From Sphaerochaetaceae bacterium (GTDB taxonomy: Bacteria; Spirochaetota; Spirochaetia; Sphaerochaetales; Sphaerochaetaceae), in the NCBI GenBank assembly GCA_016938475.1, contig JAFGUP010000256.1:1-33753 (forward strand): a stretch of 33,753 bases of DNA. Direction: 5' to 3'. Numbering within the stretch: position 1 is the first letter of the stretch; each line of letters starts with the position of its first letter. The notes beneath the pieces are model-generated. The model was not told the DNA's origin, ran no database searches, and saw nothing but the letters and a program-made list of their open reading frames with translations. The translations under genes and the position numbers were made by a program. Shown one piece after another: positions 1 through 33,753 of this stretch.

Positions 1-105
1 ATGGCTGCATGGTATCGAACGAAACATACAAGCAATGTAGCACTTAGAAGGATGAACTGTAAAGTCACAGCTGTTGAAAAAGAGGAGGGAATAGAAGTAT
101 GGTAG
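1..105 (+). CDS. C-terminal end of an unidentified gene (cut by window edge)
   Basis: An open frame runs from the first base to a TAG at 103-105 and encodes 34 residues ending in GIEVW. It stops four bases before the rsgA start at 110, as expected for an upstream gene of the same operon. The rsgA ribosome binding site (AGGAGG, 83-88) lies inside this frame, which is common in tightly packed operons. The segment begins with ATG at base 1, but the window edge makes it impossible to tell whether that is the true start or an internal methionine. I do not recognise the product. A chance open frame of this length is possible. Confidence 0.35.
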   Translation: MAAWYRTKHTSNVALRRMNCKVTAVEKEEGIEVW

Positions 106-109
106 GTGT

Positions 110-1048
110 ATGGACAATCAACGCGGAATGGTGATCCGTGGAATCAACAATATCTACTCAGTGATACTCTGTGATGAGGACGGTCCTCTTGAACCCTGGC
201 AGGTTATTACCTGCAGGATCAAGGGCAAGGTTCTGCAGGGTATAGACAGGGAGTACGCTCCACTGGCTCCCGGTGATATCGTCAACTTCTTCAGAGTGGG
301 AACGGATGAAGGGATGATCACCAGTCGTGAAGGACGCAGGAGCCGGTTTACGAGGTGGAATGCGAAAAGGCAGGAGAACCAGACTCTCAGTGCAAACATC
401 GATCTTCTTGTCATCGTGGCCAGTGCCGACGAACCTCCCCTGAGGCCGCGATTCATAGATCGCGCCATTGTGTGCACCTATGATGCCGACATTATCCTGA
501 TACTCAACAAATGCGACCTTGCTCTCACAGCTGAAGAAGATGAGCGGTTCCGCCTGTACAGCACCCTGGGCTATCAGACACTCCACATCTCGGCTTTTGA
601 CAAGGCCGGTATCGAATTGGTCAGGCATTCTATCGCAGGCAGGGTCGCTGCTTTCGTCGGCCAATCGGGAGTTGGGAAATCGACGATCATCAACGCGCTG
701 ACAGACAGTAAGGAACAGCAGGTGACCGGCGATATCAGCTTGAAGTACAATAGAGGCCGCCACACGACGAACCACTCTCTGGCTATCAGGACGGCAGACG
801 GTATCGTGATCGACACCCCCGGTGTCAGGGAGATCCACGTGCCGACAACAAGTGAGATTCATATCGTTGAATCCTTTCCTGAATTTAAAGAATCATCTGG
901 GAAGTGTGATTTTGATGGATGTCTCCATGATCATGAACCCGGTTGTGATGTGAAGAGGCGAGTGGAAGAAGGCTGCATTCATCCAGACAGGTATGAGAGC
1001 TACCTGAGGATGCTTGACTCTGTCCAATCCCGTGAGAGGCACTATTGA
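110..1048 (+). CDS. rsgA: Ribosome small-subunit biogenesis GTPase RsgA
   Basis: RsgA is a circularly permuted GTPase that checks late maturation of the 30S ribosomal subunit. The permuted motif order is visible: G4 NKCD at residues 133-136, G5 SA at 161-162, the P-loop GQSGVGKS at 184-191, a switch I RGRHTT at 215-220 and G3 DTPG at 235-238. An N-terminal OB-fold-like part precedes them. The C-terminal zinc knuckle has C266, C271, H273 and C279. At 312 residues the length is normal. The ATG at 110 is the first in-frame start after a TAG at 92, but the AGGAGG at 83-88 is about 20 bases away. A second ATG at 128 starts MVIRGINNIY, which looks like a typical RsgA N-terminus, so the start may be there. 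The stop directly abuts mutS2. Confidence 0.95.
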   Translation: MDNQRGMVIRGINNIYSVILCDEDGPLEPWQVITCRIKGKVLQGIDREYAPLAPGDIVNFFRVGTDEGMITSREGRRSRFTRWNAKRQENQTLSANIDLLVIVASADEPPLRPRFIDRAIVCTYDADIILILNKCDLALTAEEDERFRLYSTLGYQTLHISAFDKAGIELVRHSIAGRVAAFVGQSGVGKSTIINALTDSKEQQVTGDISLKYNRGRHTTNHSLAIRTADGIVIDTPGVREIHVPTTSEIHIVESFPEFKESSGKCDFDGCLHDHEPGCDVKRRVEEGCIHPDRYESYLRMLDSVQSRERHY

Positions 1049-3424
1049 ATGAGACAGTATAGAATGGAACACACCCTGCATGACCTTGAATATGAGAGAG
1101 TGCTCTCTCTGTTCTTCCCCTTTGCCCTCAGTGAAGAGGGTAAGAAGCACCTGCGCGGTCTTCCTTTCTCTCGTGATGCTGAGCGGATATCAGAAATTCA
1201 GCGCATGATAGGTGAGATACGGAAAATCTCAACACAGCGAAGTGAGAAACCTGACAGGTTTGTGAGCCTCGCTGAGGTCGACCGACATCTGGATGTGGGC
1301 GCTTTCAGCCTTCGCGGTGAGCACCTGTACATGATCAAGGAATACCTGAATGCTGCCAAGGCATTCAGCGGCTTTCTCCGATACACTGATCCTTCGGTGC
1401 AGGAAGATGAACAGTATCTCGTCTCTGAAGTGATCATGAGCTACACTGATGTCCTCGAGCGATACCGCAGAGACCTCGACACGGCCATAGAATCCCCTGG
1501 TATCGTGAAGATGTCACACCCTGCCATTGCACCTCTGGTAAGAAAATTTGAAAGCAAAAAGCGAGAACGCGGGGCCTACGCCACCGGTTTCCTCAGAGAC
1601 CATGAGAGTTCAGCACAGTCTATGACCCCCTCTTACCGTGATAATCGCGTTGTCCTTCCGATCCGAAATGATCATAAAGGGGAAGTCGATGGCCTCCTCC
1701 ACTCCTCGAGCCAGAGCGGTCAGACCCTCTATGTGGAACCCTATACCCTTGTTTCATATAATAATGCGGTAGTGCAGGCTTCTGAAGAAATCGAGAGAGA
1801 GAAAGCAAGGATCCTTCGTGAACTCTCAGATGCCTACCTGAGCCTGGCTCACGAATTCGCTTCACTACGTCAGGAGATCGGCTATGCCGATGCGATGTAC
1901 GCACGTGCTATGGCGATGGACTCATACCGCCTCGTGTTTCCTCTTGTGAGCGATACACTCGATCTGAAGATACTTGGAGCCCGTCATCCTCTGCTGGGTA
2001 GCGATGCTATACCCATCTCACTTGAAATGACTGCCCCGGTTAATTCTCTGCTTCTCAGCGGCCCGAATGCCGGAGGAAAGACAGTTTCGATCAAGACCAT
2101 AGGACTGCTCACCCTGATGCATCAGTATCTGGCAGTAGTACCGGCTGAAGAGGGGACAACACTGCCCCTGTTCTCAGGGGTGTTCACTGATATCGGCGAT
2201 GAACAGTCGATCGAAAAATCACTGTCCACCTTCTCTGCCCATATGCAGAATATTGCAGGTGTACTGCACGGCCTCGATCAGCATGCGCTTATCATACTCG
2301 ATGAACTCGGCAGCGGCACAGACCCCGAAGAGGGCTCTGCGATAGGCAAGAGTATCCTCGAGTACTGCATCAGCAGGGGAGGATTTACACTCGTCACGAG
2401 CCATCACACTGCCCTCAAACAGTTCGCCTATACTCACAGAGCGCTCATCAACGCTTCCATGGAATTTGATGAGACGACGCACACGCCTACTTTTCGCATC
2501 ATCAGCGGGCTGCCAGGAGACTCGCACGCCATCGACACGGCAAGAAGGATGGAACTTCCCGCCGAAGTCATCTCGAAGGCTGAGACCTACCTTGGTGAAC
2601 AGAACCTCAAGGCAAGTGAGATCATCAAACGTCTTGAAGAGAAAGAGCGTGAAGAGGAGAGGCGTCTGAAGGAGATGGAGGAGAAAGAGAAGGCGATTCG
2701 AGAGAAGATGCGCTCTTTGGACCTCAATGAGCTTGCACTGAGGCAGAAGGAAGTCCTCCTTCGTCAGGAACAGATCGGTTCCCTTTCCGCTTTCATCGCT
2801 CAAAAACGTTCCGAACTCGAGAATCTTGTGGCTGAGCTGAGAACGGGGGAGATCACCCGAGAAAAGACCAGGAAGATGAAGAGTTTTCTTGACACTCTCG
2901 ATGAAAAGAAAGATGAGAGCACCCGGCAGGTTCAGAAGATGAAACAGTCACTTCAGACACCTGAACAAACTCTCAGTGTCGGCATGGATATTCTGGTTGG
3001 AGAGCATAAACGCCCAGGAACCATCGTGAGATTCGAGAAATCTCAGAAAGTGCAGGTCTCTGTCAACGGGATGAGATTCACCGTTGATGAGAGTGAGATC
3101 AGCCCTGTCGGAACGAATCAGCAGAAGAAGAAACCGGAAAAGAAGAAGGCTTCCTTATCCTATCAGGTGGACACTCACGCGGCGATGACTCTGGATGTCA
3201 GGGGTAAAACCCTGGCCGAAGCAATAGAGACCGTCGATACACAGATCGAACGGGCACTGCTCAGTGGCGTCCTCTCCTTCTCCATTATCCACGGACTCGG
3301 CACCGGTGTTCTGATGAAAGGAATAACAGATCATCTATCCTCGCTACCCTTCGTCAGGCACTTCGAGTTCGCACGTCCTGAAGACGGTGGACACGGAAAG
3401 ACTTATGTTGAACTCGGCAGCTAA
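1049..3424 (+). CDS. mutS2: MutS2 family ATPase with Smr nuclease domain
   Basis: MutS2 proteins bind branched DNA or collided ribosomes. They combine a MutS-type ATPase with a C-terminal Smr endonuclease and lack the mismatch-recognition domain of MutS. The Walker A GPNAGGKT is at residues 338-345 and the Walker B region DELGSGTDP at 418-426. A long charged coiled-coil-like stretch rich in Glu, Lys and Arg spans roughly 515-640. The Smr domain starts at LDVRG (715-719) and contains HGLGTG (748-753). The length of 791 residues is usual. The start codon follows the rsgA stop without any gap, so translation is probably coupled. A second methionine at residue 6 (MEHTLHDLEY) resembles the usual family N-terminus and is an alternative start. 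In some bacteria MutS2 suppresses homologous recombination, while in Bacillus it rescues stalled ribosomes. Pairing with a ribosome GTPase fits either role. Confidence 0.95.
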   Translation: MRQYRMEHTLHDLEYERVLSLFFPFALSEEGKKHLRGLPFSRDAERISEIQRMIGEIRKISTQRSEKPDRFVSLAEVDRHLDVGAFSLRGEHLYMIKEYLNAAKAFSGFLRYTDPSVQEDEQYLVSEVIMSYTDVLERYRRDLDTAIESPGIVKMSHPAIAPLVRKFESKKRERGAYATGFLRDHESSAQSMTPSYRDNRVVLPIRNDHKGEVDGLLHSSSQSGQTLYVEPYTLVSYNNAVVQASEEIEREKARILRELSDAYLSLAHEFASLRQEIGYADAMYARAMAMDSYRLVFPLVSDTLDLKILGARHPLLGSDAIPISLEMTAPVNSLLLSGPNAGGKTVSIKTIGLLTLMHQYLAVVPAEEGTTLPLFSGVFTDIGDEQSIEKSLSTFSAHMQNIAGVLHGLDQHALIILDELGSGTDPEEGSAIGKSILEYCISRGGFTLVTSHHTALKQFAYTHRALINASMEFDETTHTPTFRIISGLPGDSHAIDTARRMELPAEVISKAETYLGEQNLKASEIIKRLEEKEREEERRLKEMEEKEKAIREKMRSLDLNELALRQKEVLLRQEQIGSLSAFIAQKRSELENLVAELRTGEITREKTRKMKSFLDTLDEKKDESTRQVQKMKQSLQTPEQTLSVGMDILVGEHKRPGTIVRFEKSQKVQVSVNGMRFTVDESEISPVGTNQQKKKPEKKKASLSYQVDTHAAMTLDVRGKTLAEAIETVDTQIERALLSGVLSFSIIHGLGTGVLMKGITDHLSSLPFVRHFEFARPEDGGHGKTYVELGS

Positions 3425-3487
3425 AACCGTTGAATATCGTCATAGTACGGAGTATCGTAGAGATACAGTGCGTCAAGGAGGTTCACA

Positions 3488-4273
3488 ATGACCGATTACA
3501 TGGAAGGAACCGGTATCCAATACCATCTACATATAAAGAAAGGAGATGTCGGCAGGTATGTCATCCTGCCGGGAGACCCGAAGCGCTGTGAGAAGATTGC
3601 ATCGCATTTCGATGACCCTCAGTTCGTGGCTGACAGCCGGGAGTATGTGACCTATACGGGCTATCTTGAAGGGGAGAAGGTGAGTGTCACCTCGACAGGC
3701 ATCGGAGGACCTTCGGCATCCATCGCGGTGGAGGAACTGTTTGCCTGCGGAGCCGATACATTCATCAGGATGGGAACCTGTGGAGGGATCGCTCTTGAAG
3801 TGAAAGGAGGAGATGTAGTCATCGCCACCGGTGCCATCCGGCATGAGGGAACCAGCCGTGAATATGCTCCGATCGAGTTCCCTGCGGTTGCCGATTTTTC
3901 CATTGTACAGGCGCTCAACACAGCATCAGATCAACTGGAAAAGACCTCCCACACCGGTATCGTACAGTGCAAGGACTCCTTCTACGGTCAGCACTCTCCC
4001 GAAATCAAACCTGTGAGTTATGATCTGATCAACAAATGGGAGGCCTGGAAGCGCCTGAATGTGCTTGCCAGTGAGATGGAATCAGCGACACTTTTCGTCG
4101 TTGCTTCCTACCTGAAAGCTCGGGCAGGAAGTGTCTTTTTTGTAGTGGGTAATCAGGAACGGGAAAAACTGGGAATGGATAACCCCATCTATCATGACAC
4201 GGAGGTCGCGATAGAGGTGGCCGTGCAGGGACTCAGGAATCTCATTCTCGAAGACAGGAAGAAACAACGCTGA
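3488..4273 (+). CDS. udp: Uridine phosphorylase
   Basis: The protein belongs to the hexameric nucleoside phosphorylase family, which splits a nucleoside with phosphate into base and ribose 1-phosphate. The phosphate-binding loop GDPKR is at residues 29-33, the RMGTCGG segment at 94-100, and the purine/pyrimidine family motif SEMES lies near residue 195. [11 protein letters not shown] segment is of the type I recall from Firmicutes uridine phosphorylases; the E. coli enzyme has GQER here, so the uracil contacts differ slightly. At 261 residues the length is normal. A strong ribosome binding site (AAGGAGG, 3475-3481) precedes the ATG by six bases. A gap of 63 bases separates it from mutS2, and no terminator was seen there. 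It converges on the minus-strand polyferredoxin gene with only 14 bases between the stops. A broader purine or thymidine specificity cannot be excluded. Confidence 0.87.
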
Positions 4274-4287
4274 GGCCCTTCCTGTTC

Positions 4288-4911
4288 TTAGGATGTATAA
4301 GAGATCGCCGTAGTCGGACAGGTCTCAGCACATGCTCCGCAGGAGATGCAGAGGGCCGGGTCGATCACAGCTTTCCTGTCAACAATCTGTATAGCATTCG
4401 CCGGACACACTTTCACGCACTTTCTGCAACCTATACAGGTCGAACTCTCAACCCGATAATGCCGTCTGCTGCGTTTTCCTCCTGTTTTCAGAAGGATGGA
4501 AAAAGGGCACAGGTAGGTATGCCAGGCAGCGGAAGAAAACCCGAGAGTCCAGAGAAACGAGAGAACAAAATAGATCAGCAGGACGGGCAGCTGTACATGA
4601 AGTGTTTTCTGTCCTGCAATCATGATCAGTACAGCAATCAAAAGGGAAACGAACGGAAGATAGCGTAGAAGAGTCGTGTTCAGTGTTGTAAGCTTGATCT
4701 TTCCCTTGATCCTCTGTGATACCTTCATCGCAGTCTGCATCGGGCAGATATAGCCGCAGTAGAATCTTCCGAAGAAGAGTGAAAGAATCACCGATACTCC
4801 ATACAGTGCAAGCCACAGCACCATCGCTCCGCGGAGCACGGTGAACACGAAGAGAACAAGGGCGATAATCTCGATAGTCAGTTGTACATAGTGCTTCTGT
4901 TTTCTGTTCAT
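4288..4911 (-). CDS. NapH-type membrane polyferredoxin (4Fe-4S)
   Basis: This integral membrane electron carrier has about four hydrophobic segments (roughly 11-28, 31-48, 84-100 and 107-127) followed by two cytoplasmic [4Fe-4S] ferredoxin motifs. The first cluster uses C159, C162, C165 and C169, and the second C188, C191, C194 and C198. The NapH/NosR-type CxxxCP motif is present once as C52GYIC56P. The expected second copy reads H131TYLC135P, so its first cysteine is histidine. The start was placed at the ATG at 4911 because AAGAGG lies seven bases upstream; a TTG six codons further up has no ribosome binding site. Such proteins pass electrons to a partner oxidoreductase, but none is encoded here. 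The gene lies downstream of the lyase gene on the same strand, separated by a hairpin, so co-transcription is uncertain. Confidence 0.8.
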   Translation of the reverse strand: MNRKQKHYVQLTIEIIALVLFVFTVLRGAMVLWLALYGVSVILSLFFGRFYCGYICPMQTAMKVSQRIKGKIKLTTLNTTLLRYLPFVSLLIAVLIMIAGQKTLHVQLPVLLIYFVLSFLWTLGFSSAAWHTYLCPFSILLKTGGKRSRRHYRVESSTCIGCRKCVKVCPANAIQIVDRKAVIDPALCISCGACAETCPTTAISYTS

Positions 4912-4997
4912 AGATACCTCTTGATCCAACAGGTACCATAGAACAGAATCTTCTGTCGTTGCATCTGCAACTTCAGTGAGGAAAAATTGTCTGATTC

Positions 4998-5032
4998 CAC
5001 GTGGATATCACATCATGGGTGATATCCATGTG
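4998..5032. terminator. 14-bp hairpin between the lyase and polyferredoxin genes
   Basis: The arms at 4998-5011 and 5019-5032 are complementary over 14 positions with one mismatch and enclose a 7-base loop. The hairpin sits 15 bases beyond the stop of the minus-strand lyase gene, so it probably ends or attenuates that transcript. Read on the minus strand, a run of five T follows only after about 11 bases, which is not a textbook intrinsic terminator. Confidence 0.5.
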
Positions 5033-5046
5033 AATTTCATCACACA

Positions 5047-6516
5047 TCAGAGGCTGTCACCGAAATCTTCTCTGAACTTAGCCATCAGCTTCACAGGCCA
5101 ATCTCCCCTGGCTTTGAGACGTCCCACGAAGAAGCGCAGGACCTTGGGTTCCTTCTCCCACTCAAGCCCGCCGACGAGGCGCCTGTTGTCGAAGAGCCAT
5201 TTCAGCCTGTCTATTGCATATTCAACCTGGGAGAGGGTGAAGACCCTTCGAGGGAAGGCAAGACGCATCAGTTCGATATCAGCAAGGAGGTCACTGCCAT
5301 CTTCCAGACGAACCGATGATATGGTACCCCTCTCCATTCCTCTGATACCACTTATGAGATAGAAGGCGGCAACCAGAGCTCCTGCTGGGTACTCCTGCTG
5401 CGGGATATGGCTCAGGAATGACCCTGCATCGATATGTGCTCCCAGAGCACCCCCGGGGGTGACAACCGGCAGTCCGAGACCATCGGTCTTTCGTACGAAA
5501 TAGTCAATGAATGATGGGGACTGACTGATCATAGTGTTATCGAGGGTCTCTTCGAGCCCTACCGCCATTGCTTCAATTTCCCTGACAGACATCCCGCCAT
5601 AGGTAAGAAATCCTTCATACAGGGGAACAAGATCGCGCATCTGATCGTACAGATCGAATCTGTTCGTGCAGATAATGCCGCCTCGACTGCTCGAAAGCTT
5701 ACGGGCAGAGAAGTAGACGAGGTCACTGAGATCACTCATCTCACGGATGATTTCCCCCATTGTCTTCTGTGCATAGCCACTCTCCCTCTGTTTGATGAAC
5801 CAGGCATTTTCACCGATGAGTGATGCATCAAGGACTATCATGATATTGGTATCATCGGCGACCTTTCTCACCTGTCTCATATTCTCCATTGAGAAGGGTT
5901 GTCCTCCGATCAGGTTCGTGGATGCTTCCAGTCTGATGAACGGAATCCGTGCAGCTCCATAGGTCTCTATTACATCCTTCAATCGGTTGATATCCATATT
6001 GCCTTTGAACGGATGGGTGCTCTTCACCTTGAGTGCCTCATCGGTGTAGATCTCATGCAGAGTTCCGCCGTTGATCTCAAAATGTGCTTTTGTCGTGGTA
6101 AAGTGATAGTTCATCGGAATCTGGTCACCCTCATGAACGAATGCCTGACCGACGATGTTCTCGGCAGCCCGTCCCTGATGAACCGGGAGGATATACTCCT
6201 TAGCGAACATGTTCTTGACCTGAACTTCCATTCGTTCGTAACTCTGAGAACCCGCATAGGCATCATCGGCGACCATCATGGCCGCAGTCTGACGGTCACT
6301 CATCGCGTTACACCCAGAATCGGTCAGCATATCAAGATAGGTTTCCCGTGTACTGAGCAGGAAACTGTTGAATCCGGCCCGTTCGATTGCCTCGAGTCTC
6401 TTTTCGATAGGAAGAAGATGAAGTTTCTGGACTACACGAACCTTGTGCAGTTCAAGCGGGAGAGAGTTCCCACTATAGAATTTCACCATCTCTGTCGGTC
6501 TCTGTTCAATATCCAT
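5047..6516 (-). CDS. Tryptophanase/tyrosine phenol-lyase family PLP lyase (divergent)
   Basis: The enzyme belongs to the PLP-dependent beta-eliminating lyases that split tryptophan or tyrosine into the aromatic compound, pyruvate and ammonia. The whole 489-residue frame aligns by eye. Shared features are LTDSG (65-69), DAYAGS with Y87, HQGR (113-116), D230, the cofactor lysine K273 in SARK, and PRR (422-424). Two positions that separate the family members look like tyrosine phenol-lyase rather than tryptophanase: R396 in MERG and F462 in LRFF. However, the arginine that contacts the cofactor in both families (DATR or DSAR) is L233 here, and THQGRG reads VHQGRA. The substrate is therefore uncertain, although automatic pipelines would probably say tryptophanase. 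AAGGAG lies eight bases upstream of the ATG. The C-terminus extends about 20 residues past the usual end. Confidence 0.85.
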   Translation of the reverse strand: MDIEQRPTEMVKFYSGNSLPLELHKVRVVQKLHLLPIEKRLEAIERAGFNSFLLSTRETYLDMLTDSGCNAMSDRQTAAMMVADDAYAGSQSYERMEVQVKNMFAKEYILPVHQGRAAENIVGQAFVHEGDQIPMNYHFTTTKAHFEINGGTLHEIYTDEALKVKSTHPFKGNMDINRLKDVIETYGAARIPFIRLEASTNLIGGQPFSMENMRQVRKVADDTNIMIVLDASLIGENAWFIKQRESGYAQKTMGEIIREMSDLSDLVYFSARKLSSSRGGIICTNRFDLYDQMRDLVPLYEGFLTYGGMSVREIEAMAVGLEETLDNTMISQSPSFIDYFVRKTDGLGLPVVTPGGALGAHIDAGSFLSHIPQQEYPAGALVAAFYLISGIRGMERGTISSVRLEDGSDLLADIELMRLAFPRRVFTLSQVEYAIDRLKWLFDNRRLVGGLEWEKEPKVLRFFVGRLKARGDWPVKLMAKFREDFGDSL

Positions 6517-6589
6517 CGGTCTACTCCTTTATGCATAGATCGTAGTATCAGACACATGTGAAGGGTTCTGTCTGTCCTGATACACTACC

Positions 6590-6601
6590 GTGAATTGTCA
6601 C
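6590..6601. promoter_or_regulatory. GTGA-N4-TCAC palindrome, possible operator
   Basis: This perfect 4+4 inverted repeat with a 4-base spacer overlaps the -35 box of the upstream ATPase promoter candidate (6595-6600). The position suits a repressor site. The half-site spacing does not fit CRP or FNR, whose equivalent half-sites are six bases apart. The repeat is short enough to be chance. Confidence 0.2.
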
Positions 6602-6624
6602 AAATTACAAACACAATGTATAAT
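6595..6624 (+). promoter_or_regulatory. Sigma-70 type promoter, distal to atpE
   Basis: TTGTCA (6595-6600) and a perfect TATAAT (6619-6624) are separated by 18 bases, with a TG directly before the -10 box. This is the best promoter match in the intergenic region. Transcription would begin near 6631 and leave a leader of about 270 bases before atpE. Confidence 0.5.
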
Positions 6625-6627
6625 CAG

Positions 6628-6657
6628 TGTATATTTATTTATAATATTACATGTAAA
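6628..6657 (-). promoter_or_regulatory. Weak promoter candidate for the lyase gene
   Basis: On the minus strand, TTTACA (plus-strand 6652-6657) and TATACA (6628-6633) are 18 bases apart. The -10 match is only four of six. It would give a leader of roughly 100 bases for the lyase gene and lies back to back with the plus-strand promoter at 6595-6624. Confidence 0.22.
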
Positions 6658-6844
6658 ACTCAACAATTCGGACTTCACTTTATATGAAAGTAAGGATATT
6701 AAGATGTTTTCGTTGTGAAGTTCCCTGTTGTTTGTGTGAAGATGCGTATATGAATCAGGAGTAGAAATACCTTACAGGATAAATTCAGGTTATTAACCGG
6801 GGGTATAGTCATATATGAAGTACCACAAAAAGGTTCGGGAAGTG

Positions 6845-6873
6845 TTGATATTATGTCCTGAACAAATTAAGAT
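6845..6873 (+). promoter_or_regulatory. Proximal promoter candidate for the V-ATPase operon
   Basis: TTGATA (6845-6850, five of six) and TAAGAT (6868-6873, four of six) are separated by the ideal 17 bases. Transcription would start near 6880, just ahead of the atpE ribosome binding site (GGAG, 6893-6896). The weak -10 box keeps confidence moderate. Confidence 0.35.
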
Positions 6874-6902
6874 GTACACCAATCAACGAAGTGGAGTATA
6901 CC

Positions 6903-7511
6903 ATGGAACTACAGATTCAAGACCTGATCGAATCCATCAAATCAGATGGAATTCAGGAAGCAGAGAAACAGAAAGAACAGATCCTCACCGATGCGAAGAA
7001 ACAGGCTGAAGCTATCGTGAAAGAGGCGGAAAAGGAAGCAGCTGCCATCCTTGAAACCTCCCGCAAGGAAGCTGCTGTTCTCGAGAACAGCGGTAAGGAA
7101 GCGGTAAGACAGGCATCACGTGATGTGATCCTATCTCTCAGGAAGAATATCAATACAACGATGGAAAGACTTCTCAAGACAAAGGTCGCGAAAAGTTTCA
7201 ACGAGAAACAGCTGTCTCAGCTGATCGTCGAAGTGGTGAAGTCGGGTATCAGCGATCCGGCCAAAAGTGCCATTGAGGTAAAGAAGGGTAGTGTCAAGGC
7301 TCTTCAGGAGGCTCTTGCATCCGACCTCGATCAGGAACTCAAGAGTGGACTCGTAATACGGATGAACAGTGATCTCGAAAGCGGATTCCGTTATGCCGAT
7401 ACCGGAGGACGAAGCTATTACGATTTCAGTGATGAGGAGATCAGTGCGTTTCTTCTTCCCTATCTGAATACTGCAGTGGCCGACATCCTGACAGGTAACG
7501 AAAAAGCCTGA
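6903..7511 (+). CDS. atpE: V-type ATP synthase subunit E
   Basis: Subunit E forms the peripheral stalk that holds the catalytic head of the rotary ATPase against rotation. The N-terminal part (about residues 15-90) is an Ala, Glu, Lys and Gln-rich helical coiled coil. The C-terminal part is a compact mixed domain ending in the region SFSDEEIS-like near residue 180, as in bacterial E subunits. The start was placed at the ATG at 6903 because GGAG lies six bases upstream; the in-frame GTG at 6891 has no ribosome binding site. At 202 residues the length is normal. It is the first gene of the ATPase operon, and 15 bases separate it from the next gene. The partner subunit G, which normally pairs with E in the stalk, is not recognisable in the operon. 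Confidence 0.88.
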   Translation: MELQIQDLIESIKSDGIQEAEKQKEQILTDAKKQAEAIVKEAEKEAAAILETSRKEAAVLENSGKEAVRQASRDVILSLRKNINTTMERLLKTKVAKSFNEKQLSQLIVEVVKSGISDPAKSAIEVKKGSVKALQEALASDLDQELKSGLVIRMNSDLESGFRYADTGGRSYYDFSDEEISAFLLPYLNTAVADILTGNEKA

Positions 7512-7526
7512 GCGGGGGATAGGTGA

Positions 7527-8090
7527 GTGGCAGTCTATTATTACATTCTATCATCTCTTCCGATGCTTCAGTTCACGCAGAAGCAACCTCTTACATATGC
7601 TGATCTTCTTTCTTCCTACAGAGAGAGTGTCAGTGAAAACGACAGCAGGCTCCTTCAGTCACTACAGAGGAATCTGAGGTTTGAGATCGAAGAAGATCAC
7701 CGTGTCACCGAACAGTGGAATGCGTTCGTGCACGATGTGACAAGTGAACTTGCCCACCTGCGTATCATCAAAGCCCGTAAGGAGAGTGAGCATCACCAGC
7801 ACGAAGATAAAGATATGTATTCCATGGTCCTCAGCGGAGAGGTGGTGGAAGGTGTACGGGGAGTGTTTTCCATGGAGGATCCCCTCTCGAGCGAACTGGC
7901 TCTGCTGAAGCTGTACTGGGATAAGGCCGAGTCTCTGAAGGGTTCTCATGCGTTCGACTCGACTATTCTCCTTGTGTACGCTATTCAGTTGAGAATTCTT
8001 GAGCGTAAGGAACTGTTTGACCCCCTTGAAGGCAATCAGGAATTCAAGAGACTGTTTTATGATATTCAGACAACGATTAAGAGCATATAA
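7527..8090 (+). CDS. V-ATPase-associated protein of unknown function (DUF2764-like)
   Basis: The 187-residue protein begins with VYYYILSSLP, a start I associate with the DUF2764 family, which from memory is found between atpE and atpA in spirochaetes, Chlamydiae and Bacteroidetes. It appears almost entirely helical and highly charged, with no membrane segment, signal peptide or catalytic motif visible. A His-rich stretch, HHQHED, lies near residue 90. The start is GTG at 7527, preceded by a purine-rich GGGGGATAGG. It lies 15 bases after atpE and 15 bases before atpA, so it is firmly part of the operon. The operon has no recognisable subunit C, F or G gene, so this protein may fill one of those structural positions. 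That role is inference only. Confidence 0.85.
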   Translation: MAVYYYILSSLPMLQFTQKQPLTYADLLSSYRESVSENDSRLLQSLQRNLRFEIEEDHRVTEQWNAFVHDVTSELAHLRIIKARKESEHHQHEDKDMYSMVLSGEVVEGVRGVFSMEDPLSSELALLKLYWDKAESLKGSHAFDSTILLVYAIQLRILERKELFDPLEGNQEFKRLFYDIQTTIKSI

Positions 8091-8105
8091 ACGGAGTAAA
8101 TAGTT

Positions 8106-9881
8106 ATGGCGACGAATACTGGTCTTGTTACTGGCGTCAACGGCAACATGGTAACGGTTGTCTTTGATGGAGACATACTTCTCAATGAGGTTGGATACAT
8201 CTTGATAGGTGAGGAAAGACTCAAGAGCGAAGTCATCAGAATATCAGGGAATAGTGCCTCGATGCAGGTCTTTGAGATGACAAATGGAGTCAAAGTCGGG
8301 GATTCTGTTGAATTCACAGGTGAACTGCTGAGCGTTGAACTCGGCCCCGGATTGCTCACTCAGATCTATGACGGCCTTCAGAACCCGCTTCCGGAACTTG
8401 CCGCTCAGTGCGGATTCTTCCTGCAGCGCGGTGTCTACCTTCAGGCGATTCCCGATGCACAGTGGGAGTTCACTCCGGTTGTGAAAAAGGGGGATACTGT
8501 ATCACCCGGTGAAACACTCGGAACAGTCCCCGAAGGAATATTCACTCACAAGATTATGGTGCCCTTCGGCTTTTCAGATGGAGCGTGGAAGGTTGTCTCG
8601 ATCGTCAAAAAAGGCTCATACAATGTTCGCTCAGAAGTGGCAGTGCTTGAAGATGAGAAGGGGAAAAAAGAATCAGTCTCGATGGTCTTCACCTGGCCGA
8701 TCAAGCGCCCCATCACTCGCTATAAAGAACGGTTGAAGCCTACCGAACCCATGATCACACAGGTGCGTATCATTGACACCTTCCTTCCTGTTGCAAAGGG
8801 TGGCACCTACTGTATTCCGGGCCCGTTCGGAGCTGGAAAGACGGTTCTTCAGCAGATGACCAGCCGTAACGCCGATGTTGATATCGTGATTGTGGCGGCC
8901 TGCGGTGAGCGTGCTGGAGAAGTCGTTGAAACACTCAAAGAATTCCCTGAACTGATAGACCCCAAGACCGGAAAGACGCTGATGGAGAGAACCACCATCA
9001 TCTGTAACACCTCGAGTATGCCGGTTGCCGCCCGTGAAGCCTCTGTTTACACTGCGGTTACCATCGGAGAGTATTATCGACAGATGGGACTCGATGTCCT
9101 CCTCCTTGCTGACTCCACAAGCCGCTGGGCTCAGGCAATGCGTGAGATGAGCGGTCGCCTTGAAGAGATTCCCGGTGAAGAGGCATTCCCTGCCTACCTG
9201 GAGTCGACCATCGCCAGCTTCTATGAACGTGCCGGAATCGTAAGACTCAAGGACGGAAGTACCGGATCGGTCACCATCGGCGGAACGGTGTCTCCTGCAG
9301 GCGGTAACTTCGAGGAACCTGTCACGCAGGCTACTCTCAAGGTAGTGGGAGCATTCCATGGACTCAGCAGAGAGCGAAGTGATGCCCGTAAGTACCCGGC
9401 TATCCACCCCCTTGATTCATGGACGAAATATTCCAGTGTGATCAATCAGGACAAGGTCTCCTATGCACGGTCGATCCTGTTCAGGGGTAACGAAGTTTCT
9501 CAGATGATGAAGGTTGTCGGTGAAGAAGGAACGAGTCTTGATGACTACACGACCTATCTGAAGAGTGATCTTCTTGATTCGGTCTACCTTCAGCAGAACT
9601 CGTTCGACCCGGTTGACTTCGCAGCTCCGATCGAGAGACAGCAGATTGTCTTCGATCTGCTGTTCGAGGTCCTTGCAAGTGAATTGAATCTTGAGGACAA
9701 GAAAGAGGCCCGTTCGTACATTAACGAGATGAGACAAGCTTTCATCGACTGGAACAACACGCCTCAGGACAGTGAACGGTTCGGTCAATATAAGGATGAG
9801 ATCAGCTCTGCTCTCAAATCCCGATTCATCTCTTATGATAAAAAAGCGATGAAGATCCTTCAGTCAAACCAGGTGGTCTAA
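8106..9881 (+). CDS. atpA: V-type ATP synthase catalytic subunit A
   Basis: Subunit A carries the catalytic nucleotide sites of the V1 head. The Walker A loop GPFGAGKT is at residues 239-246, and the Walker B strand reads [13 protein letters not shown] near residue 337. The A-type non-homologous region (about residues 110-200) that distinguishes A from the F-type beta subunit is present. The length of 591 residues is usual. The ATG at 8106 follows GGAG (8093-8096) by nine bases. The gene ends one base before atpB, which implies strong translational coupling and equal A:B production. The enzyme could either make ATP or pump ions at ATP cost; the sequence does not decide which. Confidence 0.97.
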
Positions 9882-9882
9882 G

Positions 9883-11181
9883 ATGCAGAAGATATATACA
9901 AAAATCGATTCGATATCAGGTAACGTCATCAGTGTGAAGGCGGAGAATGTGAGAAACGGTGACCTTGCGGTTGTCACGAGCAAGCACGGGGAGTCTCTTG
10001 CGAACGTCATCAAGCTGAACGGTGAGAACGTGACTCTCCAGGTCTTTGCAGGAGGGAGAGGAGTCTCCACCGGTGATAAGGTGAGATTCCTCGGGTATCC
10101 GATGCGTATCTCCTATACAGAAGACCTCATGGGTAGAGTCTTCAATGGTTCAGGTATCCCCCGTGATAACGGACCGACCCTTGATGAGAACATGATCGAG
10201 ATAGGCGGACCGTCGGTCAACCCGGCAAAGCGTATCATCCCACGCAATATGATACGTACAGGTATTCCGATGATCGATGTGTTCAATACACTGGTCGAAT
10301 CTCAGAAACTCCCGATTTTCAGCGTATCGGGCGAGCCGTACAATGAAGTGCTTGCCCGAATTGCCATGCAGGCAGAGGTCGACCTGATTATCCTGGGCGG
10401 AATGGGACTGAAGTATGACGACTATCTCTTCTTCAAGGACACCCTTGAGGCCAGTGGAGCTATGAGCAGAACCATCTTCTTCGTTCATACAGCCAGTGAC
10501 CCGACTGTTGAGTGTCTTCTTGTTCCAGACATTTCCCTTGCTGTAGCTGAAAAGTTCGCACTTGATGGTAAGAAGGTCCTTGTCCTTCTTACTGATATGA
10601 CGAACTTCGCTGATGCGATGAAGGAAATAGCAATCACGATGGAACAGGTTCCTTCAAACCGTGGATACCCCGGTGACCTGTACAGTTCACTTGCCTCCCG
10701 CTATGAGAAAGCGGTGGACTTTGAAGGAGCCGGTTCGGTGACCATCCTTGCGGTGACGACGATGCCCGGTGATGATGTGACCCACCCTGTACCTGATAAC
10801 ACCGGGTATATCACCGAAGGGCAGTATTACCTGAAGAACTCCCGTATCGAACCATTTGGTTCGCTATCCCGTCTCAAGCAGCAGGTCAACAAGGATACAC
10901 GTGATGACCACCGTGCGCTGATGGACGGCATGATCAAGCTCTATGCATCGTTCAAAGAATCGGTTGAAAAGAAATCGATGGGTTTCCAGATGAGTGAATG
11001 GGATGACAAACTCCTGAAGTACGGTGACCTTTTTGAATCAAAACTGATGGACCTGAGTGTTAATATACCTCTGGAAGAAGCACTTGATCTTGGCTGGGAT
11101 ATCCTCAGTGACTGTTTTGATCCAAAAGAAACTGGTATGAGAAGTGAACTTGTCCTCACGTACTGGCCGAAAGACAACTAA
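9883..11181 (+). CDS. atpB: V-type ATP synthase subunit B
   Basis: Subunit B alternates with A in the hexameric head and contributes residues to the nucleotide sites without a working P-loop of its own. The degenerate loop is visible as [10 protein letters not shown] starting at residue 147, with no GKT. Other family landmarks include [18 protein letters not shown] and [22 protein letters not shown]-type segments in the second half, including the arginine-containing SLSRL motif near residue 328. The length of 432 residues is normal. It starts one base after the atpA stop, with AGGTGG a few bases upstream inside atpA. Confidence 0.97.
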
Positions 11182-11190
11182 GGAGTCCCT

Positions 11191-11817
11191 ATGGCCACAG
11201 TGAAACTGACGAAGAACGAACAGAAGAAACAGAAGGACCAGCTCAAGCAGTTCCAGCGCTATCTTCCTACGCTGCAGTTAAAAAAACAACAGCTCCAGAT
11301 GGTGATCAGGAAGATCGAGGCCGAGGTGAAAGAACTTGAGTTGCGTCAGGCTCGGTTCATTGAATCTCTTCAGCCCTGGGTTGCAGTGTTCCATGAGAAC
11401 ACAACCTTCAATGATGGGCACTCTCTGAGTGATCTTGTGAAAGTCGACAAAGTGGAGCGGGAAAAAGGGAATATCGCGGGGGTGCCTATACCTGTGTTCA
11501 AGACCCTCACCTTCCATCCGATCAGGTACGACTTCAGGGAGTATCCTCTGTGGGTGGATACCGGTGTATCCGTCCTCATGGAAGTAGCCCGCCTCGATGC
11601 CAACATTGCCGTACTGCAGCAGCAGATCAGGCTGCTGGGACGTGAACTGCGTGTGACGAGCCAGAGAGTAAACCTCTTTGAAAAGGTAAAGATCCCTGAA
11701 ACGAAGGAGAATATCCGTAAGATTCAGATCTACCTTGGTGATCAGCAGACCTCAGCTGTTGTTCGGGGAAAGATCAGTAAGCGGAAACTGCTGAAGAACG
11801 CACAGGAGTCGGCATGA
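11191..11817 (+). CDS. atpD: V-type ATP synthase subunit D (central rotor stalk)
   Basis: Subunit D is the rotor shaft that turns inside the A3B3 head. Nearly the whole 208-residue chain is predicted helical. The N-terminal helix contains LKKQQLQMVIRKIEAEV (about 30-46) and the C-terminal helix includes RRTSQRVNLFEKVKIPE-like residues, which is the family's characteristic two-helix coiled coil. Lys and Arg are abundant. GGAG lies five bases before the ATG at 11191. The stop overlaps the atpI start as ATGA. No separate subunit F, the usual partner of D in the rotor, follows. Confidence 0.92.
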   Translation: MATVKLTKNEQKKQKDQLKQFQRYLPTLQLKKQQLQMVIRKIEAEVKELELRQARFIESLQPWVAVFHENTTFNDGHSLSDLVKVDKVEREKGNIAGVPIPVFKTLTFHPIRYDFREYPLWVDTGVSVLMEVARLDANIAVLQQQIRLLGRELRVTSQRVNLFEKVKIPETKENIRKIQIYLGDQQTSAVVRGKISKRKLLKNAQESA

Positions 11818-13685
11818 TAGTAGGAATGAAACGAGTATCAATCGTAATGCGCTCTCATGAAAAGGTGAACACACTGCGTGCTCTGCGCAGAGTCGGTGTT
11901 ATGCATCTTGACGACGTTGAAGTCCAGAGCGAGACGCTCAGCCAGCTGACCGATCGTCTCAGTGATTATGAGACAATCAGCGCAATACTTAAAGAACGTG
12001 CGAAAAAAATGAAGATGCCGAAGGATCAGCAGATCCTTTCATCACAGGATTTCCTCGTTGCCCATGATCATCTTGTTGACCTCGTTGACACAGAGGAGGC
12101 TCTTAAGGAGAACATTGCCCAGCTTTCCAAGGACAGAGACCTCCTGACACCCTATGGTGAATTTGATATGAAGGGCCTACGTGATATCTGTTCGTACGGC
12201 TATGAACTGTCCTTCTATGCACTTGATAAGAAAGTGCTTTCTTCAATCGAAGCTGATTACATTCCCATCGCATCAGATGGTAAGCAAACTGTTATCGCAA
12301 CGGTTTCCCTTCAGCTTCCCGATGATGGAAAAACAGAGCGAATCCACTGGCCCCATCACTCTCTTAGCGAGACCCTTGCCCGTATCGAACACGATTCCTC
12401 ACGCCTGCAGCAGGTGGTTCAGGAGATCGGGGAAAATGTATACCTTCTTCCTTCGTATGCCTTTCATACCCGGGTGGTGGAACAGGAGATTGAATTCGAG
12501 AAGGTCGAAGAAGGGATGGAGGAATCTCACTCACTGATCTCCTGGATCAGCGGATATATACCCGAGGACCGCCTTGATCAGTTCAAAGCCTTCGCCCGAA
12601 ACGAGAAGGTTGGCTATTCCCTCAGTGACCCTGATGAGGAGGAAGTTCCTCCGACCAAGGTGAAGAACAACAAGGTGATATCGATCATCTCTCCGGTGTT
12701 CGACTTGCTGGGTACGGTGCCCGGGTATCGTGAATATGATATCAGCATGTGGTTTTTAATGTTCTTTGCGGTATTCTTCGCCATGATCATCGGAGATGGT
12801 GCCTATGGGCTTATTCTCCTGGGAATCGCTGCAGGTGCTCACCTGAAAACGAAGAAGGCAAACAACGGCATCATCCTGCTGTATGTGATGAGCAGTGCCA
12901 GTATCGTGTGGGGAGCAATCACCGGAGCATGGTTCGGGTCACAGTGGATCATTGAGAATGTCGGCTTTCTCAATTCTCTTGTGATCCCACAGATATCTGC
13001 GTATCCGGAAGTCTTCGGTCTGGAGGCAACCACTGCCCAGAATACCGTGATGCAGCTGTGCTTCATCATAGGTACGCTTCATCTCTCTCTTGCCTGTGTG
13101 ATCAACATCCACAAGAAAATTGGAGAAAGGGATATCTCTCTGGTTGCAGACCTCGGCTGGCTGATGATGATCGATGCACTCTACTTCCTCGTCCTTCTTC
13201 TTGTCATCGAGACTCCGGCCAATCTTCCTGCCATAACGACTGTAGTCCTTACAGGCCTCCTTCTGGTGATTCTGTTCGGAGCCCAGGGGCCCAACATACC
13301 GTTTGTGAAGGGTATGCTCGGAGGCCTTGCCGGACTATTCACCACGTTCCTCGACTCGATCAGTGCCTTCGGCAATATCATAAGCTACATCAGACTGTTC
13401 GCTGTAGGTATGGCTTCTTTAGCCATCGCCCAGTCGTTCAACTCGATGGCATCGATGATGATGCATGGTTTTGCCATTCCGGCAGCCATCCTCGTGCTGC
13501 TGCTCGGGCATTCTCTCAACTTTGTCATGGCTCTTCTTTCAGTGGTAGTACACGGAGTCAGACTGAATCTACTTGAATTTTCCGGTCAGCTCGGCATGGA
13601 GTGGACCGGTTATGCATACGAACCGTTCAAAGAGACGGTTGAACCCACATCACATACGTTGGTAGAAACAACGATAAGGAGCTAG
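11814..13685 (+). CDS. atpI: V-type ATP synthase subunit I (ion channel subunit a)
   Basis: Subunit I (a) is the stationary membrane subunit that forms the ion half-channels next to the K ring. The first half (about 1-300) is a cytoplasmic helical arm. From about residue 312 on there are roughly seven to eight hydrophobic helices. The essential arginine that releases the ion from the ring is R527 in SYIRLF (524-529), within the conserved motif before AVGMASLAIA. The family C-terminal segment with LNLLEFS follows. The length of 623 residues is within the usual range. It overlaps atpD by four bases, and atpK starts three bases after its stop. Confidence 0.96.
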   Translation: MIVGMKRVSIVMRSHEKVNTLRALRRVGVMHLDDVEVQSETLSQLTDRLSDYETISAILKERAKKMKMPKDQQILSSQDFLVAHDHLVDLVDTEEALKENIAQLSKDRDLLTPYGEFDMKGLRDICSYGYELSFYALDKKVLSSIEADYIPIASDGKQTVIATVSLQLPDDGKTERIHWPHHSLSETLARIEHDSSRLQQVVQEIGENVYLLPSYAFHTRVVEQEIEFEKVEEGMEESHSLISWISGYIPEDRLDQFKAFARNEKVGYSLSDPDEEEVPPTKVKNNKVISIISPVFDLLGTVPGYREYDISMWFLMFFAVFFAMIIGDGAYGLILLGIAAGAHLKTKKANNGIILLYVMSSASIVWGAITGAWFGSQWIIENVGFLNSLVIPQISAYPEVFGLEATTAQNTVMQLCFIIGTLHLSLACVINIHKKIGERDISLVADLGWLMMIDALYFLVLLLVIETPANLPAITTVVLTGLLLVILFGAQGPNIPFVKGMLGGLAGLFTTFLDSISAFGNIISYIRLFAVGMASLAIAQSFNSMASMMMHGFAIPAAILVLLLGHSLNFVMALLSVVVHGVRLNLLEFSGQLGMEWTGYAYEPFKETVEPTSHTLVETTIRS

Positions 13686-13688
13686 AAT

Positions 13689-14123
13689 ATGAATATCGGA
13701 TTGATAGCTATGGCAGCAGCGTTAGGTCTTTCAGCAGCCGGGTCTGCACTGGGTACAGGAGCAGCATCGCTTGCAGCGATCGGCGGTTGGAAGAAGTGTT
13801 ATGCGAACGGTAAGCCGGCACCATTCATCATGGTTGCATTTTCCGGTGCTCCGCTCACTCAGACAATCTACGGATTCCTTCTGATGAACTTCATCACTGC
13901 AGCAGTCAGTGCAGGGAAAGACCCTATGATGATTCTCGGAGCTGGGATCTTCGGCGGTCTCGCTATCGGACTGTCAGCATGGATGCAGGGTAAGGCCGGA
14001 GCTGCGGCTAGTGATGCGTATGCAGAAACAGGGAAAGGAACAGCAAACTACTTCATCGTCATCGGTATCGTAGAGACCGTTGCACTGTTCACCCTCGTCT
14101 TCCTCCTTCTTCTTCTCCAATAG
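13689..14123 (+). CDS. atpK: V-type ATP synthase subunit K (rotor ring), sodium-type residues
   Basis: This small protein has four transmembrane helices formed by two fused hairpins and builds the rotating ring. The ion-carrying glutamate is E129 in the last helix. The first hairpin has Q58 in place of a glutamate, so there is one carboxylate per subunit. T57, Q58, Q100 and E129 match in type and spacing the sodium ligands T64, Q65, Q110 and E139 of Enterococcus hirae NtpK (from memory), which suggests a sodium-coupled pump. The fifth ligand there is a backbone carbonyl. The length of 144 residues is normal. AAGGAG lies about seven bases upstream of the ATG, overlapping the end of atpI. It is the last gene of the operon and is followed by a terminator. 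Confidence 0.95.
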   Translation: MNIGLIAMAAALGLSAAGSALGTGAASLAAIGGWKKCYANGKPAPFIMVAFSGAPLTQTIYGFLLMNFITAAVSAGKDPMMILGAGIFGGLAIGLSAWMQGKAGAAASDAYAETGKGTANYFIVIGIVETVALFTLVFLLLLLQ

Positions 14124-14157
14124 CTGACAGCACACTCTACCGTTATGCGGTGCATGG

Positions 14158-14186
14158 CCTCCTGTCCTTGGGTACAGGAGGTTTTT
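14158..14186 (+). terminator. Intrinsic terminator of the V-ATPase operon
   Basis: The arms CCTCCTGT (14158-14165) and ACAGGAGG (14174-14181) are perfectly complementary over 8 bp with an 8-base loop and are followed directly by TTTTT (14182-14186). It lies 34 bases after the atpK stop. Confidence 0.85.
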
Positions 14187-14197
14187 ATGTGCTTTTA

Positions 14198-14219
14198 GGG
14201 CATAGCGGAAAGGATGCCC
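14198..14219. repeat. Second short hairpin after the ATPase operon
   Basis: GGGCAT (14198-14203) and ATGCCC (14214-14219) form a 6-bp stem with a 10-base loop. No T run follows on either side, so it is not a clear terminator. It lies between the operon terminator and the ispG promoter region. Confidence 0.35.
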
Positions 14220-14267
14220 CATCACAGGTGCTCATCTGCGGTCACCGGGAAATCCTGTCGCCAACTC

Positions 14268-14297
14268 TTTACTTCTACAGGGCAATTCCGATACACT
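14268..14297 (+). promoter_or_regulatory. Weak promoter candidate for ispG
   Basis: TTTACT (14268-14273) and TACACT (14292-14297) are 18 bases apart, with four of six matches each. A promoter is expected here because the preceding operon is closed by a terminator, but this match is poor. Confidence 0.22.
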
Positions 14298-14330
14298 CCT
14301 AAGAGAATCTGAGAAGAGGTAAGGCGCACT

Positions 14331-15392
14331 ATGAATCGAAGAATCAGCCGTGAAGTGAACATCGGTTCACTCACCCTGGGAGCACAACATCCGATTGCAG
14401 TACAGACGATGTATGGCGACCCCTTGAAATCTGTTATGGACAGTCCCTGGTATGATTCCCTCCTGTTCACACTCAGGTCATGGGCGACCATGGGGGCTTC
14501 GCTGGTCCGATTCAGCTATCCCTCACATGACCTTAAAGATACCTTCACAGCCATCTGTGCCGATTCTCCCGTTCCCGTCGTCGCCGATATCCATTTCGAT
14601 TATCGTCTCGCTATAGAAGCTCTTCAGTGTGGAGCTGCCAAGATCCGGATCAACCCCGGTAATATCGGTGCACTGTGGAAGACCAGGGAGGTCGTCAGGG
14701 CGGCACAGGATCATGGAGCGGCTATCCGCATCGGTTTGAACGGCGGTTCGCTTCCGAAAGGTGCGCCAGGGGAACCCGTCAGTTCCATCATGGCATCGGC
14801 GGTACGCTCCTACCTTGATATATTCGAAAGTACCGGATTTACCAATACCGTGATAAGTGTCAAACATTCTGATGTTGACATCACCTACGATGCGTATAAG
14901 AAAGTCGCCGCCCTGTGCGACTATCCCCTGCACTTGGGAGTCACGGAGGCGGGTTCCATTGTACCGTCAGTCACCCGCAGCACCTGGACACTTGGCCGAC
15001 TTCTCAGCGAAGGCATCGGCGACACGATCAGAATCAGTATCAGTGATGACAATTTCTATGAGATCAGCGCGGCAAAGGAACTGCTGAGGACAGTCGGTAT
15101 CGAAAGGGGTGGGGTGCAGCTGATCAGTTGTCCCCGCTGCGGAAGAGCTACCTTCGATTCTCAGGAATTCGTCAAGAGAATCGAGAAACGGCTTCTTTCC
15201 TACGAAACACCGTTAAAAGTGGCGATCATGGGCTGCCAGGTCAACGGACCGGGGGAGGCCAGACATGCGGACCTTGCAATCACCGGAATCGGGCGCAAAG
15301 TGTTTTTATACCTTCATGGAGAACTTGTGAAGGAGATTACTGCAGAAGAAGCGGAAGAAGAACTCTTTCGGTATCTGGAGGAACTGAGCTGA
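14331..15392 (+). CDS. ispG: HMB-PP synthase IspG (MEP isoprenoid pathway)
   Basis: IspG is the iron-sulfur enzyme that reductively opens methylerythritol cyclodiphosphate to HMB-PP, the penultimate step of the MEP pathway for isoprenoids. The [4Fe-4S] ligands are C267 and C270 in CPRC, C302 in GCQVNGPGE, and E309, the unusual glutamate ligand known from structures of the family. The N-terminal TIM-barrel half includes VADIHFDYRLA. The length of 353 residues fits the short bacterial form without the inserted middle domain. AAGAGGTAAGG lies upstream of the ATG. Its TGA overlaps the uvrA ATG by one base (TGATG), so the two are translationally coupled. It is the first gene of a seven-gene run. 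The other MEP genes are not in this window. Confidence 0.95.
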   Translation: MNRRISREVNIGSLTLGAQHPIAVQTMYGDPLKSVMDSPWYDSLLFTLRSWATMGASLVRFSYPSHDLKDTFTAICADSPVPVVADIHFDYRLAIEALQCGAAKIRINPGNIGALWKTREVVRAAQDHGAAIRIGLNGGSLPKGAPGEPVSSIMASAVRSYLDIFESTGFTNTVISVKHSDVDITYDAYKKVAALCDYPLHLGVTEAGSIVPSVTRSTWTLGRLLSEGIGDTIRISISDDNFYEISAAKELLRTVGIERGGVQLISCPRCGRATFDSQEFVKRIEKRLLSYETPLKVAIMGCQVNGPGEARHADLAITGIGRKVFLYLHGELVKEITAEEAEEELFRYLEELS

Positions 15393-18226
15393 TGCATAAC
15401 AAACTGATCATCACAGGTGCTCGACAACATAATCTGAAGAATATCAACCTTGAACTTGAGAAGGACTCTCTTATCGTTATCAGCGGTCTGAGCGGCAGCG
15501 GTAAATCCTCTCTTGCCTTCGACACGATTTTCGCAGAAGGACAGAGGCGGTACGTCGAGTCTCTCAGTGCCTATGCAAGACAATTCCTCGGGCGCCTTGA
15601 GAAACCGGCTGTCGATAATATCGAAGGATTGAGTCCATCAATCGCTATAGAGCAGAAGACCACGAACAAGAATCCGCGATCGATCGTCGGAACAGTCAGT
15701 GAAATCTATGACTACTACCGACTCCTGTGGGCACGTGTTGGTATCCCGCACTGTCCCCAGTGCCATGAACCTATCAGTGAACAATCAATCGATCAGATCC
15801 TCGATGCCGTATATAATCATGAAGAAGGTTCGAGGCTGATGATTCTCGCTCCTGTCGTTTTGGCCAGAAAGGGGGAACATAAGAAGATTTTCTCCTATGC
15901 CAAAAAGGAGGGCTATACAAGAATCAGGATTGATGGGACGATTTATCCGATAGATGATGTGCCCTCATTGACCAAGACCGAGAAACACACGATCGAGATA
16001 GTCATCGACCGACTCATCCTCTCACCGGAAGTTCGTTCACGTCTGGCTGACTCGGTGGAACGTGCTGTCGAACTCTCAGATGGACTGGTGACGACCCTGC
16101 ATATGAAACAGGACAAGAGTGAGGAGTTGACGACCTTCAGTCAGAGGAACAGCTGTGTTCACTGCGGTATATCATTGCCCGATCTTGAACCGAGACTCTT
16201 CAGCTTCAACAATCCCTTCGGTGCCTGTCCCGAGTGTACCGGGCTCGGCTATAAAAAGGACTTCGACCCCGACAAATTGATCCCTGACTACAACAAGTCA
16301 TTTAATGAAAGGGCGATCGCAACTCATAACCCCGAAGCAACCCACTTCCGTATTCCGATGGAGGCCTTCGCCGCCCATTACGGCTTCTCGCTTGACACAC
16401 CGCTGGCAGAACTTGGTGACCAGATCATCGATAAGATCCTGTACGGGGATACTGTTCCTCTGAAACGGATGTATCAGTCCAAAGATAAGAATACGATGTA
16501 CACAAGTAAAAAGCCGTTCGAAGGAGTCATTCCAGGTCTCCACAGACGCTATCGTGAGACGGGAAGCAGCTATATCAGGCAGTGGATGGAGTCGTTTATG
16601 AATGAAACGACCTGTACGGTCTGCCACGGTGAGAAACTCAACCCCTCAGCTCTTTCGGTGCTTATCAACGGAAAGACGATATGGGATGTAACCCGATTAT
16701 CCATCAAGGATGCTCTTACCTTTTTTGAACATCTCACCCTCAATGAAACCCAGAAGAACATTGCACAGCAGGTGCTGAAAGAGATTATCAGCCGACTGAT
16801 GTTCCTGAAGAATGTAGGGCTTGATTATCTCACTCTCGACCGTTCGACCGGAACCCTTAGCGGTGGTGAATCACAGAGGATTCGTCTTGCAACCCAGATA
16901 GGAAGTGCACTCACCGGAGTTATGTACGTACTTGATGAACCATCGATCGGCCTGCACCAGAAGGACAACTTTAAACTTATCGAAGCGATGAAAGCATTAA
17001 GAGATATCGGAAACACACTGATTGTCGTCGAACACGATGAGATGACCATGAGGGAGGCTGACTGTATCGTAGACCTCGGTCCGGGGGCCGGAGCCTATGG
17101 CGGTTATGTGACTGCTGTGGGTACGGCAGAGCAGATCATGAAGGTCAAGGAGAGTATCACAGGTCAGTATCTGGCCAAGACACTTACGTTTCCCCCTATC
17201 AGTGAACGACGGAAGGGAAACGGGAAGGAGATCGTTCTCAAAGGGGCGAAGAAGAACAACCTGCAGGGCATCGATGTTTCCTTCCACCTTGGAGTGATGA
17301 ATGTAATCACCGGAGTCAGCGGTAGCGGAAAATCAACGCTGCTGCATGAGATCCTGATACCGGCCCTCCACAGGATACTCGGCAGACAGCATGAGAACCA
17401 TGACGGGTACCAGGCAATCGAAGGGGCAAGGTATATCGACAAGGTGATCAGTATCGACCAGAGTCCCATAGGGCGCACACCGAGGAGTAATCCTGCCACC
17501 TACGTCGGTGCCTTCACACCGATCAGGGATCTGTTCGCCTCGCTTCCCGAGGCGAAGATGAAAGGATACAAGCCGGGACGGTTCAGTTTCAATGTAGCAG
17601 GTGGACGGTGCGAACACTGTAAAGGTGACGGATACAAGAAAATTGAAATGAACTTTCTCCCTGATGTATATGTGACCTGTGAAGTGTGCAAGGGCAAACG
17701 GTTCAATAACGAGACCCTAGGGGTCTATTATAAGGGAAAGAATATCTACGATGTACTGCAGATGAGTGTCCAGGAGGCTTCGGAGTTCTTCTCCTCCATT
17801 CCTTCGGTCTACCGCAAACTCAGCACGTTGAACTCGGTAGGTCTGGGGTACATCAAGCTCGGGCAGTCTGCCCTCACCCTCAGCGGCGGTGAAGCTCAGC
17901 GGGTCAAGCTCTCAAGTGAACTTGCCAAGATAGGAACCGGGAACACCCTCTATGTCCTGGATGAGCCGACAACGGGTCTTCACTTCGCAGACGTCAAGGT
18001 GCTCATGGACGTGCTTAACAGGATCGTTGATAAGGGCAACACCGTCATACTTGTGGAACACAATCTTGATGTGATCATTCACAGCGATTATATCATCGAT
18101 CTCGGTCCGGACGGGGGAGATAAGGGAGGAGAATTGGTGGCGTGCGGGAGTCCCGAAGAGGTCGCACTATGCACACACTCCCACACAGGGTATTATATCA
18201 GACAGTCACTGTATGAAAATTCGTAA
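15392..18226 (+). CDS. uvrA: Excinuclease ABC subunit A
   Basis: UvrA is the damage-sensing ATPase dimer of nucleotide excision repair. Two ABC modules are complete: Walker A GLSGSGKS (32-39) and GVSGSGKS (641-648), and signatures LSGGESQR (489-496) and LSGGEAQR (830-837). Each signature is followed by a Walker B with LDEP. The C-terminal zinc module has C740, C743, C763 and C766. Further CxxC pairs occur in the N-terminal half (CPQC, CVHC, CPEC). The protein has 944 residues. The start was set at the ATG at 15392 because GGAGG (15377-15381) precedes it and the UvrA homology begins there. The open frame continues upstream inside ispG, but that part is antisense-like filler. It overlaps the next gene by 14 bases. 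Confidence 0.97.
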   Translation: MHNKLIITGARQHNLKNINLELEKDSLIVISGLSGSGKSSLAFDTIFAEGQRRYVESLSAYARQFLGRLEKPAVDNIEGLSPSIAIEQKTTNKNPRSIVGTVSEIYDYYRLLWARVGIPHCPQCHEPISEQSIDQILDAVYNHEEGSRLMILAPVVLARKGEHKKIFSYAKKEGYTRIRIDGTIYPIDDVPSLTKTEKHTIEIVIDRLILSPEVRSRLADSVERAVELSDGLVTTLHMKQDKSEELTTFSQRNSCVHCGISLPDLEPRLFSFNNPFGACPECTGLGYKKDFDPDKLIPDYNKSFNERAIATHNPEATHFRIPMEAFAAHYGFSLDTPLAELGDQIIDKILYGDTVPLKRMYQSKDKNTMYTSKKPFEGVIPGLHRRYRETGSSYIRQWMESFMNETTCTVCHGEKLNPSALSVLINGKTIWDVTRLSIKDALTFFEHLTLNETQKNIAQQVLKEIISRLMFLKNVGLDYLTLDRSTGTLSGGESQRIRLATQIGSALTGVMYVLDEPSIGLHQKDNFKLIEAMKALRDIGNTLIVVEHDEMTMREADCIVDLGPGAGAYGGYVTAVGTAEQIMKVKESITGQYLAKTLTFPPISERRKGNGKEIVLKGAKKNNLQGIDVSFHLGVMNVITGVSGSGKSTLLHEILIPALHRILGRQHENHDGYQAIEGARYIDKVISIDQSPIGRTPRSNPATYVGAFTPIRDLFASLPEAKMKGYKPGRFSFNVAGGRCEHCKGDGYKKIEMNFLPDVYVTCEVCKGKRFNNETLGVYYKGKNIYDVLQMSVQEASEFFSSIPSVYRKLSTLNSVGLGYIKLGQSALTLSGGEAQRVKLSSELAKIGTGNTLYVLDEPTTGLHFADVKVLMDVLNRIVDKGNTVILVEHNLDVIIHSDYIIDLGPDGGDKGGELVACGSPEEVALCTHSHTGYYIRQSLYENS

Positions 18227-21182
18227 TGTACTGATTCTGATACTGATTGCTCTGTCACTGCAGCACTCCATCTATGCTCAGGAGGATCTCACCATTCTGA
18301 TGCTTGAAGGACTGGCCGAGATGGAACCTTCACTGCTCCGTCAGAAATCACAACACCTCGGGATCGCCAGCGATGGTTCCAGGGAAGAACTCCTACAGCG
18401 GCTGTATGCCCATTACGGATTCACTGAATCAACGGATAAGCAGACCCGTAGGTCTCTGGAACAGAAGGAAAACTCTGTAGAACTTGAAAATGCCCACTAC
18501 TATTACATGAACCGTGATGGAGAGTCGATCATCCTGTCGGGGGATGTGTCTCTTATCGGTCCCTCCTGGACCCTCACTGCAGACATCGTGTTGTATGACG
18601 TGAAGAAACAGATTCTCACGGCAGTGGGTACTGTACTGTTCACTCAGGAGGAACGCGAAGTCTCTTCTTCTTCAATCACCTTCTCAGTCAACGAACGTGA
18701 TCTGACCGTCCTGAACGGTGAGATTCTGTTTGACAGGAGGACACGTGAGGAGGAACCTCTGAGTCTCCTTTCAAAGGGTGAGAGGATGCGTTTCATAGAG
18801 AACCCAGCAGCCTACAGCGCCTCGAAAACCTCGGTTACCAGCAGTATCGAACACTCCTACTACCAGATAGAGGCACAGGATGCGTTCTTTGTGACGGGCA
18901 ATGACGTGTTTATCACCGACGCGACACTCTCGATGGGACGGGTTCCCATCCTCTACCTCCCGTTCTTCTTCTATCCCGGAAAATCCCTCATCTTCAACCC
19001 GTTGTTCGGGTTCGATTCTCTGAAAGGTTCCTTTATAACACTATCCTATGAACTGTTCGGCAGAAACCCACTGCATACTACAGAGGGAGAAGAAGAGGGG
19101 ACCTTCACCACTTTCTTTACCGATGACCGGGTTCTCTCCCGCGTTCCGGGTTCAGTTACCTATGAGTATTCCGATGTCCCGGTATCGTCACTTCAGAAGT
19201 GGGCATCAGAGAGCGGATCATACTTTTCAGTGTACACTGATGCCTATCAGGTGAATGGTCTGCACCTGGGAATTGATTCACACACTGTCCTCGATGATAA
19301 GTCGATCGTTGCAGATCTGGCAGGCGGATTCGCCTTCATGCCTTCCTCATTCAGCTCGACCTCGATACCTTCAACCCGCTTCTATATCGAACCGGAGCTG
19401 AGCCTACGCATTCCTTCGTTCACTCTCGATCTTTCCTTCCCGGTCTACTCGGATGAGCAGGTGAAACAGGACTATGTGATCCAGGAGCGTTTCGGGAATT
19501 TTTTCTCCTCCTTTTTCAGCGACGATTCCTCTCTGACAGGTGGCAGCAGGATATCCTCCTACTCCTGGGAGGCAGAAACTTCCCTGTCACTGAGTCCTGA
19601 GGTGCTGCATCCTTTTATCAAGGAGATCAAAGTAACATCTGTGAACACCTCAATAGACTTCGTTCGCTCGTATGATACCGCTTTCAGCGGTTTCATCATC
19701 TCATCAGAAACTCCACTCTCATATTCTGCAACGATGAGCGGTCAGCTATTCGAATGTTCGTTCCCTGAAAGCGCACAGGAGACCTCCCGTGTTTCAGGCT
19801 ACGAGGAGGACCGCCTTGAGAGTCTTGCCCGATACGGACTCTCTCCATTACCTGCCACAGGTACTGAGAGTGAGGATAGCGTCCGGACAATCTCTGCTGA
19901 CCTGAGCTACGTTCTTCGTCAGACAGGGAACTATGAAACCGAATATGTGAAAGGAGTGGCAAGCCAGGAAAACCGGAGGTCAGTCAACACCGGTATCTTG
20001 ACCCTGAACGAGGCCTTCCTTCCCGGTTTTTTCACAGGGACACACAGCCTCGAAAGCACCTATTCTGACACCAGTGAAGATGTTGAACGATCACAGCAGT
20101 ATGGACTCCAGTACTCTCATACCGTCAGGATCCCCGCTGCAGCCCTGACTCATACCTATGCACAGACCCTGTATCATTGGGAAGCCCTGGTGGCGTTGGA
20201 CGGAACACTCACAAGCGAATCCACTGGCTCAGAGTTCACTCAAGACACTGTCCGCACCCACACGATCTCCTTCGCTCCCCGTCTTGAAAGCACTTTTTTT
20301 ACCCTTACACCGTCTCTTACCTATCGTCTGCCTCCCTTTGAAGGGAAAATCACTGCAGCTGTTTCAGCCCAGAGTGGAGGAATCTCAGCCCTCTCTTCAC
20401 TTGAGTTCGAGCAGGAGGATGATACCTACCGGTTCACCTACACCAGAAACAGCATCTCCTATTCAAACAGGCTGTTCAGCACTTCCCACACTCTCACAGG
20501 CAGACCTGACGGACTTGATATTCTCAACAGCTATCAGATCAACTCTCTGGCAGCTGTGGAGCTGGATCTCTTGTCGCTCACCGGCAGTGTGTCCGCACTG
20601 TGGGACAGTGACACAGGCGGATTCGACTCACTCATAGGAAAGCTGGGCAGCAGGTACGGTGGATTACAGTTCACCTGGGCACATGACGGGACTGACCTGA
20701 TCCCTTCCAGTGCCGATATCAGTCTGACCAGCGGTGAACTGGCCATCTCTTTATGGCATGAACGGATAGCGTTCAGTGCTGATCTGAAAGGTGAGTTTCA
20801 TCACTCCTTCTATGATATCTCGGGCTCCTATTTCATGTTCAGTCTCAACCTGTCATTCGACATCTACAAATTCCTCTCATTCGACCTCTCCTTGACCAGT
20901 CAGAACAGAAATTTCGACCGGTATCTCACACTTGAGGAAATGATTGATGATTTCTTCGATGCCTTCGATATTTTCGGCAATGGACGCTATACAACACAGT
21001 TCGTCATGAATTCGCTGCAGATCAGTGCGATCCATCATATGGATGACTGGGACCTGGTCGGACGATATGAGGGTGCTGTCACCTATGAGAACAACCGATA
21101 TACGTGGACACCGCAGGTGTCTATCTATCTGAAATGGAAGGCTATTCCTGAAATCAATATTGATAGAGAGCTGAAACTATGA
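18213..21182 (+). CDS. lptD: LptD-like outer-membrane glycolipid/LPS export protein
   Basis: LptD is the outer-membrane barrel that inserts LPS or related glycolipid delivered by LptA. A signal peptide is visible at residues 1-22, with probable cleavage after A22 (SIYA). Residues 37-69 form a helix-turn-helix segment resembling a SAP motif (LRQKSQHLGI then SREELLQRLYA), which is unusual in this family. About 85-230 looks like an OstA/LptA beta-jellyroll with repeated GDVSL, TVLF and GEILF strands. From roughly 235 on, alternating strands with many aromatic and Ser residues suggest a large barrel. The length of 989 residues exceeds the 784 of E. coli LptD. Only one cysteine was noticed, so the disulfides of the E. 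coli protein are absent. Adjacency to uvrA is, from memory, shared with Treponema pallidum and Borrelia. It overlaps uvrA by 14 bases. Confidence 0.72.
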   Translation: MKIRNVLILILIALSLQHSIYAQEDLTILMLEGLAEMEPSLLRQKSQHLGIASDGSREELLQRLYAHYGFTESTDKQTRRSLEQKENSVELENAHYYYMNRDGESIILSGDVSLIGPSWTLTADIVLYDVKKQILTAVGTVLFTQEEREVSSSSITFSVNERDLTVLNGEILFDRRTREEEPLSLLSKGERMRFIENPAAYSASKTSVTSSIEHSYYQIEAQDAFFVTGNDVFITDATLSMGRVPILYLPFFFYPGKSLIFNPLFGFDSLKGSFITLSYELFGRNPLHTTEGEEEGTFTTFFTDDRVLSRVPGSVTYEYSDVPVSSLQKWASESGSYFSVYTDAYQVNGLHLGIDSHTVLDDKSIVADLAGGFAFMPSSFSSTSIPSTRFYIEPELSLRIPSFTLDLSFPVYSDEQVKQDYVIQERFGNFFSSFFSDDSSLTGGSRISSYSWEAETSLSLSPEVLHPFIKEIKVTSVNTSIDFVRSYDTAFSGFIISSETPLSYSATMSGQLFECSFPESAQETSRVSGYEEDRLESLARYGLSPLPATGTESEDSVRTISADLSYVLRQTGNYETEYVKGVASQENRRSVNTGILTLNEAFLPGFFTGTHSLESTYSDTSEDVERSQQYGLQYSHTVRIPAAALTHTYAQTLYHWEALVALDGTLTSESTGSEFTQDTVRTHTISFAPRLESTFFTLTPSLTYRLPPFEGKITAAVSAQSGGISALSSLEFEQEDDTYRFTYTRNSISYSNRLFSTSHTLTGRPDGLDILNSYQINSLAAVELDLLSLTGSVSALWDSDTGGFDSLIGKLGSRYGGLQFTWAHDGTDLIPSSADISLTSGELAISLWHERIAFSADLKGEFHHSFYDISGSYFMFSLNLSFDIYKFLSFDLSLTSQNRNFDRYLTLEEMIDDFFDAFDIFGNGRYTTQFVMNSLQISAIHHMDDWDLVGRYEGAVTYENNRYTWTPQVSIYLKWKAIPEINIDRELKL

Positions 21183-21210
21183 TTACAATGGAACTTCCTG
21201 CAGGAGGATT

Positions 21211-22170
21211 ATGAAACGAACCATCGTATTTGACACACGGGATCAGATGAGGACCATCTGCGGCGTCAACGATAGAAATGTCGGATACATCGAACTGCTG
21301 CTCTCAGGAGAACTGAGTGTATACGGTAATTCCATCACCTACCAGATTCCCAACGAAGACGGGCAAAGAAAGGAGAATCTGTTTGTCGCTCTTATCGAGC
21401 GTCTCAAGAAAGACCGTGAATCCATGGAAGAGATAAGTGAACCCCAGATTTTCATGAGCTTTCAGGATCTGAGATCGCAACAGGGACCGGATACTCAGGA
21501 GCAGGTTGCGATAGCTGTGGGACCCAAACTGGTATATCCGAAGACACTTCATCAGCGAAAGTTCATCACTCAGATGGAGAAAAAACAGCTGAACTTTGCC
21601 ATCGGTCCTGCGGGAACCGGCAAGACGTTTCTCGCTATCGCCTACGGTCTGAAAGAGGTACTGAGCGGCAGGAAGCAGAAGATTATCCTGACCCGTCCTG
21701 TAGTTGAAGCAGGTGAGAACCTCGGGTTTCTTCCGGGGGATCTGAATCAGAAACTTTCACCATACCTTCTTCCTATCTATGATGCGATGGAATTCCTCGT
21801 TTCCAGACCGGTTCTGAAACGACTCGAGGAGAGTGGTGCAATCGAGAGCGCACCCCTTGCCTATATGCGAGGACGATCGTTCAACAATGCGTTCGTTCTT
21901 CTTGATGAGGCTCAGAATACCACGATGCAGCAGATGAAGATGTTTCTTACCCGTCTTGGTGAACATTCGAAAGCTGTTGTCACCGGTGATATAACCCAGA
22001 TTGATCTTCCCGGTCCTGAGCGTTCGGGGCTTGTGCATGCCCGCTCCATTCTTCATACTGTATCAGATATCGGGTTCATCGAATTCTGTGAGACAGATGT
22101 GGTAAGAAGCCGACTCGTACAGAGTATCATACGTGCATACGAACAGGAGAACCATGGTACAAACAGGTAA
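21211..22170 (+). CDS. phoH: PhoH-like ATPase
   Basis: PhoH-like proteins are P-loop ATPases related to superfamily I helicases and are thought to act in RNA metabolism. The Walker A GPAGTGKT is at residues 132-139 and the Walker B LLDEAQN at 230-236. The family segments FNNAFVLLDEAQNTT and GDITQIDLPG are both present. The N-terminal 110 residues form the less conserved extension typical of the group. The length of 319 residues is normal. AGGAGG (21202-21207) lies three bases before the ATG, closer than usual. It sits upstream of the 7TM-HD and ybeY genes, an arrangement common in Gram-positive bacteria and elsewhere, which supports a role linked to ribosome or RNA quality control. It overlaps the next gene by 17 bases. 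Confidence 0.93.
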   Translation: MKRTIVFDTRDQMRTICGVNDRNVGYIELLLSGELSVYGNSITYQIPNEDGQRKENLFVALIERLKKDRESMEEISEPQIFMSFQDLRSQQGPDTQEQVAIAVGPKLVYPKTLHQRKFITQMEKKQLNFAIGPAGTGKTFLAIAYGLKEVLSGRKQKIILTRPVVEAGENLGFLPGDLNQKLSPYLLPIYDAMEFLVSRPVLKRLEESGAIESAPLAYMRGRSFNNAFVLLDEAQNTTMQQMKMFLTRLGEHSKAVVTGDITQIDLPGPERSGLVHARSILHTVSDIGFIEFCETDVVRSRLVQSIIRAYEQENHGTNR

Positions 22171-24292
22171 CAGCCGCCATCCTTCATTGACCTATCTCAT
22201 CTCTCAGTTTCTTCTCATAGCCCTTATCGTGATCCTTGCAGTCCTTACTCCGGCTATCTATCATTCCAATACCGAGATGCTTGTCACCAGGATCAACAAT
22301 CAGTTCTCTGCAGGTGATATCGCTCCATTTGATATTGTTGCCACCCACACATTCTTCTATCATGATGAACAGGCAACTGCCCTGGCTCAGAATGAGGCAC
22401 TGCTGAACACTCCCCCCCGCTTCTACTTTTCCCTTCTTGATACTGAACAGAATCTCATGAACATCACGCAGAAGGTGCAGGAGAGGATTCTGTCCGGCAT
22501 TGCAGATGAAGAACGTACAGTGTACATCGAACGGGTACTGTATGAACTGAGTGAAGAGATTCTTTCCAGCGGTATCTACAGTGAACGTGAACTGCTGGAA
22601 TCCGTTTCACTGGGATACTCGGAGATACTCACCCGAGGAGCAGGCCGATCACCAGCCGACCAGAATCTGAATGCCCGCAGTATCGATTCACTGCTGACAG
22701 TTGATTCTCTTGCCGAATATGTATTTTCCCGTCAGGATCTCTATGAACAGATGGGACTGCTGGAAATTGTGAGGGAGTATGTATCCATTGTTCGTGAGAG
22801 TGTGACGGAGAATGTCCATTATGACTCGGTAGCTACCACGGTGGAACAGGAACGGGCCGTCAACAGTGTGGAACCGGTGATGGTACGGGTCGCGGAGGGT
22901 GAACAGCTCATTCAGAAAAACTCGGTTGTCACCGAGGAAATGATGAAACGTGTCCGCGCCATGCAGCTGATCGTGCATCGCTATTCCTCTCAACAGATAT
23001 TTGGAAGAATACTCTTTGCCCTGATCATCACTCTCGGATCGGTTTACGCGTTCTCTCAAGTGTTCATCCATCTTAAACGGGGACGTCAATACACGATGCT
23101 TTTCATGTCGGGAATAGTCGTGACCCTTCTTCTCACCTATGCAGTCATCGCCTCCCGGGCAGCGCTGCAGGTCGAATTCCTCGATCCTCTGCTGCCGGTA
23201 TTCTTCCTTCCCCTGTTCCTGTACGTCCTGACAGGAAAGAGACGGGCCGGCATGATAGCTGCAGTCGCTCTTGCCGGGTACATGAGTCTGTACGACCATG
23301 CCACACTGATGTCATTCTTCTTCATCATCGCAGTAAACTTCATCAGCGTCTATTTTATCCGCTACGTTTCCAGACGTATCGATATGATCGCCCAGTGGCT
23401 GCTGACTATTGTGTCATCGGCGACAGTACTGCTTATCCTTGTCATGGTGGAAGGGCTTTCTCTGAGGAATTCAGGTATCTCAATCGCTCTTCTCAGTGCC
23501 AACATCACACTGAGTTACGTTTTCCTTGCCTTCCTTCTGCCTCTTCTGGAACTGCTGTTCAATGCACCGACACCCTTTCGACTTCGCGAACTCTCCTCTT
23601 CGAATTCTCCGGTCCTCCTTGCTCTGGCTTCTCATGCACCAGGGACTCATGCACATTCTCTCAATGTAGCCGAGTTCGCTCAGGCAGCTGCACAGGCGGT
23701 CAGAGCCGATGAACAGCTTGCCTATGTCGGCGGGCTCTACCATGATATCGGGAAACAGGAACATCCGGAGTATTTCGTCGAGAATCAGAAGGACCAGAAC
23801 AAACATGATGAGCTGAAGGCCTCATTGTCGGTGGCCATCATCAAGAGCCATGTCAAGCTGGGAGTGGAACGGGGTAGGGAGGCAAAACTTCCTCAAGAGA
23901 TCATAGATATCATCTATCAGCATCACGGCACTGATATCATACAGATATTCTATCATGAAGCTATGAAAGAGGCTGCCGGAGACAGGAACTCAACCGGCAT
24001 CACTGCCCATGAGTATTCCTATAACAACGAGATCCCTCAGACGAAAGAGGCAGCGATCGTCATGATTGCCGACAGCGTCGAGGCAGCAAGCAGGTCAGTG
24101 AAGAAACCCTCCCATAAACGGTACGAGAACCTCATCCGTTCGGTGGTCAACGGCAAGATCGAGCGAGGTCAGCTCGCAGCGAGCAGACTGACAATGAACG
24201 AGCTTGAGCTGATAACTACTGCTCTGATCCATTCAATCACCGCAAAGAACCACATACGGATGCAGTATCCAAAGGATATTACCGAGGAATAA
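22154..24292 (+). CDS. pgpH: 7TM-HD family phosphodiesterase (PgpH-like, probable c-di-AMP hydrolase)
   Basis: Proteins of this architecture hydrolyse cyclic di-AMP in Listeria (PgpH). The order is an N-terminal membrane helix (about 12-33), a large extracytoplasmic domain to about residue 270, seven membrane helices (about 280-460), and a cytoplasmic HD domain. The HD metal ligands start with H501 in HSLNVAEFA and continue with H530-D531 in YHDIGK, and both are intact. The protein has 712 residues. The ATG at 22154 was chosen because AGGAG lies four bases upstream; an in-frame GTG seven codons earlier has no ribosome binding site. It overlaps phoH by 17 bases, and ybeY starts one base after its stop. 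c-di-AMP typically controls potassium and osmotic balance. No c-di-AMP synthase gene is in the window. Confidence 0.88.
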   Translation: MVQTGNSRHPSLTYLISQFLLIALIVILAVLTPAIYHSNTEMLVTRINNQFSAGDIAPFDIVATHTFFYHDEQATALAQNEALLNTPPRFYFSLLDTEQNLMNITQKVQERILSGIADEERTVYIERVLYELSEEILSSGIYSERELLESVSLGYSEILTRGAGRSPADQNLNARSIDSLLTVDSLAEYVFSRQDLYEQMGLLEIVREYVSIVRESVTENVHYDSVATTVEQERAVNSVEPVMVRVAEGEQLIQKNSVVTEEMMKRVRAMQLIVHRYSSQQIFGRILFALIITLGSVYAFSQVFIHLKRGRQYTMLFMSGIVVTLLLTYAVIASRAALQVEFLDPLLPVFFLPLFLYVLTGKRRAGMIAAVALAGYMSLYDHATLMSFFFIIAVNFISVYFIRYVSRRIDMIAQWLLTIVSSATVLLILVMVEGLSLRNSGISIALLSANITLSYVFLAFLLPLLELLFNAPTPFRLRELSSSNSPVLLALASHAPGTHAHSLNVAEFAQAAAQAVRADEQLAYVGGLYHDIGKQEHPEYFVENQKDQNKHDELKASLSVAIIKSHVKLGVERGREAKLPQEIIDIIYQHHGTDIIQIFYHEAMKEAAGDRNSTGITAHEYSYNNEIPQTKEAAIVMIADSVEAASRSVKKPSHKRYENLIRSVVNGKIERGQLAASRLTMNELELITTALIHSITAKNHIRMQYPKDITEE

Positions 24293-24293
24293 T

Positions 24294-24755
24294 ATGATAA
24301 CCATTCACGTTACCTACAATGATGAAGAGATCCCTCCGGGAATGAACGAACAAAGGGTTCGATCTATCTGTGAAACCGCAGGCTCCCTTATTGACCTCAA
24401 CGGTGAGATCGATATCTCCTTCATACCGAAGGAGACCATGAGAGAACTTAACCGGACCTATAGAGGAAAGGATGACAGCACCGACATCCTCTCATTCGCA
24501 ACGTATGACACCGAAGATGATTTCCCCGCTATCGAGACCGATAGCTACCTTGGCGAGCTGATCATCTCCCCATCCGATGTTCTCGACAACTGTTCCTATT
24601 TTTCTGTTGACCCCGATAATGAGTTCATACGAATATTAGTGCACGGTATGCTGCACCTCACAGGGTACGATCATGAAACCAATGATGATGATGAACCGAT
24701 GTTGCAGCAGCAGGAAAGACTTGTAGAATTGATTGCGAAGGAGCTGGATAGGTGA
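24294..24755 (+). CDS. ybeY: Endoribonuclease YbeY (rRNA maturation)
   Basis: YbeY is a zinc-dependent endoribonuclease needed for 16S rRNA 3'-end processing and ribosome quality control. The metal-binding motif HGMLHLTGYDH is present with H117, H121 and H127 as ligands. The upstream family segment RGKDDSTDILSFA lies around residues 58-70. At 153 residues the length is normal. It starts one base after the 7TM-HD gene, with GAGGAAT upstream, and its TGA overlaps the GTG start of the next gene. The position between PgpH-like and CorC-like genes is widely conserved. Confidence 0.95.
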   Translation: MITIHVTYNDEEIPPGMNEQRVRSICETAGSLIDLNGEIDISFIPKETMRELNRTYRGKDDSTDILSFATYDTEDDFPAIETDSYLGELIISPSDVLDNCSYFSVDPDNEFIRILVHGMLHLTGYDHETNDDDEPMLQQQERLVELIAKELDR

Positions 24756-25528
24756 AGAATCTGAGTAAACTGGCAGAAACTCTGGCGCGGCTTTTTAGAG
24801 GAGAACATGAAGGGAACTCTGTTCAGATGATTGAAGAGAAACGTTCAATGATCGAAGGTATCGAAGAACTCGAAGAGACGATGGTGAAGGAGGTAATGGT
24901 GCCTCGCATAGATGTACAGTTCATCAGTGAGGAACTCTCCCTGAGTGAACTGTATGACCTGATACGGGAGGAAGGATACTCACGCTACCCGGTGTTCATC
25001 GATACGATTGACAATGTCGTTGGTGTGCTGTATGCGAAGGATCTGATCACTGCCAATCAGGAGGTGCCGTTCGAGATACGCCAGCATATGAGAAAACCCT
25101 ATTTCGTTCCAGAAAGCAAGCGCCTTGATGAGCTTCTCAGAGAATTCAAGAAACGGAAAGTCCATATCGCCATTGCCATAGATGAATACGGTGGAGTCAG
25201 CGGAATCGTCACGATGGAAGATATTCTTGAGGTGATCGTCGGTGAGATCCAGGACGAGTTCGATGATGACGAAGATGATCAGATCATAGAAATGGGCCAG
25301 GGAATCTACCTGTGTGATGCCAGAACAAGTATCGACGATATCAACGAACGCCTTCAGCTCTCTCTTCCCGATGAAGAGACTGAAACGATAGGAGGCTTTG
25401 TGTTTGAACAGTTTGGCCGTATACCGAACAACCAGGAAAAGATTACCTATGAATCCATCGATTTCATTGTGCAGGAAATAGATGGGCACAAGATCAACAG
25501 TGTGAAGATCGTGACACGGAATCGATAA
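24752..25528 (+). CDS. CBS-pair protein of the CorC/TlyC family
   Basis: The protein has two CBS domains (about residues 48-105 and 112-168), an acidic linker DEFDDDEDDQ near 170, and a C-terminal CorC/HlyC transporter-associated domain (about 180-256). The signature MVPRIDV opens the first CBS domain and DEYGGVSGIVTMEDILE lies in the second. It has no membrane domain, so it resembles soluble CorC (linked to magnesium and cobalt efflux) and spirochaetal TlyC rather than the CNNM-type transporters. TlyC is often labelled hemolysin, a name not supported by the domain content. The start is GTG at 24752 and overlaps ybeY by four bases. It has 258 residues and is the last gene of the run. No clear terminator follows before the gap promoter. 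Confidence 0.9.
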   Translation: MKNLSKLAETLARLFRGEHEGNSVQMIEEKRSMIEGIEELEETMVKEVMVPRIDVQFISEELSLSELYDLIREEGYSRYPVFIDTIDNVVGVLYAKDLITANQEVPFEIRQHMRKPYFVPESKRLDELLREFKKRKVHIAIAIDEYGGVSGIVTMEDILEVIVGEIQDEFDDDEDDQIIEMGQGIYLCDARTSIDDINERLQLSLPDEETETIGGFVFEQFGRIPNNQEKITYESIDFIVQEIDGHKINSVKIVTRNR

Positions 25529-25577
25529 ATATATATTTTCTTATTCATGGAAACCTTTAGGAATCGACTGCGCTTCG

Positions 25578-25607
25578 TTGACTCTCTCTATGATTCTTCA
25601 GTATACT
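25578..25607 (+). promoter_or_regulatory. gap: Sigma-70 type promoter of gap
   Basis: TTGACT (25578-25583) and TATACT (25602-25607) match the consensus at five of six positions each and are 18 bases apart. Transcription would start near 25614 and give a 5' leader of about 32 bases before the gap ATG. High expression is expected for this gene. Confidence 0.65.
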
Positions 25608-25645
25608 GATTGAGATATATACCTAGTATGGAGGATAAAATAATT

Positions 25646-26650
25646 ATGAAAATTGCTATCAATGGCTTTGGTAGAATCGGAAGAAACGTATTCAAAGTGG
25701 CTTTCGAAGACAAGAACATCGAAATCATGGCTATTAATGATCTGACCGATCCGAAGACACTGGCTCACCTGCTTAAGTACGATTCAACCTACGGCGTATA
25801 CGGCAAGAAGGTTGAAGCAAAAGAAGATGCGATCGTAGTCGATGGTACAGAAATCAAGATTCTTGCAGTGAGAAACCCGGCAGAACTTCCATGGAAGGAA
25901 ATGGGAGTGGACATTGCCATCGAATCTACCGGTGTGTTCGCGACTGCTGAAGGTCCCCGAGGCGGTTACAAGGATCATATCAAAGCTGGAGCAAAGAAGG
26001 TTATCCTCACAGTTCCCTCTAAGGATGCTATTGATCAGACTGTAGTACTCGGCGTCAATGACGATCAGATCGACAAATCCCTTCTCGCATACTCGAACGC
26101 TTCCTGTACGACTAACTGTCTTGCACCTGTTGCAAAAGTTCTCAATGACTCGTTCGGTATCGAAAGAGGACTCATGACCACCGTTCACGCCTTCACTAAT
26201 GACCAGGTGACCCTAGATATGCCTCACAGTGACCTGAGAAGGGCACGGGCAGCTTCACTGTCAATCATTCCCACCACTACTGGTGCAGCCAGGGCTGTTT
26301 CCAAGGTCATCCCTGCACTCGAAGGCAAGCTCAACGGTGGCGCGATGCGCGTTCCTGTTCCTACAGGAAGTATCGTCGACCTTACCGTTCTGCTCGAGAA
26401 GGATTGTTCTGTTGAAGAACTCAACGCAGCTATCAAAGCGGCAGCAGATGGTCCGATGAAGGGTATCCTCGAATACACAGAAGATCCCATCGTGTCCTCA
26501 GATGTAAGAGGAAACACACACTCTTCGATCTTCGATTCAGCTCTTACCATGAAGATGGGACCGAAGTTCTTCAAGATCATGAGCTGGTACGACAACGAGA
26601 TGGGATACTCGAACCGTGTTGTCGACCTTGCAAAGAAGCTTGCTGACTGA
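25646..26650 (+). CDS. gap: Glyceraldehyde-3-phosphate dehydrogenase
   Basis: This glycolytic enzyme oxidises glyceraldehyde 3-phosphate to 1,3-bisphosphoglycerate using NAD. The N-terminal Rossmann motif INGFGRIGR begins at residue 5. The catalytic cysteine is C154 in SCTTNC, and the assisting histidine is H181 in TVHAFT. The C-terminal [13 protein letters not shown] segment is typical. The start was placed at the ATG at 25646, which gives 334 residues, the normal length. A GGAGG lies 11 bases upstream, and earlier in-frame starts would add residues not found in the family. It heads a cluster with pgk, tpiA and secG. It has its own promoter and is followed by a terminator-like hairpin, so its transcript may be more abundant than those of the downstream genes. 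Confidence 0.97.
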
Positions 26651-26661
26651 TCAGATCTTCT

Positions 26662-26677
26662 TTCTATCCGGATAGAA
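26662..26677. repeat. Perfect 16-bp palindrome after gap
   Basis: TTCTATCCGGATAGAA is its own reverse complement and lies 12 bases beyond the gap stop, just ahead of the terminator-like hairpin. As RNA it could fold only as a 6-bp stem with a CCGG loop. A dimeric protein site is another possibility. Confidence 0.45.
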
Positions 26678-26681
26678 TCCC

Positions 26682-26719
26682 ACGCACTCCCCGTCATGTG
26701 GGAGTGCGTTTTATCTTTT
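26682..26719 (+). terminator. Terminator-like hairpin between gap and pgk
   Basis: The 10-bp perfect arms ACGCACTCCC (26682-26691) and GGGAGTGCGT (26700-26709) have an 8-base loop and are followed by TTTT, then ATCTTTT. Only 13 bases separate this from the start of the pgk ribosome binding site region, so no separate pgk promoter fits behind it. It probably acts as a partial terminator. Confidence 0.8.
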
Positions 26720-26732
26720 ATAAGGAGTCTTC

Positions 26733-27914
26733 ATGAACGTACACACAGTCAAAGATCTTGACCTTACCAATAAGCGAGTTCTCATTCGGGTCGATTTCAA
26801 CGTCCCGGTCAAGGACGGACTCGTTACCGATGATACGAGGATTGTCAAAGCCCTCGATACCGTCAACTACATTCTCGCACAAGAGGGAACCAGATTAGTT
26901 GTCATGAGCCATTTCGGACGTCCCAAAGGACAGAAAAACAGTGAATACAGCATGGCTCCCATTGCCAGACGGTTCAGCGAGCTTCTTGGAAAGGAAGTGA
27001 TCCTCGCCAAGGATGTCATAGGAGAGGAGGTCGAGGCACAGGTCAAGGCACTGAACAGCGGCGACGTCCTCCTTCTTGAGAACGTCCGGTTCTACCCTGA
27101 AGAAGAGAAGAATGACCCGGAGTTTTCAAAAACCCTGGCTTCATACGGGGATGTCTACATCAACGATGCATTCGGCACTGCCCATAGAGCACACGCGTCC
27201 ACCGAGGGTGTCGCCCATTACCTTCCATCCGCAGCTGGACTTCTCATCGAGAAGGAAGTACAGTTCTTTGCCCCGCTTCTCAACAACCCGGCCAAGCCGT
27301 TCGTAGCCATCATCGGCGGTTCGAAAGTTTCAAGCAAGATCACCGTCCTCGAATCCCTTGTTAAGACCTGTGACACGATCGTCATAGCAGGCGGAATGGC
27401 CTACACCTTCCTGAAAGTTCAGGGACACACCATCGGTAAATCGCTGCTTGAAGAAGATTACCTTGAAACAGCCGCATCTTTCCTGAAGAAAGCAGATGAA
27501 AAAGGTGTTCAGGTACTGTTACCTCTTGATCACGTCGGAGCTGAAAGCTTTGATGAACAGGCATCTCCTGTAGCAGTCGACTCGGTCGATATCCCCGATA
27601 ATCTTATCGGAATGGATGTCGGTCCCAAGACCCTTGCTGCTGTGGAGAAAGAACTCAAAAAGGCATCCAGTATCGTGTGGAACGGACCCATGGGGGTATT
27701 TGAATTCGCCTCCTTCGCTCACGGCACTAAAATGGTAGCCGAGATGGTCGCTTCCTGTACAGGCACGACTGTCGTGGGAGGGGGAGACTCAGTCGCTGCG
27801 GTCAACACCTTCGGCTATGCTGACAGAATAGATCACGTAAGTACCGGAGGAGGTGCTTCTCTCGAATTCCTCGAAGGGAAGATACTGCCCGGAATCAAAG
27901 CTCTGGAGAAATAA
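26733..27914 (+). CDS. pgk: Phosphoglycerate kinase
   Basis: This enzyme transfers the phosphate of 1,3-bisphosphoglycerate to ADP, the first ATP-yielding step of glycolysis. The N-domain substrate segment RVDFNVPV is at residues 20-27 and SHFGRPKG near 59-66. The hinge and nucleotide-binding motifs GGSKVSSK (about 195-202) and the C-terminal GGGDSVAAV (about 349-357) are intact. The length of 393 residues is normal. GGAG (26724-26727) lies five bases before the ATG. tpiA starts one base after its stop. Transcription probably comes by read-through from the gap promoter across the hairpin. Confidence 0.97.
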
Positions 27915-27915
27915 T

Positions 27916-28674
27916 ATGAGAAATGTATGTATCGCAGGAAACTGGAAAATGAACATGATTCCCTCTGAAGGGAAAGCATTCGCTGCGCAGCTGATTGATG
28001 CCGCTTCCAAGGCTGCAGAGAATGAGACGGTAGTGGTAGCACCCCCGTTCATCACCATCCCGGCTGTCATTGAAGCCGTCAAAGGTTCCCCAATCAAGGT
28101 AGCTGCACAGAATATGAGCGACCAGGCAAGTGGTGCCTTCACCGGTGAAGTGTCAGCTGATATGCTTCTTGATGCAGGAGTCACCTATGTGATTCTCGGC
28201 CACTCTGAACGTCGTGCACTGTACGGTGAGGATGATGCGTTCATCAACAGAAAGGTGCGCTATGCTCTCGAGAAGGGTCTCAATGTGATTCTCTGTGTCG
28301 GGGAGACGCTTGAGGAACGGGAGTCGGGCAGACTTGAACAGGTTCTCCAAACCCAGGTCACTGAAGGACTCAAGGATGTTTCGGCTTCTCAGATGGCGGA
28401 TGTGATCATCGCCTATGAACCAGTATGGGCGATCGGTACCGGTAAAACAGCCACAGCGGATGACGCGAACAGCGCTCATTCCTTTATCCGTGGTGTTGTT
28501 GCAGATATCCTCAGTGAAGATGTTGCCAATAACCTCATAATACAGTATGGTGGTTCAGTGAAACCGAACAATGTGAAATCCCTTATGTCTATGGAACACA
28601 TTGACGGAGCACTCGTCGGCGGCGCATCTCTCACAGTGGAGCAGTTCGCACCGATCGTGCAATTCAACGATTAA
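27916..28674 (+). CDS. tpiA: Triosephosphate isomerase
   Basis: This enzyme interconverts dihydroxyacetone phosphate and glyceraldehyde 3-phosphate. The catalytic residues are K11 in GNWKMN, H96 in GHSERR and E168 in YEPVWAIGTGKTA, the last being followed by the phosphate-gripping loop. The length of 252 residues is normal. The start was set at the ATG at 27916, where the family N-terminus begins and GGAG lies seven bases upstream; the open frame extends further into pgk but without homology. It follows pgk by a single base, and secG follows closely. Confidence 0.97.
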   Translation: MRNVCIAGNWKMNMIPSEGKAFAAQLIDAASKAAENETVVVAPPFITIPAVIEAVKGSPIKVAAQNMSDQASGAFTGEVSADMLLDAGVTYVILGHSERRALYGEDDAFINRKVRYALEKGLNVILCVGETLEERESGRLEQVLQTQVTEGLKDVSASQMADVIIAYEPVWAIGTGKTATADDANSAHSFIRGVVADILSEDVANNLIIQYGGSVKPNNVKSLMSMEHIDGALVGGASLTVEQFAPIVQFND

Positions 28675-28686
28675 TTGGAGACCACA

Positions 28687-29013
28687 ATGGGTATCATCAG
28701 CATTATTCTTCTTGTCATTTTCGTTATCGCGGCTCTCCTCCTCATACTTCTCGTTGCTCTTCAGAGTGACGGAAGTTCAGGTCTTGGAGGCGTCTTCGGT
28801 GGAGGGAGTGACTCAACGTTCGGAGGACAGGGCAGCAAGGTTCTCACTAAGATCACCGCTATCGTAGGCGGTTCCTTTCTTGTCATCGCCTTACTGCTTG
28901 CGGTCATCAACAAAGGCCCTGGAGCGGACACCCTTCTTGACAGTGTCACGAATGATCAGGTTCAGGAAACCACTGAATGGTGGAATGACGCAGCAGAAGC
29001 ACCTCAGGAATAG
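28687..29013 (+). CDS. secG: Preprotein translocase subunit SecG
   Basis: SecG is the small subunit of the SecYEG protein export channel. Two membrane helices are visible (about residues 1-25 and 57-75), joined by the Gly/Ser-rich loop QSDGSSGLGGVFGGGSDSTF, characteristic of the family. A short acidic tail of about 30 residues follows. At 108 residues the length is normal. The ATG at 28687 was chosen because GGAG lies six bases upstream; the in-frame TTG at 28675 is part of the ribosome binding site region. Its location after tpiA is common in bacteria, including Borrelia from memory. A terminator-like hairpin follows. Confidence 0.92.
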   Translation: MGIISIILLVIFVIAALLLILLVALQSDGSSGLGGVFGGGSDSTFGGQGSKVLTKITAIVGGSFLVIALLLAVINKGPGADTLLDSVTNDQVQETTEWWNDAAEAPQE

Positions 29014-29035
29014 TGTTCGTCGGAACTCTCATATA

Positions 29036-29059
29036 ACCGCATAGTCTCTATGCGGTTTT
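29036..29059 (+). terminator. Terminator-like hairpin after secG
   Basis: The 9-bp perfect arms ACCGCATAG (29036-29044) and CTATGCGGT (29048-29056) have a 3-base loop and run into TTT. The T run is short. The ribosome binding site of the next gene (GGAGG, 29071-29075) begins only 12 bases later, so the hairpin may attenuate rather than fully stop transcription. Confidence 0.7.
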
Positions 29060-29081
29060 GCTATTGGAAGGGAGGTCAACT

Positions 29082-29495
29082 ATGAAGTCAGCAGTTCTAT
29101 ATGCAGACATCACTCAGAAGACGACGGCAAAGGAATTGGCCTCTGCTCTCGCAACGGGTATACAGAAGCAGGGAGCAGACTGTGACCTCATCGATGTGAA
29201 ACGGGATTCCGATACACGCATCGCGGTGTATCAGTACATCGCGATTGTAGCAACACCGACAACTCTGTGGGGCGGGAAGATCGATCCTGCTGTCTCCGCC
29301 TTTCTTAAACAGAACGGTTCAGTGGCAGGAAAGCGATGCAGCGCATTTGTCTCGAAGAACTCGATCCGAAAGACGAAGACACTGCAGGCACTGTTCAAAG
29401 TGATGGAGCAGGAGGGGATGTACCTGACCTATTCAGACATCCTCACGAGTCCGTCACAGGCCCAGGTGAGCGGGTCTCACTTGAAGCTTACCTAA
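29082..29495 (+). CDS. Flavodoxin-like fold protein of unknown function
   Basis: The 137-residue protein looks like a flavodoxin-fold domain. It has an N-terminal strand SAVLYAD, a Thr-rich loop TQKTTAKELASAL where flavodoxins have the FMN phosphate loop, then alternating strands and helices, including YIAIVATPTTLWGGKIDPAVSAFL, which resembles the 50s-loop region. The first loop lacks the strict TGNT pattern, so FMN binding is uncertain. GGAGG (29071-29075) lies six bases before the ATG, and earlier in-frame starts have no ribosome binding site. It sits between the glycolytic cluster and the parvulin gene, 19 bases before the latter, with no obvious redox partner. I cannot assign a specific function. 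Confidence 0.65.
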   Translation: MKSAVLYADITQKTTAKELASALATGIQKQGADCDLIDVKRDSDTRIAVYQYIAIVATPTTLWGGKIDPAVSAFLKQNGSVAGKRCSAFVSKNSIRKTKTLQALFKVMEQEGMYLTYSDILTSPSQAQVSGSHLKLT

Positions 29496-29514
29496 TACGT
29501 AGGAGTACGAGATC

Positions 29515-30570
29515 ATGAAAAAACGATATGCGACAATTCTTATTCTGACAATGATGATGATACCATCATTGCTCAGTGCAGATTCCGAGACCGCCGCCAC
29601 AGTGAATCTCATCAGAGAGGAGGTAATCACCTATGATGACCTCAGAAGCAAAGTGGAAGAGGAACAGAACCAGCTCCAAAAAGCAGGGGAACAAGCGGCA
29701 GCAGTGGACCCTAAAAGGATTCTTGATGTCATGATCAATGACATTATCGTCCTTCAGGGCGCTGAACGTGACGGGTACCTGGTCAGTGATTCACAGATAG
29801 AACAGGTGATCGCACAGCAGAAGGCCTCACTATCACAGCAGACAGGACAGAATTTAAGCGATGCACAGTATGAGATGAGTATCATGAACGTCTACGGCGT
29901 TACGCTGCCTGAGTTCAAGGCGATGCTGAGGGATTCCTCTACAGTAGACCAGTATGTCAGGAATACCCAGCAGGCTGTTATAAACACCTTTCCAGAACCG
30001 ACCGAGGATGATATCAATGCCTTTTTCAGGACGAACCGGTCCCAGTTCATGAATCCGGAACTCGTCCGTCTATCCCATATTTTCATGCCCTTCGATGAGT
30101 CGAACAAAGCAAGTGTGAAAAAGGAGATGGATAAGGTCTCACGGTATCTGAAGTATAACACCTATACATTCGAAGAACTTGTTCCCACCTACTCGAAGGA
30201 TACCGAAAGCATCAACCGCGGGGGGGACATCGGCTGGCTTGCCTTTGATGATGATCAGATGCGTCAGGCCCTCGGTCCAGAATTTTTCGATGAGGTCTTC
30301 GAACTTAAACTCGGCAAACCTTCCGGCGTCCTTGAATCGAACAGTGGATTTCACATCGTGAAGGTTATCACCCACACTGAGCCGAAACTGCTTTCCCTGA
30401 CCGATAGGATCAATCCTGAAAGCTCGACAACGGTCAAGGAGTACATCAAGAATACCCTGACCGATCGTCTCAGACAGCAGGCATATCTCAAAGGAATCGA
30501 CTCACTCGTTGCAGAGCTTCGCGCACAGGCTTCTATAGATATCTTCTATACAGGAGAGTCGATACTGTGA
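29515..30570 (+). CDS. Periplasmic parvulin-type peptidyl-prolyl isomerase (SurA/PrsA-like)
   Basis: This is a probable folding chaperone for exported or outer-membrane proteins. A signal peptide spans residues 1-21 with likely cleavage after SLLSA. A helical chaperone-like domain (about 25-175) comes before the parvulin domain (about 180-285), which starts with RLSHIFMPF and includes GGDIGWLAFDDDQM, LGKPSGVLESNSGFHIVKV and similar family segments. No lipobox was seen, so it is likely soluble in the periplasm. The length of 351 residues suits a single-parvulin SurA-like protein; E. coli SurA has two such domains. AGGAG lies nine bases before the ATG. Its stop overlaps the nusB GTG. From memory, a SurA-like gene is also next to nusB and map in Borrelia. 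Confidence 0.85.
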   Translation: MKKRYATILILTMMMIPSLLSADSETAATVNLIREEVITYDDLRSKVEEEQNQLQKAGEQAAAVDPKRILDVMINDIIVLQGAERDGYLVSDSQIEQVIAQQKASLSQQTGQNLSDAQYEMSIMNVYGVTLPEFKAMLRDSSTVDQYVRNTQQAVINTFPEPTEDDINAFFRTNRSQFMNPELVRLSHIFMPFDESNKASVKKEMDKVSRYLKYNTYTFEELVPTYSKDTESINRGGDIGWLAFDDDQMRQALGPEFFDEVFELKLGKPSGVLESNSGFHIVKVITHTEPKLLSLTDRINPESSTTVKEYIKNTLTDRLRQQAYLKGIDSLVAELRAQASIDIFYTGESIL

Positions 30571-30989
30571 GCAAACGACATGAAGGAAGAGAACTTGCTC
30601 TCACGACACTCTATGCTCTGGATTTCAATGGAGAGATAGAAACGGGGATAGTCCCTGATTCCTTTCCAACTGTCAATGCAGATGAACAGGACCAGATCGA
30701 ACCCGAAACGGCCTTGTTCGCGCGGTATCTTATCGCCGGGACCCTCGAGAATCTATCGACCATAGATGAGATGATCAGCAGATACAGTATCAACCGGCCT
30801 ATCGAGAGAATCGACATAATCGACCGCAATATCCTGCGCCTCAGTGTCTTCTCTCTTCTGTTCGACAAGAAGATACACTCCCGTGTTGTCATCACCGAGG
30901 CTGTGAAACTGTCACAGGAGTACAGCAGGGAAGTGAACTACAAGTTCATCAACGGAATCCTTGATTCCATGGAAAAACACAGATTATGA
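30567..30989 (+). CDS. nusB: Transcription antitermination factor NusB
   Basis: NusB binds boxA RNA with ribosomal protein S10 and helps RNA polymerase read through rRNA operons. The 140-residue chain is all helical. It opens with RREL-type residues (HEGRELALTTLYALDF), then ends with the family region IDRNILRLSVFSLLF, VVITEAVKLSQEYS and KFINGILD. The start is GTG at 30567, overlapping the parvulin stop; an AGGAG lies upstream inside that gene. The stop overlaps the map start as ATGA. The length is normal. Confidence 0.92.
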   Translation: MSKRHEGRELALTTLYALDFNGEIETGIVPDSFPTVNADEQDQIEPETALFARYLIAGTLENLSTIDEMISRYSINRPIERIDIIDRNILRLSVFSLLFDKKIHSRVVITEAVKLSQEYSREVNYKFINGILDSMEKHRL

Positions 30990-31738
30990 TTCTTATTAAG
31001 ACTGAAGACCAGATTAAACGGATACACGAGTCCTGTCGACTGCTTGCTCAGCTGCATGAAAAACTCGCCGGTTTTGTCGAAATCGGCATGAGCACCAAGG
31101 AGGTTGACTCCTTTGCCTATGATTATATCATCAGGCATAAAGGAACACCTGCCTTCCTGAACTATATGGGCTTTCCTGCCACCTGCTGTATCAGTATCAA
31201 CGAAGAGGTGATTCATGGGATCCCGGGTGAACGCATCATCACAGATGGTGATATCGTCTCGCTAGATATCGGTATCAATCTCAACGGATACATCAGTGAT
31301 GCTGCAAGAACCCTCATGATAGGAAATGTTTCAGAGAGGACCAGAAAGCTCGTGGAGGTGACCGAACAGTCCTTCTTCAAGGGACTTGAACGAATCGAAA
31401 ACGGGAAGGGACGCATACACGACATCTCCAAGGGTGTCTACACGCACGCTGTGAACAACGGGTTCTCAGTAGTCCGTGACTATTGCGGCCACGGTGTCGG
31501 CCTTGAGGTACATGAAGAACCGCAGATTCCTAACTACGTCTCCTCCTTCTCAGCAAATCCCCGTATCAGAGAGGGGATGGTACTCGCCATCGAGCCGATG
31601 GTCAATCAGGGAAGTGAGGATGTGAAGGTCCTTTCGGACGGGTGGACTGTGGTGACTCGTGACGGACAGCCAAGCAGTCACTACGAACACACGATCGCCG
31701 TCACCGCTCACGGTATAGAGATACTCACCCAGCTCTAG
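30986..31738 (+). CDS. map: Methionine aminopeptidase, type I
   Basis: This enzyme removes the initiator methionine from new proteins. The five metal ligands are D94, D105, H169, E203 and E234, in the motifs DIG, SDAART, GHGVG, IEPM and YEHT. The substrate histidines H77 and H176 are also present. The length of 250 residues fits type Ia, without the N-terminal zinc extension. The ATG at 30986 overlaps the nusB stop by four bases, so translation is probably coupled. The next gene follows after 13 bases. Confidence 0.96.
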   Translation: MILIKTEDQIKRIHESCRLLAQLHEKLAGFVEIGMSTKEVDSFAYDYIIRHKGTPAFLNYMGFPATCCISINEEVIHGIPGERIITDGDIVSLDIGINLNGYISDAARTLMIGNVSERTRKLVEVTEQSFFKGLERIENGKGRIHDISKGVYTHAVNNGFSVVRDYCGHGVGLEVHEEPQIPNYVSSFSANPRIREGMVLAIEPMVNQGSEDVKVLSDGWTVVTRDGQPSSHYEHTIAVTAHGIEILTQL

Positions 31739-31751
31739 GAGGAGCAACGAC

Positions 31752-32366
31752 ATGAACAAAGAATTCATTACCCCTGAGATGCAGAGGGATGCAGCATTGA
31801 AACTGGTCAGCACGATGTACACACGTGACGGCTTTGTTCCCGATATCATCTATGTCTCCCTTCGTGGTGGTGTGTACATGGGTAATGTCTTCAGCGAGTA
31901 TTATAAACTCATCAGAAAACAGAACTCTCAGCGACCGGTCTTTTATGCTGCTGTGGTCGCCCGCTCGTATGAGAATATGCGAATGGAGAGTGAAGTGAGG
32001 ATCGATGGGTGGACCTACAGTCCGGAACACCTGAGAAGCGGTGACAAGGTCCTCATCGTGGATGACATTTTCGATACCGGAAAAACCGTCAATGCCCTTG
32101 TTTCGGTCATACTCAGTAAGGGAATTCCCCGAGAGGATATCAAGGTGGCGGTCTATGACTATAAGATACCACTCTTCGATAATCAGGAACCACTGCCGAT
32201 CCAGCCCGATTACTACTGCAGAAAGCATGAACTGCACACTCCTCAGGAAGAGGCATGGATACACTACATGAACCATGAGTTCATCGGCCTCACCAAAGAA
32301 GAGATAGACCAGCAGTACAGCGACCCTGAAGTGAGAAAGATTCTCCATGAAGTGAGATGTGACTGA
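31752..32366 (+). CDS. Purine-type phosphoribosyltransferase
   Basis: The protein is a type I phosphoribosyltransferase that joins a base to PRPP, most likely for purine salvage. The PRPP-binding motif VLIVDDIFDTGKT is at residues 100-112, and the pyrophosphate loop SLRGG at 36-40. The N-terminal start resembles hypoxanthine or xanthine enzymes of the Gpt/HPRT type. The C-terminal 60 residues, with EEAWIHYMNHEFIG and EEIDQQYSDPEVR, are longer than in typical HPRT. The base specificity cannot be read from the sequence. GGAGGAGC lies seven bases before the ATG. It is the last gene before the bidirectional terminator. A uridine phosphorylase earlier in the window also serves nucleotide salvage, but is not linked. 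Confidence 0.85.
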   Translation: MNKEFITPEMQRDAALKLVSTMYTRDGFVPDIIYVSLRGGVYMGNVFSEYYKLIRKQNSQRPVFYAAVVARSYENMRMESEVRIDGWTYSPEHLRSGDKVLIVDDIFDTGKTVNALVSVILSKGIPREDIKVAVYDYKIPLFDNQEPLPIQPDYYCRKHELHTPQEEAWIHYMNHEFIGLTKEEIDQQYSDPEVRKILHEVRCD

Positions 32367-32388
32367 TACTGTTCATCTTTGACGACAC

Positions 32389-32430
32389 GAAAAAGCATCC
32401 TGAGAGATTGACCTCCTCGGATGCTTTTTC
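32389..32430. terminator. Bidirectional intrinsic terminator
   Basis: The 12-bp perfect arms GAAAAAGCATCC (32389-32400) and GGATGCTTTTTC (32419-32430) have A runs on the left and T runs on the right, so each strand ends its stem in T. An inner GAG/CTC pair (32402-32404 with 32416-32418) can extend the stem. It lies between converging genes and probably serves both. Confidence 0.88.
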
Positions 32431-32464
32431 TTTTCACTTTCACGCTCACTGATGAGCTGTCTGT

Positions 32465-33496
32465 CTAGGGCACAGCAGCGAATTCAATCTCGATGATGCC
32501 GTGTTCTACTGTTCCTGCGTAGTGGTTGGTTCCGTCTGCTATATAGCTGATGATGTCAACGGTGGAAAGTGTGGTGACAAAATCATCCTCGGCAGAAGCT
32601 ACCGTCCCGTCAGTCATACTGATCGAATACATGATGTTGGCACTTCCCTGCATGTACAGTGCATCACCGTTCGTGAGGACCGGAAGGAAGGTGAACTCCG
32701 TATTGGTAGTTTTCAGGGTGATGGTGTTGGCGGTATCTGTCGGTTGTGTTGCCGCCACATCAGATGACCGGTAGACCGATCCATCTCCAAGGACGAAAAT
32801 ACCCTGATCAGTACTGTCCACAAAGAAGGCTCGTACCGGTTGTTCCAGATCAGTTGTCACTGGATACCGGATTCCTCCTTCATACAGATATGAGCTATAG
32901 GTATCATCAGCGGCTTTCTGAAGCAGAACGAGGAACGTATCATCATCCTGTGCCCTGACCTGTGCACTTCGGTAGGTTGCTGTGGAAAAAGTCCCATCTG
33001 TTACAGCAGAAGTAGGGGAGCTTACAGTTCTCACTTCAAAATCAGTGGTAGTCTCGACCACCATGACATCCCCGTACAGACCCATAGATACCACGTTCAT
33101 CGCACTGTTGTACGCTGTTCCCGTGGGTGAGGATTCACTCTTGAGGATAGTGTACAGATCATTGTTTTCTTCAAGGGCAGCACTTTCACCGATAAAGACA
33201 CGGGTTGCATCCGTGGCCAGAAGATTCGCTCTGATCGGGTTGGAGTTCTCCACTGAGATCAGTGACCAATCACCGGTGACTGGGTTGTACAGCTGCATGC
33301 CTGCATCCTTCGTGTGGGCGATGATGTTATTGGCGTCATTGAAATCGATGACTGTGACAGCTCCAACCTCAACGATGGGTTCGGATATGCTCACGCGGTA
33401 GAAGATCCCCTCGTCATCGATATTGCACGAAAGGGTAAACAGAAGAAGCAGTGCTGCAGTCCCTGCAAGTGTCCGGTGTAAGATTGTCTTTCTCAT
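32465..33496 (-). CDS. Putative lipoprotein, possible beta-propeller, function unknown
   Basis: The 343-residue protein starts with MRK, a hydrophobic stretch AGTAALLLLFTLS and cysteine 24, a plausible relaxed spirochaetal lipobox (TLSC), so it is probably a surface or periplasmic lipoprotein. The mature part is rich in Asp, Thr, Ser and Val and in short beta-strand units with repeating patterns such as GDVMVVET, DTFLVLLQ, DQGIFVLGDGSVYRS and GDALYMQGS, spaced about 40-50 residues apart, which hints at a beta-propeller. No catalytic motif was found. AGGAG lies eight bases before the ATG. Eleven bases separate it from the upstream barrel gene, so the two are probably co-transcribed. It ends at the bidirectional terminator. 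Confidence 0.7.
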   Translation of the reverse strand: MRKTILHRTLAGTAALLLLFTLSCNIDDEGIFYRVSISEPIVEVGAVTVIDFNDANNIIAHTKDAGMQLYNPVTGDWSLISVENSNPIRANLLATDATRVFIGESAALEENNDLYTILKSESSPTGTAYNSAMNVVSMGLYGDVMVVETTTDFEVRTVSSPTSAVTDGTFSTATYRSAQVRAQDDDTFLVLLQKAADDTYSSYLYEGGIRYPVTTDLEQPVRAFFVDSTDQGIFVLGDGSVYRSSDVAATQPTDTANTITLKTTNTEFTFLPVLTNGDALYMQGSANIMYSISMTDGTVASAEDDFVTTLSTVDIISYIADGTNHYAGTVEHGIIEIEFAAVP

Positions 33497-33507
33497 TGGT
33501 GCTTCTC

Positions 33508-33753
33508 CTATTCGCCACGGTATGACAGAGAGAGAGTAATCGGCATGAAGCCCATCACGGTCTCCTGACCATTCGGATTATCAGAGAACAGGAGCAGCTC
33601 AGGTATCACCTGGAGCCCTGCTGAGAGGGAGACTCCCCAGTTCTCAGTCCAATAGAAACTCACCCCTGCCTCAAGGGTTCCCAGGAGACTCATGAAACTT
33701 GTCTCCTCATATGAGTTATATGCAAACCCCAGGCCCACGGAGAGGGGAAGCTC
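33508..33753 (-). CDS. C-terminal part of a probable outer-membrane beta-barrel protein (cut by window edge)
   Basis: The last 81 codons of a minus-strand gene are visible, and the frame stays open to the window end. Alternating hydrophobic and polar residues with Gly and aromatic turns (GLGFAYNSYEE, LEAGVSFYWTENWGVSLSAGLQV, MPITLSLSYRGE) are typical of membrane beta-strands. The GTG at 33736-33738 is unlikely to be the start because strand-like sequence continues beyond it. The chain ends in YRGE rather than the aromatic residue usual for barrel proteins. The family is not identified. Confidence 0.65.
   Translation of the reverse strand, partial: ELPLSVGLGFAYNSYEETSFMSLLGTLEAGVSFYWTENWGVSLSAGLQVIPELLLFSDNPNGQETVMGFMPITLSLSYRGE

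Follow-up and report, generated by a model that had tools for sequence, protein, structure and literature searches.

How a rotary enzyme could couple its catalytic head to its membrane ring without a collar is the question raised by the V-ATPase operon of this Sphaerochaetaceae bacterium, which lies within the 33,753 nucleotides of contig JAFGUP010000256.1 analyzed here (the window). The collar that joins the rotor shaft to the membrane ring is subunit C, which is termed d in Thermus and in eukaryotes. No gene for C, F, or G is present in the operon, and its intergenic gaps are too small to fit any of them. An open reading frame at positions 7527 to 8090, situated between the genes for E and A, specifies a protein of the DUF2764 type, and this protein and the family members encoded at the equivalent place in other operons are hereafter designated X. 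The initial annotation had put X forward as a candidate for a shortened C or for another of the missing structural parts.

Organization of the window operon

The operon consists of seven genes on one strand in the order E-X-A-B-D-I-K, and Pfam and NCBIfam models assign a subunit name to the products of all but X. The gene for the peripheral stalk subunit E (6891..7511, + strand; 206 aa, with an alternative start possible at the ATG at position 6903) encodes a protein which matches the NCBIfam model of V-type ATP synthase subunit E (E=5.6e-48, 163 bits, below the equivalog cut-off) and, weakly and below the cut-off, V-ATPase_G_2 (E=0.0025). Downstream of X, the catalytic subunit A (8106..9881, + strand) scores 780.8 bits against the NCBIfam subunit A model, over its cut-off, and subunit B (9883..11181, + strand) is of the DUF2764-associated kind (NF002555/PRK02118), with 765.5 bits against a cut-off of 431. 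The rotor shaft, subunit D (11191..11817, + strand), is recognized by Pfam ATP-synt_D (153.1 bits) and, over the cut-off, by NF002565 (241.8 bits). The membrane stator, subunit I (11814..13685, + strand), scores 490.6 bits against the NCBIfam subunit I model, below the cut-off of 799, and the 144-residue subunit K of the membrane ring (13689..14123, + strand) scores 189.8 bits against NF005174, over the cut-off of 127. The first half of K contains an LTQTIYG stretch, which resembles that of sodium-type V-ATPases. A study of Bacteroides fragilis reports that the sodium residues are kept in the K of that organism (PMC10197588).

The gene encoding X (7527..8090, + strand) has a GTG start and specifies 187 residues, which in an hmmscan search scored 32.4 bits against Pfam PF10962 (DUF2764; E=1e-7), above the curated cut-off of 24.1; when the whole genome was searched with PF10962, the X gene was not reported. 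Conserved alignment columns at its N terminus include Y4, Y5, L11, and P12, and the first helix, assigned to residues 2 to 10 by DSSP on the predicted model (7530..7556, + strand), carries the conserved N-terminal YYY..SLP stretch. Along with its position between E and A and an all-helical predicted structure, these properties bear out the initial annotation of X as a real DUF2764-type protein.

Relationship of X to subunit C/d

Two forms of X occur in the phylum to which the window belongs, a short form of approximately 173 to 200 aa and a long form of approximately 260 to 300 aa, the latter being the form carried by Bacteroidota. Pfam DUF2764 is matched at E<=0.1 by 55 of the 56 short forms, and a short-form profile aligned end to end with 24 Bacteroidota long forms (probability 99.5, E=2e-22), with one gap. 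This gap leaves approximately 76 long-form residues unmatched between residues 46 and 52 of the window protein (7662..7682, + strand), residue 46 being paired with long-form residue ~48 and residue 52 with residue ~130, and in the long-form model the unmatched stretch comprises approximately three and a half helices. The B. fragilis protein ptos_002487 (PF10962) resembles window X in its family, as judged by profile, in its location between E and A, and in the gene order E-X-A-B-D-I-K, and differs from it in length (~280 aa against 187 aa), the ~76 internal residues being absent from X. As judged from the profile alignment, window X is homologous to the long form but lacks an internal stretch of it. 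In a quick tree of 62 chosen A subunits, whose outgroup was limited to five canonical rows, one of which has a long branch, the X-type enzymes were separated from the five canonical ones with a support of 100, and the 27 short-X rows formed one clade with a support of 97, so that a single change between long and short forms is seen. The tree itself cannot tell gain from loss; because greater length is seen both in C and in the remaining X lineages, this change is read as one loss of the internal stretch.

Window X gave no match to PF01992 (AC39), the Pfam family of subunit C/d, and none of the 56 short forms matched it at E<=0.1. At the same threshold PF01992 was matched by 27 of 40 long forms (best E value, 2.8e-8; 13 did not match) and by 16 of 24 Bacteroidota DUF2764 proteins. 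The DUF2764 protein of Bacteroides finegoldii reached 26.7 bits (E=4.4e-6; cut-off, 29); of 14 named Bacteroidota genomes, none had a match over the PF01992 cut-off, and nine had sub-cut-off matches at the DUF2764 gene. Nine long-form X genes in the window's phylum do pass the curated cut-off of 29 bits, with scores ranging from 29.3 to 43.4 (G393, 43.4; G300, 40.1; G374, 38.5; G331, 32.2; G361, 31.4; G341, 31.4; G293, 30.3; and, only with neighboring in-frame pieces, G385, 29.5, and G358, 29.3). All nine PF01992 positions coincide with X as located by the long-form profile, and the X proteins of G374 (locus L253), G393 (L254), and G300 (L252), which match DUF2764 profiles as well as, above the cut-off, Pfam AC39, bridge the two families.

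Profile-to-profile comparison pointed in the same direction. Against 24 canonical C sequences, with C columns dropped where at least half of the sequences had gaps, the long X profile scored 41.6 (P=5.5e-5), compared with 12.6 for reversed C, and scored lower, 31.7 (P=0.0017), when all C columns were used. The long-form score was reached by none of 150 column shuffles and none of 150 block shuffles of the C profile, the corresponding counts being 0/150 and 1/150 for the short set and 0/150 and 4/150 for a mixed short-plus-long set. The short X profile aligned with the 24 canonical C sequences over 36 ungapped columns (P=0.0038), thereby pairing E123, F143, and Y151 of X with E296, F316, and Y324, respectively, in the canonical C encoded by the same genome; the latter two positions of C do not vary among the 24 aligned sequences. 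The three X residues lie in its C-terminal helical module, residues 104 to 186 (7836..8084, + strand). A Bacteroidota-only profile matched C weakly and in another register (P=0.029) and was set aside as support. The best hhalign register, in which long X residues 31 to 160 are aligned with C residues 193 to 351, disagrees with the Pfam register and with the full-length structural register. Subunit C has three repeats, and internal repeats are also evident in the C profile, which is probably the reason for the differing registers. Sequence searches of the PDB with the window protein, its profile, and the B. finegoldii protein identified no relative of DUF2764, yielding only one chain (phmmer, E=0.45) for the first, YflH (E=0.0074) and one eIF3 chain (E=0.15) for the second, and no match up to E=10 for the third.

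The AlphaFold2 model of window X (mean pLDDT, 92.4; pTM, 0.84) consists entirely of helix, with no strand, and in this respect is like subunit C/d (PF01992; PDB 1r5z, 6ly9, and 7uzf chain d). Foldseek returned no significant match for this model, the subunit C chain 1r5z_A being found at rank 43 (E=8.1). In a second look with VIA, the first three rows were Thermus subunit C (Z scores of 6.1, 5.3, and 5.2, with 159 to 163 of the 187 residues aligned); as the fourth row, an unrelated helical protein, reached a Z score of 4.8 over 80 residues, the C rows stand hardly higher, and the result is weak when taken alone. For the model of the B. fragilis long form (pLDDT, 87.8; pTM, 0.83), Foldseek ranks 1 to 6 were all subunit d/C (E=0.058 to 0.57), and in the second look with VIA rows 1 to 20 were likewise all d/C, with Z scores of 9.7 to 14.2 over 206 to 259 aligned residues, the next row being at 4.7. 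This match of a predicted fold to d/C is the strongest single result of the analysis. Prediction of the structure of X by itself thus ranked subunit C first but only weakly, and the clear d/C fold was seen in its long relative.

The long DUF2764 proteins, whose predicted fold agrees with that of C/d along most of the chain and which match PF01992, are remote homologues of subunit C/d by profile and predicted fold. A remote relationship between X and this subunit is therefore upheld for the long forms directly and for window X by way of the long form, X itself having no direct PF01992 match and a weak structural match. With 187 residues, X falls short of the full size of C/d (320 to 350 aa), than which the long form is also shorter. 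We propose, with a probability of roughly 0.83, that X is a shortened, fast-evolving V/A-ATPase subunit C, serving as a collar positioned on the K ring and receiving the foot of rotor subunit D; the candidacy of X as a shortened C is supported by the profile and fold homology of the long form and by the alignment between X and that form.

Association of X with its enzyme

X was present in 56 of the 61 genomes searched, that of the window included, a level of conservation which is far beyond chance. Among 89 loci, which include the window's own copy and two near-identical B. finegoldii records, X lies directly between E and A at 87. The two exceptions are L062, which is at a contig end, and L067, which is part of a split operon in genome G059, with E-X at one place (L067) and A-B-D-I-K at another (L258). 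Wide separation between the listed positions of X and of B was likewise seen in G296, G367, G405, and G410, which belong to the genus of G059. The gaps of 15 bases that separate X from E and from A in the window, initially described as fixed, turned out not to be a family trait: the 15/15 arrangement is peculiar to the copy in the window, the spacing at the other loci ranging from overlaps to gaps of tens of bases, and the spacing, being variable across the 89 loci, was rejected as a signal. Loci L090 and L094 are alphaproteobacterial plasmids with an X-type V-ATPase in the order B-D-I-K-E-X-A, located near carbamate kinase genes. L094 carries other arginine deiminase pathway genes as well and an X of 229 aa; in the Tateyamaria omphalii plasmid (L090:11325-12016), X is seemingly broken across two reading frames, with those of A, B, D, I, K, and E uninterrupted. 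DUF2764 was found in only 3 of 198 genomes drawn from the phylum of B. ihuae, the center included, and a description of the family as "common in Bacteroidetes" is not what this sample shows.

The co-occurrence of X with its enzyme was assessed in 246 genomes of the window's phylum, with the X-type B subunit scored by the NF002555 cut-off. This subunit was over the cut-off in 177 genomes, in agreement with the earlier impression that operons of this kind are common in the spirochaete group. As each profile misses some X, the short-form and long-form profiles were combined for counting, and X was thereby found in all 177 genomes with an X-type B. The short-form profile by itself detected X in 173 of the 246 genomes, all of them, as read from the tables, among the 177, and the four that it missed (G300, G304, G316, and G340) were all found by the long-form profile, X being also read directly at the locus in three of them. 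The long-form profile in turn misses G035, which is matched by the short-form profile at E=6.1e-29. In the 69 genomes without an X-type B, the short-form profile gave no match and the long-form profile one weak match (G291, E=3.5e-4, place not listed). PF01992 was over the cut-off in 110 of the 246 genomes, nine of them through X itself. By hand count from the search tables, a separate C exceeds the cut-off in 78 of the 177 genomes with X and in none of the other 99, one of which (G383) has a separate sub-cut-off match. Because no separate C is over the cut-off in these 99 genomes, X is most likely the collar in them.

A protein descended from subunit C need not have remained a permanent collar, and X could now act as an assembly factor or regulator. 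Such a role would be compatible with the loss from the short form of a considerable portion of the fold of C and with the arrangement in G059, in which E and X are together and apart from the remaining genes. It is, however, rendered unlikely by the occurrence of X wherever the X-type B is found (177/177), including the 99 genomes whose enzyme would otherwise be collarless, and by the retention of nearly the whole d fold in the long forms.

The window's own genome encodes C (PF01992, E=1.7e-38) and F (PF01990, E=1.6e-22) once each, both on contig 355, where a second V-ATPase operon (L047; positions 3754 to 12339, minus strand) comprises genes for C, I, F, E, A, B, and D. Inspection of the open reading frames of L047 also pointed to a 121-aa K and to a coiled-coil product that may be G. 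This genome accordingly has genes for both a C-containing and an X-containing V-ATPase. The two operons are alike in having A, B, D, E, I, and K with the same division of labor; L047 is unlike the window operon in encoding a C of 356 aa, F, and possibly G, and in having an A placed by the tree outside the X-type clade. The translations of both D proteins retain a similar GV.(I/L)P stretch, which we take to be the foot of D, and this likeness counts in favor of X as a collar. The reported absence of C, F, and G is therefore correct for the operon, in whose gaps there is no room for them, but not for the genome, and the C and F found elsewhere belong to a separate operon, so that they tell only in part against X as a replacement.

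Their presence on contig 355 would nonetheless allow the window operon to borrow C and F from L047, X being then an accessory; this arrangement is highly improbable given that 30 of 38 chosen X-bearing genomes, partly picked for the lack of C and F in earlier profile searches, have neither a separate C nor F over the cut-off, the single-contig genomes G031, G059, G436, and G458 being among them. Already close to refuted is the idea that X is an unrelated helical stator or stalk partner of E, standing in for G, whose likeness to C is a helical-bundle coincidence: although X adjoins E at all 89 loci and the short form by itself scores weakly against C, X matches the long DUF2764 proteins end to end, the long form exceeds the AC39 cut-off in nine genomes, and the 20 best structural rows for it are d/C chains without exception, clearly separated from those that follow. 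Coincidence was rejected on the basis of the reversed, column-shuffled, and block-shuffled C profiles in conjunction with the fold prediction of the long form.

Proposed architecture of the X-type enzyme and its implications

As a reduced subunit C, X would perform the function of d with a smaller cavity wall, the K ring lying below it and the foot of D inside. By binding both, it would couple the A3B3 head to the ring. The stretch lost from the short form may correspond to approximately one of the three C repeats, which would give a collar with fewer modules and, in the simplest rendering, a two-module picture. For the Thermus enzyme, the insertion of a short helix of D into the cavity of d has been described (PMC7367684).

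X is found in operons that lack F and G, unlike C/d, and the suggestion that it replaces either of these subunits was not supported. Clustering of flanking open reading frames of 60 to 170 aa revealed no F or G candidate common to X-type operons. Two families of small open reading frames were observed upstream of E in relatives, at 9 and 8 loci, respectively (L050:3456-3899, 147 aa; L050:3953-4306, 117 aa); they match no Pfam family at the cut-off, were not seen near the window's operon, and are possible extra partners of the enzyme. The X-type enzyme would be expected to run without F, and its peripheral stalks would be built from E alone, perhaps as E dimers, the self-pairing of E being a guess. 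Whether E-X-A-B-D-I-K constitutes a complete rotary V-ATPase of seven subunit kinds, with a collar reduced by about one C module, a shaft devoid of F, and E-only stalks, is in our estimation evenly poised; such an enzyme would be the sole V-ATPase in many species of the phylum, and its head and ring would be coupled through an incomplete, asymmetric collar.

Pfam lists DUF2764 as a family of unknown function, and in the literature searched, from which subscription papers were mostly out of reach, it was found only under that description and not named as subunit C. We take the chlamydial protein CT309 to be a DUF2764 protein. When tried as a secreted effector, CT309 scored "Not secreted" (PMC12671076), a result which fits DUF2764 as a V-ATPase subunit. 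The B. fragilis studies likewise refer to the protein as DUF2764 and to an enzyme with too few connecting subunits (PMC10197588, PMC10790697), the function being listed as unknown in the latter, and the former reports that V-type insertion mutants were nearly undetectable after deoxycholate treatment (PMC10197588). The V-type ATPase is also among the essential-gene candidates of Borrelia burgdorferi (PMC3485029). An earlier account of the V-ATPase clusters of Borrelia, chlamydiae, and Kuenenia describes them as devoid of C, F, and G homologues (PMC2936114). Recognition of DUF2764 as a reduced subunit C would return a collar to enzymes of the Borrelia, chlamydial, and Kuenenia types, would provide a family still termed unknown with a testable role, and would illustrate how far a collar can shrink with its gene still tied to the enzyme it serves.
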